NCBI GenBank assembly: GCA_022574655.1
Contig: JACZRQ010000004.1
Coordinates: 1-55,566 of the forward strand
Direction of reading: 5' to 3'
DNA from: Chloroflexota bacterium
GTDB lineage: Bacteria; Chloroflexota; Dehalococcoidia; SM23-28-2; RBG-16-64-32
DNA: 55,566 nt
Shown: positions 1 to 55,566 of the stretch, piece after piece
Position numbering within the stretch: the stretch's first letter is position 1
Layout: every line of letters starts with the position of its first letter
The notes under the pieces: model-generated
Database searches by the model: none
What the model saw: the letters and a program-made list of their open reading frames with translations, nothing else
Told to the model about the DNA's origin: nothing
Position numbers and translations under genes: made by a program

Positions 1-7
1 GGCGTCG

Positions 8-805
8 TTGGTTCCGCCTGACCACGACCGGTATGGAGCTCGCGGACCGGTGCATCCAGGACCCCGCGCTGGCGGAATGATGGCGCCCACCGCCTTATCA
101 GCGACGGCTCCCGACGGCCGGGCCGGCAAACCCGCGACAAGGGCCTGTCGGAAACTTTCGCACAACCGTAGCACAGCCGTGGATCAGTTGCTGCCTGACC
201 CCGTCGTCACTCAACTGCATCGGTCAGCCTGCCTCGCCACGGACATCACTTCCGAGCTCGTCGCCCAACTGGATCGGCGTTTTGATATTGAGCGGCAATA
301 CGGTGTCTCCAGGAGGCGGCTGGGCAACTACCTTCGGAGGGTTCTCGCTGCACGTGCCGGCGCCACCCAAGCGGAGAGCAAGTCGCGACGGCAACCCGTG
401 CCTCCGCAAGACGGGTGGGACGAGAAAGTCCAGGCTCACCGTCGGCGACAGGCGTCCGTCGCGGCGATTCTCGACCAGACGTTCGGTCAATTAGCGAAAT
501 GCAACCCCGATCTGTGGGAGCGGCGGGCCTACCTGATGCTGGTCGGCCTGGTCTACGAACGGCTGGCGACGAACGAGGATGAGATCGCCACGGACGAGCT
601 GGTGGCGCTCGCGAAGGTGCTGGCGGAGAATCGCCGGGCCGAGGCTCACTCACGCAAGACCGAACGCGCCGAGGAAACCTCGGAAGACAAAGTGTCGCCA
701 TCGGCCGAGCTGCCCGACAGCTTCGCCGACGTCGTGCGTCAAGTCTATGGCACGAACTTCCAGCCCCCCGATGCACAGGCCGGCCGTACGAATTGTCGAA
801 TGTAG
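8..805 (+). CDS. Hypothetical protein, weakly phage Mu gp27-like
   Basis: An open frame of 265 codons that may continue off the left edge. The first listed codon is TTG and the first ~75 residues look like non-coding translation, so the true start is uncertain and probably further in. From about residue 78 the protein is helical and charged, with an HTH-like stretch (ITSELVAQLD ... YGVSRRRLGNYLRR). A later helical segment (AYLMLVGLVYERLAT ... ELVALAKVLAE) recalls the DUF3486/Mu gp27 small-terminase-like family. That resemblance is from memory and weak. The C-terminus runs into an A/T-rich repeat at 803-836. It faces the HerA-type gene tail to tail. A mobile-element origin is an inference from the neighbouring HerA ATPase and DUF927 remnant. 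Confidence 0.4.
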   Translation: MVPPDHDRYGARGPVHPGPRAGGMMAPTALSATAPDGRAGKPATRACRKLSHNRSTAVDQLLPDPVVTQLHRSACLATDITSELVAQLDRRFDIERQYGVSRRRLGNYLRRVLAARAGATQAESKSRRQPVPPQDGWDEKVQAHRRRQASVAAILDQTFGQLAKCNPDLWERRAYLMLVGLVYERLATNEDEIATDELVALAKVLAENRRAEAHSRKTERAEETSEDKVSPSAELPDSFADVVRQVYGTNFQPPDAQAGRTNCRM

Positions 806-836
806 ATTGTAGATTGTCGATTGTCGATTGTCGATT
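803..836. repeat. Short tandem heptamer array
   Basis: About five consecutive 7-base units of the form TTGTMGA (TTGTAGA, TTGTCGA) form a short array that covers the end of the preceding gene. Its low GC content contrasts with the surrounding DNA. It could be a slippage product or a mark of a rearrangement edge. No function is assigned. Confidence 0.7.
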
Positions 837-916
837 GCGGATTCTCCATCGCCGCGCGGGTTGACCCTTGACGCTTGGCGCAAAGGGGGCCAGCGGACGG
901 CTTGTATGTCAGATGC

Positions 917-2860
917 TCAAGGCTTGCGGCTCGTGAAAGCCGGAATTGGAGATCTACTCGCGGTAGCAAGTTGGGGCCGTGGCGTGGCCGGAGGCGGCGG
1001 TGAGGGTTGCGCAGGCTCGGGCGGCGTATCGTCCGATTCACGGTCAAGGTGTTGACGATCTTGTCGCCGCCAGTGGGCGATGGTTTCGTCGACGTCGTGC
1101 TCGGTGCCTTCCGAGGCCCAGTGCCTAAAGACGTCCATATCGCCGCTTTGCGGCGGCGGGTCGGGCATGGTGACCAGCGTCCGCATCGGCATGACGACGC
1201 CGTCTCCGAGGACGAAGGCTTCGCCCGGGCGGAGCGTCGGCAGCATCTGAATCACCCCCGCGAAGTGGTCGCCGACGATCTTGGCGGCATAGTGTTGATC
1301 CTCCGGGTTGCTCAATCGCATCAGGACGAAGCTGTTGCATTGGGATAAGACGGTCTCGGACAGCTCGGCGGGTCGCTGTGAGATCACCATCGCGCTGACG
1401 CCGTACTTGCGTCCCTCCTTGGCGACGCGTTCTACGGCGGTCTTGGCGAAGCCCCGGCCTCGTTCGGTCCGCGGGATGTAGTTGTGCGCTTCCTCGTAGA
1501 CGAGAAGGGTCGGATGCCTCTGCTTGGCCGGCGTCCAGAAGTTCAGGTCGAACATCAAGCGAGTGAGGACAGCCACCGTGATGTCGATGATCTCGAACGG
1601 GATGCCGGATAGATCGATGATCGTCAGATTGCTACGCGGCGTTACGCGACCGGTCAGCAGTTTGATGAGATGATTCATCAAACCGGATGTCTGCGACCCA
1701 TCTTCCACCGGGCTCAGGTATTTGCGGAAGAAGCGGGACTGAAGCCCGTGCTCGACGGGTTTGAGGAGAAACTCATAACGACGGTCGTTGAACTTGGTGT
1801 CGATCAGATCGATGAGCCCGATGAGCTTGCCGAAATAAATCGGGTGCGGCGTCTCACCCTGAGGATTCCCGCGGTTGAACCGGCAACGCTGCTCGCGCAT
1901 CAGCTTCTGCTGTTCGGCTGGCTTTAGGGACCGCAGGGCGAGCTGGCTGAACGCAAGGCGATCTTCGTTGAGTATGAAGCGCGCGTCGTTGAGGTTTTCG
2001 GCATAGGTCTTTAGCTTTGCGAGTGAGAAGTAGATCGGCGTATCCAGGGTGAGCAATCGGGTCAGGCCCAGCTCCGTCGCCGCGTCTTTCTTGAACTCCA
2101 TCAGCGCCGTTCGCAGGAAAGAGATCTGTGTAGTGATGTTCAGTGGATTCGAACGATCGATGAACAACGCCTCCAGCTCTTCGTATTTCAGCAACCAGTA
2201 AGGCAGGATGAGGTCATCCACGTCGAGATAGGTCACGTTGGAGTTCAACCGGCCTTCATCGTTACAGAAGGCCGATCGGTATTCGCCGTGCATGTCGAAC
2301 AAAACGACCTGCGATTCCTCGAGCGCGACCACTTCTTGCAAGATCCTGGCGGCGGTGCAGCTCTTCCCGCTTCCGCTGTTGCCGAGCAGGGCGGCGTGTC
2401 TGGCGAAGAACTGTGACCCGCGAACCTTTACCTCGAAGTTGGTGTTGTACGCGAAGCGCCCCAGTGAGAAACTCGACCTTAGTTGCGAGCCGGCGGAAAG
2501 CTTGTCAGAGCCGCCGAAGATGACCTCGAAGTCCTCGTCGGTGGCCAGGTGCACCGGGTCTCCGATGATGGGATACTCGTTCACGCCGCGGAGAAATCGT
2601 CCGGAGGAGATCTCGCCCAAGAGCTGAACTCGCATAAGTAGCTGGGGGTCAACGTTGTCACCGGGAGCTTCCCGTCGCTCGGTACCGGTTACAAAGCCGA
2701 CGAGTGTACGATCGTGCAAGGGAACCGTTACGTAGGAGCCGAGTTGCCCGACGCGATAGGTCCGATCCTCGTGCCGGAGGTCAAGGTCCCGGCTGGTGAT
2801 GAGAACCTCAACACGCCCGTTTTCCACACGTACTAAACTGCCAACGTTGAGTGGATGCAT
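917..2860 (-). CDS. HerA-like (DUF87) P-loop ATPase
   Basis: A 647-residue FtsK/HerA-superfamily ATPase. It has an N-terminal beta-barrel-like HAS region (about residues 1-130) and a Walker A GNSGSGKS in the context [20 protein letters not shown] Walker [15 protein letters not shown] ends in the E-E-A-H pattern typical of HerA. A further conserved [18 protein letters not shown] segment (sensor region) precedes a proline-rich tail. HerA proteins form hexameric rings that translocate DNA, usually with a NurA nuclease, SIR2 or another effector; no such partner is adjacent, so the role (end resection, conjugative element or defence) is open. ATG at 2860 is preferred over the GTG at 2875 because GGGACAGGA sits at normal spacing before it. 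It diverges from a DUF927 remnant with about 30 bases between. Confidence 0.85.
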
Positions 2861-2891
2861 TGTATCCTGTCCCACGCCAACATCATCTGTT

Positions 2892-3149
2892 GAAAGTGGT
2901 TTAGACGAAAGGGCGACAATTGCCGCGCGCCGTGTCCAGGATCAGATGCTGGCGGAACTGGTGCCGGCCGATGCTGATGGGCAGGTGAAGCGGGCCGCAG
3001 GGCGGTTTGCCTTGGTCGCGGCAGCGGGCGAACTGGCAATACATGCCGGAGTGATATCCTGGGAACCGGGTGAAGCCTGCCGCGCTGCAACTTCATGTTT
3101 CGAGGCTTGGCTGGAGGCGCGCGGCGGCTCGGGTGCGAGTGAAATCCGC
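2892..3149 (+). pseudogene. DUF927-type protein, C-terminal fragment
   Basis: The reading frame here encodes [14 protein letters not shown], then [36 protein letters not shown] and [12 protein letters not shown]. This is the pattern I know from the extreme C-terminus of DUF927 proteins (plasmid/phage primase-helicase relatives). Only about 85 residues remain: the ATPase core is missing, since the HerA-like gene begins immediately upstream on the other strand. No start codon with a ribosome site is evident. It runs without a stop straight into the P-type ATPase. It is interpreted as a remnant of a mobile-element replication gene. The family name rests on recalled sequence patterns, not a search. 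Confidence 0.6.
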
Positions 3150-4907
3150 GACGGCACAGAGCAGGATATCCCGGTGGAGCAGGTCCTGTTTGGTGACATC
3201 ATCGTTGTGCGCCCGGGAGAGAAGGTCCCCGTGGATGGTGAGATCATCGAGGGGCAGTCAACCCTGGATGAGTCGATGGTCACCGGCGAGAGCATGCCGG
3301 TATCCAAAGGCGAAGGCGACATCGTGGTAGGCGCGACCGTAAACCAGACTGGGGCCTTTCGGATTCGGGCGACCAGGGTGGGCAAGGACACCATGCTCTC
3401 CCAGATTATCAAGCTGGTGGAGCAGGCTCAGGCCTCCAAGGCCCCGATTCAAGGCCTGGCCGACCTTATTGCGAGCTACTTCGTGCCCGCGGTGATCTTT
3501 ATTGCCATAGTGACCTTCGTCGTCTGGTTTAACTTCGGGCCTGAGGGCGCCCTAACATTCGCGTTGGTGACTGCGGTTACGGTTCTTGTCATTGCCTGCC
3601 CCTGCGCCCTGGGCCTGGCTACACCTCTGTCTATCATGGTCGGCACAGGGAAGGGGGCAGAGAACGGTATCCTTATCAGGTCGGCCGAGGCCCTGGAGAC
3701 CGCTCACAAGATGAACGCTATCATTCTGGACAAGACGGGGACGATCACGGAGGGCAAGCCGTCCTTGACCGACCTCCAGAGTACGGGTGTTGTATCCGAA
3801 GATGAGTTGTTGCGCCTCGTAGCTTCGGCGGAGCGCTCGTCGGAGCATCCTCTTGGGCTGGCCATAGTGGGAGAAGCTGAGAAGCGCGGGTTGAACCTGT
3901 CGGAAGTTGCCGGCTTCCAATCCGTAACGGGCAAAGGCATTCAAACAACCATAGACGGCAGGCGCGTACTTGTGGGCAACGCGCGGTTGCTCGCTGACGC
4001 CGGGATATCGACCGAAGATCTCGAGCAAACAGCGGCCTCTCTCGCCGCTGAAGGTAAGACGCCAATGCTCGTCGCTTTAGATTCGAATCCGGCGGGTGTC
4101 ATTGCTGTGGCCGACACCGTGAGGCTGACCTCTCGCGCAGCCATCGCCACCCTGAAACGGCTTGGGATCGAGGTGGTGATGATCACCGGCGATAACCGTC
4201 GGACGGCCGAAGCCATAGCGCGCCAGGTAGGCATCGACCGTGTCTTGGCGGAGGTTCTGCCAGAAGACAAGGCGCTGGAGGTGAAGCGTCTTCAGCAGGA
4301 TGACAAGATCGTCGGTATGGTGGGCGATGGCATTAACGACGCACCCGCCTTGGCCCAGGCCGACGTGGGCATCGCTATCGGCACGGGGACAGATGTCGCC
4401 ATCGAGGCAGCGGACGTCACGCTCATCTCCGGCGATCTGCATGGAGTCGTCACCGCTATCACGTTGAGCCGCGCCGTCATGCGAAACATTCGTCAGAATC
4501 TCTTCTTCGCCTTTGGATACAACACTTTGGGTGTCCCTGTTGCAGCCGGCGTGTTCTATCCTGTTATTGGACTGCTGCTGAGTCCGATGATCGCCGCCGC
4601 AGCCATGTCGCTCAGTTCGCTCTCTGTGGTGGCCAACGCCAACCGGCTTAGAAGCTACAAGCGTCCCAGCCCGGAGTTGGCGGGAGCAGCCGCGGACACG
4701 AGTCCGATTGCAGTTGAAGTGCGGCCATCCGAGCAACAACAGGAGGAGGAAGCTATGGCAGAGAGAGTCACCGACCTTGTGTGCGGTATGGAGATCGATC
4801 CGAAGACGGCGGCAACGAAGATGGACTATCAAGGCACGACCTACTTCTTCTGCTCAGATGCCTGCCACAACAGGTTTATGTCAGAGCCTGAGAAGTATAC
4901 GAAGTAA
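3150..4907 (+). pseudogene. Copper P1B-type ATPase, 5'-truncated (CopA-like)
   Basis: It begins abruptly at the actuator domain ([15 protein letters not shown], then TGES). It then has the M6 CPC motif ([12 protein letters not shown]), phosphorylation site [11 protein letters not shown], the SSEHPLG nucleotide-binding motif, [10 protein letters not shown], and two C-terminal membrane helices with FGYN and [13 protein letters not shown] together with YN and MxxSS is the P1B-1 (Cu+) signature. The usual N-terminal metal-binding domain and the first four membrane helices (about 200 residues) are absent; the frame instead continues upstream into a DUF927 tail. Such a protein could not form a pump, so it is called a truncated pseudogene, although an assembly join is possible. 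A YHS segment follows in frame at the C-terminus. Confidence 0.8.
4755..4907 (+). CDS. YHS-domain small metal-binding protein (internal start)
   Basis: A 50-residue YHS domain: [29 protein letters not shown] and the ending PEKY. The cysteines (LVCGM, FFCSDAC) are those that bind metal in this family. It lies in frame at the end of the P-type ATPase, but a very strong ribosome site (AGGAGGAGGAAGCT) stands directly before its ATG. It could therefore be made as a free protein even though the pump upstream is damaged. In related heavy-metal loci YHS domains are found free, or fused to the N-terminus of the ATPase, and act in metal handoff. The alternative is a purely C-terminal domain of the fusion. 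Confidence 0.65.
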
Positions 4908-4959
4908 TGAGTTGGGCTCACCGATAGTTCACGGACAGATCAAGCAAAGGGATACGACC

Positions 4960-6363
4960 ATGGCAGCTTGGCTCGAAGACGCGTGCTCTCTCGCTGATGC
5001 GATCAGGCAAGGCGACGCGAAAGCATCCGACGCGCTCGAAGAATCACTGAAGGCGATCGAGGCGTCGGATTTGAACGCACTCACCCACCTCGACGCCAAC
5101 GGCGCTCGCCAACAGGCGGAGTCCATCGATCAACGCGTCGCCAACGGCGAAGACCCCGGCCTGTTCGCGGGCGTACCGCTGCTCGTCAAAGATATGGAGG
5201 ACGTGAAGGGGCTGCCCACCAGCTACGGCTCCGTCGTCTTCAAGGACAACGTCGTCGACAGCGACTCCACCCACGTCAAGCGGCTCCGAGGCGCCGGCGC
5301 GGTCATCGTCGGCAAGGCGGCGACCTCTGAATTCGGCTTCGTCGCCTACACCTCGACCAAGCTGCACGGGACTACGCGCAATCCCTGGAATCTCGAACGC
5401 ACGCCCGCTGGATCGTCGGGCGGGCCGGCGGCTGCCGTCGCCGGCGGGCTCGTGCCGCTGGCGACCGGGGGTGACGGCGGCGGCTCGATTCGTCTCCCCG
5501 CGTCTTACTGCGGTCTCGTTGGCATGAAAGGAACGTTCGGCCGCATCCCGCGAGGGCCACGCGCCCAGTACGGCCAAATCGCCGCCGTCAAGGGCACCGT
5601 CAGCCGCAGCGTCCGGGACGCCGCAAGATGGTACGACGTCACCTGCGGATACGACATCCGCGACCCGTTCAGCCTGCCCCGTGAGGACGGCTGGGAAATC
5701 GGCCTTGGCACACGCGACATCAAAGGACTTCGAGTAGCCGTATCGCCGACCCTCGGCAACGCCGTCATCCACCCTGAAGTCGAGCGTGTCGTCACGCAGG
5801 CGGCCGAGGTTCTGATAGATCTGACCGGCATGCAGCTCACTGAGGTCGACGTGAACGTCCCCGAGAACGGCATCGCCTGGGGATGGACGGGGCTGCCTTC
5901 GCTGGTCGCCGACCTGAAGGATCACTGGCCCGACCGCAAGGATGACTTCACTTTCGAGATCGCCTTCGCGATGGACAACGCCCCTCAGTTCCGTGCCTGG
6001 CACGGCGCCAAGTCGGAGACCTTCAGAGTCGAGATGAACGAGGCGATGGCGGACCTCTTTGAGAAGGTGGACATCGTGCTCTGCGCGACCAGCCCCATGG
6101 AGCCGTTCGCCGCCGAGGGTCCGATGCCGTGGAAGGTCGGCGACGTGTCCGTCAACCCGTTCAACGCCGGCGCCCTGACGATCCCGGCCAACCTCTCCGG
6201 CTTTCCCGCGATCTCCATCCCGGCGGGCCTCTCGGACAGCGGCCTGCCGATCGGTCTTCAGGCCTACGCCCGCCGCCACGAGGACGCGCTTCTCCTCGAC
6301 CTCGCCTACGCGATGGAACAAGCGAAACCGTGGCCGCTCGTCGCCCCGAACGCGCCTTTGTAA
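4960..6363 (+). CDS. Amidase signature family hydrolase
   Basis: A 467-residue amidase of the GatA/fatty-acid-amide-hydrolase superfamily. The Ser-cisSer-Lys triad is visible: Lys in GVPLLVKDMEDVKG, the cis-Ser in the glycine-rich GGDGGGSIRLPAS segment, and the nucleophilic Ser context GSSGGPAAAVAGG. CGLVGMKGTFGRIPRGP is the typical follow-on. It hydrolyses C-N amide bonds; the substrate cannot be told. No GatB or GatC gene is adjacent, so an aminoacyl-tRNA amidotransferase role is unlikely. The ATG at 4960, after AAAGG, is preferred to longer starts that would run into the preceding gene. It follows the YHS gene by 52 bases and may share its transcript. Full family length, no defect seen. 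Confidence 0.88.
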   Translation: MAAWLEDACSLADAIRQGDAKASDALEESLKAIEASDLNALTHLDANGARQQAESIDQRVANGEDPGLFAGVPLLVKDMEDVKGLPTSYGSVVFKDNVVDSDSTHVKRLRGAGAVIVGKAATSEFGFVAYTSTKLHGTTRNPWNLERTPAGSSGGPAAAVAGGLVPLATGGDGGGSIRLPASYCGLVGMKGTFGRIPRGPRAQYGQIAAVKGTVSRSVRDAARWYDVTCGYDIRDPFSLPREDGWEIGLGTRDIKGLRVAVSPTLGNAVIHPEVERVVTQAAEVLIDLTGMQLTEVDVNVPENGIAWGWTGLPSLVADLKDHWPDRKDDFTFEIAFAMDNAPQFRAWHGAKSETFRVEMNEAMADLFEKVDIVLCATSPMEPFAAEGPMPWKVGDVSVNPFNAGALTIPANLSGFPAISIPAGLSDSGLPIGLQAYARRHEDALLLDLAYAMEQAKPWPLVAPNAPL

Positions 6364-6515
6364 GCGCCGCCGACGCATCACCGACTAGGCGCCCAATCCC
6401 GAGACGGTGAACCGTCGGTGAATGAACTCACCCTTAACCGGAAACGGCTCGACATGTTATGGGCATCGTCTTAGTGTAAGTCCACAACAGAACACGCGAA
6501 CCGGCACAACTGCCC

Positions 6516-6638
6516 ATGGGAGGGAAGAGGACCGAGAAAACGGTTCTAATCCGAACGCTGGCTGTGGACAAGCGGGGCATCTACACCAGGGCCAGCGACG
6601 CGGATTTCGGAGAAACAGCGGAATCCGGGAGGCAGTGA
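6516..6638 (+). CDS. Possible 40-residue leader ORF
   Basis: A short frame (MGGKRTEKTVLIRT ... ETAESGRQ) ends in TGA overlapping the ATG of the subtilase as TGATG, an arrangement that usually couples translation. Its last codons contain the subtilase ribosome site GGGAGG. No homologue is recognised and no strong ribosome site precedes it. The same 6400-6630 stretch also contains GGAAACGG, GGCTCGAC and GTGTAAGTCC blocks that recall the 5' part of bacterial group II introns. That is a faint likeness only, so the region may be structured RNA rather than coding. Confidence 0.22.
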   Translation: MGGKRTEKTVLIRTLAVDKRGIYTRASDADFGETAESGRQ

Positions 6639-8383
6639 TGGTGAGTAACAGGCGAGTATCGCCGCGGCATGTGGCTCAGCGCTGGTGGGCGTTACCAGCG
6701 CTCGTCATCACTGTCCTAACAGTGGCCCTCCTTCAGGGCGGCAACCAGATCAGCAACGCCAACCAGATCAGCAGCGTCCACCCAGACAACGTTCACGGAG
6801 CGGTCTATGCCTGGGCTGACGCCAACCAGGGCCAGGACGTTCCAGTTCTGATCGAGACTGCCGGCGATTCTGACGATCTTTCCACCTTCATCACATCCTC
6901 CGGCGGCACAGTGCGCCGCGAGTTCGAGATCGTGCCGATCATCGAGGCCGACCTCTCACCCTCCTTTGTTTCAACGGTCGCCTCCCACGACGGCGTGGCA
7001 TGGATCAGCCTCGACGCGCCCGTGACTTCGACCGGCAAGAGAGGAGGCACAAAATCAGCCGTAGACACCAGCAACCTTTCTACCGCCTACCCCTTCGCTG
7101 TCAATGCCCCAGACGTCTGGAATGCTAGCACCTCCCGCACTGGCCGCGGGGTAACGGTTGCGGTACTGGACACTGGTATCACAAACGACAACAAGGATTT
7201 CAAGGATGGCAGGAAGTCACGGTTCCTGGCCGATGTGGCCATCAACCCTGCTGCCACCGGCTTCGACGACGGCTTCGGCCACGGCACCCACGTCGCCGGC
7301 ATCATCGGCGGCGACGGTGATCTCCTGAAGCAAAAGAAATACATCGGCATCGCCCCCGACGTCAACTTCGTCGACGTCAAGGTCGCTGACGACCAGGGGA
7401 ACGCCTCCCTGGCCGATGTCATCGCCGGTCTCGAGTGGGTCTTCAACAATAAAGACGCCCACAACATCCGGGTGGTCAATCTGTCCCTCACGTCGTCGGT
7501 AGCCGAGAGCTACAAGACCAGCGCGCTGGACGCGGCGGTGGAGTTCCTCTGGTTCAACGGCATCGTGGTGGTGACCTCCGCCGGTAACCTGGGCGACGCC
7601 GCCGACGCGGTTCACTACGCGCCGGCAAACGATCCGTTCATTATCACGGTCGGTGCGACGGACGATATGGGCACGAAGGCGCAGACAGACGACGCGCTTA
7701 CCTCTTGGTCCAGCCGTGGCATCACCCAGGATGGCTTCCAGAAGCCGGACCTGGTGGCGCCCGGACGGAACATCATCTCAGACACCGATACCAGCAGCTA
7801 CCTGGCCACCACCTATCCGGACAAGCTCGTCGACAAGGACTACTTCCGCATGAGCGGCACCTCCATGTCCGCGCCGGTCGTCAGCGGCCTGGTGGCCCTG
7901 ATCCTGGAGGAACACCCGGAGTTCACGCCGGGGCAGGTCAAGTTCGTCCTCCAGAACTCATCCCGCCTCGTGGATGGATTTAATGCGCCTCTGGCCGACG
8001 GGGCCGTTTTCTACAGCGGGCCGCTCGAGAGCACCGATCTCGGTCTGACTCCCAGCTTCGCCCTATTTACTCCTGCGGTAGTTGTCCCCGTTGGCGTGGT
8101 AGCCTACGTCCTTCAAGCGCCTGATCCGGCCGCGGCCGCCGTCGCTGTCGGTCTCGAACCGGCTGTGTTCGGTGCGATCTCCTGGGATGCGATCTCGTGG
8201 GACGCGATCTCGTGGGACGCGATCTCGTGGGACGCGATCTCGTGGGACGCGATCTCGTGGGATGCGATCTCGTGGGACGCGATCTCGTGGGATGCGATCT
8301 CGTGGGATGCGATCTCGTGGGACGCGATCTCGTGGAGTGCGATCTCGTGGAGTGCGATCTCGTGGAACACGGTCGAGGATTAA
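6638..8383 (+). CDS. Secreted subtilisin-like serine protease with pentapeptide tail
   Basis: A 581-residue S8 peptidase. A basic start and hydrophobic stretch (WWALPALVITVLTVALLQGG) form a signal peptide. An inhibitor-like prodomain follows (residues ~50-140), then the catalytic triad: Asp in TVAVLDTGI, His in GHGTHVAGI, Ser in SGTSMSAPVVSG. The oxyanion Asn lies in VTSAGNLGD. After the catalytic domain a linker leads to 13 copies of an AISW-based pentapeptide. GTG and ATG alternatives exist, but ATG at 6638 has GGGAGG five bases upstream and gives the complete signal peptide. It presumably acts outside the cell. The tail has no known anchor motif, but its aromatic periodicity suggests a stacked repeat or surface-association module. 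The next gene, an HD-GYP protein, starts 37 bases on and may be co-transcribed. Confidence 0.92.
   Translation: MVSNRRVSPRHVAQRWWALPALVITVLTVALLQGGNQISNANQISSVHPDNVHGAVYAWADANQGQDVPVLIETAGDSDDLSTFITSSGGTVRREFEIVPIIEADLSPSFVSTVASHDGVAWISLDAPVTSTGKRGGTKSAVDTSNLSTAYPFAVNAPDVWNASTSRTGRGVTVAVLDTGITNDNKDFKDGRKSRFLADVAINPAATGFDDGFGHGTHVAGIIGGDGDLLKQKKYIGIAPDVNFVDVKVADDQGNASLADVIAGLEWVFNNKDAHNIRVVNLSLTSSVAESYKTSALDAAVEFLWFNGIVVVTSAGNLGDAADAVHYAPANDPFIITVGATDDMGTKAQTDDALTSWSSRGITQDGFQKPDLVAPGRNIISDTDTSSYLATTYPDKLVDKDYFRMSGTSMSAPVVSGLVALILEEHPEFTPGQVKFVLQNSSRLVDGFNAPLADGAVFYSGPLESTDLGLTPSFALFTPAVVVPVGVVAYVLQAPDPAAAAVAVGLEPAVFGAISWDAISWDAISWDAISWDAISWDAISWDAISWDAISWDAISWDAISWDAISWSAISWSAISWNTVED
8174..8368 (+). 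repeat. 15-bp coding tandem repeat, 13 copies
   Basis: Thirteen consecutive 15-base units based on GCGATCTCGTGGGAC encode Ala-Ile-Ser-Trp-Asp. The first copy has TCC for Ser, the spacer residue varies between Asp (GAC or GAT) and Ser in late copies, and the last ends in Asn. Variation is almost entirely in the fifth codon, so the units are homogenised at the DNA level and the copy number is likely to vary between strains. Confidence 0.97.
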
Positions 8384-8420
8384 ACATGACATCTGTGACT
8401 GATGTTAGTGGTGGACTGAA

Positions 8421-9920
8421 ATGAGCGTATCGATTCCGACAGCAGGACCCCTTGGGGCGCAGCGGGCGCCCGCTATCAACGCGAGTGCGTCCGAGGCTCC
8501 GAAGGACACTCTTATCTCACAACGGAGTCTCCCGCTGACCGTCTTGATTGCCGTGGTGATCGGTACTGGGGCGGGATTGTTCGCCCTGGGGCTGGCCAGC
8601 ATCGGTACGCTCGACTGGGAGGCGATCGTGGTCCTGGGGCTGCTCGCGGCCCTCGCGGAGCGGCTCAACGTCAGCCTCTACGGCGACGCGCGGCTGTCGC
8701 TTGCCTTCGTACCAATCTTTGCGGCCCTTATACTGTTCGGTCTCCCCGGGCTGGTGATCGTTGGGCCGTTGAGCACCATCTCATCGGCCTTCCAGAAGAA
8801 GAGGCCCATCTACAAAATCGCCTTCAACGCGGGAACGCTCATCCTGTCCGGCGCCGTCACGATTCCCATTTTCCGGACGCTGAGTCCTTCGATAGGCGCG
8901 GACGCCTGGCCGGCAGTCCTGGCGCCGGCGGCGTTGGCAGCGGCCATCAACTTCCTCGTGAACAGCCTCCTGGTCGCTGGAGCTGTAGCCCTGAGTACCA
9001 AGAGTGGATTGGCCCGCGTATGGAGCGAACACTTCGGTTGGTTGGGGCCGCACTACGTCCTTCTCGGTATTCTGGGGCTTACGATCGCCACGGCGTACGC
9101 AATCATGGGTGTCTGGGGTATCGCCGTGTTCCTCGCGCCGGTGCTGATGACGCTGCTATCGTTCAAGCAGTACGTCGATAAGACCACCGGTAACGTCCTG
9201 GAGCTGCGGCGCACGAACAAGGACCTCGAACAGGCACATATTGAGACCACACAGGCAATGGAGCAGTTGGGTCGAGCGTACGAGGGCACTCTTCGCTCGT
9301 TGGCTTCGGCGCTTGACGCGCGAGATACGGAGACCGGCGGTCACTCGGCTCGCGTCGCGGCCCTGACGATGGCCGTTGCTGAGGAGATGGGCATGGTTCG
9401 CGATAGCGATGAATGGCGGACCCTTGAACGCGGGGCTCTCCTTCACGACGTCGGCAAGATCGCGGTACCCGATCACATCCTGCGCAAGCCCGCAGCACTG
9501 GACCCGGACGAATGGGACATCATGCGTAAGCACCCGCTTGCCGGCTTCGAAATCCTTCGCTCGGTCGAGTTCCTCCGGGATGCCGCAGACATCGTACTGG
9601 CGCACCACGAGAACTTCGATGGTTCTGGCTATCCGGCGGGACTCGCCGGCGAATCGATACCGCTCGGTGCACGCATCTTCGCGGTAGGCGATGCTTTTGA
9701 CGCCATGACGCAGGACCGCCCTTACCGAAAGGGAAGGCCGACTGAGGAAGCGCTCGCCGAGATTCTCCGCTGCAGCGGATCGCAGTTCGATCCTCAGGCT
9801 GTGAGCGCCTTCCTTAGCGTTTACCGTAAGAAGTTCGTGCGGGAAGACAGCTCGCTGCCGAACCTCAGTGAGAGCGTTAAGGAAGCGATCCTCGAAGCCG
9901 CGGGCATGGAGAGTAACTGA
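8421..9920 (+). CDS. Membrane-anchored HD-GYP phosphodiesterase
   Basis: A 499-residue protein. Residues ~35-250 form several membrane helices, a short coiled coil follows (~255-290), and the HD-GYP domain occupies the rest. HD-GYP marks: GGHSARVA, LLHDVGKIAVP, the HHENFDGSGYP motif that names the family, and FAVGDAFDAMTQDRPYRKG. The family hydrolyses c-di-GMP to pGpG/GMP using a two- or three-metal centre whose His/Asp ligands are present. The N-terminal membrane region is closely repeated as a separate gene directly downstream (TGATG overlap at 9920), which suggests a two-subunit or decoy sensor. An effect on motility or matrix is a reasonable guess only; no c-di-GMP synthase (GGDEF) is visible in the window. 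Confidence 0.87.
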   Translation: MSVSIPTAGPLGAQRAPAINASASEAPKDTLISQRSLPLTVLIAVVIGTGAGLFALGLASIGTLDWEAIVVLGLLAALAERLNVSLYGDARLSLAFVPIFAALILFGLPGLVIVGPLSTISSAFQKKRPIYKIAFNAGTLILSGAVTIPIFRTLSPSIGADAWPAVLAPAALAAAINFLVNSLLVAGAVALSTKSGLARVWSEHFGWLGPHYVLLGILGLTIATAYAIMGVWGIAVFLAPVLMTLLSFKQYVDKTTGNVLELRRTNKDLEQAHIETTQAMEQLGRAYEGTLRSLASALDARDTETGGHSARVAALTMAVAEEMGMVRDSDEWRTLERGALLHDVGKIAVPDHILRKPAALDPDEWDIMRKHPLAGFEILRSVEFLRDAADIVLAHHENFDGSGYPAGLAGESIPLGARIFAVGDAFDAMTQDRPYRKGRPTEEALAEILRCSGSQFDPQAVSAFLSVYRKKFVREDSSLPNLSESVKEAILEAAGMESN

Positions 9921-10618
9921 TGACGCCATCGCGTAATTCGACTCTTTCGGCGTTCGTTGCCTTCGTCGCTGCGGGCGGCGTCGCTGTACTCGCTGCCGCC
10001 GTGATGCAGTGGGAGACCGATGAGTTCGGGCTGATCCTGGCTCTCGCCGGTCTCGCGGTCTTCTTCGAGTTCTTCGACTTTGCTCCCTTCCCCAACAGCC
10101 GCGTCTCGCTTTCCGTAGCGGCGATCATCGCCGCGGCCGCGGTTGGCGGGTTCACCGGCGTAGCGGTAGTTGGCTCTGCGTCTGTTGCCGCTCAGTACAC
10201 GGCCCATCGCAAGCCGTTCATGAAGGTTGCCTTCAACGAAGGTACGCTTCTGCTTTCGGGTGCGGCCGCCGTAGGTGCGTTCGAGGCGTTTGGTACTGGC
10301 TATGGATCAACTGCCTGGCCAGGCGTGCTGGCTCCGGCCCTCGCGGCGGGCGCCGCATTCTTCGCGATCAACTCCGGACTTGTCGCGATTGCGATCTCCA
10401 TCGACAAGAGCGCGAACGTGTTCCGCGTCTGGTCGGAGGCGTTCGCTTGGCTCACACCACACTACGTCCTCGTCGGGGTGATCGCCGTCACGATGGCGAC
10501 CGCCTACGATGAATGGGGCCTCGTCGGGACAGGCCTGCCGCTTGTGCCGCTGGCGATGATCTGGCTGATCGTTAGACAGGGCCCGCTGCGGCCTCAGACC
10601 TCAGACGCCAGCGCCTAG
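9920..10618 (+). CDS. Stand-alone membrane sensor domain, paralogue of HD-GYP N-terminus
   Basis: A 232-residue membrane protein with about seven hydrophobic segments. It matches the N-terminal part of the preceding HD-GYP protein in several blocks: KVAFNEGTLLLSGA against KIAFNAGTLILSGA, AWPGVLAPA against AWPAVLAPA, RVWSEAFAWLTPHYVL against RVWSEHFGWLGPHYVL, and ATAYDEWG against ATAYAIMG. It ends just after the last helix, with no catalytic domain. Its ATG overlaps the upstream stop, so it is translationally coupled. It may pair with the HD-GYP protein in the membrane or be the product of duplication followed by loss of the output domain. No enzyme activity is expected. Confidence 0.75.
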   Translation: MTPSRNSTLSAFVAFVAAGGVAVLAAAVMQWETDEFGLILALAGLAVFFEFFDFAPFPNSRVSLSVAAIIAAAAVGGFTGVAVVGSASVAAQYTAHRKPFMKVAFNEGTLLLSGAAAVGAFEAFGTGYGSTAWPGVLAPALAAGAAFFAINSGLVAIAISIDKSANVFRVWSEAFAWLTPHYVLVGVIAVTMATAYDEWGLVGTGLPLVPLAMIWLIVRQGPLRPQTSDASA

Positions 10619-10690
10619 ATCGGGCGAAGCCGATTCGAGCCGAGCGCTTGCGTGCGTCAGCTTGCTTTAGCAACTTCCGCGTTTAACCCC

Positions 10691-10720
10691 TTGACAAACG
10701 TTTAGTATTGAACGTTTAAT
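10691..10720 (+). promoter_or_regulatory. Promoter of the MarR/aromatic operon
   Basis: A consensus TTGACA (10691-10696) and a TTTAAT (10715-10720) are separated by 18 bases. A start of transcription about 7 bases later would fall at 10727-10731, on or next to the ATG of the marR-like gene. That, with the lack of a ribosome site, implies a leaderless message. The palindromic operator covers the whole spacer and -10. Confidence 0.6.
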
Positions 10721-10728
10721 ACTAAACG
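10699..10728. promoter_or_regulatory. Perfect palindromic operator (MarR site)
   Basis: Arms CGTTTAGTATT (10699-10709) and AATACTAAACG (10718-10728) are exact reverse complements with an 8-base spacer (GAACGTTT). It lies between -35 and start codon, two bases before the marR-like ATG, so a bound dimer would block RNA polymerase. The block AACGTTTA also occurs twice as a direct repeat. Autoregulation by the adjacent MarR protein is inferred from position. Confidence 0.85.
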
Positions 10729-10730
10729 AT

Positions 10731-11279
10731 ATGGACGACTCGCTCCTCACAACGCTTGAGCAAAACCTGCGTACCTTCTTCGGGGACCGCGATGTCGACC
10801 TCGACGCGCAGGCCGTTGTCTACACGCTCTCGCATGCTGGACGCGACGTAATCCTGACGATGGAGTCCGCCGTGCTCCGTCCGCGAGGCCTCACCTACGC
10901 CGGTTTCGTCCTGCTGATGTCTGTCTGGATCAGCGGCCCGCTGGAGACGCGCGCCCTCGCCGCCGTCCAGCGTGTCACCAAGGGCGCTATCGTCAGCTCG
11001 GTCAACCAACTTGAACGGCTTGGCCTCGTGGGCCGCATCCGGTCGCAGATCGATCGTCGCCTCGTCAGCGTAGAGCTGACCGGCGAAGGCCGTGCCCTGA
11101 TAGAGGAAGTACAGCGTGAGTGGCACGAAATGGAACGTGAGATGAGCAATGTGCTTTCACAGACGGAGCGTAGACAGTTCGTCGAGGTACTTCGAAAGAT
11201 CACTGCCCGCGCACAAACGATCCGTAAACGCAATCAGGCGAGGAAATCGAACGCCCCAAAGGATGCTGCAGTAGCGTAA
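10731..11279 (+). CDS. MarR-family transcriptional regulator
   Basis: A 182-residue regulator. Helices at both ends form the dimer region, and a winged helix lies in the middle (LTYAGFVLLMSVW ... TKGAIVSSVNQLERLGLVGRI, with wing IDRRLVSVELTGEGRALIEEV). This is the standard MarR layout, slightly longer than the usual 140-160 because of a basic C-terminal tail. It is the first gene of a run that encodes an FAD hydroxylase and a ring-cleavage dioxygenase, so its ligand is probably the aromatic substrate or a ring-cleavage intermediate. It starts immediately after a perfect palindrome that overlaps its own promoter, which points to self-repression and co-repression of the genes behind it. Confidence 0.9.
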   Translation: MDDSLLTTLEQNLRTFFGDRDVDLDAQAVVYTLSHAGRDVILTMESAVLRPRGLTYAGFVLLMSVWISGPLETRALAAVQRVTKGAIVSSVNQLERLGLVGRIRSQIDRRLVSVELTGEGRALIEEVQREWHEMEREMSNVLSQTERRQFVEVLRKITARAQTIRKRNQARKSNAPKDAAVA

Positions 11280-11295
11280 GCGAAGGAGGAACGCT

Positions 11296-12228
11296 ATGGC
11301 TCTTCATCGAATGAACTCCGTCACGCTCGGTGTGCCGAACGTCAAGGAGACCGCCGAATTCTACCGCGACTTCAACCTCACGGAGACCACGCCCGGCGTC
11401 TTCGCGAGCGCCGACGGTGGTGACCAGCTCAAGCTCGTCCACTCGCCGATCAGGCGTCTGGTCGAACTGAACGTCGGTGCAGAGTCGCCTGACGACGTTG
11501 GCCGCATCGAATCGCAGCTCGCCGCCATCGACATCGCCGTCGAACGGACGGAGCTTGGCATCGCAGCTGTCGATCCCGGCACAGGCGTTCGCGTCAGCGT
11601 CGAAGTCGCCGCGCCGCTCCTTCAGGACCCGGTGCCGGCGACGCCGTACAACGGGCCAGGACGCGACGACAGGACCGGCCGCTCTCCGCGTCTAGTAGCG
11701 GAGGGTCAGAAAAAGGAGGCGCGCCCGCGCAAGCTCGGACACGCTGTCCTCGGCACCACGGAGCTGGACGCCAGCCGCCGCTTCTTCATGGACGGCATCG
11801 GCTTCAAACTGAGCGACGAGGTCAAGAACGCTGCCTGCTTTCTCCGCTGCTCGACCGATCACCATAACCTCCTCATCCAGCGGGCGCCGGTCCAGTTCCT
11901 GCATCACACCTCCTGGCAGGTGGCGGATATCGATGAGATCGGCCTCGGCGCACAGGCGGTGCTGGAGAAAGACCCGGCGCGGCACGCCTGGGGGTTCGGG
12001 CGCCATCACATCGGCTCCAACTTCTTCTGGTACTTCCGCGATCCCGCCGGTAACTTCTGCGAGTACTACTCCGACATGGACGTTATCGCTGACGATCAGC
12101 TTTGGGATCCTGGTGTGTTCGAAGGGCCTCAAACGCTCTACTCCTGGGGACCGCCGCCGCCACCCTCGTTCCTCCGCCCGGATGACCTCGCCGAGCTAAT
12201 GGCCGGTCTCCATTCGAGCAAGGCGTAG
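11296..12228 (+). CDS. Extradiol ring-cleavage dioxygenase (VOC/type I)
   Basis: A 310-residue two-module vicinal-oxygen-chelate protein. The N-terminal module (~1-110) is non-catalytic. The C-terminal module carries the metal ligands expected for the 2-His-1-carboxylate Fe(II) site: His in KLGHAVLGT, His in LHHTSWQV, and Glu in GNFCEYYSDMD. Such enzymes split catechols next to the hydroxyls using O2. The length matches catechol 2,3-dioxygenase relatives. GAAGGAGGAACGCT before ATG is a strong ribosome site. It lies between marR and the AhpD/FAH-type genes and four bases before the next start, so it is in one operon. A glyoxalase-type activity is the alternative, but the conserved second-shell HH pair and context favour ring cleavage. 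Confidence 0.82.
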   Translation: MALHRMNSVTLGVPNVKETAEFYRDFNLTETTPGVFASADGGDQLKLVHSPIRRLVELNVGAESPDDVGRIESQLAAIDIAVERTELGIAAVDPGTGVRVSVEVAAPLLQDPVPATPYNGPGRDDRTGRSPRLVAEGQKKEARPRKLGHAVLGTTELDASRRFFMDGIGFKLSDEVKNAACFLRCSTDHHNLLIQRAPVQFLHHTSWQVADIDEIGLGAQAVLEKDPARHAWGFGRHHIGSNFFWYFRDPAGNFCEYYSDMDVIADDQLWDPGVFEGPQTLYSWGPPPPPSFLRPDDLAELMAGLHSSKA

Positions 12229-12231
12229 ACG

Positions 12232-12825
12232 ATGCCAAACGTTCAACCTCTGAACCGAGAAGACCTCGCGGAGTTCGAGCCTGTCTTCCAGTTGGCCGAA
12301 GCAACGATGGGCTTCGTGCCACGCAGCATGCTGACGATGGGCCGTCGACCTGACATCCTGCGCAACTTCGCTGCCCTCACCATCACGGTGATGGGGGGCG
12401 GTACCGTAAATCGCGACCTCAAGCAGCTCATCGCGATGATCGCCAGCGTCTCCGCTGGCTGTCGCTACTGCCAGGCGCACACCGGTGCCAGCGCGGCCCG
12501 CGCCGGTGCCTCGCTGGAGAAGGTTGAGGCCGTCTTCGACTTCGAGACGAGCCCGCTCTTCGACGACGCCGAACGCGCCGCGCTCCGGATCGCCCGCGAC
12601 GCAGGGCTCGTCCCGAACGCCACGACGCCGGAGCATTTCACAGACCTCCGCCAGCATTTCAACGACGAAGAGATCGTCGAGATCGTCGCCACAGTCAGCC
12701 TTTTCGGCTGGCTCAATCGCTGGAACGACACCATGGCCACCGAACTCGAAGAAGAACCGACGATTTTCGCCTCAGGCGCCCTCGCGGGCCACGGTTGGGA
12801 AGCCGGAAAGCACGGCGGCGAATAG
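12232..12825 (+). CDS. Carboxymuconolactone decarboxylase/AhpD-family protein
   Basis: A 197-residue all-helical AhpD-fold protein. The redox motif Cys-x-x-Cys-x-x-x-His is present in SAGCRYCQAHTG, preceded by the typical LKQLIAMIASV helix. The CxxC pair indicates the peroxidase/AhpD branch rather than a true 4-carboxymuconolactone decarboxylase, which usually lacks both cysteines. In a ring-cleavage operon it may protect the Fe(II) dioxygenase from peroxide, or act on a lactone; both are inference. It starts three bases after the dioxygenase stop and precedes the FAH-type gene by 12 bases. Confidence 0.82.
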   Translation: MPNVQPLNREDLAEFEPVFQLAEATMGFVPRSMLTMGRRPDILRNFAALTITVMGGGTVNRDLKQLIAMIASVSAGCRYCQAHTGASAARAGASLEKVEAVFDFETSPLFDDAERAALRIARDAGLVPNATTPEHFTDLRQHFNDEEIVEIVATVSLFGWLNRWNDTMATELEEEPTIFASGALAGHGWEAGKHGGE

Positions 12826-12837
12826 GAAGAAGAGGTC

Positions 12838-13707
12838 ATGAAACTCGTAACTTTCACCCAGAACGGATCCACCCGAATCGGAGCGATGTCGGGAGACGAT
12901 GCGATCGTTGACTTGAACGCGGTCGATGCCTCGCTGCCGGCCACGATGCTCGATCTTCTCGCCGGGGGCGATGAAGCGATGGAGCGCGCGCGAGCGGCTT
13001 CGGGCAGCGATGCAACCATACCGCTATCCGAAGTCACGCTTGAAGCACCGATTGGTCGTCCCGGAAAGGCTTTGGCGGTCGGCCTCAACTACCGCGATCA
13101 TGCGGAAGAGTCCGGCCAGGAGATACCGAAGCACCCGGTCGTCTTTGCCAAAGTCACCACCTGCATCACTGGGCCCGGAAAGCCGATACACGTACCCCGC
13201 GTCAGCCGCGCCGTCGATTGGGAGGGCGAGATGTGCATCGTCATCGGCAAGAACGCTCGCTACGTGGCCAAGGACGACGTCCAGGACTACATCGCCGGAT
13301 ACATGGTCGGCAACGATGTCTCTGTTCGCGACTGGCAGTTCCACTCGCCGACGTGGATGACGGGCAAAGGCTTCGACACGCACGGACCGATCGGGCCGTG
13401 GCTCGTCACGCGAGATGAGGTGGATGGCTCCCACCTCGAAGTGAAGACGTTCGTTAACGACGAACTGAAGCAGGAGTCCAACACAAACCAGCTCATCTTC
13501 GGCGTAGGAGACATAATCGAGTACCTATCTGCTGCCTGCACGCTTGAGCCCGGCGACGTCATCTTCACCGGTACTCCGGCGGGCGTCGGCGTCGCCCGTC
13601 GTCCGCCGCAGTTCCTTGAGGCCGGCGACACAGTCCGCGTCGAGATAGAGGGCCTTGGCGTGCTGGAGAATCCGGTAATCGAAGAACCGCGGGGAGCCGC
13701 ATCGTGA
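12838..13707 (+). CDS. Fumarylacetoacetate hydrolase-family enzyme
   Basis: A 289-residue FAH-superfamily protein. A short N-terminal domain (~70 residues) is followed by the catalytic beta-roll: ALAVGLNYRDHAEE, then HPVVFAKVTTC, the DWEGEMCIVIGK metal-ligand region, GYMVGNDVSVRDWQ, KGFDTHGPIGPW and GDVIFTGTPAGVG. Acidic metal ligands (E-x-E and D) are all in place. Members hydrolyse or decarboxylate the diketo acids produced by ring cleavage (fumarylpyruvate, 2-oxo-hept-3-ene-dioate). That fits the dioxygenase two genes upstream, although the exact substrate is unknown. An A/G-rich ribosome site (AGGAAGAAGAGGTC) precedes ATG. The stop overlaps the next start by four bases (GTGA). Confidence 0.88.
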   Translation: MKLVTFTQNGSTRIGAMSGDDAIVDLNAVDASLPATMLDLLAGGDEAMERARAASGSDATIPLSEVTLEAPIGRPGKALAVGLNYRDHAEESGQEIPKHPVVFAKVTTCITGPGKPIHVPRVSRAVDWEGEMCIVIGKNARYVAKDDVQDYIAGYMVGNDVSVRDWQFHSPTWMTGKGFDTHGPIGPWLVTRDEVDGSHLEVKTFVNDELKQESNTNQLIFGVGDIIEYLSAACTLEPGDVIFTGTPAGVGVARRPPQFLEAGDTVRVEIEGLGVLENPVIEEPRGAAS

Positions 13708-14711
13708 CCATCTCTAGCGCGGAACGTCTCGAGTACACAGAGATACCCGAGCGCGCCGTCGCCTTGTTCGCCGAAGAGCGCCAACGGATGGCGCAGCTCC
13801 CCGATCGCCTGGCGAAGTTCGCCTCGGTCGCTCCCCGCGACGGCGACAAGGACGGCGACGTCGAACTCGTCGGTGAGACTGAGGTCGTCCACCGCTTCGT
13901 CGAGGCAGAGGGCGATAGCGAGACCGTCCGCTGGCACTACGTCGAAGCGGGCGAAGGTGAGTCTATCGTCTTTCTCCACGGTCTCCCGGAGTCCTGGTTC
14001 ATGTGGCATCGTCAGATCGATGCCCTCGCCTCCAGCCATCGCGTGATCGCTATCGATCTCAAGGGCTACGGGCAGTCGGACAAGCGTACCGGCGACTATC
14101 GGCAGGAGGGCGTCGCCGAGCAGCTCCTCGCGCTTCTCGACAAGCTCAACGTCGACCGTTTCAACCTCGTCACACACGATCGCGGTAGCGTCATCGCCGA
14201 TTACCTCGGCGCGAACAACCCGTCGCGCGTCCTGCGCTACCTGCGTGGCGAACAGCACCTCTACCACTTCCACCCCGATCTCGCGCCTCAGGAACTGCTT
14301 TTCACGGACCCGGCTCGCAGCGTTATCCTCGGACAGCCGCATAGTATTGTCCTGGGCGCTTACACGAGCATCGCCCACTATCCAATCGACGACGATGACG
14401 TTTCTCGTACGATCCAGGAGTTCAGCTACCCCAAGATCGGTTGGGCCGTCCCCCGATACTTCGGCTCATCGTCGTTCCGCAAAGAATGGATCGATCGTCG
14501 CACCCGCCTTATGCAGGCGTGGGACTTCCCCGTCTTGATCATGGAGGGGACTCACGATTCGCGGCAGCCGCGCGAGTTCTACGAAGGCGTGGAGCAGCAC
14601 ATGCCTGACGCCAAGGTCGCGTTGATCGACGCCGGCCACTTCTACGTATTCGAAAACCCCACTGAGACGACAACCGTCATCTCCAGCTTCCTCGCGGACC
14701 CTCTCCCGTGA
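13704..14711 (+). CDS. Alpha/beta hydrolase with Asp nucleophile (epoxide hydrolase/dehalogenase-like)
   Basis: 335 residues with a GTG start overlapping the previous stop by four bases. An N-terminal helical extension (~70 residues) precedes the fold. The oxyanion motif is HGLPESWFMWHRQ. The nucleophile elbow reads VTHDRGSV, so the nucleophile is Asp instead of Ser, as in epoxide hydrolases and haloalkane/fluoroacetate dehalogenases. An acidic residue (GTHDSRQP) and His (IDAGHFYVFENP) complete the triad. In a catabolic operon it could open an epoxide or remove a halide from an aromatic by-product. It is unlikely to be the classical Ser-dependent meta-cleavage hydrolase. The following gene again overlaps by four bases. 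Confidence 0.82.
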   Translation: MTISSAERLEYTEIPERAVALFAEERQRMAQLPDRLAKFASVAPRDGDKDGDVELVGETEVVHRFVEAEGDSETVRWHYVEAGEGESIVFLHGLPESWFMWHRQIDALASSHRVIAIDLKGYGQSDKRTGDYRQEGVAEQLLALLDKLNVDRFNLVTHDRGSVIADYLGANNPSRVLRYLRGEQHLYHFHPDLAPQELLFTDPARSVILGQPHSIVLGAYTSIAHYPIDDDDVSRTIQEFSYPKIGWAVPRYFGSSSFRKEWIDRRTRLMQAWDFPVLIMEGTHDSRQPREFYEGVEQHMPDAKVALIDAGHFYVFENPTETTTVISSFLADPLP

Positions 14712-16300
14712 GCGACAACCGGTACGACGTCATCGTTGTCGGCTACGGCCCGGTTGGGCAGATCGCCGCCAACCTGCTCGGTCAGGCGGGCATGCGCGTC
14801 GCCGTCTACGAGACAGCGACCGGAATCTACGATCTCCCACGCGCGGTCGGCTTCGATGCGGAGATAATGCGCGTCTTCCAGTCCGTCGGTTTGGCGGAGG
14901 CGATCCTGCCCTCGACGACTCCGATCAAGGGATACGACTTCGTGACCGGAGATGGAGAGAAGCTCTTCGGGTTCGACCCGCCGCAACCGCCAACGTTTAG
15001 CGGCTGGGCCAGCAACTATATGTTCTACCAACCGGAGCTTGAGGCCGCGCTGCGGTCCGGCGTCGAGCGCTTTTCGAGTGTACAAGTACATACCGGTCAT
15101 GAGGTCATCGATATCCGTCAGAACGACTCGGGTGTCGAAGTCGACGTGCGGGAACTCAGCACCGAAGCAGAGTCCACCGTCAGTGCTGACTACGTCATCG
15201 GCTGCGACGGTGGGCGCAGCATCACCCGCAAGATCGTCGGCACCGGACTGGAGGATCTCAACTTCAACCAGCCGTGGTTAGTCATCGATGTCATGCTCAA
15301 ACGCGATGTGGATCTTCCGGACCATGCGACTCAGATCTGCGAGCCCACCCGGCCAACGACGTTCATTCCCTCGCGCGGCAACCACCGCCGCTGGGAGTTC
15401 ATGCTCATGCCCGGCGACGATCCCGAGTCGATCTCCAGCACTGACCGTGTCTGGGAGCTCCTGAGCCCGTGGATTGGCTCCGGCGACGCCGACGTCATCC
15501 GCGCCGTCGTCTATACGTTCCATGCCCTGATCGCGGACCGCTGGCGGGACCGTCGCGTACTGCTCGCGGGCGACGCCGCGCATCAGATGCCGCCGTTCCT
15601 CGGCCAGGGGATGTGCTCCGGCATCCGGGACGCCGCGAACCTCGCCTGGAAACTCGACCTCGTTTGCCGTGGCTCGGCTTCGGACGCGTTACTCGACACG
15701 TACCAGCTCGAGCGCTCTCCGCACGTGCGGGCGATCACTGAGCGGGCGATGCATCTCGGTAGCATCATCCAGACATCTGATCCAGAAATAGCGAAGGTCC
15801 GTGACGAAAGGTTCCGTTCAGCACCGGGGCGTAGATTCACCATCGACGACGACACCGGCCCTCTCAAGCAGCGACTGCCCGGACTCAATGCTGGCGTGAT
15901 CGATCGAGTCTCGGACGACTCTCGCGTCGGTCAGCTCTTTCCGCAGGGCCTCGTAGCGCTGCCGGACGGCGACGAAGCGTTGCTCGACGACGTGATCGGG
16001 CAGCGGTTCGCGATCGTCGTCGCTGAGGAAGCCGCCTCGTCGAATCCGCAGCCTGCCTTCGGCGTCGCGTCTTTCATCTCGCCGGCTCTGATCACCTTGA
16101 CCTCCAGCGAGACGGGAGCCTCAGACGGTTGGACACGAGTAGCAGATCGGACGGGTGTGGTCACAGAATGGCTCAACGGCGCGATAGCCGTCGTCCGCCC
16201 CGATCGATACGTCTACGGAATAGCCTCGAACGTCGGGGAACTGTCAGCGCTCACAGGATCGCTCCGTCAGCAATTGCTACGAACGGAAGCCCACGTCTAG
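14708..16300 (+). CDS. FAD-dependent aromatic hydroxylase (MhpA/PheA-like)
   Basis: A 530-residue class A flavoprotein monooxygenase with a GTG start and GTGA overlap. FAD motifs: GxGxxG in VVGYGPVGQIAANLL, the DG motif in VIGCDGGRSITRK, and the GD motif in VLLAGDAAHQMPPFLGQG followed by GIRDAANLAWKL. The C-terminal thioredoxin-like region seen in phenol and 3-(3-hydroxyphenyl)propionate hydroxylases is present (residues ~400-530). It would add a hydroxyl to a phenolic ring with NAD(P)H and O2, creating the catechol for the dioxygenase of this operon. The conserved PPFLGQGMCSGIRDAANL block resembles MhpA more than PobA. The substrate remains unproven. Confidence 0.88.
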   Translation: MSDNRYDVIVVGYGPVGQIAANLLGQAGMRVAVYETATGIYDLPRAVGFDAEIMRVFQSVGLAEAILPSTTPIKGYDFVTGDGEKLFGFDPPQPPTFSGWASNYMFYQPELEAALRSGVERFSSVQVHTGHEVIDIRQNDSGVEVDVRELSTEAESTVSADYVIGCDGGRSITRKIVGTGLEDLNFNQPWLVIDVMLKRDVDLPDHATQICEPTRPTTFIPSRGNHRRWEFMLMPGDDPESISSTDRVWELLSPWIGSGDADVIRAVVYTFHALIADRWRDRRVLLAGDAAHQMPPFLGQGMCSGIRDAANLAWKLDLVCRGSASDALLDTYQLERSPHVRAITERAMHLGSIIQTSDPEIAKVRDERFRSAPGRRFTIDDDTGPLKQRLPGLNAGVIDRVSDDSRVGQLFPQGLVALPDGDEALLDDVIGQRFAIVVAEEAASSNPQPAFGVASFISPALITLTSSETGASDGWTRVADRTGVVTEWLNGAIAVVRPDRYVYGIASNVGELSALTGSLRQQLLRTEAHV

Positions 16301-16312
16301 TCAGGAGGAACC

Positions 16313-16723
16313 ATGACCCCCGAAGAACGAAAGAAACTTCTCGAGGAGAACCGCTACTGCGTCGTCGGATACAACCGCAACGAAGGCCCGCCGGCGCTCT
16401 CACCCGTCTACTACGTGATGGACGGTGACGACATCCTCATCTCCACCCAGGCCGGCCGTGCCAAGGGGAGAGTGCTGGCGCGGAACCCAGAGGTCTCCGT
16501 GTGCATCCTCTCCGAGAAGCACCCGTCCGCTCCGTACATAACCGTCTACGGCCGCGCGAAGATCGAGAAGGAGGGCGCCGTCGACCTGATGATGCGCATC
16601 GGTGGCGTGATGACCGGCTCCCCCGTATCAGAGGCTGTGCGCCCCGCTATCGAGAAGCGGGCCGAAGAAGAAGGCCGTGTCGTCCTGCGAATCTCCCCCG
16701 AAAGCTACATCGGCCGCGACTAG
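16313..16723 (+). CDS. PPOX-class, probably F420/flavin-dependent oxidoreductase
   Basis: 136 residues with the split-barrel FMN-binding fold of the pyridoxamine-phosphate-oxidase-like family: PPALSPVYYVMDGDDILIST, then AGRAKGRVLARNPEVSVCI and YITVYGRAKIE. These three stretches are the usual markers of the short PPOX class that uses F420 in actinobacteria and Chloroflexota. The cofactor (F420, FMN or haem) cannot be fixed from sequence. AGGAGG stands before ATG, 12 bases after the hydroxylase stop, so it is probably the last gene of the aromatic operon. Confidence 0.8.
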   Translation: MTPEERKKLLEENRYCVVGYNRNEGPPALSPVYYVMDGDDILISTQAGRAKGRVLARNPEVSVCILSEKHPSAPYITVYGRAKIEKEGAVDLMMRIGGVMTGSPVSEAVRPAIEKRAEEEGRVVLRISPESYIGRD

Positions 16724-16875
16724 ACCCGGAATCGGTAACGCTGAGCCCGCTGGCAGCATGGGCGTGAACATCTCTAGATACGATGCCGACAGGTGGCTTC
16801 GTACACTTCCGGCGTTGCAACGCTTTACGCCGATATCGACTCTAATCATGCGGCTACCAGAGCCGATGGGGGACG

Positions 16876-17067
16876 ATGATGAATTACTGGTTCAAGGAGT
16901 GCCCGCGTTGCCACGGCGACCTCCGGGAAGAGAGCGATATACATGGCTCCTACATCGCCTGCATGCAGTGCGGCTACACCCTTAAGGGACACGAAGAACG
17001 AATGCTCTCCAGGAGCGGCAGGCTTGGGTCGAACCTCGAAGGCGAAGACAAAGTACCCGCCCAGTAA
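16876..17067 (+). CDS. Small zinc-ribbon protein
   Basis: 63 residues with two Cys pairs (ECPRCHGDL and ACMQCGYTL) separated by ~18 residues, a classic zinc ribbon, then a charged tail. GGGGGA precedes two consecutive ATG codons, the first at 16876. A second protein of the same type, with matching CxxCxGDL and CxQCG pairs, lies at 38297 behind a c-di-AMP riboswitch. The function is unknown. Such small ribbons bind nucleic acid or protein partners. Confidence 0.7.
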   Translation: MMNYWFKECPRCHGDLREESDIHGSYIACMQCGYTLKGHEERMLSRSGRLGSNLEGEDKVPAQ

Positions 17068-17258
17068 CCGACCCGAGCAAACGAAAGGGCCGCATTCCTA
17101 CGCGGCCGTCGGCGTATATGGATTGCTTGCCTGTAGTCCTCGAGCCTTTAGCCCTTCCTTCGGCCAGGAACGCAGCCGCCTCCGATCCGCGCTCGGTCGT
17201 GTATCTGTGGATAAATGTCTATCGCCAGACTCCACCCCACAGTAACTTTTCTACAACG

Positions 17259-17278
17259 CCCGCCGTTGTAACGGCGGG
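17259..17278 (+). terminator. GC-rich hairpin before the TreT-like gene
   Basis: CCCGCCGTT (17259-17267) pairs perfectly with AACGGCGGG (17270-17278). No U-tract follows, so it may be a weak terminator for upstream genes, a pause site or an operator; it lies ~30 bases before the next start. The rest of the 242-base gap shows one further hairpin (GGCCGC/GCGGCC, 17088-17107), also without a U-tract. Confidence 0.35.
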
Positions 17279-17309
17279 TGATTGAAATTTATCATCTGTC
17301 ACAGACGCT

Positions 17310-18746
17310 ATGACGAAACTGCAGGAAGTAGACATCGGCACCCAGCCGCTCGAGCGGTTCCGCGAGTTTATCGACCCGGAAAGGCTTGACGGCGCCATCG
17401 CCACGGCCGCTAGGCTGCGTGACGCGCTCAAGGGCCGCGTTGTCTGGCACGTCAACTCCACAGCTGTCGGCGGCGGCGTCGCAGAGATGCTCCACGTGCT
17501 GCTCCCCTACGTCCGTGGCTGTGGGATCGATGCCCGCTGGCTAGTGCTTGAGGGCGCGGAAGACTTCTTCGTCGTGACCAAACGCCTGCATCACGCGCTC
17601 CATGGCTCCGTTGGAGACGGATCGTCGCTGGGTGAGGACGCTCGCAAGATCTACGAACGAGTCGTCGCCGAGAACGCAGAGGATCTGGTCGCTAGGGTTC
17701 GGCCTGGCGATGTCATCATCTTGCACGATCCGCAAACAGCCGGTCTCGTGCCGCACATGGTCGACCGGGGTGTCATCACCTTCTGGCGTTGCCACGTCGG
17801 AGCCGACACACGCGACGAGCAGACGGATCTGGCCTGGGATCTGATCGGACGATATCTGGATCGAGCCGTCGCCAACATATTCACGCGTAACCAGTACATT
17901 CCAGACTGCTGCGATCACGGCCGTTCAGTCATCATTCCTCCCTCTATTGATCCCTTTGCGCCGAAGAACCAGCCGTTGGACGATAACGTCGTCCGATCGA
18001 TACTGGCGGCGACGGGAATCATCGCGGATCCGCCCGGCGACGCCGAGCCCAGCTTCCGACGCGAGGATGGTTCGCCCGGTCGTGTCGAGCGCCAGTCTGT
18101 GGTTGATCGCCACGGCGCGCCTCCGTCCTGGGATAATAGGCTCGTCGTTCAAGTCTCGCGTTGGGATCCGCTGAAGGACCCTGTCGGCGTCGTTCGCGGC
18201 TTCGCGGAGTACCTGAAATCGAACGCGTCAGATGTTGACACGCACCTCGTACTCGCCGGGCCGGACGTTAAAGCAATTCCCGACGATATCGAGCAGGCTC
18301 AGGTCTACCACGACACCAGCGCCGCTGTGAAAGAGCTTCCAGACGGAATCCGCCGGCGCATCCACCTCGCCTGCCTGCCGATGGAAGACCTCCAGGAGAA
18401 CGCCGCGATCGTCAACGCACTACAGACGCACGCTAGCGTCGTCGTTCAGAAGAGCCTCAGAGAAGGCTTCGGCCTCACAGTCACCGAAGCGATGTGGAAG
18501 TCCCGGCCCGTGCTCGCGTCGGCCGTCGGTGGCATCCTCGATCAGATCGAAGACCGAGTGGACGGACTGCTGATTAAGGATGCGACGAACCCGGTGGAGT
18601 TCGCTTCCCTTCTCGCGATTCTTCTCCAGGACGAAGATCGTGCCGCCAAGATGGGTGCCGCCGCGCGTAAACGTGTGAGCGAGAATTATCTCGGCATCCA
18701 CAGCCTGTTCGCTTACGCCGCTCTCATCGAACGCTTCGGCGAATAA
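17310..18746 (+). CDS. treT: Trehalose synthase/glycosyltransferase (TreT-like)
   Basis: A 478-residue GT4-type glycosyltransferase. WHVNSTAVGGGVAEMLHVLLPY near residue 45 is the hallmark N-terminal segment of glycosyltransferring trehalose synthases. WRCHVGADTRD follows, then VIIPPSIDPFAPKN, the second domain start LVVQVSRWDPLKDPVGV, and the nucleotide-sugar region QKSLREGFGLTVTEAMWKSRPVLASAVGGI with the E-x7-E pattern. TreT makes trehalose from NDP-glucose and glucose, reversibly, as an osmolyte or carbon store. No other trehalose gene is adjacent. A gap-filling segment of ~30 residues around residue 245 is longer than I recall for the family. It starts close after a hairpin and shows no strong ribosome site. 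Confidence 0.85.
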   Translation: MTKLQEVDIGTQPLERFREFIDPERLDGAIATAARLRDALKGRVVWHVNSTAVGGGVAEMLHVLLPYVRGCGIDARWLVLEGAEDFFVVTKRLHHALHGSVGDGSSLGEDARKIYERVVAENAEDLVARVRPGDVIILHDPQTAGLVPHMVDRGVITFWRCHVGADTRDEQTDLAWDLIGRYLDRAVANIFTRNQYIPDCCDHGRSVIIPPSIDPFAPKNQPLDDNVVRSILAATGIIADPPGDAEPSFRREDGSPGRVERQSVVDRHGAPPSWDNRLVVQVSRWDPLKDPVGVVRGFAEYLKSNASDVDTHLVLAGPDVKAIPDDIEQAQVYHDTSAAVKELPDGIRRRIHLACLPMEDLQENAAIVNALQTHASVVVQKSLREGFGLTVTEAMWKSRPVLASAVGGILDQIEDRVDGLLIKDATNPVEFASLLAILLQDEDRAAKMGAAARKRVSENYLGIHSLFAYAALIERFGE

Positions 18747-18761
18747 GCGTCCCCCCTCCCG

Positions 18762-20078
18762 TCAATGCGGCGGTGGATCAGCCGCCGCCTCTAGCTCCTC
18801 CATCGGGTGCGGAAGTCGCGACGCCATATAGAACAGTACAAAGGAACCGGCCAACGCCGCTCCCAGCATCATCAGAACCAGGTCGTAGGAGTCCGTTGTG
18901 TCGAAGATCACGCCAGCCGCCAGCGGGCTGACGATGATGCCCACCGTTTCGATTACCCCCAGCAACCCCAGGATCGTCGCGAAGTGAGATAGCCCGAACG
19001 CCCTTGTCAGCAACAACGGCTCGAGCAGCGGCCCGCCTCCACTGCCCACCACCCACACCACCACGAAGATTGAGATACCGGCCGCACTCGTATCGATCGA
19101 CAAGACCAGCATCCCGGTCACCAAAAAGGCTAGGAGCCACATCGCCGCTATCTCGACGCGCCTGAATCGATGAACTATGAACCCGAATGCCAACCTGGAA
19201 AAGATGCCGCCACCCGCTGTAAGTGCGACGATCTGCGCCGCCGTGCTCCGCGACACCCCGACCGATTCGTAGAACGGTACCTGGTGGACGATCCAGCCGA
19301 ACACGCCGAACAGGAACAACGTCATCGCCGCCGCGATGAACCAGAACAACGGCGTGCGCATCGCCTCTCGTGATGTCATGCCGCGTAGCATTCGCGGCTT
19401 CTCGCGGTCTTCTTGCGTCTGCGGCTCGCCGTCTACGAACTCGCCGACATCTTCGGGGTCGTCCCTGACCAGAAACAGCGAAAACGGGACGAAGAACCCC
19501 ACCGTAACGACCGCTGAAAAGATGAACGATCCCTCCCAGCCGAACTCCGATATCACCGCCTCCACAGCCACCGCGACGAACGCGCCCATCGAAAACCCAG
19601 CTCCCAGAATGCCCAGCGCCACTCCTCGCTTCTGCGCGAACCAGCGCGAGATCAACGCCATGAACGGGATGAAGAACATCATCTGCCTGAAGACGGCGTT
19701 TATCGAAAGGAAAAGGAACCACTGCCACAGCGAACTCGTCAGCGCCAGCAGGGCGTACGTCGCCGCCGTCATAATCGCCCCTACCAGGATCACTTCCCGC
19801 GGCCCCCGGATATCTATCCATCGTCCCACCAGCGGCCCCGCGATCCCTGCCGCCGCCAGCGATATCGAGAAGCCCGCCGACACCTCGGCTCGCGACCAGC
19901 CGAACTCCTTCTCCAGCGGGTCTACGTACAGCCCAAACGACCAGATCGAGACGCCCGCGCCAATGGCCGTTGCCGCCATGGATCCGGCAAGCACGATCCA
20001 GCCGTAGTAGATGCGCCCTTTGGCGAGCCTGGCAAGGGTCATTCTCCGCACGCTCTCATCGCGTCTTGTATCATCCAC
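18762..20078 (-). CDS. MFS transporter (OFA/monocarboxylate-type)
   Basis: A 438-residue carrier with 12 predicted membrane segments. The first is preceded by RLAKGRIYYGWIVLAGSM, the YYGW signature of oxalate/formate-type and monocarboxylate MFS families. A central loop (FVDGEPQTQEDREKPRMLRG) divides the two halves, as usual. LVGRWIDIRGPREVILVG resembles motif A after helix 2. The likely substrate is a small organic acid. The assigned start is GTG at 20078; an ATG at 20042 would leave the first helix intact and is equally possible. It converges with the TreT-like gene and diverges from an LLM oxidoreductase over only ~36 bases, so the two promoters overlap. Confidence 0.85.
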   Translation of the reverse strand: MDDTRRDESVRRMTLARLAKGRIYYGWIVLAGSMAATAIGAGVSIWSFGLYVDPLEKEFGWSRAEVSAGFSISLAAAGIAGPLVGRWIDIRGPREVILVGAIMTAATYALLALTSSLWQWFLFLSINAVFRQMMFFIPFMALISRWFAQKRGVALGILGAGFSMGAFVAVAVEAVISEFGWEGSFIFSAVVTVGFFVPFSLFLVRDDPEDVGEFVDGEPQTQEDREKPRMLRGMTSREAMRTPLFWFIAAAMTLFLFGVFGWIVHQVPFYESVGVSRSTAAQIVALTAGGGIFSRLAFGFIVHRFRRVEIAAMWLLAFLVTGMLVLSIDTSAAGISIFVVVWVVGSGGGPLLEPLLLTRAFGLSHFATILGLLGVIETVGIIVSPLAAGVIFDTTDSYDLVLMMLGAALAGSFVLFYMASRLPHPMEELEAAADPPPH

Positions 20079-20114
20079 TTACTGCAAAGTCAGCGCTACA
20101 GAAGGAGACCTCCC

Positions 20115-20969
20115 TTGAAGTACGGCGTCAACATGTTCCCCACCGACTACTCCATCGATCCTGTTAGCCTCGGCAAGGCTGTCGAAGAGCGAGGCTTCGA
20201 CTCCCTCTTCTTCCCCGAGCACACCCACATTCCCGCCAGCAGGCGCACCCCGTGGCCCGGCGGCGCCGAACTGCCGAAGGATTACTCCCATACCTACGAC
20301 CCGTTCGTCGCCCTCGGCGCCGTTGCCGTGACGACCGAAAAGCTCTTGCTCGGCACCGGCATCTCCCTCGTCATGGAGCACGATCCCATCGTTCTCGCCA
20401 AAGCTGTCGCTTCGGTCGACATGCTCTCCAACGGCCGCTTCATCTTCGGCGTCGGCGGCGGCTGGAACGAAGAAGAGATGGAGAACCACGGCACCGATCC
20501 CAAGCGGCGCTTCAAGGTCCTGCGCGAACGGATCGAGGCGATGAAGGAGATCTGGACCAAGGACGAGGCCGAGTACCACGGTGAGTTCGTCGACTTCGAT
20601 CCCATCTGGTCGTGGCCGAAGCCCGTCCAAAAGCCTCACCCGCCCATCTACGTCGGCGGCGATGGCAAGCACACCTTCAAGCGCGTCATCAGCTACGGCG
20701 ACGTCTGGATGCCGATCCCCGGCCGGGGCGAGACCTCCCTCGGCGACCGCATAATCGAGCTGAACCAGCTCGCCACTGACGCCGGCCGTGGCCCCATCCC
20801 CGTCACCGCTTACGGCGCCATACCAAAGCCCGAGATCGTCAACCACTACGCAGAGATCGGCGTCGAACGCTGCGTCTTCTTCCTCCCTGCAGTGCCGGCT
20901 GAAGAGGCGATCCCGCTGCTCGACCGCTACGTCGGAATTCGGGAAGAGGTCGCCAAGGCCGGCGTCTAG
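20115..20969 (+). CDS. LLM-class F420-dependent oxidoreductase
   Basis: A 284-residue TIM-barrel flavin-dependent/F420 enzyme of the luciferase-like family. Marks: FFPEHTHIPASRRTPWPGG near the N-terminus, GTGISLVMEHDPIVLAKAVASVD, LSNGRFIFGVGGGWNEEEMENHG and PIYVGGDGKHTFKRV. These match the subfamily often called TIGR03619 (recalled, not searched). TTG is the start: AGGAG lies eight bases upstream and no ATG fits. It uses reduced F420 or FMN to reduce or oxygenate an organic substrate that is unknown. It is followed by an enoyl-CoA hydratase after one base and then an FMN reductase, which suggests one degradation unit. Confidence 0.85.
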   Translation: MKYGVNMFPTDYSIDPVSLGKAVEERGFDSLFFPEHTHIPASRRTPWPGGAELPKDYSHTYDPFVALGAVAVTTEKLLLGTGISLVMEHDPIVLAKAVASVDMLSNGRFIFGVGGGWNEEEMENHGTDPKRRFKVLRERIEAMKEIWTKDEAEYHGEFVDFDPIWSWPKPVQKPHPPIYVGGDGKHTFKRVISYGDVWMPIPGRGETSLGDRIIELNQLATDAGRGPIPVTAYGAIPKPEIVNHYAEIGVERCVFFLPAVPAEEAIPLLDRYVGIREEVAKAGV

Positions 20970-20970
20970 C

Positions 20971-21774
20971 ATGACCGACTACCGGTACATCGACACCCGC
21001 CGCGAGGGCGCGACCCTCGCCGCTACCCTGAACAACCCGCCCAAAAACTTCCTCAACGCGCCGATGGTCGCCGAGCTGACGTCGCTCGTCGCCTCGATCG
21101 CCGATGACCCCGAAGTGCGCGCCCTCGTCTTCACCGGCGGCGTCGATGGCATCTTTATCACCCACTACGACGTCGGCGAACTGTCGACACTCGCCGGGCG
21201 CATCAAGGACACCTCCGCCGCCGGGCCGCCCGCCGAGCTACACGGGATGAACAAGCTGTCGCTGGCGCTGCAGGACCTTCCCCAGCCGGTAATCGCCGCC
21301 ATCAACGGAACGGCGATGGGTGGCGGCTGCGAACTCGCGCTCGCCTGCGACTTCCGCTTCATGGCCAAAGGTCCGTACGTCATTGGTCTTCCGGAGGTTC
21401 GTGTTGGCATTCTCCCCGGCGCCGGTGGCACGCAGCGTATGACCCGCCTCCTCGGCACCGCGAAGGCGATGGAGTTGATGCTCCTCGGCAACACGCTCGA
21501 CCCGGACTCCGCCGAACGCGTCGGCCTCATCCACCGTGCCATCGAGCCCGATCAGCTCATGCCGGAAGCGTTAGCGCTCGCCGCCGAGATTGCGCAACGC
21601 CCGCCGACCAGCATCGCCATGATCAAGCAGTGCATCCTCAAGGGCAGCGAGATGCCCCTCGTCGACGCACTCCACTTCGAGCAGGCCGCCTTCTGGAAGA
21701 CGATGCGCTCAGACGACGCCCGCGATCTCATGAAGCGCTACCTTCAGAGCGACGATCGGCTCGACGAACAGTAG
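20971..21774 (+). CDS. Enoyl-CoA hydratase/isomerase family protein
   Basis: A 267-residue crotonase. The CoA/oxyanion segment is AAINGTAMGGGCELALACDFR and the second catalytic region is GLPEVRVGILPGAGGTQRMTRLLG. Both glutamates that activate water in true hydratases are present (GGCELAL and LPEVRVG), so a hydratase is more likely than an isomerase or dehalogenase. It has the expected length. It begins one base after the LLM gene and its stop shares a base with the next GTG start, so the three genes are co-translated. The likely role is a beta-oxidation-like step in breakdown of a side chain or ring product. Confidence 0.88.
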   Translation: MTDYRYIDTRREGATLAATLNNPPKNFLNAPMVAELTSLVASIADDPEVRALVFTGGVDGIFITHYDVGELSTLAGRIKDTSAAGPPAELHGMNKLSLALQDLPQPVIAAINGTAMGGGCELALACDFRFMAKGPYVIGLPEVRVGILPGAGGTQRMTRLLGTAKAMELMLLGNTLDPDSAERVGLIHRAIEPDQLMPEALALAAEIAQRPPTSIAMIKQCILKGSEMPLVDALHFEQAAFWKTMRSDDARDLMKRYLQSDDRLDEQ

Positions 21775-22334
21775 TGGCCAGCCCCTTCCGTATCCTCGCT
21801 ATATCCGGCAGCCTCCGCAGAGCCTCGTTTAACCGCGGCCTCGTTCGCGCCGCCCGGGAAAGCACGCCCGAGGGCGTCGCCATCGAAACGGCGGAGGTCG
21901 CCGCTCTCCCTCACTACGACGCGGATGTCGAAGAGGCCGGCGATCCGGACGCCGTTACTGAACTCAAGGAACGCATCCGCGCCGCCGACGCGCTGCTCAT
22001 CGCCACCCCCGAGTACAACAGCTCCCTCCCCGGCGCTCTCAAGAACGCCATCGACTGGGCCTCACGCCCCTACGGCGCATCAGTTCTCGCGGGTAAGCCC
22101 GCCGCTGTCATGGGCGCCTCGGCCGGGGGCGGCGGTACGGCTCGCGCCCAGCCCACGCTGAAGCGCGTGCTGACGGCAGCGGGCTGCTGTGTACTCATGG
22201 AGCCGGAGGTCCTCGTCGGTGGCGCGCACTCTCGCTTCGATACCGACGGCAACCTCGAAGACGACGCAGTCCGCGACGAGATCCGCGCTCTGATCGCTGC
22301 ACTGGTCGAATTCGCACGTCAGCCCAGCGACTGA
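21774..22334 (+). CDS. NAD(P)H-dependent FMN reductase
   Basis: 186 residues, flavodoxin-like fold. ILAISGSLRRASFNRGLVRAA is the FMN phosphate loop, ATPEYNSSLPGALKNAIDWAS the family's central signature, and GASAGGGGTARAQP the ring-binding loop. The family reduces FMN, quinones, chromate or azo dyes. Next to an LLM enzyme it may supply reduced flavin. GTG at 21774 shares its first base with the preceding stop (TAGTG). Confidence 0.85.
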   Translation: MASPFRILAISGSLRRASFNRGLVRAARESTPEGVAIETAEVAALPHYDADVEEAGDPDAVTELKERIRAADALLIATPEYNSSLPGALKNAIDWASRPYGASVLAGKPAAVMGASAGGGGTARAQPTLKRVLTAAGCCVLMEPEVLVGGAHSRFDTDGNLEDDAVRDEIRALIAALVEFARQPSD

Positions 22335-22597
22335 CGAGTCTTCAGCTACACTCGCGATTCGAGTCGGTGTTCACCCAAGTGTCGTTAGCAAGGGCTAGGC
22401 ATCGATGACCGGATCAAGGCCCAGAGTCACCTTACCTATGTACTCGAACGCTTCGTTCGGGGAAAACGGCTGCATAAACGGACCGGCCCGCACATCGCGG
22501 TATATATCAACCTTCTCACTCTCTCACCCGACGAACGGCTCGTCCTGTCCGGGCGCGTCGCCGGTCGGGACGGGCGCGCTCGCGATTGCTCGCGGGG

Positions 22598-23489
22598 TCA
22601 GCAGGTGTGCTCTCGAATGAACGCACCGATGCGGTCGACGGCCTCTTGGCCTTCGGGCAGGGTCGCGGCAAAAAAATTGCCAAACGTGGATCATGTCGTC
22701 CCAGGGTTCCAACGTGACATCCACACCCGCCGACTCGGCACGCTCGGCGAGACGCGTGGCATCGTCAAGGAGCGTCTCGGCGGTGCCGACCTGGATGAGA
22801 AGCGGTGGCAGTCCGCTGAGGTCTCCGTAGAGTGGCGCTGCCAGGGGTGTGCGAGGGTCTGCGCCGTCAAGGTAGGCCTCCGCCATCTGGAGAAGACCCC
22901 GTCGCTCCACTGTGGGGTCTATGTCCGCCTTCGTCGTCATCGACTCCCCGAGTCCTTCGAGGTCGACCCAGGGCGAAAGGCAAACAGCCGCTGCCGGCAA
23001 CGGATCGCCGGCGTCTCGCAGCGCCAGAAGCGTCGCCACAGTCAGGCCACCGCCGGCAGAATCGCCAGCGATAACGATGCGGGACGCGTCAACGCCAGTG
23101 GAGAGCAGCCAGCGGTAGGCGGCAGTCGAGTCCTCGACGGCGGCTGGAAATGGATGCTCTGGCGTCAGACGGTAGTCGATAGCCAGGGCGCGTACGCCCG
23201 CCGCCCGAGACAGCCGAGAGATCATCTCACGGTGGGTGCTGACGGAGCCGATCACGTAGCCGCCGCCGTGGAGATAGTAGATCACGCGGTCGTTCGCCGC
23301 TTCGGGGGTAGTGATCCACTCTGCGGAGACGCCGCCTGCGTCTACCGGTTCGCACTTCACGTCCTCGGCAGGTGGGAACTGCGACGCGATGTCGTTCATG
23401 GCGGCGCGTTGCTCTTCGATGCTCATGTCGGCAAACTTGGGACCCGACCTCAGCTCTTGGATGATTTCAGCGAGTTGCTGGCTAGCCAT
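22598..23489 (-). CDS. HSL-family alpha/beta hydrolase, frameshifted at 3' end
   Basis: An esterase/acetyl-hydrolase of the hormone-sensitive-lipase family. Oxyanion motif YYLHGGGYVIGS, nucleophile GDSAGGGL, acid region VGTAETLLDDA, and His in DDMIHVWQFF. After that His a run of seven A (plus strand, 22670-22676) shifts the frame. As written, the protein continues 45 odd residues to 22524. Removing one base restores ATLPEGQEAVDRIGAFIREH and a stop at 22598, exactly the family's normal end. All catalytic residues precede the shift. A strong AAAGGAGG ribosome site precedes ATG. It could be a sequencing error, phase variation or a real mutation. It is the last gene of the minus-strand cyclase/SDR cluster. 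Confidence 0.8.
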
Positions 23490-23549
23490 GGTAAGTCCTC
23501 CTTTCCGCCGTAGATTCGGTGGCAGTGTACTCCGGCGCGCTGAAGCTTT

Positions 23550-24863
23550 CTACTCCCGCCACCTCACCGCGTACAACCGCTGTGTCGCCGCGATCCCCTT
23601 CAGCTCGTGCTCGCCTCGATCCTCGAACGACACCCCCGCCGACGTTCTCGCTAGACCCTTCACCGTGTCCGACACCAGGATCTCGCCCGGCGCAGAGGCG
23701 CTCGCTACCCTCGCTGCCAACTGCACCGCGCCTCCGTGGACGTTGTTGCCCTCTCGCACCACGTCACCGGCGTGGATGCCGAGGTGCAGATGCAGACCTG
23801 CGTCTTCGCCGATAGAGCGGCATCGAATCGCGCAGCCGATGGCCCGACTCGCCGAGCCGAACACAGCCATCACGCCGTCACCCAGCACCTTGCCCTCGAC
23901 TGGCGTACCGCCAACATCTGTGATCGCCGACCGCAGCGATGCGTCAAGCTCGCGCTCTTTCTCGCGGTACGCCACGTCGCCAAGCTTCGTCGTGAGGGCC
24001 GTCGAGTCGGCGATGTCGGTGAAGAGGATCACCGCCATGCCAGAGGGCAGGTCAGCACGGGCGTCGCTCTCGTCGTCTTCGCTCAGGAACTCGTCAATCG
24101 CGGCGTGTCCTGCTTCGCTGATGTACACAGGCCGCCGGTCTTGCAGGTCTACGAGCCGTACGTCGGAGATATCGGCCCACCTTCCTTCACTGGCAGCGAC
24201 GTTGAACTGGTCGCGCAGCACGAGGGTTGGTGCGCGAATCTTCGCGAGCCAAGGGCTCCAATCGATCTTGGCATGCGCCGCCAGCGTGAGCGCAGCGTCC
24301 CGCTGTCCGACCGCACTCTGAATAAAGCCCGCCCACTCCCCCGCCTGCTCAGTCGACCAGCCAAGCCTCTCGTGCGCGAACGTCTTCGTGAATAGCTCCC
24401 AGTCGTTCTCGATCAGGCCGCGCACGGCCAGCCCTCGGGCACTCGCATACACACGCTCGCCTATGACGTAGGGGCTGCAGACGACCAGCCGCCGCACCTC
24501 TCTGGGGTGCTCGGCCGCAACGCGCAACATCACCGGTCCGAGACCGTAGAACCCCAGCAAGTCGACCTGAGGGTACCCAAGACGCTCGATGACCGCCTCC
24601 ACGTCGCTGGCAATTTCGTGCTCCGACAGCCGCTCGATGTTTCGGTCTGAGAGGCCTTCGTTGCGGGTGTCGTAGCGGATGAGCATCCGCCTCGATGCGA
24701 GGTGCTTGTACCACCGGGCCAGCTCCGGAACGCGCAATTCTAACGAGATATGGCCCCAGCCCAAAGGCGGGCTCATGATCAGCGGCGGCTCGCCGTCGCC
24801 CATCGTCCAGAAAGCGATGCTCACCCCGTCTTTGGTCTTCGCGTACTGAATGCGCGGCTCCAT
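23550..24863 (-). CDS. Pseudo-hydrolase/class III adenylyl cyclase fusion 1
   Basis: 437 residues. The N-terminal alpha/beta-hydrolase fold (1-265) has MLIRYDTRNEGLSDR and PQVDLLGFYGLGPVMLR, where the nucleophile elbow has Tyr instead of Ser, so it is not an esterase. The C-terminal class III cyclase domain (~270-437) has metal Asp in VILFTDIADSTALT and Asp/Lys in VEGKVLGDGVMAVF. A VQLAARVAS segment places Gln where most cyclases have the transition-state Asn. It is predicted to make cAMP (or another cyclic nucleotide) in response to a ligand bound by the dead hydrolase pocket. It is the most divergent of the four paralogues and lies at the end of the cluster after the SDR gene. Confidence 0.82.
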   Translation of the reverse strand: MEPRIQYAKTKDGVSIAFWTMGDGEPPLIMSPPLGWGHISLELRVPELARWYKHLASRRMLIRYDTRNEGLSDRNIERLSEHEIASDVEAVIERLGYPQVDLLGFYGLGPVMLRVAAEHPREVRRLVVCSPYVIGERVYASARGLAVRGLIENDWELFTKTFAHERLGWSTEQAGEWAGFIQSAVGQRDAALTLAAHAKIDWSPWLAKIRAPTLVLRDQFNVAASEGRWADISDVRLVDLQDRRPVYISEAGHAAIDEFLSEDDESDARADLPSGMAVILFTDIADSTALTTKLGDVAYREKERELDASLRSAITDVGGTPVEGKVLGDGVMAVFGSASRAIGCAIRCRSIGEDAGLHLHLGIHAGDVVREGNNVHGGAVQLAARVASASAPGEILVSDTVKGLARTSAGVSFEDRGEHELKGIAATQRLYAVRWRE

Positions 24864-24894
24864 AGCGGCCCTATCGTACAGCAGCCCGGCGGTC

Positions 24895-25740
24895 TTAGCG
24901 CAGTTGGAAGCCGGTAGGGTTGCGGCCCTCCAGGATGTTCTTCATCCGGTTCTCGATCATCGGCGTCATCTCCGGGTGCGTCAGTATGTAAAAGTGGTCG
25001 TCGCGGATCGCGTTGAAGACGTGGTCGGCGACAACGTCCGGGCTCAGTCCGCTCGCTAGCAATCCCCGCACCACCTCTCGCATCTCGGTCAGCGTTTGGT
25101 CCGGTTCCTGCGCCGGGTTCTCCAGCTGCGGCGGCCGGTTTCGCTCGGCGTCGATGATGTCGGTGGATACCCATCCCGGGCACAGCACCGAGGCGCTGAC
25201 CTTCGCGCCCGCAGTCTGCAGTTCGAGGTACAGCGATTCGCTCAACGACACGACTCCATGCTTCGTCACGCCGTAAGTATTGCCGCCGCCCGACATCAGG
25301 CCTGCCATGGACGCGGTGTTCACGATGTGGCCTTCGTCGCCCTGCTCTAACATGATCGGCACGAACACGCGCACTCCGTGTATCACCCCCCAGAGGTTCA
25401 CGCCCATCACCCACTCCCAGTCCGACAGCGTCTTCTGCCAGATCGGCCCGCCCTGATCGGTCACACCAGCGTTGTTGCACACCACGTGTACCGCTCCGAA
25501 CGCGTCAAGCGTCTCCTGGGCCAGCCTCTCGACGTCCGCGCCCTTCGACACATCCGTCACCACCGAGAGCACCGTCGCGCCCGCCTCGCGCATCTCGGCC
25601 TCAGCCCGCGCCAGCGCCCCTTCTTCGACGTCCGCCAGCACGACCTTCATCTCTTCTCCGGCGAATCGATTCGCCATGGCACGGCCGATGCCGCTTGCTG
25701 CTCCTGTCACTACCGCTACCTTGTCTTCGAACTCTTTCAT
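24895..25740 (-). CDS. Short-chain dehydrogenase/reductase
   Basis: A 281-residue classical SDR. NAD(P) motif TGAASGIGRAMA, NNAGV, catalytic Ser in NTASMAGLMSG and YGVTKHG supplying Tyr-x-x-x-Lys. An Asp in VLADVEEG after the second strand favours NAD(H). It has a longer C-terminal end (~30 residues; HPEMTPMIENRMKNILEGR) that appears in a Chloroflexota/actinobacterial subset. GGGAGAA precedes ATG. It sits between cyclase fusions 1 and 2, all on the minus strand with ~30-base gaps, so they may share a transcript. Substrate unknown. Confidence 0.88.
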   Translation of the reverse strand: MKEFEDKVAVVTGAASGIGRAMANRFAGEEMKVVLADVEEGALARAEAEMREAGATVLSVVTDVSKGADVERLAQETLDAFGAVHVVCNNAGVTDQGGPIWQKTLSDWEWVMGVNLWGVIHGVRVFVPIMLEQGDEGHIVNTASMAGLMSGGGNTYGVTKHGVVSLSESLYLELQTAGAKVSASVLCPGWVSTDIIDAERNRPPQLENPAQEPDQTLTEMREVVRGLLASGLSPDVVADHVFNAIRDDHFYILTHPEMTPMIENRMKNILEGRNPTGFQLR

Positions 25741-25774
25741 GGCGTTCTCCCGTTGGGGCCAACCATCTGGTCAG

Positions 25775-27206
25775 TCAGTCGTCCTCGCTCCATCTCACCT
25801 CGTACACGTGCACCGGATCCTCGAAGCCGCGCAGCTCGGTTTCGCCCCTGTCGTTGAACATGAACTGCTTCCCCGCGACGAGCTGCCGCACAACGTCTGA
25901 CACCAGTATCTCTCCGCCATCAGCTTGCGCCGCGATTCGTGCCGCGATGTTCACAGTTGTCCCGAAGAGATCGCCCCGTCCGCCGGGATCGTCCTCGGCG
26001 ATCGGTTCGCCGGCGTTGAGGCCGATGCGTATGTTGAGCGGTTCGTCGGCTGATTTATTGTGCTTGGCCAACGCATTTTGCAGCGCGATGGCACATTCCA
26101 GCGCGGCGGTCACGCTCGCGAACGATGCCATGAAGCCGTCACCCATCGTCTTCACCTCCGTGCCGCCGTGCTCTTTAAGCGACTCCCGCGTCAGCCGCTC
26201 GTGCTCCCGCAGCACCTGGCGCCCCTTGTCGTCACCCAGCCGTGCCATCATCTCAGTGTGGCCGACCATGTCCGTGAACAAGACGATGCGGAATGGCGTT
26301 GGCGTGGCGGTCGGTGAGAGCGGTGGAACCTTCCACGTCCGTGAACAAAATCGTTCGAAAGGCACCTCCCCCAATCGCCTCACCTCCCGGTGTCTCCACG
26401 GGCTTGTCATCAAGGAATGCGCGAACGGTCTCGAGGTATGAGATGTCACCAAGGAGGGGATCGGAGATGTCGCCGTCGAGCAGGACAAAGGTGCAAGTTC
26501 GGATCATCGCCGCGGCCGCCCTGACGTCGGAGATAGGCCAGATGCGGCTGTCGCGACGATGCAGCACCAGGGTGGGAGCCTCCACCTGCGGTAAGTAGGG
26601 TTTAATATCAACGGATGTCAGGAACTCCAGGTATCTGGCGGCCACATCCGACGACATCGATTGACGGACCCTATTCGCCCACCAGCGCTGAAATTCGATC
26701 GGACCGCTAGGGTAAGTTGAGTCGGCCATCGTTCTGCGAGCCATGCTCCAGTTGTCGCGGATAAGAACTAGAAGAGCCTGGATTCCACGTGCGTCCACGG
26801 TCTCCTGGCCCCAAGCGCACAAAGACCAGAGCGCCAGATGCGAGATGCGTTCCGGATTCTGTGCGGCGTACGCGACGCACACTGACGCTCCTTCGCCGTC
26901 TCCCACCAGATCGAACTTAGCGAGTTCGAGTTCATCAACGACGGCCGCCAGATCGCCAACGTGGGCCTTCAAAGTGAAGTCGTCTACGTCCCTCTGTGAA
27001 GCTGAGGATCCTCTCCGGTCTACGTTCACGAGCTGTCGATTCCGACCGAGTCTTTCAAACCACCGCCGGCTTTCAGGATGCGTCCAGTCCATCTCTAGGT
27101 TGCTGCCCCAGGCCGGGAAATCAACAATAGGAGGGCCTTCGCCCCGAGTATCGTAGGCTATGCGGGTTCCGTCTCCGCTGGTGCAGAAGCGGATCTGAGG
27201 CTCCAT
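25775..27206 (-). pseudogene. Pseudo-hydrolase/cyclase fusion 2, disrupted
   Basis: Frame one (27206 down to 26253) encodes a hydrolase-like domain (nucleophile elbow VGDGEGAS, Gly for Ser) and the first cyclase motif FRTILFTDVEGSTALTDR. It then turns into nonsense and stops. The rest of the cyclase (ARLGDDKGRQVL, VKTMGDGFMASF, NIAARIAA) is in another frame down to 25775. Before it a second copy of the first motif occurs (PTPFRIVLFTDMVGHTE). The middle ~345 bases are nearly identical to cyclase fusion 3 about 1,431 bases upstream on the same strand, whereas both ends resemble fusion 4. Gene conversion from fusion 3, landing out of frame near 26305-26312, explains it. The start overlaps the preceding stop (TGATG). 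Confidence 0.8.
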
Positions 27207-28561
27207 CAGTTGCTCTCCCGCCAGCTAACCTCGTACAGCCGCACCGGGTTCTCGAAGCCCTTGGCGACAAACTCGCCGCGATCGGCGAACAGGAACCCCT
27301 TCCCCGCCACCAGCTCTCGCACCACGTTCGAGACGAGTATCTCGCCACCGTCCGCTTTGGCTGCGACTCGCGCCGCCATGTTCACAGCCGTCCCGAAGAG
27401 ATCGCCCCGTCCGCCGGGATCGTCCTCGGCGATCGGTTCGCCGGCGTTGAGGCCGATGCGTACGTTGAGCGGTTCGTCGGCTGATTCGTTGTGCTTGGCC
27501 AACGCTTTTTGCAGCGCGATGGCACATTCCAGGGCGGCGGTCACGCTTGCGAACGATGCCATGAAGCCGTCACCCATCGTCTTCACCTCCGTGCCTCCGT
27601 GCTCTTTAAGCGACTCCCGCGTCAGCCGCTCGTGCTCCCGCAGCACCTGGCGCCCTCTGTCGTCACCCAGCCGTGCCATCATCTCAGTGTGGCCGACCAT
27701 GTCCGTGAACAAGACGGTGCGAAATGGCGTTGGAGTGGCGGTGACTGATTCGCGGACTGTCCCCTCGTCGAGGAAGTCCGTCAGCCTTGTCAGGTAGTCC
27801 GCATGATCGAAGATCCACGGTTCGGTTTTACCTTCCAGCTCCACGAACCTCGCATTGGGAAGCCTGGATGCGAGCTCTCTAACGACGCTGACCGGAATAT
27901 GTCGGTTGCCACGGCGGTGCAGCAGTAGCACGGGCTGCTGGATCTCTTCCAGGATCGGAGCTACATCTTGCTCAAGGGCGGACTCAGCATAGGCTGCAGC
28001 AACCTTCGGATCGATAGAACGTTCGAGCAGATGTGCATAGCGTCGGCGCGTTTCTCCGTCGCTTATGCCAATGGTGTCAACGAGCGTTCCTGTCGCCAAC
28101 GGCCAGTTTGCCTGGTATAGGTCCCGAACCGCCCGTACGGTCTCCCGAGGAAGGAAGTCCCCGGACGAATACGGGGCCCAGAGAGCGATTCGCCTAACGC
28201 TTTGCGCGTGAAGGTGAGCGTGAAGGAGAGAGATCGGCGAGCCATACGCGATTCCCAGGATGTCGTACTCCTCCAGGCCGAGCGCCTCGATAACGGCTTG
28301 AGCGTCGAGAGCGTGCGCTTCCTGCGCGTAGTCTAAAACGTCTTGGGAAGAATCGCCGATGCCCCGAGGGTCGTATCGCACCACCATTCGCTGCTCGCTC
28401 AGGCGCTCGTAAAACTCTACGCCTTCGTCGAATTGCGTTTCCATCCGAATGGTGATCGCCCAGCCGGGGAAAATGACGAGCGGCGGCTCGCCGCGTCCGT
28501 ATACCGTATATGCGATACGTGCTCCATCAGCGCTGCGGCAGTAGCGGATCTCCGGCTGCAT
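27206..28561 (-). CDS. Pseudo-hydrolase/class III adenylyl cyclase fusion 3
   Basis: 451 residues from an ATG overlapping the stop of fusion 4 as TGATG. The hydrolase-like domain (1-280) has VVRYDPRGIGDSSQD and YDILGIAYGSPIS; the elbow has Ala for Ser. The cyclase domain (~285-451) has FRTVLFTDMVGHTEMMARLG, EVKTMGDGFMASFASV and VNMAARVAA. All catalytic groups (two Asp, Lys, Asn, Arg) are present, so an active cyclase, most likely forming cAMP (Lys in VKTMGD fits adenine). Its cyclase-coding DNA is the apparent donor of the tract that broke fusion 2. No membrane segment, so it is cytosolic. Confidence 0.85.
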   Translation of the reverse strand: MQPEIRYCRSADGARIAYTVYGRGEPPLVIFPGWAITIRMETQFDEGVEFYERLSEQRMVVRYDPRGIGDSSQDVLDYAQEAHALDAQAVIEALGLEEYDILGIAYGSPISLLHAHLHAQSVRRIALWAPYSSGDFLPRETVRAVRDLYQANWPLATGTLVDTIGISDGETRRRYAHLLERSIDPKVAAAYAESALEQDVAPILEEIQQPVLLLHRRGNRHIPVSVVRELASRLPNARFVELEGKTEPWIFDHADYLTRLTDFLDEGTVRESVTATPTPFRTVLFTDMVGHTEMMARLGDDRGRQVLREHERLTRESLKEHGGTEVKTMGDGFMASFASVTAALECAIALQKALAKHNESADEPLNVRIGLNAGEPIAEDDPGGRGDLFGTAVNMAARVAAKADGGEILVSNVVRELVAGKGFLFADRGEFVAKGFENPVRLYEVSWRESN

Positions 28562-29904
28562 CAGTCGCCCTCGCCCCACCGCACCTCGTACACCCGCACT
28601 GGGTCCTCGAACCCCCGCAGTTCCGTCTCACCCCGATCGTTGAACAAGAAGTTCTTCCCCGCCACCAACTCCCGCACGACGTTCGAGGCCAGTATCTCGC
28701 CGCCCTCCGCCTTCGCCGCGATCCGGGCCGCCATGTTCACTGCCGTTCCGAAGAGGTCGCCGCGGCCGCCCGGATCGTCCTCCGCAATCGGTTCGCCTGC
28801 GTTCAGACCAACTCGCACCTTGATCGGTTCGTCCGCCGAGTCGTTGTGTTGGGCGAACACCCTCTGAATGGCAATCGCGCACTCGAGCGCCTTCGTCGCC
28901 GACGTGAACGAAGCCATGAAGCCGTCGCCCATCGTCTTCACCTCTGACCCGCCGTGCGCGGACAGCGCCTCTCGGACTATCCGCTCGTGCTCGCGAAGCA
29001 GGTCACGCGCCTTCGCGTCACCAAGCCGCTCGGTGAGTGCGGTGGAGCCCTCGACATCGGTGAACAGGATCGTGCGAAAGGCACCGGCGTCAAGACGAGG
29101 CTCCTCCGCCGCAGACCCGACTTCTACACCAAGAAACTCTAACATCGTCGTGTGCAGCTGGGCTAAGTTATCTTGGTAGAAGCCCTCCACCTCGTAAAGA
29201 CGCGCGTTCGGGATTCCAGCGGCCAGCCGTCGTGTTTCATCCATCGGCAGCTTGAGTCCGCTGTGCCGAACGACCAGGGTCGGTGCCTGTATCTCTGATA
29301 GCAGACTAGAAAGGTCGATCTGTTCATCCGCTTCAATCATCCGGGCCAAGACCTCTTGCGTGATGCACTCCCTAATGAATTCGGCGTATCGGGTCGACCC
29401 TTCAAAGCCGAACCCAAAAGCCTGAGCCGAAACGTTCTCGGTGAACATCTCCCAGTCGGCGTCCATCAACTGCGCTAACCCCTGTCCACGCTGACTTTCC
29501 CCGCCACGGGCGAAGCAGTTCAGGAGCACAAGGTGGGATACACGCTCCGGGTGGCTAGCCGCGTAAGCAATAGCAGGCAGGCCGCCTACCTCCAGGCCCA
29601 GCAGCGAGAACTGCTTCAGGTGCAGGTGCTCGGCTACGGCTTCGAGGTCGCGAACTCTCGCTTCCAATGAAAAGTCATCCACGTCTCGGTCGGACAGACC
29701 GACTCCCCTCGTGTCAAACCGTACCAGCATACGCTGGGCGGCGAAGGCGGCGAAGGCCGCCCTAAAGATGGGTATCTGCCACTCCCGCTGGACGTGGCTT
29801 GTTATTGGCTGCGAAGACCAGACGACTGCCGATCCCTCGCCGTACGTAGCGAACGCGATGTTCACTCCGTCGCTCGTCTTCGCGTACTTGATGCGCGGCT
29901 CCAT
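28561..29904 (-). CDS. Pseudo-hydrolase/class III adenylyl cyclase fusion 4
   Basis: 447 residues. ATG at 29904 gives the MEPRIKYAKT start shared with fusion 1 (MEPRIQYAKT); another ATG three codons earlier is possible. The hydrolase-like domain has VRFDTRGVGLSDRDVDD and FSLLGLEVGGLPAIAYA, where Glu stands in place of the Ser nucleophile. The cyclase has FRTILFTDVEGSTALTERLG, EVKTMGDGFMASFTSA, VNMAARIAAKAEGG and ends FEDPVRVYEVRW. Catalytic residues are complete. It is the first gene of the minus-strand array, so a promoter should lie in 29905-30000, facing the rsgA leader. Confidence 0.85.
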   Translation of the reverse strand: MEPRIKYAKTSDGVNIAFATYGEGSAVVWSSQPITSHVQREWQIPIFRAAFAAFAAQRMLVRFDTRGVGLSDRDVDDFSLEARVRDLEAVAEHLHLKQFSLLGLEVGGLPAIAYAASHPERVSHLVLLNCFARGGESQRGQGLAQLMDADWEMFTENVSAQAFGFGFEGSTRYAEFIRECITQEVLARMIEADEQIDLSSLLSEIQAPTLVVRHSGLKLPMDETRRLAAGIPNARLYEVEGFYQDNLAQLHTTMLEFLGVEVGSAAEEPRLDAGAFRTILFTDVEGSTALTERLGDAKARDLLREHERIVREALSAHGGSEVKTMGDGFMASFTSATKALECAIAIQRVFAQHNDSADEPIKVRVGLNAGEPIAEDDPGGRGDLFGTAVNMAARIAAKAEGGEILASNVVRELVAGKNFLFNDRGETELRGFEDPVRVYEVRWGEGD

Positions 29905-30006
29905 AGCGGTCATTCTACGCCATCAGCAACGGCCACCAATTGACGAATCCCGCAGCTTCGTGTACTGTTCTCGAAGCGCATATAACGTGAAAGGAGGCTC
30001 TTCCAG

Positions 30007-30063
30007 ATGTATAAAGTTCTTGTTTCCGCGATCCGGGCGGGCCTGCCTTCGAGCGTCGCATAA
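30007..30063 (+). CDS. Possible 18-codon leader peptide before rsgA
   Basis: An unusually strong ribosome site (AAAGGAGGC, 29990-29998) stands at proper distance before ATG, which opens a short frame (MYKVLVSAIRAGLPSSVA, stop TAA). No homologue is known. It may be a regulatory leader or the 5' end of a lost gene. The gap to rsgA (~90 bases) shows nothing else. Confidence 0.35.
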   Translation: MYKVLVSAIRAGLPSSVA

Positions 30064-30150
30064 CTCTTTCACGCGTCTCGGCTCTCATCTCAAGTCACAG
30101 GTCTGCCCCCACGCTGCCGATTTCCCCATCACAGCGACTAGGAGAGACCA

Positions 30151-31230
30151 GTGTACTCACTCCCTGACATCGGCTGGACCCACTTCTTCCAGCAACAACT
30201 AACCGAAGACGACAACGACCTCAAACCCGCCCGCGTCGCCACGCTCTCTCGCGGCATCTTTAGACTGCTCACCGAACGCGGCGAGCGAACAGCCTCACTC
30301 TCAGGCCGCCTCGGCTACGAGAGCGAGCATCTCATCGACCTTCCGGTCGTTGGCGACTGGGTTCTCGCCCGCATATCCTCCGACAGCGCCGTGATCGAAC
30401 GCGTTCTGAAACGCCGCACCAAGCTCTCGCGCATCGCTCCCAGCGATCAGCAGCGTCTGACAGAGGAGCAGGCGCTGGCAACGAACGTCGACGTCGTCTT
30501 CCTCGTCACATCGCTGACGCGTGAGTTCAACCCCCGTCGCATCGAACGCTACCTCACGCAGGTCTGGGAGAGCGGCGCACGGCCCTTCCTCGTCCTCAAC
30601 AAGATCGATCTCGTCGAGTCCCCGCTCGACTACGCGAAGCAGGTCGAAGACATGGCCGACGGACTCGTCCTCACCAGCGCAGCCACTGGCTCTGGCGTCG
30701 ACGAGATTCGGCGTGAGCTTCGCCCGGGCCTCACCGTCGTCTTCGTCGGCTCTTCCGGCGTCGGCAAGTCATCGCTCATCAACCGCTTGCTCAACGACGA
30801 TGTCCAGACTGTCTACGACATCCGCGGCGGCGACGACAAAGGTCGTCACACGACGACCGCCCGCGAAATGCTCCTCGTACCGGGTGGCGGCGTTATCATC
30901 GATACCCCCGGTCTGCGCCAGCTGCAGGTGCTCGCCGATCCGTCCGCCCTCGGCAAGACGTTCTCCGACGTCGAGGGCATCGCCGAGGAGTGCGCCTTTA
31001 GCGACTGCACCCACACCGCCGAGCCAAACTGCGCCGTCATCGCCGCGGTCGAAGCGGGCGAACTAGACGACGGCCGCCGCCGCGGCTACCAGAAGCTGCA
31101 GAGCGACCTGGCCTTCGCGGACCGCCGTAGGGACCGTGCCGCGCAACTCGCCGAAAAGAAGAAGCGGAAGACGATTAGCAAGACCAATCGCAGGCGCGAC
31201 AAACAACGCGGACGCGGGCGTTATCGCTAG
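30151..31230 (+). CDS. rsgA: Ribosome small-subunit-dependent GTPase A
   Basis: A 359-residue circularly permuted GTPase that checks late 30S assembly. An N-terminal OB fold (VVGDWVLARISSD) is followed by the G motifs in permuted order: G4 LVLNKIDLVE, G5 LTSAATGSGVD, G1 VGSSGVGKSSLINRLL, G2 GRHTTTAREM and G3 IIDTPGLRQL. The C-terminal zinc knuckle is CAFSDCTHTAEPNC, followed by a highly basic RNA-binding tail (KKKRKTISKTNRRRDKQRGRGR). It starts with GTG behind AGGAGAGACCA. RsgA is a bacterial/plastid protein and so is good evidence that the archaellum genes downstream sit in a bacterial genome. Confidence 0.95.
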   Translation: MYSLPDIGWTHFFQQQLTEDDNDLKPARVATLSRGIFRLLTERGERTASLSGRLGYESEHLIDLPVVGDWVLARISSDSAVIERVLKRRTKLSRIAPSDQQRLTEEQALATNVDVVFLVTSLTREFNPRRIERYLTQVWESGARPFLVLNKIDLVESPLDYAKQVEDMADGLVLTSAATGSGVDEIRRELRPGLTVVFVGSSGVGKSSLINRLLNDDVQTVYDIRGGDDKGRHTTTAREMLLVPGGGVIIDTPGLRQLQVLADPSALGKTFSDVEGIAEECAFSDCTHTAEPNCAVIAAVEAGELDDGRRRGYQKLQSDLAFADRRRDRAAQLAEKKKRKTISKTNRRRDKQRGRGRYR

Positions 31231-31239
31231 CTAGCCCGC

Positions 31240-31400
31240 TGTCGAATCAGACTTCTTCCGCGACCGCACACTCGGTGGCTTTGACACCACCAGCGCCACG
31301 GCTGGCATTGAGAAGTCGACGCACTCGCGGTCCGAAAGACCGGTTCCCCGCGCGTCGTACCAGACGACCCGGAACGATTCTGCCAACACCTTCAGTGCAG
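31240..31400 (-). pseudogene. Remnant of a pseudo-hydrolase/cyclase gene
   Basis: The minus strand reads HVFPALKVLAESFRVVWYDA followed by RGTGLSDRECVDFS. This matches the conserved DTRGVGLSDRDVDDFS region of the fusions at 22-30 kb. A stop lies just upstream and the similarity ends in an ALVVSKPPSV segment shared with another remnant at 33.5 kb. Too short to function. Confidence 0.65.
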
Positions 31401-31973
31401 GAAACACGTGTCAGCTTCGTTGTGCGTGGCTGTACCTGGGGATAACCACGAGTAGCTTCTGACCGAGACGAGGATGCGGGGAACCGATTACTCGATCTCG
31501 CCGATGCGGTATCGGCCACCGATCCTGCGTCGGCCGTCAATTTGACTAACGGACCGCAGACCTTGACCAGGCGCTAACCTAACCTGACCCGACGCTTATC
31601 CGAATCGTATTGAAACCGACCCGCGTCGCCTCTGACAATAGGACGAGGCTCTCCTGCGCGGCCAAAGGGCAGGTTCCGTGGACCACCACCGAAGAGGAGT
31701 GGTGGGCCGAGAGGACAAAGGCTGCCCGGGAGGCGACCACACACTGGGCGTTTACGTGTTGCCAAGAGAACGTTGGCATTCCAACCGTTCAACGGTTGTA
31801 GGGCAGGAAAAGAGGCGTACGCGGACACTTCTGGCAGCGGTGCGGCAGAGGCAGCCGCCAGCGACATAGGCGTCAGGATCAGGAAAGGAAGGATCTGATG
31901 CGAAGAGCAGGCATGATGGGCAAAGGGGCAGACGAGGGGCAGCGCTGGATTTTTAACGGGAAGGGCGATTCAG
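31401..31973. other. Intergenic region upstream of the anchor-L/RTX gene
   Basis: No convincing gene is seen. It holds a hairpin CCACCAC/GTGGTGG (31682-31705), a perfect palindrome AACCGTTcAACGGTT (around 31783-31797), and a GGAAGG ribosome site just before the next ATG. Purine-rich, folded-looking sequence at 31620-31760 could be a structured leader, but no known riboswitch consensus was matched. Confidence 0.4.
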
Positions 31974-33404
<1,431 letters not shown>

Positions 33405-33425
33405 TCAAAGCTAGGCCGAAAGTTC

Positions 33426-33460
33426 AGAGGCGGGGGCGTTCTAGCCCCGCCTCTTTCGTT
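33426..33460 (+). terminator. Rho-independent terminator
   Basis: AGAGGCGGGG (33426-33435) and CCCCGCCTCT (33445-33454) form a perfect 10-bp stem with a 9-base loop, followed by TTCGTT. It lies 20 bases after the anchor-L/RTX stop. Confidence 0.75.
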
Positions 33461-33469
33461 ACGCGATCT

Positions 33470-33523
33470 CCACGCGAGTAGAAGGTAGGCTTTTGTCTTC
33501 TCGTACTCGATGCGCGGCTCCAT
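33470..33523 (-). pseudogene. Start fragment of a pseudo-hydrolase/cyclase gene
   Basis: The minus strand encodes MEPRIEYEKTKAYLLLAW, the characteristic start of the fusions at 24.8 and 29.9 kb (MEPRIQYAKTKDGV, MEPRIKYAKTSDGV), then loses similarity. Upstream in the same frame is ALVVSTPPSG. The DNA for this segment (33569-33598) agrees in 27 of 30 bases with 31269-31298 in the other remnant. Confidence 0.6.
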
Positions 33524-33679
33524 ATTTAGTACCCGCTCATCCTGAGCCGTCGGTATCCGCGTCTGCCCACTCGGCGGCGTTGACACCACCAGCGCTAGGA
33601 GTATGCTGAGGAACGTCTTGTAGCCGGCCAGTGAAGTAGGCCGGCGGCCCCGCTGGTCTCTAGCCGAAAGGAGTGGCGC

Positions 33680-34210
33680 ATGGTTAGCTCCGGGCGCTAT
33701 AGGATAGCGCTTCTGACGATCCCAGCTCTCGCGGGCATCTTGGCCCTGGCGATCATCATCGTCGGATCGTCTCTTCGTGATGGGTCTGCTGACGCCGCCA
33801 CCGACTCCCCGCAGCCGGATGCCTCAGCCGTTCCCGCCGCCGGCGACGTCATCGCGCCTGCGGGAACGCTGTCGATCCATTTCCTCATCAGCAACCAGAG
33901 CCTGGGCACCGGCATCGCTGAACTGCCGATGACCGTGAGCCTCGATGACGCCGACGTCTTCGATGAGATGCTGCCCGTTGAGACTCAACACCACGTCGTC
34001 CGAGTCAACCAGGACGTCTCCTCCGGCTCGCACGAAATCGCGGTCACCGTCGGTGACCCGCACAACATTTCGGAATCGACTGTAGTGGAAGTCACCGGCG
34101 ACGTCTGGCTCTTGATTCAGTTCTGGTTCGATCCTCAGAGCGCACACGAAGACCAACACACGCCGTTCATAACCATCGAGATCCGCGACAAGGCGCCGGC
34201 CCTCCAATGA
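33680..34210 (+). CDS. Secreted protein of unknown function
   Basis: 176 residues with a signal peptide or single N-terminal membrane helix (IALLTIPALAGILALAIIIVG) and a beta-rich domain (residues ~60-170; SIHFLISNQSLGTGIAELPMTVSLDD, HHVVRVNQDVSSGSHEIAVTV) that looks Ig-like. I do not recognise the family. GAAAGGAG precedes ATG. Its TGA overlaps the ATG of the matrixin-like protease by four bases (ATGA), so the two are co-translated; an inhibitor, chaperone or partner of that protease is a possible role. Confidence 0.7.
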   Translation: MVSSGRYRIALLTIPALAGILALAIIIVGSSLRDGSADAATDSPQPDASAVPAAGDVIAPAGTLSIHFLISNQSLGTGIAELPMTVSLDDADVFDEMLPVETQHHVVRVNQDVSSGSHEIAVTVGDPHNISESTVVEVTGDVWLLIQFWFDPQSAHEDQHTPFITIEIRDKAPALQ

Positions 34211-36126
34211 GTCGGGAAGTTCTTGCTAGCCCATTGAAGTGGGGCCTGCGCGCCGCCGTCACTCTTGCCGTTCTGTCGCTAGCGCTCTGGTGGCAGGGAG
34301 GTTGGACCAACGGCATCGCCACTGTTGAAGCCGCCACATGGCACGGGGATTGGCTTGACAGCACCGGCTTTTGGACCGGCACGATAACGGTCAAGTTCAG
34401 TGATGAGGGCTCCAAAGAATGGACTGACGACGAAAGGCTAGTCGTCCGCGAGGCGATACGGGAGTGGGTAGACCTTCCTGGTAGCGACATAGTATTCAAA
34501 GAGGTGTTCGGCAGCACCGCCGACATTATCCTCGGCTGGGGCTCCCAACTAGGCGAAGGAACCCTCGGTTTCATGAGCGGCGGCTTCGACAATAGCCCTC
34601 CTACGGGTGTTTCCTTTAGCTCGGTGCCGCCGGCCCCCTGGTATATCGACGACGACCCCGATACGGACGAAGACATACCGCCACTCAGCATCGATCTCCT
34701 TACTGTCGCCAAGCACGAAATCGGCCACGTCCTGGGCCTCAAGCACAGTACCGGCGCCACCGATGTCATGAGGCACGATCAGGACACCGGTCTGCGCCAC
34801 CATCAGACAGAGAGCGACCGTAAGGCAGCGGCAAACCTCTATCCCGCGGCCCCTGCGCCAACCGTCGTCAAAACCGTCCCCGTCGGCGAGGGGCCCGAGA
34901 ACGTCTATATATTTGGCAACGTCATGTTCGTCGTGAACTCCAACGCCGGCACCGTCAGTGTCCTCGACATCGATGAGGACGACGATGACGAAGACCAAGG
35001 CGATCTGATCACCACGATCGATCTCGGTCCGGAGGGCATCGGCGCCGATGACATTGCGCTAGTCCTTACTCCCGACGGTCCCCTCATCTACGTCGCTAAC
35101 TTGGGCTTTCCCTTCGGAACAGTATTCGTCATCGACCCCTTCGAGGACGTCGTCGTCGAAATCATCGACCTTGGGCCGGGTGGAGGCGGAGCGAATCCGC
35201 CAGACGCCGTCGGCGTTGGGGACGACGAATTCGGCCTCGCCTACTTCGCGGACTCCTTCAACAACGTTGTCGTCGTCATTGATTCGGAGGCGAACGAGGT
35301 CGTGGCCAGCATCCCGGTCGGCATCGGGCCATCAGACACGGCGCTCAATCCCGTCACCGATCGTCTGTACATCCCCAACTTCGCCGACGACAGCGTCTCC
35401 GTCATCGATACCACCAGCAACACCGTGATCGACACCATCGCTGTTGGTAATGGACCGTTCGGTGTTGACGTGAATGCAGTCACTAACCGCGTCTACGTTG
35501 CCAATTCCTTCGATGCCACCGTCTCCGTGATCAACGGCGAGACCAACGCTGTCATCGCCACCGTGCCGGTCGGTTTCGGGGCCTTGCGCGTGGGGGTGAA
35601 CCCCGATCGAGACCGCATCTACGTCAGCAACTCCGTTGATGACACCGTCTCCGTTATCGACGGGGCGCTGGCCGAGAGCGATCCCGCTAACGCTGTCGTC
35701 GCTACCGTCCCGGTCGGCGCTCTTCCCACCGGCATCGGCGTCGATCCCGGCGCCAATCGCGTCTACGTCACCAACTTCCTCGACGGCACCGTCTCCATCA
35801 TCTCCGACCCGCCGCTCTTGCAGAACGTCCTCTGGACCGACGTAGACTGCGACGGCGACACGGACGCCAGCGACGCGCTGGCCCTCTTGCGGGACCTCGC
35901 GGGCTTTTCAGTAAGCCAGACGGAACCGTGTCTCGCGATCGGCAGCGAAGTGCAGGTGACGGAAGGCGAGACGACTACGACTAGGCTCTTCGGCGACGCC
36001 GACTGCAGCGGCGGCGTGACTTCAGTGGACGCTCTGAAGAAGCTTCGGACTATCGTGGACTTTTCGGTTACTCAGGAGGAACCGTGCCCAGACATCGGCA
36101 GCACCGTGCAGATCCCGACGATGTAA
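34207..36126 (+). CDS. Secreted matrixin-like metalloprotease with beta-propeller and dockerin-like tail
   Basis: 639 residues. A signal helix (~14-33) leads to an M10A-type zinc protease (45-205) with HEIGHVLGLKH at residues 170-180 and a Met-turn at DVMRH. Then come about six YVTN-type propeller repeats (210-540; e.g. NRVYVANSFDATVSVINGET, repeated with VPVG and IPVG segments). The C-terminus carries two dockerin-like calcium loops, DVDCDGDTDASDALALLRDL and DADCSGGVTSVDALKKLRTI, with DxDxDGxxxxxDAL spacing. It would act outside the cell. Dockerins bind cohesins; no cohesin is evident in the window, but a similar single loop occurs in the secreted protein at 38969. Its ATG overlaps the previous stop. 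Confidence 0.88.
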   Translation: MSREVLASPLKWGLRAAVTLAVLSLALWWQGGWTNGIATVEAATWHGDWLDSTGFWTGTITVKFSDEGSKEWTDDERLVVREAIREWVDLPGSDIVFKEVFGSTADIILGWGSQLGEGTLGFMSGGFDNSPPTGVSFSSVPPAPWYIDDDPDTDEDIPPLSIDLLTVAKHEIGHVLGLKHSTGATDVMRHDQDTGLRHHQTESDRKAAANLYPAAPAPTVVKTVPVGEGPENVYIFGNVMFVVNSNAGTVSVLDIDEDDDDEDQGDLITTIDLGPEGIGADDIALVLTPDGPLIYVANLGFPFGTVFVIDPFEDVVVEIIDLGPGGGGANPPDAVGVGDDEFGLAYFADSFNNVVVVIDSEANEVVASIPVGIGPSDTALNPVTDRLYIPNFADDSVSVIDTTSNTVIDTIAVGNGPFGVDVNAVTNRVYVANSFDATVSVINGETNAVIATVPVGFGALRVGVNPDRDRIYVSNSVDDTVSVIDGALAESDPANAVVATVPVGALPTGIGVDPGANRVYVTNFLDGTVSIISDPPLLQNVLWTDVDCDGDTDASDALALLRDLAGFSVSQTEPCLAIGSEVQVTEGETTTTRLFGDADCSGGVTSVDALKKLRTIVDFSVTQEEPCPDIGSTVQIPTM

Positions 36127-36133
36127 ACGTACG

Positions 36134-37003
36134 CTAGACGATCGCCTTCGGCCAGACGTCCGCGATCCGCGTGGCGAGCCTCTTGCCCTGCTTGACACCG
36201 GCTTCGGCCGTAATCTTCGTGCGCGTTGGATCCATCATGTTCGAGCCTACAGCCTCCAGCGAACCCTCGTCCATGAAGTGCAGCTCCACGTGGCTGCTGC
36301 CCCCGCTAAGTGCGGCCGCCTCTGCCTCCGCCGTTCGCTTGCAGATCGGCCCGATGTTCTCCTGCCTGCCGCCAAGCGCTGTCATTATCAAGATCGTGTC
36401 GTGCCCTTCCGCGAGATCGGCGTTCGTGCCAGAGCGGACGCCGCCGTCGATGTAGCGCTTACCGTTGATCGTCACCGGCGGAAACAACCCGGGTACCGTG
36501 CAGCTTGACGCGATCGCCAGCTCCATCGGCACACCCGAGTCTCGATCCCACGCCTGAAACGCACCCGAGTCCGCGTCGACCGCGGTCACCACCAGTTGCC
36601 GCTCCGGCCACTCACCGGCGAAACGCTCCGCGAACGACTCTATCCACGCCTCTTCCGCCGACGTTTTCGCCCCGATCGCCATCGCGCCTACATCAGCGCA
36701 TCCCGTGTCCGTGATCTCCGCAAACGATGCCCACTTCTGGAAGATCGCGATCACAGTCGGCGGATCGAAATCTAATTGGATCGCGGTGGCGTTCTCGGGC
36801 GGCGAAAGAAGTTCCTCGAGCATCTCCTGCACCGGTCTCCCAGACGCCAACTGCGCTCCTATGACTGATCCGGCGGACGTGCCGACTATTAGATCAGCGT
36901 CCGCTACGTCGATCCCGCCTTCCGCAAGCCCAGCTAGTACACCCGTCTCCCACGCCACCCCGGCCACGCCTCCGCCTCCCAGTACCAGCGCTCTGCTTCC
37001 CAT
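36134..37003 (-). CDS. Patatin-like phospholipase
   Basis: 289 residues, patatin fold with a Ser-Asp dyad: oxyanion loop LVLGGGGVAGVAWETG, nucleophile IVGTSAGSVIGA and catalytic Asp in YIDGGVRSGTNADLA. It has no signal peptide, so it is cytosolic or injected. It hydrolyses acyl esters of lipids. GGGGGAGA precedes ATG. Eleven bases separate it from the upstream LLM enzyme on the same strand, so the two form a small operon. Its 3' end faces the matrixin gene only seven bases away. Confidence 0.88.
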   Translation of the reverse strand: MGSRALVLGGGGVAGVAWETGVLAGLAEGGIDVADADLIVGTSAGSVIGAQLASGRPVQEMLEELLSPPENATAIQLDFDPPTVIAIFQKWASFAEITDTGCADVGAMAIGAKTSAEEAWIESFAERFAGEWPERQLVVTAVDADSGAFQAWDRDSGVPMELAIASSCTVPGLFPPVTINGKRYIDGGVRSGTNADLAEGHDTILIMTALGGRQENIGPICKRTAEAEAAALSGGSSHVELHFMDEGSLEAVGSNMMDPTRTKITAEAGVKQGKRLATRIADVWPKAIV

Positions 37004-37014
37004 CTCTGTCTCCC

Positions 37015-37932
37015 CTATATCTTGCCCACCAGACTCTGCACCAGCGCTCGTGTCCGCGCCAGCGAGCCCTTCACGTCGTCGCCTACGGGGAACGCGGCCG
37101 TCAGGAAGTCCGTCGCGCCCGCGGATGCCAGGTCTCGCAACTGTTGCTCGACCGAGGCTTCGTCGCCAACGATTGCGACGTCAGCCGGACCCGCGACACC
37201 CTCTTTCTCGATCACACGCTGGTAGTTCGGCAGCGTGCCGTACAACTGGAACGACCTCGCCGCCTTCTCTCGTCCTTCGGCGACGTCATCAACGACAGCG
37301 ACCGGCAGCCCGACGACTACTCTTGGCGCCGGTCGGCCCGCCTCGCTCGCCGCCTTCGTCAGGCGCGGCACGATGTGCGATTCCAGCGTCTTCGGGCCTA
37401 CCATCCACGTAACGGTGCCGGCCGTTCGCGCGCCCGCCATTCGCAGCATCATCGGCGCCAGCGCCGCGATGAGCACCTCCGGCGGCTTCGGCGTTGGTAC
37501 GCTCACCTGCGCGTTCACCTTGAAAAGCTCGCCGTTGTGGCTAACCTGACCCTCGTTCACCAGCGGCAGCAGCACGTCTAGGTACTCCTTCATGTGTACC
37601 CCCGGCCGATCGTAGGAAAGACCCCACATCCCCTCCACCACCGGCTGGTGCGATAGCCCAATTCCCAGGCTGAACCGGCCATTCGTCGCTGCCTGCGTCG
37701 TCAGCGCCTGCTGCGCCATCACGTGCGGGTGGCGCGGGTACGTCGGCACCACAGAAGTCCCAACTTCGATGCGGTTCGTCTTCTGTCCCGCCATCGCCAG
37801 CACCGTCATCACGTCTGGCCCGAAGATCTGTCCGAACCAGATCGAGTCGAAGCCATCCTTCTCCGCCTGGACCACGGTTTCAATCTGGCCTGCGACTTCG
37901 CTCGTCCCGCCGTAGAATATTCCTACCTTCAT
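37015..37932 (-). CDS. LLM-class F420-dependent oxidoreductase
   Basis: 305 residues, luciferase-like TIM barrel: MKVGIFYGGTSEVAGQIETV, DSIWFGQIFGPDVMTVLAMAG, EVGTSVVPTYPRHPHVMAQQA and GRFSLGIGLSHQPVVEGMWG. The arrangement and the SHQPVVE segment fit a mycobacterial-type F420 subfamily (TIGR03564, recalled only). GGAGGCAAC precedes ATG. It is the first gene of a pair with the patatin. It differs clearly from the other LLM enzyme at 20115, so it is not a recent duplicate. Substrate unknown. Confidence 0.85.
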   Translation of the reverse strand: MKVGIFYGGTSEVAGQIETVVQAEKDGFDSIWFGQIFGPDVMTVLAMAGQKTNRIEVGTSVVPTYPRHPHVMAQQALTTQAATNGRFSLGIGLSHQPVVEGMWGLSYDRPGVHMKEYLDVLLPLVNEGQVSHNGELFKVNAQVSVPTPKPPEVLIAALAPMMLRMAGARTAGTVTWMVGPKTLESHIVPRLTKAASEAGRPAPRVVVGLPVAVVDDVAEGREKAARSFQLYGTLPNYQRVIEKEGVAGPADVAIVGDEASVEQQLRDLASAGATDFLTAAFPVGDDVKGSLARTRALVQSLVGKI

Positions 37933-38082
37933 GTTGCCTCCAGTCTCACGGTCAGTGGGGCAAAGGATACGAACGCGGCACGGGCCGTGTCAAAACATTG
38001 TGATTCGCTTCATCAACCTTTCCACAACCCTGATTCCGTTGACAGCCTTCCGGATTGGTGCTTCAATGAACCCGAATCGAAA

Positions 38083-38203
38083 AGGCCGAATCCTTCATCC
38101 AGATGAAGGAACGGGGGAACCACTCGCGTAGGGGTCAATCCCGCCGAAGGCGGGAAGGGCAGCCGCCTCTCAGCCCTAACCCATCAGCTAACCCCGTAGG
38201 TCA
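38083..38203 (+). promoter_or_regulatory. c-di-AMP riboswitch (ydaO-yuaA class)
   Basis: The conserved landmarks appear in order: GGCCGAATCC with a following stem-loop (CTTCATCCAGATGAAG), ACGGGGGAACCA, GGGGTCAATC, a variable stem (CCCGCC/GGCGGG), then CTCAGCCCTAACCC and ATCAGCTAACCCCGTAGG. This is the ydaO-yuaA consensus. These RNAs turn genes off when c-di-AMP is high, mostly for osmolyte, K+ or cell-wall functions. The regulated gene here would be the zinc-ribbon protein ~95 bases downstream; the intervening GC-rich stretch may hold the expression platform. Confidence 0.88.
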
Positions 38204-38296
38204 CTGAGACGGCCCGTCGCACCGGCGTTAAGAGCTGTCGAGCCCGTCGGCTCCCGCGCCCCGGTGCAAAGGTCCGCAGGAAAACGGAGGATCGCC

Positions 38297-38536
38297 ATGC
38301 CGTACGTTCCTAAGCGGGCAAGACAAGGCAGGGACATATCGTCCACCCTGGGCGTATGCTCGCAATGCCTAGGGGACCTTGAGTATCGGACCGCAGGCGC
38401 TGACGGACACTACGTTTGCCTGCAGTGCGGAGTTCGCAACGAACTTGTCGCCGCCGCTCGCCCCGCCGCAACGCCCTACGACCAGGAAGCCATGATCATA
38501 GAACCGAACGTCCTCCTGGACCGCGTATCATCCTAG
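38297..38536 (+). CDS. Small zinc-ribbon protein under riboswitch control
   Basis: 79 residues. A basic N-terminus (MPYVPKRARQGRD) leads to a zinc ribbon with pairs CSQCLGDL and CLQCGVRN, like those of the 63-residue protein at 16876. A hydrophilic tail follows. GGAGG precedes ATG; a longer version starting at 38264 lacks support. Its leader contains a c-di-AMP riboswitch, which implies a role in osmotic or envelope homeostasis, but nothing in the sequence says how. The alternative is that the riboswitch once served another gene now lost. Confidence 0.72.
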   Translation: MPYVPKRARQGRDISSTLGVCSQCLGDLEYRTAGADGHYVCLQCGVRNELVAAARPAATPYDQEAMIIEPNVLLDRVSS

Positions 38537-38638
38537 TCCCGGCGTCCTGAATAGCCCCGCAGCCAGACGGGCCATCCTCGCGGAGACGATCGTGGTGATC
38601 GTGCACGTCGGATCGCTGTGTGCATAGCTTCCGCTTAA

Positions 38639-38828
38639 CGGAGCACGGACGCCTCTTCTTGGTACAAGTACTCGGACGATCAGCGCGTCTCAGGTCTGCT
38701 TCCCGCTCGTCCTGAGGCTCTCGAAGGACCGAGCGGAGCACGGGCGCCTCTTCTTGGTACAGGCACTCGGACGAACAGCGCGCCTTAGGTCTACTTCCCG
38801 CTCGTCCTGGGGCTCTCGAAGGAACGAG
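38639..38828. repeat. 95-bp tandem repeat (two copies) with REP-like palindrome
   Basis: 38639-38733 and 38734-38828 are two ~90%-identical units beginning CGGAGCACGG. Each ends with an imperfect palindrome of the type CCGCTCGTCCTGAGGCTCTC ... CGAGCGG, and a shortened third unit follows to ~38855. CTCGTCCTGAGG ... CGAAGGA palindromes are common interspersed repeats in many environmental bacteria. Related stems occur at 33537 and 41821. The 432-base gap from 38537 to 38968 shows no gene. Confidence 0.85.
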
Positions 38829-38968
38829 CGGAGTACAGACACTCGTCACGGTACAGACTTCCGCCCTGACGCTACCTTCGCATTCTTAACTCTCTTCCCC
38901 CACACGCGTTCATATCAGATAGGCCCGAAAAAGGGAGAGAACGCTATGCTTTCAGCAGGAGGTGGCTG

Positions 38969-40987
38969 GTGGTGATCCGTAGACTGCTCTTATTGTCAAC
39001 AATCGCCCTTCTACTTGTCACGTTATTCCTCATCATTGGTCGCGACTCCACCAGCGCCGACCTGCCGGCCCCCGCACAGCAGTCGTACTCCATCGCCGAG
39101 AACGGCAGCGTCGACGCCACCCTCGCCGCCTCCCACGCCGACGGTCTCGCCGGCTGCACCGAACTCACCATCACCACCGCCAACGTCACAGGCGGCACGC
39201 TCGATCCCCTTGCCAACCTCTCCTGTGCGCCGGGCGCCACGCTCGCCGCCGACATCGACGCTTCGGCCAGCTCGATTCCCGTCGTCACGACGACCGGCTT
39301 CCCCACCACCGGCACCCTTCGCATCGACGACGAGATCCTCATCTACACCAGCACTACTGCATCATCGTTCGGCGGTGTCACGCGCGGCTTCTTCACCGCC
39401 GCGGCTGCGCACTCGGCCGGCGCCACCGCCTCTCAGTCAGAGGTTGAGAGCGCGCCGATCGACGAGCCCCATACCGACGTCGATGCAACAATCGTTCTCA
39501 CCGGCACCAGCCTCGGCTTCCCTGCATCTGGCGTTCTCCAGATTGAGGATGAACTCATCACCTACGGCGCGCTGGCCGAGATCGACAACAACGGTACGAC
39601 CAGCCCTGACAGCACCGAGTTCACCGTCCTTGCCCGTGGCGCTTTCGGTTCGATCGCGGCTGCCTACTCATGTACACCCACGTGCGTGCCCGCGTTCCGC
39701 GCCGTCGCCGTTTCGAACGATCTCTCCGCTGACATCGACTCCTCTACTACCGTGATACCACTCGACTCTATCGCCTCGTTCGGCAGTCCCGAGGGGAACG
39801 TCCAGATCGACAACGAGTTGATCTCGTACACCGGTCTCGGCACTACGTCTCAGGACTGCACCCCCGTCACCGAGCCCTGTCTCACCGGCGCCACCCGCGG
39901 CGTCGGCAGCACCGGTGATCCGGGCGATCTGCGGAATCCGTCGGACCACAGCACCGGCGATACCGCCTTCCAGCTATCCGGACTCGATACCGACGTCGCC
40001 ACGACCACCTTCACACCCGGCCCCGGCGCCTTCGCTCGCACCGCCACCCTCACCGCCGGTATCTCCGACAGTGCGAACCTGATGCCGGTCTCGACCGCTG
40101 TCCTTTCGCCGGTGGAGATCTTCCCCGCCTCCGGGACGCTCGCCCTCGACGACGAGCTCGTTTCCTACACGTCCGTCGGTACCACGACACAGGCCTGCGA
40201 CCCCGTCGCGCCCCCATGCTTCACCGGCTTGACCAGGGCAGCGGGCGGCACCGCCGCCGCCCCACACACCACCGGCGCCATCATCTACCAGTCGTTCTTC
40301 ACCTACAGCGTTGGGCACAACCCAACGTCCCCACCGAGCGTCGTCGGCGTCGAAGTCACGCCTCAGAACGACCCGCCGGTCACGTCAGACCAGGAGTTCG
40401 ACCTCCAGGAGTCGGCTCCCGTGCCGGTCCTCATCACCGCAACGGACCTCGACGGCGATTCCGGCGAGCACATCAGCGGCGACTGCGATCTCGGCTTCAC
40501 CGTCGCCATCTCGCCCGCCAACGGTACCCTCAGCCCGATCGTCAACTCTACCTGCACCTCTAACGCGCCGAACACCGATAACGTACCGAACGAGGATGCG
40601 GCCAGCATCGCCTACACGCCGGACGGCGCCTTCTCCGGCACGGACATGTTCAGCATTCTCATCTGCGACGACGACACCTGTGTCACCGCCACGATCACTG
40701 TGAACATCGGCTTGGCGTCAGCGACGCCCACTCCCAGCGGCAGCCCCGGCCCGACCGGCACGCCAACGCCTGTGCCGAGTGAGACCCCGGTCCCGACCCA
40801 ACTCCCCTTCGAGTTCGGCGACCTCGACTGCGACAACGATGTCGACGCCATCGACGCGCTCTCGATCCTCCTCTGGCTCGCCGGCTTCCCGCCCATCGTC
40901 TCCGACGACCCAAACTGCCCGTCCCTCGGTGACGGCGGCCCGACCGCCACCCCAGCACCGACGGCGACGCCAACTCCAGTACCTTGA
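38969..40987 (+). CDS. Large secreted repeat protein with dockerin-like end
   Basis: 672 residues. GTG start behind AGCAGGAGG (the alternative GTG is one codon on). A signal helix (LLLLSTIALLLVTLFLIIG) is followed by at least four irregular ~80-residue modules that each contain a turn of the form FPxxGxLxIDDELIxYT and a following TRG segment (e.g. GTLRIDDEILIYT, GNVQIDNELISYTG, GTLALDDELVSYTS). Next is a cadherin/Ig-like segment (PPVTSDQEFDLQESAPV ... AFSGTDMFSILICDD), a Thr-Pro linker, and a single dockerin-like loop GDLDCDNDVDAIDALSILLW. Probably a surface adhesin or scaffold-associated protein. No catalytic motif seen. Confidence 0.78.
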   Translation: MVIRRLLLLSTIALLLVTLFLIIGRDSTSADLPAPAQQSYSIAENGSVDATLAASHADGLAGCTELTITTANVTGGTLDPLANLSCAPGATLAADIDASASSIPVVTTTGFPTTGTLRIDDEILIYTSTTASSFGGVTRGFFTAAAAHSAGATASQSEVESAPIDEPHTDVDATIVLTGTSLGFPASGVLQIEDELITYGALAEIDNNGTTSPDSTEFTVLARGAFGSIAAAYSCTPTCVPAFRAVAVSNDLSADIDSSTTVIPLDSIASFGSPEGNVQIDNELISYTGLGTTSQDCTPVTEPCLTGATRGVGSTGDPGDLRNPSDHSTGDTAFQLSGLDTDVATTTFTPGPGAFARTATLTAGISDSANLMPVSTAVLSPVEIFPASGTLALDDELVSYTSVGTTTQACDPVAPPCFTGLTRAAGGTAAAPHTTGAIIYQSFFTYSVGHNPTSPPSVVGVEVTPQNDPPVTSDQEFDLQESAPVPVLITATDLDGDSGEHISGDCDLGFTVAISPANGTLSPIVNSTCTSNAPNTDNVPNEDAASIAYTPDGAFSGTDMFSILICDDDTCVTATITVNIGLASATPTPSGSPGPTGTPTPVPSETPVPTQLPFEFGDLDCDNDVDAIDALSILLWLAGFPPIVSDDPNCPSLGDGGPTATPAPTATPTPVP

Positions 40988-40994
40988 TGCGTGT

Positions 40995-41675
40995 CTAGGG
41001 TCGAGGCCGGAGCACCCAGGCTGCCAGCACTATCGTGGTGCCGATGAGTGCGATTCCGATCAGCAGCAGCGGTACGGGGCCCTCATCAGGTCCGCCCCCA
41101 GTGTTCGGTAGCTCGGCTGGCGTGGCGATGGTCGATGGTGCAGAAATCGTCGGCGTGCTCGTATCGCATGGCACTGGGACCATCGGCGTGGCTGTCACAT
41201 TTGGTGTTGGCCAAGGAGCAGGCGATTGCGCTCCGACGAGGAAGTCCGGCACCTCCAGATCGTAGATCAGATCACAGCCTTCCCACACGAATTCGACTTC
41301 CAGATGTGTCCCATCCGCCGGACCCCAGGCAAACCACTCAAATCGAAGGATGGTGGGCGGCCCTTTGCTGCATTCGTGAGGAACGCCGAGGGCCTTCAGC
41401 GGCCAGGAGAAAGTCTCGGCTTGGGTGAATATCGGGATCGCAGCCGTGAGGATGCCACATCCTATCCCGTCTGCAGTTGGCGCGCCGAGTGCCTGTCCGA
41501 GCCAAATCGGAACCAGTTCCCCATCGTGGACGAAGCGCACCCCAACCGTCGTCTGGGGTTGCGCCTCCTCGCTCGACGCCGCTCCGTCGTCTACGCCGAC
41601 AGTGGTCGCCGTCACAACCGCGACAACTGCGACGATCGCGCTTGCGATGAGGAAGGTGAGTTTAGATGGGCGCAT
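40995..41675 (-). CDS. Secreted protein with LPxTG-like sorting signal
   Basis: 226 residues from ATG at 41675. Signal peptide (LTFLIASAIVAVVAVVTATT), an extracellular domain with four Cys, a Thr/Pro linker, then ELPNTGGG, a hydrophobic helix (VPLLLIGIALIGTTIVLAA) and the basic end WVLRPRP. This is the layout of sortase substrates (LPxTG, helix, charged tail), so the protein is probably bonded to the cell wall or retained in the membrane. No sortase is in the window. It supports a monoderm envelope. Function of the extracellular domain unknown. Confidence 0.75.
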   Translation of the reverse strand: MRPSKLTFLIASAIVAVVAVVTATTVGVDDGAASSEEAQPQTTVGVRFVHDGELVPIWLGQALGAPTADGIGCGILTAAIPIFTQAETFSWPLKALGVPHECSKGPPTILRFEWFAWGPADGTHLEVEFVWEGCDLIYDLEVPDFLVGAQSPAPWPTPNVTATPMVPVPCDTSTPTISAPSTIATPAELPNTGGGPDEGPVPLLLIGIALIGTTIVLAAWVLRPRP

Positions 41676-41769
41676 GTCATCTATCCCGTGTCTCGGATTG
41701 CTGCTCCGCCCATCATTCTGCACCCATCTCAGGCGTTGTCAAGGACAGACGCATCACTTTCGTCGCGGA

Positions 41770-41806
41770 ACTAACGCCCGGCGCGCGAATCGGTTGCGGT
41801 CCGCTC
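41770..41806 (+). repeat. 37-bp dispersed repeat, copy A
   Basis: Begins ACTAACGCCCGGCGCGCGAA and matches 42681-42717 with a single mismatch. It lies upstream of the LPxTG-like gene. The surrounding 318-base gap (41676-41993) also contains an imperfect REP-like palindrome (CTCATCCTGAGG ... CGTAGGATGAG, 41820-41848) and no gene. Confidence 0.85.
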
Positions 41807-41993
41807 TGACTCCTCCCCGCTCATCCTGAGGCACTCGTAGGATGAGCGGCGGAACTACCCACCGGCTACGGCGCTCTGCCTCCACCTTCTGCGCCGGGGA
41901 CATCATCACGGGGCAGGGTCTAGGGTGATGGCGAATCGACTACCGCCTACCTAGGATTCGCCGACTGTGCTTCAACCGTAAGCAGGAATCTCG

Positions 41994-42647
41994 TCACGGC
42001 GTCGGTTCAAAAGTAGACACGATCTGCCAGAAGAGATCCTCATCGATCGCGTCCGGCCCGAAATAGCCAACGAACACCGTAAAGAAGCCGTCCCTTTCGA
42101 CAAACAACTCGTGGACTTGGGCGATCCCCCGCGCCAGCGAGGGATCGTATGACCGTACAACCTCCCAGCCGGATAGCCCATCCACCAAGAGTGCGCTACC
42201 CTCCTTTGGCGCGGGATTGGGCTCGGGTCTAATACTATAGTCGATCCTAATTCCGTCAGCGCGGAATGGTGTGGCGGGGACGTCGCCTTCGCCAGGAGTC
42301 CACGAGGATACCCGGCCTAAAGTGGAATACCAGCCAGCCGGGTGACGAATAGTGTGGTCCCGCGCTGTGAACGTTCCCCAGTCGAGCGGAATGGGTCCAG
42401 AAGACGGTTTCGGCGGCGGCGTGATTACTGTCCCGGGGCCGATCTCACCCCCGCTTCCGCCGCCCCCGGCGGGCGTCGTCGCTACCGGCGCGTCGGTCGG
42501 CGTGGGCGTAATACTCGGGGTAGGCGGCGCGCTCACTGTAGGCGAAGTCGCCTGCGGTTCGCTCTGCGAAACCTCCTCGGCGCTTCCACACCCGAGAAAC
42601 ACGATTGCAGCCGCTGCCATAACCGAGACAATGAACATGAGCCTCAT
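41994..42647 (-). CDS. Lipoprotein of unknown function
   Basis: 217 residues. Signal peptide ending in the lipobox FLGC|GS, then a Thr/Pro/Gly-rich linker and a globular domain (~95-217; HTIRHPAGWYSTLGRV ... SGWEVVRSYDP, FFTVFVGYFGPDAIDEDLFWQI). The domain's look, HPxGW followed by LVDGLSGW and ending with FWQIVSTFEP, is that of small PsbP/MOG1-like lipoproteins that bind outside the membrane. Unclear target. Preceded by the second copy of a 37-bp dispersed repeat. Confidence 0.75.
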   Translation of the reverse strand: MRLMFIVSVMAAAAIVFLGCGSAEEVSQSEPQATSPTVSAPPTPSITPTPTDAPVATTPAGGGGSGGEIGPGTVITPPPKPSSGPIPLDWGTFTARDHTIRHPAGWYSTLGRVSSWTPGEGDVPATPFRADGIRIDYSIRPEPNPAPKEGSALLVDGLSGWEVVRSYDPSLARGIAQVHELFVERDGFFTVFVGYFGPDAIDEDLFWQIVSTFEPTP

Positions 42648-42680
42648 TGGGCGTCTCCATTCCCTCTGATCTTCCTACTG

Positions 42681-42717
42681 ACTAACGCCCGGCGCGCGAA
42701 TCGGTTGCGGCCCGCTC
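42681..42717 (+). repeat. 37-bp dispersed repeat, copy B
   Basis: Second copy of the 41770-41806 element (one T/C difference). Both copies lie just upstream (relative to the minus strand) of genes for exported proteins, in the same orientation. Confidence 0.85.
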
Positions 42718-42784
42718 CTCGTGATCGTCTCGATCGCTCGTCAGCGACTCTGGATGTGTCGGCTATCCTTCCAGTGCTGGAAGA

Positions 42785-43190
42785 CTATCCCGCCGAGGAC
42801 TCAAGCTCACGAAGCGTGTCGATTGCGGTCTGCGCATACAGGACGGAGAAGCCGGGGTTGATCTCAACGGCCTGCTCAAGATAAGCGCGAGCAGACTCGC
42901 TTTCACCGAGGCGGTAATCGATCATGCCTGTGTGGAACAGAAGTGCGGCGTCTAACGTGCCTAGCCTCAGCGCCTCCTCAGCATATTCTTTGGCCTCCTC
43001 ATACTGGCCAGACTTGTACAACGCCCAGGCCAGTACGTCCGCGGCCGGAACGCTTCCCCGCCGCTCGTATTCGGCGCGGGCTTGTCGTACAGCCTCTTCT
43101 GTGAGCAGATCGTGGTCGGCGAAGTTGGCTCGGTCGCGAGCGCGGACCGCATTCTTGCCGGCCCTAGACGCAGCCGGCTCTTGACCGTGC
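42785..43190 (-). pseudogene. TPR protein, C-terminal remnant
   Basis: In the frame ending at 42785 the minus strand gives ARDRANFADHDLLTEEAVRQ, AADVLAWALYKSGQYEEAKE, YAEEALRLGTLDAALLFHTG and YLEQAVEINPGFSVLYA. This is two or three tetratricopeptide repeats and a normal C-terminal end, but the N-terminal part of the protein is missing: its frame merges into the coding end of an ECF sigma gene near 43150-43190. An ATG at 43021 could give a 78-residue piece with no good ribosome site. Confidence 0.65.
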
Positions 43191-43683
43191 CCAGGGGAAC
43201 GGCCAGCCTATCAGCGATTTCAACGTGCGTGAGCCCATTAAAGTAGGCCAGCTCTATCGACTCGCGCTGACTCTGGGTCAGCGCCGACGGGGCCTTTCGT
43301 ACCGCTTTCTGCGCCGTTTCGCGATCGAGAGTCCGCTCTACCTTTCTCAAGGTATCGGATTCGTCGTCAACGACGTCGGGATCGAGAAGTACGTTCCTCG
43401 GCGCCTGACCTCGCTCCGAGCGGAGGATGTCGATGGCCTTGTGATGAACCACCGTCATGAGAAGCGACTGCGGCTTGCCCCGCGCCGGGTCGATCCGGCT
43501 GGCCTGCCGCCACACAATCAAAAACGCCTCCTGCACCGCGTCTTCGGCTCGAGCGCTATCGCCAAGTATTCGGTACGCGAGGCCGAATGCCCGGCGACTG
43601 TAGCGGTCGTAGAGGAACTCTATCGCCCTTGGATCGCCCGCACGAATCCCTTCCGCAACGTAACGATCCTCTTCGTCGATCAT
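42967..43683 (-). CDS. ECF sigma factor with foreign C-terminal tail
   Basis: Region 2 (YVAEGIRAGDPRAIEFLYDR, then AYRILGDSARAEDAVQEAF with FLIVWRQASR) and region 4 (LTQSQRESIELAYFNGLTHVEIADRLAVPLGTVKSRLRLG) are complete, a SigK/RpoE-type group. ATG at 43683 is chosen over an upstream start at 43800 because homologues begin near here. The normal end is near ARMRSAL; the last ~60 residues (TEPTSPTTICSQKRL ...) are the out-of-frame reading of the TPR remnant. The anti-sigma gene that usually follows this sigma type is absent, so the factor may be unregulated or degraded. Codon use in region 2-4 is normal, so function is possible. Confidence 0.82.
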   Translation of the reverse strand: MIDEEDRYVAEGIRAGDPRAIEFLYDRYSRRAFGLAYRILGDSARAEDAVQEAFLIVWRQASRIDPARGKPQSLLMTVVHHKAIDILRSERGQAPRNVLLDPDVVDDESDTLRKVERTLDRETAQKAVRKAPSALTQSQRESIELAYFNGLTHVEIADRLAVPLGTVKSRLRLGPARMRSALATEPTSPTTICSQKRLYDKPAPNTSGGEAFRPRTYWPGRCTSLASMRRPKNMLRRR

Positions 43684-44382
43684 TTTGTGAGGAGCGTCCG
43701 TAGCTCGGACTCCCTGTTGGGCTGTTCCCCTGGGATATCGCGTGAGCGGTGTAGTGGCAGTTTCAGTAACCACGTTAGTGCCGACATCCGAGATCGTCAC
43801 CCCGATCTGCCGCTCCAGGAAGTCACGGTCGAGGGCAGAACTGAACCAGTATCCATTCGAACTCTAAGGCTGACGCCGTCGACTGGCCATTGAGCCGGGC
43901 CGTTCGTGGCGTAAAATCGATCTCGGAAGCCAAGGGCTAAGACGGACCGGAATTCAACAGTTCCGTATCTGGGCAACACAGATTCCGCAAACCTAACCTT
44001 CCCAAGCTGAGGGTGTTCGACCACGCCCGTGGTGGGCGCATGTTTGCACTCAGCCTAATGGGTCGATCCGACCCAGGCTTCAAGTTCACTTATAGCCGCA
44101 CGGCGTCAGCCAGTGGTGGCGTATCCGCTTTGGGTCCCCGCGCTGATTCTCCCGGTCCTCTCTCTGTATATAGAGGAGTGCCGCGCCTAGGGCGTCTTCG
44201 TCGGTCGCACTGCCGGCCTCGGCGCCTTCTCCGTCCGGATGTCCGGCAGCCAGCGCAGGATCGGTGGCAGGTACAGTTCCAGTCGCCGGGCAGTTTCATC
44301 GTCTCGAACCTCCCCCCGTCAAACCATGCATGGAACCTGTCGCCACTGCCGCACGTCTTCGATAATAAGAGAGGTGATCATC
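43684..44382. other. Gene-poor interval
   Basis: About 700 bases between the sigma gene and the PrcB-like lipoprotein. A minus-strand frame at 43797-44024 (75 codons, MVEHPQLGKVRFAESVL ...) has no recognised family. Another minus-strand segment (RRLELYLPPILRWLPDIR, near 44200) has protein-like composition but is broken by stops. The sigma factor's promoter is expected at 43690-43760, but no clear element is seen. Confidence 0.4.
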
Positions 44383-44907
44383 ATGAAGATTCCGACGACG
44401 TTCGCCGCCGTAGCGCTTCTACTCACCGTCTTCTCCGCCGCATGTGGAGACGACGAACAGGAAGTATTGACTCCCACCCTTTCTCCGACCGAGACTCCTC
44501 CTGCCAGCGCTCAGATCGATTTCGACACCTTCCTCGTCGGCGGGAACAGCGGCGTCATGATAGAAGAACCATCCATCTTCAAGATCGAGACCCAGGAGGC
44601 TTGGGCCGAACTCTGGAGCACCCACGTCAGCGTCGTCGTGCCGACTCCAACGTCGCCGGACGTCGCCTTCGACGACAAGATGCTCATCGCCGTCTTCGAC
44701 CGGGAGCAATCCACCGGAGGGTTCGCCATCCAAGTACAGTCGATCGTCGTTGATGAGAGCGGGATCGTCGTCGAGGTTCTGAGGACGGTTCCCGGCCGAG
44801 GTTGCGCCGTCACCCAGGCCCTCACCCAGCCGTTCCACATGGTGCTCGCGGACGCCGCGGACGGCGATGTCCAGCTGGCCCTCACGGACCAGGCATTGGA
44901 CTGCTAG
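44383..44907 (+). CDS. PrcB-domain lipoprotein
   Basis: 174 residues. Signal peptide with lipobox FSAAC|GD, a Thr/Pro linker, then a PrcB-type C-terminal domain: EAWAELWSTHV, PDVAFDDKMLIAVFDREQSTGGFAIQV, IVVEVLRTVPGRGCAVTQALTQPFHMVLAD. This domain was first known in the PrcB subunit of a spirochete protease complex and recurs in small exported proteins; the GGFxxxV ... PGxGCxVTQALTxPxH pattern is distinctive. GAGAGGTGATC precedes ATG at 44383. It is the last gene before the archaellin array, but 316 bases separate them. Confidence 0.78.
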   Translation: MKIPTTFAAVALLLTVFSAACGDDEQEVLTPTLSPTETPPASAQIDFDTFLVGGNSGVMIEEPSIFKIETQEAWAELWSTHVSVVVPTPTSPDVAFDDKMLIAVFDREQSTGGFAIQVQSIVVDESGIVVEVLRTVPGRGCAVTQALTQPFHMVLADAADGDVQLALTDQALDC

Positions 44908-45223
44908 CGGACGTCCTGCCCCCCCTGGCATCGCCGCTGATCGACGTTTGACGTAACGGAGATTCAGAGCCCCTCAACACCATTCAATCGCTAGATCTGT
45001 CCCGCCGCACGGCGCTCCGGCTCGCTCCGTCCTCTGTCCGTTGTCGTTCTCAGCTCGGCCCTGAACGCGGTTACGCACGTTCTCTTAACCCGTTATGGAC
45101 TTTTTTATCGTTCGCCTTCACCAAGACGTAACATTCGCTGACCAATACCGTCAATTTGAATTGGAGAACAACACCAGACCAATCGCGGGACTTCGATAAG
45201 GCGAAGTCACAAGGGGTGTAGAA
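44908..45223 (+). promoter_or_regulatory. Leader/promoter region of the archaellum locus
   Basis: Without a gene. It contains a T-rich stretch (GACTTTTTTATC, ~45096), the first copy of the CGTAACATTCGC / CGTCAATTT element (45127-45157), and a small stem (GACTTCG/CGAAGTC, around 45200) just before the first archaellin. A transcription start for the locus is expected here. Confidence 0.5.
45127..45157 (+). promoter_or_regulatory. Conserved archaellin upstream element, copy 1
   Basis: CGTAACATTCGC, four variable bases, CAATA, one variable base, then CGTCAATTT. The same arrangement is found at 46534-46564 and 47315-47345, each ~70-100 bases before an archaellin start. The rest of the leader is much less alike in this copy, so the element is probably kept by selection. 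Confidence 0.55.
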
Positions 45224-45820
45224 ATGCTGAAGCCCACGCGGCTGCTGAGCAGCCTGCACAAAAGAGAAGAAGGCGTCACCGGTCTCGAGACCGCGATCAT
45301 CATGATCGCCTTCGTCATCGTGGCATCGGTATTCGCCTTCGTCGTCCTCAGCACCGGTCTCTTCAGCGCCGACCGAGGCAAGGAGACCGTCTTCGCTGGT
45401 CTGGAGAAAGCCCGTGGCAGCCTTGAGGTGCGCGGCGCCGTGACGGTGGCGGACGTCAACTCCGATGGCGCCATCACCAACGCCGGCGCTGACACCATCG
45501 TCTTCAGTCTCGCCAACTCCGTCAGCGGCGCTCCCGTCAGCGTTGACCCGGCTGGCACCACCAACACCACCATCATCAACTACCTCGACGCCCAAGGTCG
45601 CGTCGCCGATGTAACGTACACAGTCGTCAAGACGCTCGGCGATGCAGACGATCTGCTCGAGGTGGGTGAACTGTTTCAGATCACCATCGTCGAGCCAGCC
45701 GGATCGACACTCGTCATCAATGAAAACTTCACCATCGAAGTGGTTCCTCCGTCTGGAGGCACTTCCCTTATCAGTAGGACTATGCCGCAAGCGATCGATC
45801 TAATCATGGATCTCCACTAG
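45224..45820 (+). CDS. arlB: Archaellin 1
   Basis: 198 residues. Class III signal peptide MLKPTRLLSSLHKREEG with predicted cleavage before VTGLETAII, Glu at mature position 5, and the long hydrophobic core IAFVIVASVFAFVVLSTGLF. This agrees with methanogen-type archaellins (FTGLEAAIVLIAF ... FSYVVLGAGFF, as I recall them). A head domain follows, with DVNSDGAITNAG (DxNxDGxI, a calcium-loop-like site), and the ending SGGTSLISRTMPQAIDLIMDLH is common to all five copies. It is the most divergent of the five. It would be cut by an ArlK/PibD-type peptidase, not seen in this window, and assemble into a filament. AAGGGG lies near the ATG. Confidence 0.93.
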   Translation: MLKPTRLLSSLHKREEGVTGLETAIIMIAFVIVASVFAFVVLSTGLFSADRGKETVFAGLEKARGSLEVRGAVTVADVNSDGAITNAGADTIVFSLANSVSGAPVSVDPAGTTNTTIINYLDAQGRVADVTYTVVKTLGDADDLLEVGELFQITIVEPAGSTLVINENFTIEVVPPSGGTSLISRTMPQAIDLIMDLH

Positions 45821-45860
45821 GGGAGCCACAACCAGCCCTTCGCGGGCAAAGGGGTACGAC

Positions 45861-46448
45861 ATGAAGAAGCTGCTGAACAGTCTACACAGGAAAGAGGAAG
45901 GCATCACCGGTCTCGAGACGGCGATCATCCTGATCGCGTTCGTTATCGTGGCCTCGGTATTCGCCTTCGTCGTCCTCAGCACTGGTCTGTTCAGCGCTGA
46001 CCGTGGCAAAGAGACCGTCTTCGCCGGTCTAGACAAGGCTCGCGGAAACCTGGAGGTGCGTGGCGCACTCACCGTGATCGACGTGAACTTAGACGGCGCT
46101 ATCACGGCGGTCGGCCTTGACACCATCGTCTTCAACCTGGGCACCTCCGCCGCTGGGGCGCCGGTGCCCGTCGATCCCCTGGCCACCACCAACACCACGA
46201 TCATGAACTACATCGACGCCGAGGCGCGCGTGCCTGACCTCACCTACACCGTCGTCAAGACCCTCGGCGACGGCGACGACCTGATAGAGGTCGGTGAGCT
46301 GTTCGAGATTACAGTCGTGCTCCCGGGCACATCGACGCTAACCACGAACGAGATCTTCACGATTGAGGTTGTTCCTCCGTCGGGTGGCACGAATCTGATC
46401 AGCCGCACCATGCCGCCGCAGATCGACCTCGTCATGGACCTGCACTAG
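45861..46448 (+). CDS. arlB: Archaellin 2
   Basis: 195 residues with a three-residue shorter signal peptide (MKKLLNSLHRKEEG) cut before ITGLETAIIL. The hydrophobic core is like that of archaellin 1. The head domain has the DVNLDGAITAVG loop and VPVDPLATTNTTIMNYID. C-terminus SRTMPPQIDLVMDLH. It starts 40 bases after archaellin 1, so the two are likely on one transcript. GCAAAGGGG precedes ATG. Downstream of its stop lies the first truncated start (46493). Confidence 0.93.
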   Translation: MKKLLNSLHRKEEGITGLETAIILIAFVIVASVFAFVVLSTGLFSADRGKETVFAGLDKARGNLEVRGALTVIDVNLDGAITAVGLDTIVFNLGTSAAGAPVPVDPLATTNTTIMNYIDAEARVPDLTYTVVKTLGDGDDLIEVGELFEITVVLPGTSTLTTNEIFTIEVVPPSGGTNLISRTMPPQIDLVMDLH

Positions 46449-46492
46449 GAGGATAAGACCTAGCCGGACTATGGGTTAAGGGGATAAGCACT

Positions 46493-46522
46493 ATGAAGAA
46501 ACTGCGAGTGGTCTGGGTTTGA
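46493..46522 (+). other. Abortive 9-codon archaellin start, copy 1
   Basis: ATG after the ribosome site GGGGATAAGCACT, encoding MKKLRVVWV and a stop. The first codons and the upstream context (GGGTTAAGGGG) match the true start of archaellin 5 (GGTTAAGGGGG, MKKLL). A remnant of a lost archaellin start or a short upstream ORF. The same thing occurs at 47274. Confidence 0.6.
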
Positions 46523-46533
46523 CAGGCCTAATC

Positions 46534-46564
46534 CGTAACATTCGCGCGTCAATAACGTCAATTT
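46534..46564 (+). promoter_or_regulatory. Conserved archaellin upstream element, copy 2
   Basis: Same element as at 45127, ~68 bases before archaellin 3. It is identical to copy 3 (47315). Confidence 0.55.
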
Positions 46565-46631
46565 CTAGTGAAGATAAATGAGCGAACGAAAACAAGAGGA
46601 GCCCACTAGGGGGCCAAGGAGGAAGAGAAAC

Positions 46632-47228
46632 ATGTTCAACCTGAAGCGGCTGTTCAGCAGCCTGCACAAGAAAGAGGAAGGCATCACCGGCCTCGAGACG
46701 GCGATCATCTTGATTGCGTTCGTGATCGTGGCATCGGTCTTCGCCTTCGTGGTCCTCAGCACCGGTCTGTTCAGTGCGGACCGCGGTAAAGAGACGGTCT
46801 TCGCTGGTCTGGACAAGGCCCGTGGAAACCTGGAGGTACGCGGCGCACTGACCGTGATCGACGTCAACGCCGATGGCGCCATCAACAACGCCGGCCTTGA
46901 TACCATCGTCTTCAACATGGGCACCTCCGCCGCTGGGGCGCCGGTAAGCGTCGATCCCGCAGCTACCACCAACACCACGATCATGAACTGGATCGACGCC
47001 GACGCGCGGATTGCTGACGTTACGTACACGGTCAACAAGCTCCTTGGCGACGGCGATGACCTGATCGAGGTCGGCGAGCTGTTCGAGATCACGGTCGTGG
47101 TACCGGCCACAGCATCTCTGGTCACGAACGAGACATTCACGATTGAGGTAGTTCCTCCGTCGGGTGGCACGAATCTGATCAGCCGCACGATGCCACCGGA
47201 GATCGATCTCGTAATGGACCTCCACTAG
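46632..47228 (+). CDS. arlB: Archaellin 3
   Basis: 198 residues. Signal peptide MFNLKRLFSSLHKKEEG, then ITGLETAIIL. The head contains DVNADGAINNAG. It shares most of its DNA with archaellin 5 in the head domain and with archaellin 4 in the first third. ATG at 46632 is chosen because AAGGAGGAAGAGAAAC stands directly before it; a longer frame from 46578 would add a charged, non-signal sequence. It has its own element upstream, so it may start a separate transcript. Confidence 0.93.
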   Translation: MFNLKRLFSSLHKKEEGITGLETAIILIAFVIVASVFAFVVLSTGLFSADRGKETVFAGLDKARGNLEVRGALTVIDVNADGAINNAGLDTIVFNMGTSAAGAPVSVDPAATTNTTIMNWIDADARIADVTYTVNKLLGDGDDLIEVGELFEITVVVPATASLVTNETFTIEVVPPSGGTNLISRTMPPEIDLVMDLH

Positions 47229-47273
47229 GAGCATGAGACTTAGCCGGACTCACGGGTTAAGGGGGCAAGCACC

Positions 47274-47303
47274 ATGAAGAAACTGCGAGTGGTCTGGGTT
47301 TGA
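47274..47303 (+). other. Abortive 9-codon archaellin start, copy 2
   Basis: ATG at 47274 encodes the same nine residues (MKKLRVVWV) and stop as at 46493. The whole 46449-46631 and 47229-47413 leaders are near-identical, which shows duplication of a leader-plus-archaellin unit. Confidence 0.6.
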
Positions 47304-47314
47304 CAAGCCTAATC

Positions 47315-47345
47315 CGTAACATTCGCGCGTCAATAACGTCAATTT
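47315..47345 (+). promoter_or_regulatory. Conserved archaellin upstream element, copy 3
   Basis: Third copy, identical in its core to copy 2, ~69 bases before archaellin 4. Confidence 0.55.
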
Positions 47346-47413
47346 CTAGTGAAGATAAATTAGCAATCGAAAACAAGACGGAGCCCATTGTGGGGCCAAG
47401 GAGGAAGAGAAAC

Positions 47414-48031
47414 ATGTTCAACCTGAAGCGGCTGTTCAGCAGCCTGCACAAGAGAGAGGAAGGCATCACCGGCCTTGAGACGGCGATCATCCTGATTGCG
47501 TTCGTCATCGTGGCATCGGTCTTCGCCTTCGTCGTCCTCAGCACCGGTCTGTTCAGTGCGGACCGTGGTAAAGAGACCGTCTTCGCTGGTCTGGATAAGG
47601 CCCGCGGCAACCTGGAGGTGCGCGGCTCCCTCACTGTCATCGATGGAAACGGTGATGGAGATGTCGACTCGCTAGACGACGACCTCGACACCCTGACTGA
47701 CGATAGCATCGTCTTCAACCTGGGCACCTCCGCCGCCGGCGCACCGGTAAGCGTCGATCCCGCAGCAACCACCAACACCACGATCATGAACTGGATCGAC
47801 GCGCAGAACAGAGTCGCTGACATCACGTACACGGTCAACAAGCTCCTCGGCGACGGCGATGACCTGATCGAGGTCGGTGAGCTGTTCGAGATCACAGTGA
47901 CCCTGCCGGCCGGCTCGACGCTGGTCACGAACGAGACATTCACGATTGAGGTTGTTCCTCCGTCGGGTGGCACGGCTCTGATCAGCCGCACGATGCCGCC
48001 GGCGATCGACCTCGTAATGGATCTCCACTAG
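47414..48031 (+). CDS. arlB: Archaellin 4 (acidic-loop variant)
   Basis: 205 residues; signal peptide identical to that of archaellin 3 in 16 of 17 positions. The head-domain loop is different: DGNGDGDVDSLDDDLDTLTD replaces the ~12-residue DVNADGAINNAG, adding seven residues and many Asp. That would make a double calcium or cation loop. After it the sequence rejoins the others (VFNLGTSAAGAPVSVD). C-terminus SRTMPPAIDLVMDLH. ATG at 47414 follows the same AAGGAGGAAGAGAAAC ribosome site. The added loop could alter filament surface or salt response. Confidence 0.93.
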   Translation: MFNLKRLFSSLHKREEGITGLETAIILIAFVIVASVFAFVVLSTGLFSADRGKETVFAGLDKARGNLEVRGSLTVIDGNGDGDVDSLDDDLDTLTDDSIVFNLGTSAAGAPVSVDPAATTNTTIMNWIDAQNRVADITYTVNKLLGDGDDLIEVGELFEITVTLPAGSTLVTNETFTIEVVPPSGGTALISRTMPPAIDLVMDLH

Positions 48032-48075
48032 GAGGCCAACACCTAACCTGCTCACAGGTTAAGGGGGTAAGTATC

Positions 48076-48663
48076 ATGAAGAAGCTACTAAGCAGCTTCC
48101 ACAACAAGGAAGAGGGCATCACCGGTCTCGAGACGGCGATCATCTTGATTGCGTTCGTCATCGTGGCATCGGTGTTCGCCTTTGTGGTCCTCAGCACTGG
48201 TCTGTTTAGCGCGGACCGTGGTAAAGAGACGGTCTTCGCCGGTCTGGACAAGGCCCGCGGAAACCTGGAGGTACGCGGCGCAGTGACAGTGATCGACGTC
48301 AACGCCGATGGCGCTATCAACAACGCCGGCCTTGACACCATCGTCTTCAACATGGGCACCTCCGCCGCTGGGGCGCCGGTGAGCGTCGATCCCGCAGGTA
48401 CCACCAACACCACGATCATGAACTGGATCGACGCCGACGCGCGGATTGCTGACATTACGTTCACAGTCAACAAGCTCCTTGGCGACGGCGATGACCTGAT
48501 CGAGGTCGGCGAGTTGTTCGAGATCACGGTCGTGGTACCGGCCACAGCATCTCTGGTCACGAACGAGACATTCACGATTGAGGTAGTTCCTCCGTCGGGT
48601 GGCACGAATCTGATCAGCCGCACCATGCCGCCGCAGATCGACCTCGTAATGGACCTCCACTAG
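48076..48663 (+). CDS. arlB: Archaellin 5
   Basis: 195 residues with the short signal peptide MKKLLSSFHNKEEG, then ITGLETAIIL. The head is almost the same as that of archaellin 3. It lies 44 bases after archaellin 4 with TTAAGGGGGTAAGTATC before ATG and no upstream element of its own, so it is probably read with archaellin 4. Followed by a strong hairpin. Confidence 0.93.
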   Translation: MKKLLSSFHNKEEGITGLETAIILIAFVIVASVFAFVVLSTGLFSADRGKETVFAGLDKARGNLEVRGAVTVIDVNADGAINNAGLDTIVFNMGTSAAGAPVSVDPAGTTNTTIMNWIDADARIADITFTVNKLLGDGDDLIEVGELFEITVVVPATASLVTNETFTIEVVPPSGGTNLISRTMPPQIDLVMDLH

Positions 48664-48682
48664 TAACTCCTCGAGGGCTGCT

Positions 48683-48708
48683 CGACCGCCGGGGTCTTCC
48701 GGCGGTCG
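48683..48708 (+). terminator. Strong hairpin after the archaellin array
   Basis: CGACCGCCGG (48683-48692) and CCGGCGGTCG (48699-48708) form a perfect 10-bp GC-rich stem with a 6-base loop, 20 bases after the last archaellin stop. No U-tract follows, so it may be a partial terminator or an RNA stabiliser that lets archaellins be made in excess over the motor proteins. Confidence 0.55.
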
Positions 48709-48775
48709 CGGTGCTGCTCGCGGAGCGTCACGTTTAGATAAATACCTGGAGAGGACTTCGCCTGAAGGGCCAGTC

Positions 48776-49564
48776 ATGGATGTAAACGAGAAGGTCAAGG
48801 AGCTCGAGGACGAACTCAAGCTCCTTAAAGCAGGAATTCAGAACGTTCTTCTGGACATTCGTGAGAATATCCTCGAACGCAGGAATCCGCTGGCGGACGA
48901 GCAGTCGGCCCATATCACCATGGACCTCAACACGACCGCCCGCGCCATGGCGAGCGAAGCGGTCGCCAGTGAGGCTCGAAAGGCAACCGAAGCCCTTGAC
49001 CCCGACGCTCCCGCGTCAGAAGCGGCTCCGGCCGTTGAAGGTGAGCCCGTAGCGGCAGCAGAGGCGTTGCCCTCCGACGCGGCCGGCGACGATTCACCAC
49101 CTGCCCAACTCATGGACCTCGACTCCGATTCGGCGTCGAAAGACGACGGGGACGAAGGCCCTCAGGTCTTCACGGACGATGGGCCCGCTGACGGTGACAC
49201 GGAGCCGGCGGCTGCGCCTGATCTTGCTCGAGACACGCCAGTATCGAAGGTGAAGACGGCGGCTGGCAAGAAGGGGAAGCCGGACGTGGCCGCCGACGAG
49301 CCAGATATCCCGGACATGTTCATGGCCGACCTCGCGCCGCTCAGCGGCGACGGCAGCCTTGCGGACTGGGTCACCAGCGCTATCGATGACGTAGGTGTCG
49401 AGGACCTGAGGCGGGTCATCTCCATGTTCAGACTCTGGGGCAACGTTCCTCCCAACATCAGCCGCGCTCTTGCCCACCTGCAGGAGCTGCTGACCAGTAG
49501 CGACGATCCGCGCCCGCCATGGCTCAAGGTCCTGCAAGACCTGGACAAGCTGGCGTCACTGTGA
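48776..49564 (+). CDS. ArlC/D/E-like archaellum accessory protein
   Basis: 262 residues. N-terminal coiled coil (~1-45; VKELEDELKLLKAGIQNVLLDIRENILE), a long Ala/Asp/Pro/Glu-rich middle (~60-190) that is probably disordered, and a C-terminal domain (~195-262; LADWVTSAIDDVGVEDLRRVISMFRLWGNVPPNISRALAHL). Archaeal ArlD/E proteins end in a similar helical domain with a conserved W and a GW/GN-like turn and begin with coiled coils. Position between archaellins and ArlG is also typical. They sit in the cytoplasmic ring and link the motor to chemotaxis. The sequence identity is low, so this rests on layout. It starts 112 bases after archaellin 5. Confidence 0.6.
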   Translation: MDVNEKVKELEDELKLLKAGIQNVLLDIRENILERRNPLADEQSAHITMDLNTTARAMASEAVASEARKATEALDPDAPASEAAPAVEGEPVAAAEALPSDAAGDDSPPAQLMDLDSDSASKDDGDEGPQVFTDDGPADGDTEPAAAPDLARDTPVSKVKTAAGKKGKPDVAADEPDIPDMFMADLAPLSGDGSLADWVTSAIDDVGVEDLRRVISMFRLWGNVPPNISRALAHLQELLTSSDDPRPPWLKVLQDLDKLASL

Positions 49565-49601
49565 GGCCGGTGCCGAACGGGCACCGGGTCAGGAGTAAAG
49601 C

Positions 49602-50105
49602 ATGGACAAGGTAATCACCTCCATGCTGCTCACCATAGCGGCCGTCATCGCGACGGTCGTTGTGATTAACGCCATCCTGCCCGCTGTTCAGCGCGCAGGT
49701 AGCGACATCACCCAGGCCAGCGACGTCGCCGGCAGACGCATTCGTAGCGACGTTCGCATCATCGAAATCTCCGGAATCGATACGGACGATTTCGCACAGA
49801 TCTGGGCCAAGAACGTCGGCGCGTCGAGGATCGACGCGATCGACAAATCAGATGTCTTTTTCGGCCCGGTCAATAACTTTACGCGTGCGGTCTATGACTC
49901 TACGGATGAGTGTCCAAATCCGGCTGTGCCTCCGCGCACCGTCGATTGTTGGCAATACTCGATCGAAGGCGACGCTAAATGGTCGATCTCGACTACCGTT
50001 CGTATAACTGTCTACCTCTCCTATGACCTGGCGGCAGGTACCGAGTACGTAATCACAGTGGTACTTCCCACCGGTATCGTCGTCACCAAGACGTTCACGG
50101 TTTGA
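49602..50105 (+). CDS. arlG: Archaellum stator protein ArlG
   Basis: 167 residues. N-terminal pilin-like helix (DKVITSMLLTIAAVIATVVVINAILPAV), then a beta-sandwich with GRRIRSDVRIIEISG, FAQIWAKNVGASRIDAIDKSDVFFGP. The IW-KNVG ... I-SDVFFG block is what I recall as typical of archaeal FlaG/ArlG. In archaea ArlG caps or joins ArlF filaments in the extracytoplasmic layer and anchors the motor. No cleavage site is visible, as for the archaeal protein. It starts 37 bases after the preceding stop with GGAG (CAGGAGTAAAGC). Assignment of G against F is a family-pattern judgement. Confidence 0.78.
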   Translation: MDKVITSMLLTIAAVIATVVVINAILPAVQRAGSDITQASDVAGRRIRSDVRIIEISGIDTDDFAQIWAKNVGASRIDAIDKSDVFFGPVNNFTRAVYDSTDECPNPAVPPRTVDCWQYSIEGDAKWSISTTVRITVYLSYDLAAGTEYVITVVLPTGIVVTKTFTV

Positions 50106-50114
50106 GGTTGGACC

Positions 50115-50618
50115 ATGGAACAGACAATTCCTGCTCTGATCATCGCCGCCGTCATGATCGCCGCTGGCATCCTTCTCGCGGACGTTACTACCACCTCCGT
50201 CTCCAACTCCAACGAGTCGTTTCGCCAGATAGAGGCCATCGCTGAAGATCGCCTCGGCACTGACCTCTCGATCAGCAATACAGCCGTCGGCGGCAGCGGA
50301 ACTGAGGTCACCTTTGATGTGCTCAACGAAGGCCGCACTCCCATGGATGACTTCGACAGCATGGACCTGATCATCACCTACGACGGGACGGACCTGGTCC
50401 GCTACGTAGTGTGGCTTCCCTTCAACGAGGACGTGACTCAGCCGGATAACACCTGGCAGATCACCTCATTCCTTAACGATTACCACAACATAGGCGTCTT
50501 GGATATGGGGGAACAGATGTCAGTCCGTATCAAACTCAATCCTGCGACCGACGTTGGGCCAGATCGCTGGTTTGTCCTCGCGACGGAGACGGGTCTGTCA
50601 TATACGGTCTACTACTAA
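50115..50618 (+). CDS. arlF: Archaellum stator protein ArlF
   Basis: 167 residues. One N-terminal membrane helix (IPALIIAAVMIAAGILLADVTT), then NESFRQIEAIAEDRLGTDLSISNT and an Ig-like beta-sandwich (TEVTFDVLNEGRTPMDDFDSMDLIITYDG). ArlF binds the S-layer in archaea and serves as the stator; the E-x-x-x-x-R-x-x-T-D helix-strand join fits recalled ArlF proteins. It is nine bases after ArlG. The order G-F-H-I-J is that of haloarchaea rather than the F-G order of methanococci. If it works as in archaea, the bacterium should have an S-layer or similar wall to hold it. Confidence 0.75.
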   Translation: MEQTIPALIIAAVMIAAGILLADVTTTSVSNSNESFRQIEAIAEDRLGTDLSISNTAVGGSGTEVTFDVLNEGRTPMDDFDSMDLIITYDGTDLVRYVVWLPFNEDVTQPDNTWQITSFLNDYHNIGVLDMGEQMSVRIKLNPATDVGPDRWFVLATETGLSYTVYY

Positions 50619-50626
50619 CTTTGCGT

Positions 50627-51619
50627 ATGGAATCTGAACCAACAACCGCCGAACCGCAAGACCAGGCCAAAGAGACGCCGCAGCCGGGCGTCCCGGAGGT
50701 CTCTCCTGCGTTGAGCGAGCCCGAACAGCCGGGCGTGGCAACCGACGGGCAAGTCGCGCCCACAGGACCACCGGAAACACCGCCTGCGGAAGCTCAGCCC
50801 GATGCCGCTGCCAGCGCAGAGGCTGAGACGCCGGTGGTTGCTCCCGTGGACCCGCCCGCAGCCGAACCCGCCGAAGCCGAGTCCGGCGACTCCGATGAGT
50901 TGTTCGAGGAAGAAGAAGAAGAAGAGATGCCCGTTGTCCTGGCACTCGGCGTCATGGACATGGACAAGAAGCTCGGTGGCGGCATCCCGCTAGAGACGCT
51001 CACCCTGATCGAAGGTGACCCGGAATCCGGCAAAAGCGTTTTCGTTCAACAGCTCATGTTCGGCGCCCTCAACGCGGGCCTCAGAGTCAGCGTCTTCCTC
51101 TCAGAGCAAACGTCCAGGAAGTTTCTCAAGCAGATGGACAGTCTTGGCATGAATTGCCTGGACTATTACCTGATCGGCCGTCTCGCGCTCTACGAGGCCA
51201 ACCTGCGCGTCGATCAGGAGCGTGCGCAGCGCCTGACCACTAAGCTGATCAAGTTCGTGGAGACGAGCGAAGACAGCGATGTCTTCATCGTCGACTCAAT
51301 CACCCCGCTACTTTTCCAGTTCGATGCCCGTTTCGTACTCTCCTTTCTCGCAACATGCAGAGACGTTGCTTCTACGGGGCACACCCTTGTGGTCACCCTT
51401 CATTCGTACGCCATTAACGAGTCTCTGCGCCTCCGGGCGGGCTCCATCGTTGATGCGCACCTTCGCCTCAGCATCGAGGAGCTGGGTGCGCAGGTCGTCC
51501 GCACGCTTGAGGTCTTGAAGGTCCGCGGCGCAGTAAAGACCATCGGCAACACGGTCAGCTTTAACGTTGAGCCCGGCCTCGGCCTCAAGAGCGTCCCTAT
51601 TCAGAAGACCAAGGCTTAA
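50627..51619 (+). CDS. arlH: Archaellum ATPase-regulator ArlH with acidic N-terminal extension
   Basis: 330 residues. Residues 1-105 are Pro/Ala/Glu-rich and end in EEEEEEE, an extension not present in archaeal ArlH (~230 residues, as I recall). The KaiC-like core has Walker A IEGDPESGKSVFVQQLM, FLSEQTSRKFLKQM, and Walker B VFIVDSITPLLF. LATCRDVASTGHTLVVTLHSYA and the end RTLEVLKVRGAVKTIGN complete the fold. ArlH binds ATP, forms a ring on ArlI and switches the motor. TTG at 50621 is also possible; ATG at 50627 is the better codon. It begins a few bases after ArlF. Confidence 0.92.
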   Translation: MESEPTTAEPQDQAKETPQPGVPEVSPALSEPEQPGVATDGQVAPTGPPETPPAEAQPDAAASAEAETPVVAPVDPPAAEPAEAESGDSDELFEEEEEEEMPVVLALGVMDMDKKLGGGIPLETLTLIEGDPESGKSVFVQQLMFGALNAGLRVSVFLSEQTSRKFLKQMDSLGMNCLDYYLIGRLALYEANLRVDQERAQRLTTKLIKFVETSEDSDVFIVDSITPLLFQFDARFVLSFLATCRDVASTGHTLVVTLHSYAINESLRLRAGSIVDAHLRLSIEELGAQVVRTLEVLKVRGAVKTIGNTVSFNVEPGLGLKSVPIQKTKA

Positions 51620-51626
51620 TCACCAG

Positions 51627-53336
51627 ATGCCTCGCATTGAACTCCCTTTCCCCGATACGGAATGGTCAGAAGCCTCTCACAGCTCTAAATGTGCAACGTG
51701 TTCTGCCCTGACGCCCGAAATGCGTGAGCAGTCTGATGAGTTCACGCATCTCAAGCGCTACCTCCACACTATGCCGGTCGAAGAGTTTGGCGCGCCGAAA
51801 TTCGCCGAAGAACTCGGGCGTGCGATGGGCGCCGACGAGCAGCCCAACTACATCTACCCCGTCGGCAACGCTGTCTTTGCGCACATCTTGTATGACAAGG
51901 AAGACGCTCGTGACTGGTACGTCCCTATCGAGCCCGTCATCCTCAGCAACTACGACTCCCTCATGGAGATTATCGAAGAGCTGCTCATAGATGCCGTTCA
52001 CAAGTTCAGCCAGCCAACCAATACCGACGAGCAGCGGGAGGTACTCCTCCACGCGCTCGACAAAGTCGTCACCGTCAAGTCGCAGGGAAGTCTAGCGCCG
52101 TCGGGCGGTTGGAAGAAGGGCAAGGGACGCATGGCCGTCGGCCAGATCGACCTCGAGGCCATACGTTACCTCCTGCTCCGTGACAAGGTGGGCCTCGGCG
52201 TTCTGGATGGTATGATCCTCGACCCCAACATCGAGGACATTAGCTGTGCCGGACTCGGCCCCGTATTCATTGAGCACAAGGTGTTCATGGGTCTTAAGTC
52301 CACCGTCATCTTCGACCGTCATGACGACCTCGACGCTTTCCTCCGCCGCACCTCAGAGCGAATCAAAAAGCCCGTCACCTACCGCAAGCCGATCGTAGAC
52401 GCCGTGCTCCCGGACGGTTCTCGTGTCAACATCGTCTACGGCGAAGAGATCTCCAAGCGCGGCAGCAACTTCACCATCAGAAAGTTCACATCCACCCCCT
52501 TGAGCGTGATGGACGTCATCAACGGTGGCGCCGCCACGTACCAGATGATCGCCTACCTCTCGATCATGATTGAAGGGGGGATGAACCTGTGGGTCTCCGG
52601 CGAGACCGCGTCAGGCAAGACCACGCTTCTCAACGCCCTCACCACCTTCTATCCGGGCGAATCCAAAATCGTCACCGTTGAGGACACGCCGGAGGTCCAG
52701 GTCCCCCACCCCAACTGGATTCGTGAGGTTATTCGTGGCTCCGCCGGCGAAGCCTCCGCCGTCACCATGTTTGACCTGCTCAAGGCTGCCCTTCGGCAGC
52801 GCCCGAACGCCATCATCATCGGTGAGATCCGTGGTGAGGAAGGCAACATCGCCTTCCAGGCCATGCAGACCGGCCACGCCGTCATGGCTACCTTCCACGC
52901 TGCCACCGTCGAGAAGCTCATCCAGAGGGTCACTGCGGCGCCTATCTCCGTCCCCAAGGGCTACATGGACAACCTCAACCTCGTCGTCATCTGTTCCTCC
53001 GTCAAGTTGCCCAACGGCAAACTTGGCCGCCGCATCATGTCCGTCAACGAACTCTTCGGCTACGACTCCGTCACCGATTCCTTCTCCTTTGCCGAAACCT
53101 TCCACTGGGACCCGATTACGGACACCCACGAGTTCACTGGCTACATGAACAGCTACTTGCTCGAGAACAAAATCGCCCCCGCACGCGGAATTCCGCCCAA
53201 CCAGCGTCGTCGCATCTATCAGGAAATCGACAGGCGAGCCAAGGTTCTGGAGAAACTACACAAAGGCTCGAACATCACTGACTTCTACGAGTTGTACAAG
53301 GTGCTGGGGAATGCCAAAAGCCAAGGACTCTTCTAA
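51627..53336 (+). CDS. arlI: Archaellum motor ATPase ArlI
   Basis: 569 residues from ATG at 51627, eight bases after the ArlH stop. The N-terminal domain includes a Cys-x-x-Cys pair (SKCATCSAL). The ATPase core has GPVFIEHKVFMGLKST, Walker A WVSGETASGKTTLLNALT, acidic box VEDTPEVQVPHPNWIREV, Walker B PNAIIIGEIRGEEGNIAFQA and TGHAVMATFHAATVEKLIQR followed by ISVPKGYMDNLNLVV. The VSGETASGKTT and DTPE..VPH..W signature and PK.YMDNLN belong to the ArlI/FlaI branch, not PilT, PilB or TadA. It is the hexameric ATPase that powers assembly and rotation. Length exceeds archaeal ArlI by ~30-50 residues, mainly in the N-terminal region. Confidence 0.95.
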   Translation: MPRIELPFPDTEWSEASHSSKCATCSALTPEMREQSDEFTHLKRYLHTMPVEEFGAPKFAEELGRAMGADEQPNYIYPVGNAVFAHILYDKEDARDWYVPIEPVILSNYDSLMEIIEELLIDAVHKFSQPTNTDEQREVLLHALDKVVTVKSQGSLAPSGGWKKGKGRMAVGQIDLEAIRYLLLRDKVGLGVLDGMILDPNIEDISCAGLGPVFIEHKVFMGLKSTVIFDRHDDLDAFLRRTSERIKKPVTYRKPIVDAVLPDGSRVNIVYGEEISKRGSNFTIRKFTSTPLSVMDVINGGAATYQMIAYLSIMIEGGMNLWVSGETASGKTTLLNALTTFYPGESKIVTVEDTPEVQVPHPNWIREVIRGSAGEASAVTMFDLLKAALRQRPNAIIIGEIRGEEGNIAFQAMQTGHAVMATFHAATVEKLIQRVTAAPISVPKGYMDNLNLVVICSSVKLPNGKLGRRIMSVNELFGYDSVTDSFSFAETFHWDPITDTHEFTGYMNSYLLENKIAPARGIPPNQRRRIYQEIDRRAKVLEKLHKGSNITDFYELYKVLGNAKSQGLF

Positions 53337-54870
53337 GGACCAGTTCGGTTCCGGGCGTAATGCGGCACTGGCCCAGATCAAGTCGGGCATGCTCCTTGAC
53401 CTGGACCAGAGCCAGTTCGACCTGCTAACCGTCCTCACGTACCTTTCATCGATTTCTACCGCTAACCTCAGCCGGGCGCAGTTGTTCGCCGCCGCCGCCG
53501 AACTCGGATACGGCCCATCTCCGTACTTCGCTAGGGTAGCGAACCTCGTCCAATGCCTCGGATACGACTACTCGCACGCCTGTCACGTCGTGTCGCGTTC
53601 CGCCAAGGACCCCACGATGCGGCAGTTCTTGCTGCGCTTCGGGAACTCCATGGCCTCCGGTGAGCCAGAGCCCGTCTTCCTCGTTCGTGAAAGGGACGTG
53701 GTGCTCGAGGACTACACGAACGAATACGAGCGAGCGATCGAGTCGCTGCGAAAGTGGACGGACGCCTTCGTGGCCTTGCTCGTCTCCTGCAACCTCATCG
53801 TCCTCGTCGCTCTCATATCCAACATGATCTACAACCTCGGCTCTGTTCTAATGATCGTCGTCGAGGCCGTCGCTATCATCGCTGCGGCCATGGGCGCCTA
53901 TCTGCTCTACCGAATCTCCCCCTTCGACCCCATGGTCCACAAGATGGACCATAAATCGGACGAGCAGCGGCGTATGTCGCTCGTGGCGCGCGTCCTCTTT
54001 CCTACCGCTCTGCTCGCCGGAATCGGCGCCTACTTCGTGCTCGGAAACATCGCCTACTCGCTCCTCATCAGTGGCTTGCTTATCCTTCCCATCGGAATCG
54101 TCGCGCAACGCCTTGAAAGCAAGATAGACGCTCGGGACCGCGACATCGCGGACTTCTTGCGCGCTCTCGGTGGCGTCACCGGCGCTCGCGGCAGCACGGT
54201 GATCGAAAGTATCGGTCACATAGACCCGCGCGCCATCGGCTCGCTCGAACCTGAGCTCAGACGCCTGCTGACCCGGGTCTCCACCGGCCTCGACACCGGT
54301 CTCTGCTGGGGTCGTTTCATGGCCGATACGAGCAGCGAACTCATCCACCGTGTCGTCCGGGGATTCTGGGACGGAAACAACCTTGGCGGAGATCCCGAGA
54401 AGGTAGGCGCCTATTCAGCAGACATGGCGATGAGGGTCTGGCTTCTTCGCGCCAAGAAGAAACTCGTGTCGTCAACCTTCAACTACGTCATCGTCCCCAT
54501 GCACGTCGCCCTCACGGGCACGCTGGTCTTCATCAGCGAGGTAGTCACTGCCTTCAATACCAAGTTAGTTGAGGCTCAGGAGGTCGCGACCACCGAAAAC
54601 GCCTCTAGCATTAATCCGGAGGACATCGGCATACCGGGAGCGTTGAGCTTCCAATCGTTCGATACCGGATTCGTCAGCACGATGGTGATGATCGTCATCC
54701 TGTCGTTAACCGCTATCAACGGCTTTGCACCCAGGGCCGCTGCCGGCGGTCATTCGTTCAAAGCGGCCTTTTTCGGGTCCATCACCATGGTTACCAGCGG
54801 GATCATATTGCTCGTGCTTCCGCCGATGGCCCAGAGCCTGTTCTCAGACACCCTCTCCACACCGATTTAG
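53311..54870 (+). CDS. arlJ: Archaellum membrane platform ArlJ
   Basis: 519 residues. Its ATG lies inside arlI (26-base overlap), so the two are co-translated. A cytosolic T2SSF-type domain (~90-160), two helices (AFVALLVSCNLIVLVALIS, ...), a second cytosolic domain with the basic loop (HKMDHKSDEQRRMSL), a TM region, a large T2SSF half (SIGHIDPRAIGSLEPELRRLL, GFWDGNNLGGDPEKVGAYSADM), and three C-terminal helices ending MAQSLFSD. The C-terminal arrangement, with a NTKL-type extracellular loop (~70 residues) between the last helices, is that of ArlJ rather than PilC. It forms the membrane core on which ArlI acts. Confidence 0.93.
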   Translation: MPKAKDSSKDQFGSGRNAALAQIKSGMLLDLDQSQFDLLTVLTYLSSISTANLSRAQLFAAAAELGYGPSPYFARVANLVQCLGYDYSHACHVVSRSAKDPTMRQFLLRFGNSMASGEPEPVFLVRERDVVLEDYTNEYERAIESLRKWTDAFVALLVSCNLIVLVALISNMIYNLGSVLMIVVEAVAIIAAAMGAYLLYRISPFDPMVHKMDHKSDEQRRMSLVARVLFPTALLAGIGAYFVLGNIAYSLLISGLLILPIGIVAQRLESKIDARDRDIADFLRALGGVTGARGSTVIESIGHIDPRAIGSLEPELRRLLTRVSTGLDTGLCWGRFMADTSSELIHRVVRGFWDGNNLGGDPEKVGAYSADMAMRVWLLRAKKKLVSSTFNYVIVPMHVALTGTLVFISEVVTAFNTKLVEAQEVATTENASSINPEDIGIPGALSFQSFDTGFVSTMVMIVILSLTAINGFAPRAAAGGHSFKAAFFGSITMVTSGIILLVLPPMAQSLFSDTLSTPI

Positions 54871-54880
54871 TGAGGCAATC

Positions 54881-55566
54881 ATGAAGTTCCCCAAATTCGG
54901 CAAAGGCAACTCGGAACCCAAGTCTGAAAAGGCTGACGAGCCGCAGCTGGCCCTGCCAGACAAAACTCCCGGCGGCTCCCTGGGTGATATTCTCGCCCCC
55001 CGCGACCAGACGCCCGCGGCGCCTGATTCTGCGCCCGCCAGTCCCGGCGACGCCATACTGTCTCCCGCGCCGGCGCAACCGGCTGCCAGTCCCGGCGACG
55101 CCATACTGTCTCCCGCGCCGGCGCAACCGGCTGCCAACCCCGCCGACGCCATACTCTCGCCAACCACCACTCCCGAGCCTGCCCCTGCGCCTGACGCCGA
55201 CCCGATAGCCCCGCCTGTTGGCGGTGCGTCACACGAAACGGCATCTGACCCGGCGGCTGACGCACAACCCGACGCTGTCACAGACGTGCTCGCTGAGGCC
55301 GCCGAGAACCCCCTCGAGCCGGAAACTACCGACGACGTTCTGGCTGGCCTCGGAGATTCGGATGACGAAGAATCCACCGACGACCTGCTCGACATCTTCA
55401 AAGAAGCCAAAGAAGAGGTTGAGGAAAGTTCACTCGCCGCTGGTCTGGACGACATCCCGATCGGCGATATCGTGGCGGACCTCTCCACCACGAGCGAACG
55501 TCTCGGCGTGGTCCCCAAGAACGTACAACAGGTTCCCGCCGCCGCGCCCGCCGTCCTCGCCTACCT
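54881..55566 (+). CDS. Unknown archaellum-locus protein, open at window edge
   Basis: Open frame of at least 228 codons running off the right edge. Starts KFPKFGKGNSEPKSEKADEP, followed by a ~110-residue Pro/Ala-rich stretch with the 16-residue repeat ASPGDAILSPAPAQPA twice in DNA-level tandem (55037-55084 and 55085-55132) and a partial third. Then acidic segments (ETTDDVLAGLGDSDDEESTD, LLDIFKEAKEEVEE). Repeated (G/A)DAILSP peptides resemble linear binding motifs. It lies ten bases after arlJ and looks co-transcribed. No family recognised; could be an adaptor between the motor and chemotaxis proteins. Confidence 0.6.
   Translation, partial: MKFPKFGKGNSEPKSEKADEPQLALPDKTPGGSLGDILAPRDQTPAAPDSAPASPGDAILSPAPAQPAASPGDAILSPAPAQPAANPADAILSPTTTPEPAPAPDADPIAPPVGGASHETASDPAADAQPDAVTDVLAEAAENPLEPETTDDVLAGLGDSDDEESTDDLLDIFKEAKEEVEESSLAAGLDDIPIGDIVADLSTTSERLGVVPKNVQQVPAAAPAVLAY
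55037..55132 (+). repeat. 48-bp coding tandem repeat
   Basis: Two identical 48-base units and a degenerate third (to ~55165) encode ASPGDAILSPAPAQPA. It lies in the last, partial gene. Identity at silent sites implies recent duplication. Confidence 0.9.

Follow-up and report, generated by a model that had tools for sequence, protein, structure and literature searches.

A gene for a hydrolase-cyclase fusion, fusion 2 (F2), located within a 55,566-nucleotide stretch of Chloroflexota DNA (hereafter the window), appears to have been broken by a non-reciprocal conversion from its neighbour, fusion 3 (F3). The exchange would have been homologous at one end and joined by microhomology at the other, as one instance of a recurrent exchange of cyclase domains, and we give this reading a probability of about 0.8. 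F2 would originally have been an ordinary fusion of a hydrolase-fold domain and a class III cyclase, in which about 350 bp of the cyclase domain was replaced by the corresponding segment of F3, the gene immediately upstream. The join would have added 67 nt net and thereby broken the reading frame. The direction of transfer, from F3 to F2, was inferred from the intact frame of F3.

The window corresponds to contig C140 in a metagenome bin (G000) of 2.65 Mb and 156 contigs, 76.9% complete with 4.8% contamination and without reads, and the best-matching relatives of this genome are labelled Chloroflexi or Dehalococcoidia. The genes concerned form a run on the minus strand: F4 (28,561-29,913; 450 aa), F3 (27,206-28,561), F2, a short-chain dehydrogenase (24,895-25,740), which is the next gene in the probable operon, and F1 (23,550-24,863), a hydrolase-fold protein with a divergent cyclase that took no part in the conversion. 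The probable ATG start of F3 at about 28,561 overlaps the stop of F4. Since both the F4/F3 and the F3/F2 overlaps read TGATG, a stop overlapping the next start, F4, F3 and F2 are probably co-translated. Each fusion consists of an alpha/beta-hydrolase-fold half matching PF00561 and a class III cyclase half matching PF00211, and 34 matches to PF00211 were found in the whole genome. Rv1900c/LipJ of Mycobacterium tuberculosis likewise joins an alpha/beta-hydrolase to a class III cyclase, in the same domain order as the F-type fusions. Among proteins of solved structure it is the closest relative found for the cyclase domain (PDB 1ybt and 1ybu; E 2.3e-30 for 1ybt). In contrast to Rv1900c/LipJ, the Chloroflexota fusions are present in many copies per genome, and most of their hydrolase-fold halves lack the nucleophile Ser.

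In F2 the two halves lie in different frames, which overlap by about 250 nt. The hydrolase-fold half (26,253-27,206, minus strand; 317 aa) carries a frame-shifted tail after FTDVEGSTALTDR and terminates as ...FRTILFTDVEGSTALTDRHANAIPHRLVHGHGRPH at the stop at 26,253. The cyclase half (25,775-26,503, minus strand) is open for 242 codons in the +1 frame, reads ...TATPTPFRIVLFTDMVGHTEMMARLGDD..., and lies above the PF00211 cut-off with 85.2 bits.

The probable conversion tract and its borders

The tract derived from F3 extends over 25,958-26,305 on the minus strand, and its counterpart in F3 lies at about 27,389-27,737. Between 25,958 and 26,296 the two genes are 96.5% identical (12 differences in 339 positions), in agreement with the near-identity reported in the first-pass annotation, the coordinates of which were right within a few bases. 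Among all family members examined in the genome and the sampled relatives, the next best match to the tract is 72.9% identical. A whole-genome DNA search gave no third copy of the tract; a quarter of the sequence may be absent from the assembly, and a third copy in that part could be the true donor.

At the lower border the identity between F2 and F3 drops to about 75% beyond position 25,957 or so. The sites variable among F2, F3 and F4 are nearly all of F3 type down to about 25,958, and are thereafter mixed, mostly of F4 type or unique to F2. This border, at about 25,955-25,961, falls within homologous sequence and is seamless. An F3 strand, or DNA from a sister cell, would have paired with its homologous counterpart in the F2 cyclase and been resolved here, at about 25,957.

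The upper border is of a different kind. F2, the recipient, reads CTCACCGACCGCC and F3, the donor, reads TCACCGCCACTCC, with the six nucleotides ACCGCC common to both (26,306-26,311 in F2, 27,738-27,743 in F3, minus strand), so that the donor stretch including the microhomology is 27,389-27,743. Two paralogues of F2 with the same TDRLGD sequence (L008 and L010) read CTCACCGACCGCCTCGG at the junction, and all six nucleotides therefore fit both parents or the inferred ancestor. From simple base matching, the chance of a 6-nt overlap at random joins is estimated, as a rough figure and not by computation, to be well under 1%. Because homology runs out at this end, the hydrolase halves being unrelated at the DNA level, the other end of the copied strand would have been joined at this microhomology.

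As the tract starts downstream of the first cyclase motif of F2 itself, the motif was duplicated and the cyclase shifted by +1. The remnant (FTDVEG..., 26,329-26,345, minus strand) stays in the hydrolase frame, with FTDVEGST starting at 26,345, and the imported FTDMVGHT starts at 26,278, 67 nt away. F3 has a single motif and an intact frame. The first-pass annotation had noticed both versions of the motif at one border, one of them out of frame, and this was correct; the frame-breaking end, which it had placed on the left, is the high-coordinate one, upstream on the coding strand.

A junction with one homologous end and one microhomology end fits the signature of homology-facilitated illegitimate recombination (HFIR), which is known in Streptococcus pneumoniae, Acinetobacter baylyi, Pseudomonas stutzeri and Escherichia coli and typically leaves junctions of 3-10 bp of microhomology in a RecA-dependent manner (PMC3240628). 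The 6 nt in F2 fall within this range. In contrast to HFIR, no foreign DNA is visible in F2, the donor being the adjacent paralogue or a sister copy. About 350 bp would have been copied with little net gain in length, whereas in HFIR an insertion of about 1 kb is accompanied by a deletion of about 1 kb. This junction is the single observation behind the proposed HFIR route, and a scar of the same kind would be expected from template switching during replication. Since recA, comEC and dprA are present in the genome, uptake of sister-cell DNA is possible, and copying from F3 within the chromosome would leave an indistinguishable result.

Because the tract is two-bordered and non-reciprocal, either a conversion or two exchanges must be considered. 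As direct repeats spaced 1,431 bp apart, F3 and F2 have an arrangement that would allow unequal crossover between them, or tandem duplication followed by deletion, and unequal crossover had been offered alongside conversion in the first-pass annotation. A single crossover, however, changes the gene number by duplicating or deleting the hydrolase half of F2, of which exactly one is present, and would not be expected to return to non-F3 sequence at 25,957 as the tail does. Duplication with a precise second exchange needs two events. We consider this route quite improbable.

We also considered that the overlapping frames might be rebuilt into the full fusion by programmed +1 frameshifting. The frame overlap of about 250 nt would permit this, but the inserted segment repeats the first catalytic motif, the shift occurs exactly at the recombination junction, and the relatives have a one-frame fusion; this explanation is extremely improbable. 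RNA structure at the junction gave no signal (z 0.22).

As the window belongs to a metagenome bin without reads, a strain chimera at the junction is conceivable, in which two strains or repeat copies contiguous in no cell were fused during assembly or binning. The 156 contigs, the 4.83% contamination and the tandem repeats speak for such an artefact. Collapse of repeats, named in the first-pass annotation as the finding that would overturn its reading, is unlikely in view of the 12 sites at which the tract differs from F3, and the 6-nt overlap at the junction is shorter than the usual k-mer joins of assemblers. Both halves of F2 lie within one operon with normal flanks, and an independent analogous event is found in a single-contig genome (G022, below). 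An artefact is thus very improbable, and conversion remains the preferred reading.

Ancestry and present state of fusion 2

The hydrolase half of F2 has its true kin among orthologues from other genomes. Its nearest counterparts, found in four genomes, are 59, 53, 51 and 50% identical in amino acids; each belongs to an intact fusion of 453-477 aa, and three of the four have FTDVEGST, matching the remnant in F2. In the tree of hydrolase halves, F2 groups with the four orthologues (SH-aLRT 96), while in the tree of the tract it groups with F3 (support 99). Forcing the F2 tract together with three orthologues costs 162 log units and was rejected (AU p 1.5e-4). The conversion from F3 to F2 proposed in the first-pass annotation is upheld by this tree conflict together with the two borders, the intact single-motif F3 and the intact fusions in relatives.

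The resemblance of the flanks to F4, which the first-pass annotation had also described, is seen in the FTDVEGST segment (83% over 59 nt) and weakly in the tail (79%), but not in the hydrolase half, which is about 36% identical to that of F4. The tail was considered as proof of F4 ancestry and rejected as unsupported: in the tree of this short 180-nt tail, grouping of F2 with F3 was not rejected (AU p 0.51).

No synteny was found between the locus in the window and the loci of the orthologues. The comparison with relatives gave four intact F2-type fusions at loci not syntenic with the window, and the orthology of F2 is proposed from sequence similarity. A contig scan revealed neither the same species nor the same junction elsewhere, the genus being represented by this genome alone. 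Two of the orthologues, L105 (G013:C223) and L122 (G016:C87), have the same neighbouring genes in both genomes; these neighbours are 96-99% identical in amino acids (93% at four-fold sites) and the fusion only 73%, for which unusually fast change or allele replacement is offered as a reading. Within the genome, the paralogue most similar to the hydrolase half of F2 (L073, C52:29,934-30,807; 52%) adjoins comEC. Its similarity ends after residue 234 with no cyclase before the contig end, and it is possibly a truncated remnant.

Our default reading is that F2 has most likely become a pseudogene, or else a hydrolase-fold domain severed from its cyclase. The first-pass annotation had called F2 truncated, and this is true of the hydrolase frame. 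The cyclase half, however, is still open and by inspection appears to keep the catalytic Asp, Lys, Asp, Asn and Arg (in FTD, VKTMGDG and NIAARI), so that loss of cyclase activity should not be concluded. The hydrolase-fold half has GDGEG at the G-x-S-x-G site, and thus lacks the nucleophile Ser of an active hydrolase.

An alternative outcome is that F2 was divided by the conversion into two functional genes, one for a hydrolase-fold protein and the other for a soluble cyclase started at the TTG at 26,374. In addition to the 242 open codons and the retained catalytic residues, this fission is favoured by a candidate internal start (26,372-26,387, minus strand), in which a strong Shine-Dalgarno-like GGAGGTGA at 26,387-26,380, an 8-mer occurring only 5 times in the 55 kb, precedes by 5 nt the in-frame TTG at 26,374-26,372, predicting a 199-aa product. 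The site, however, was chosen post hoc, TTG is a weak start, and the pre-tract stretch in the cyclase frame is unrelated to any cyclase. Neither half of F2 contains a further stop or frameshift, but the same is expected in 29-53% of neutral simulations, and the lack of further stops was rejected as a sign of function. Outgroup polarisation assigned to the F2 lineage six changes in the tract, and five to F3. Of the six, 4 are replacement and 2 silent, the split expected in the absence of constraint; together the changes in F2 and F3 suggest neither constraint nor decay. All six changes in the F2 lineage are G:C to A:T, too few for interpretation. The branch lengths of a quick tree (0.036 vs 0.0037) had hinted at faster evolution in the F2 tract, but this polarisation did not confirm it (6 vs 5 changes). 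Fission is unlikely, and the pseudogene remains the default.

Proposed exchange of cyclase domains in the family

The single-contig genome G022 (CP070630.1) carries an F2-type gene, L048 (G022:C1:595,988-597,349), of which the hydrolase half is 83% identical in amino acids to that of L047 of G021, and the sequence downstream also follows L047. The cyclase of L048, on the other hand, is 76% identical in DNA to that of L047 vs 91% to that of L087, a paralogue in its own genome with a hydrolase half only 38% identical in amino acids to that of L048. A clade of the L047 and L048 cyclases was rejected (AU p 3e-56). By sequence comparison we identify L048 as a second exchange of the same domain, in-frame and double-bounded; the lower border is approximate because the final 60 nt or so are alike in all three genes. 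Within G000, the paralogues L009 (C40) and L007 (C99) have hydrolase halves 23% identical in amino acids and cyclases 89% identical in DNA. The hydrolase half of L007 carries an in-frame TAG, and in-frame stops are also found in the family members G020:C204, G010:C65, G012:C163 and G013:C170. Birth and death of the fusions may be ongoing, as these stops suggest.

Among 102 fusions, sampled for their resemblance to the hydrolase half of F2, the identity of the cyclase halves at four-fold sites was 0.481 within vs 0.447 between genomes, and that of the hydrolase halves was 0.349 vs 0.353. The difference-in-differences was +0.037 at four-fold sites (+0.058 in amino acids), a modest effect among pairs that are not independent, and none of 2,000 label permutations reached it. 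The within-genome excess of the cyclases survived leaving out any genome (jackknife) or the tandem pairs, as well as restriction to pairs with hydrolase identity below 0.45. Since the hydrolase halves serve as a control, codon usage does not account for the excess.

In the same family, Ser is present at the nucleophile column in 23 of 100 hydrolase-fold domains, the alignment being loose there, and F3 has GIAYG at this site. Most of the hydrolase-fold halves, as judged from these residues, look like non-catalytic pseudoenzymes, possibly ligand-sensing. A tentative view, to which we give somewhat less than even odds, is that the Chloroflexota family forms a receptor repertoire, in which the cyclases are homogenised in each genome by domain-confined conversion while the sensing halves diverge, and F2 is a failed exchange. 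The F2 event would then look like a single unsuccessful instance of a wider cyclase-copying habit in the family.

Gene conversion in bacteria is already known; exchange confined to one domain is the lead of greater interest. Concerted evolution of prokaryote paralogues, such as tuf and others, was described in a survey of full-length genes (PMC6053082). As in those cases, within-genome paralogues are closer here than orthologues, silent sites included, but the effect is limited to one of the two domains in the gene, the cyclase. In Vibrio, HFIR was proposed for T6SS effector/immunity modules and Rhs loci, in which displaced remnants are left (PMC5361080). These loci share with the fusions a conserved anchor and a variable partner domain; there, however, it is the variable end that is swapped and the anchor that remains, whereas here the conserved output domain is copied between genes. 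A literature search gave no paper on hydrolase-cyclase fusions in Chloroflexi.

In F2 an uncultured lineage has preserved a clean natural trace of conversion, one-sided and between neighbouring bacterial paralogues, with donor, recipient and junction all visible. For annotation, orthologues in the hydrolase-fold/cyclase family should not be named by the cyclase domain. The wider pattern is testable: a genome can carry as many as about 20 sensor-cyclase fusions, among which conversion appears to spread the output domain while the sensor is kept distinct. If true, sharing of the output domain would explain the conflicting gene trees of the two halves.
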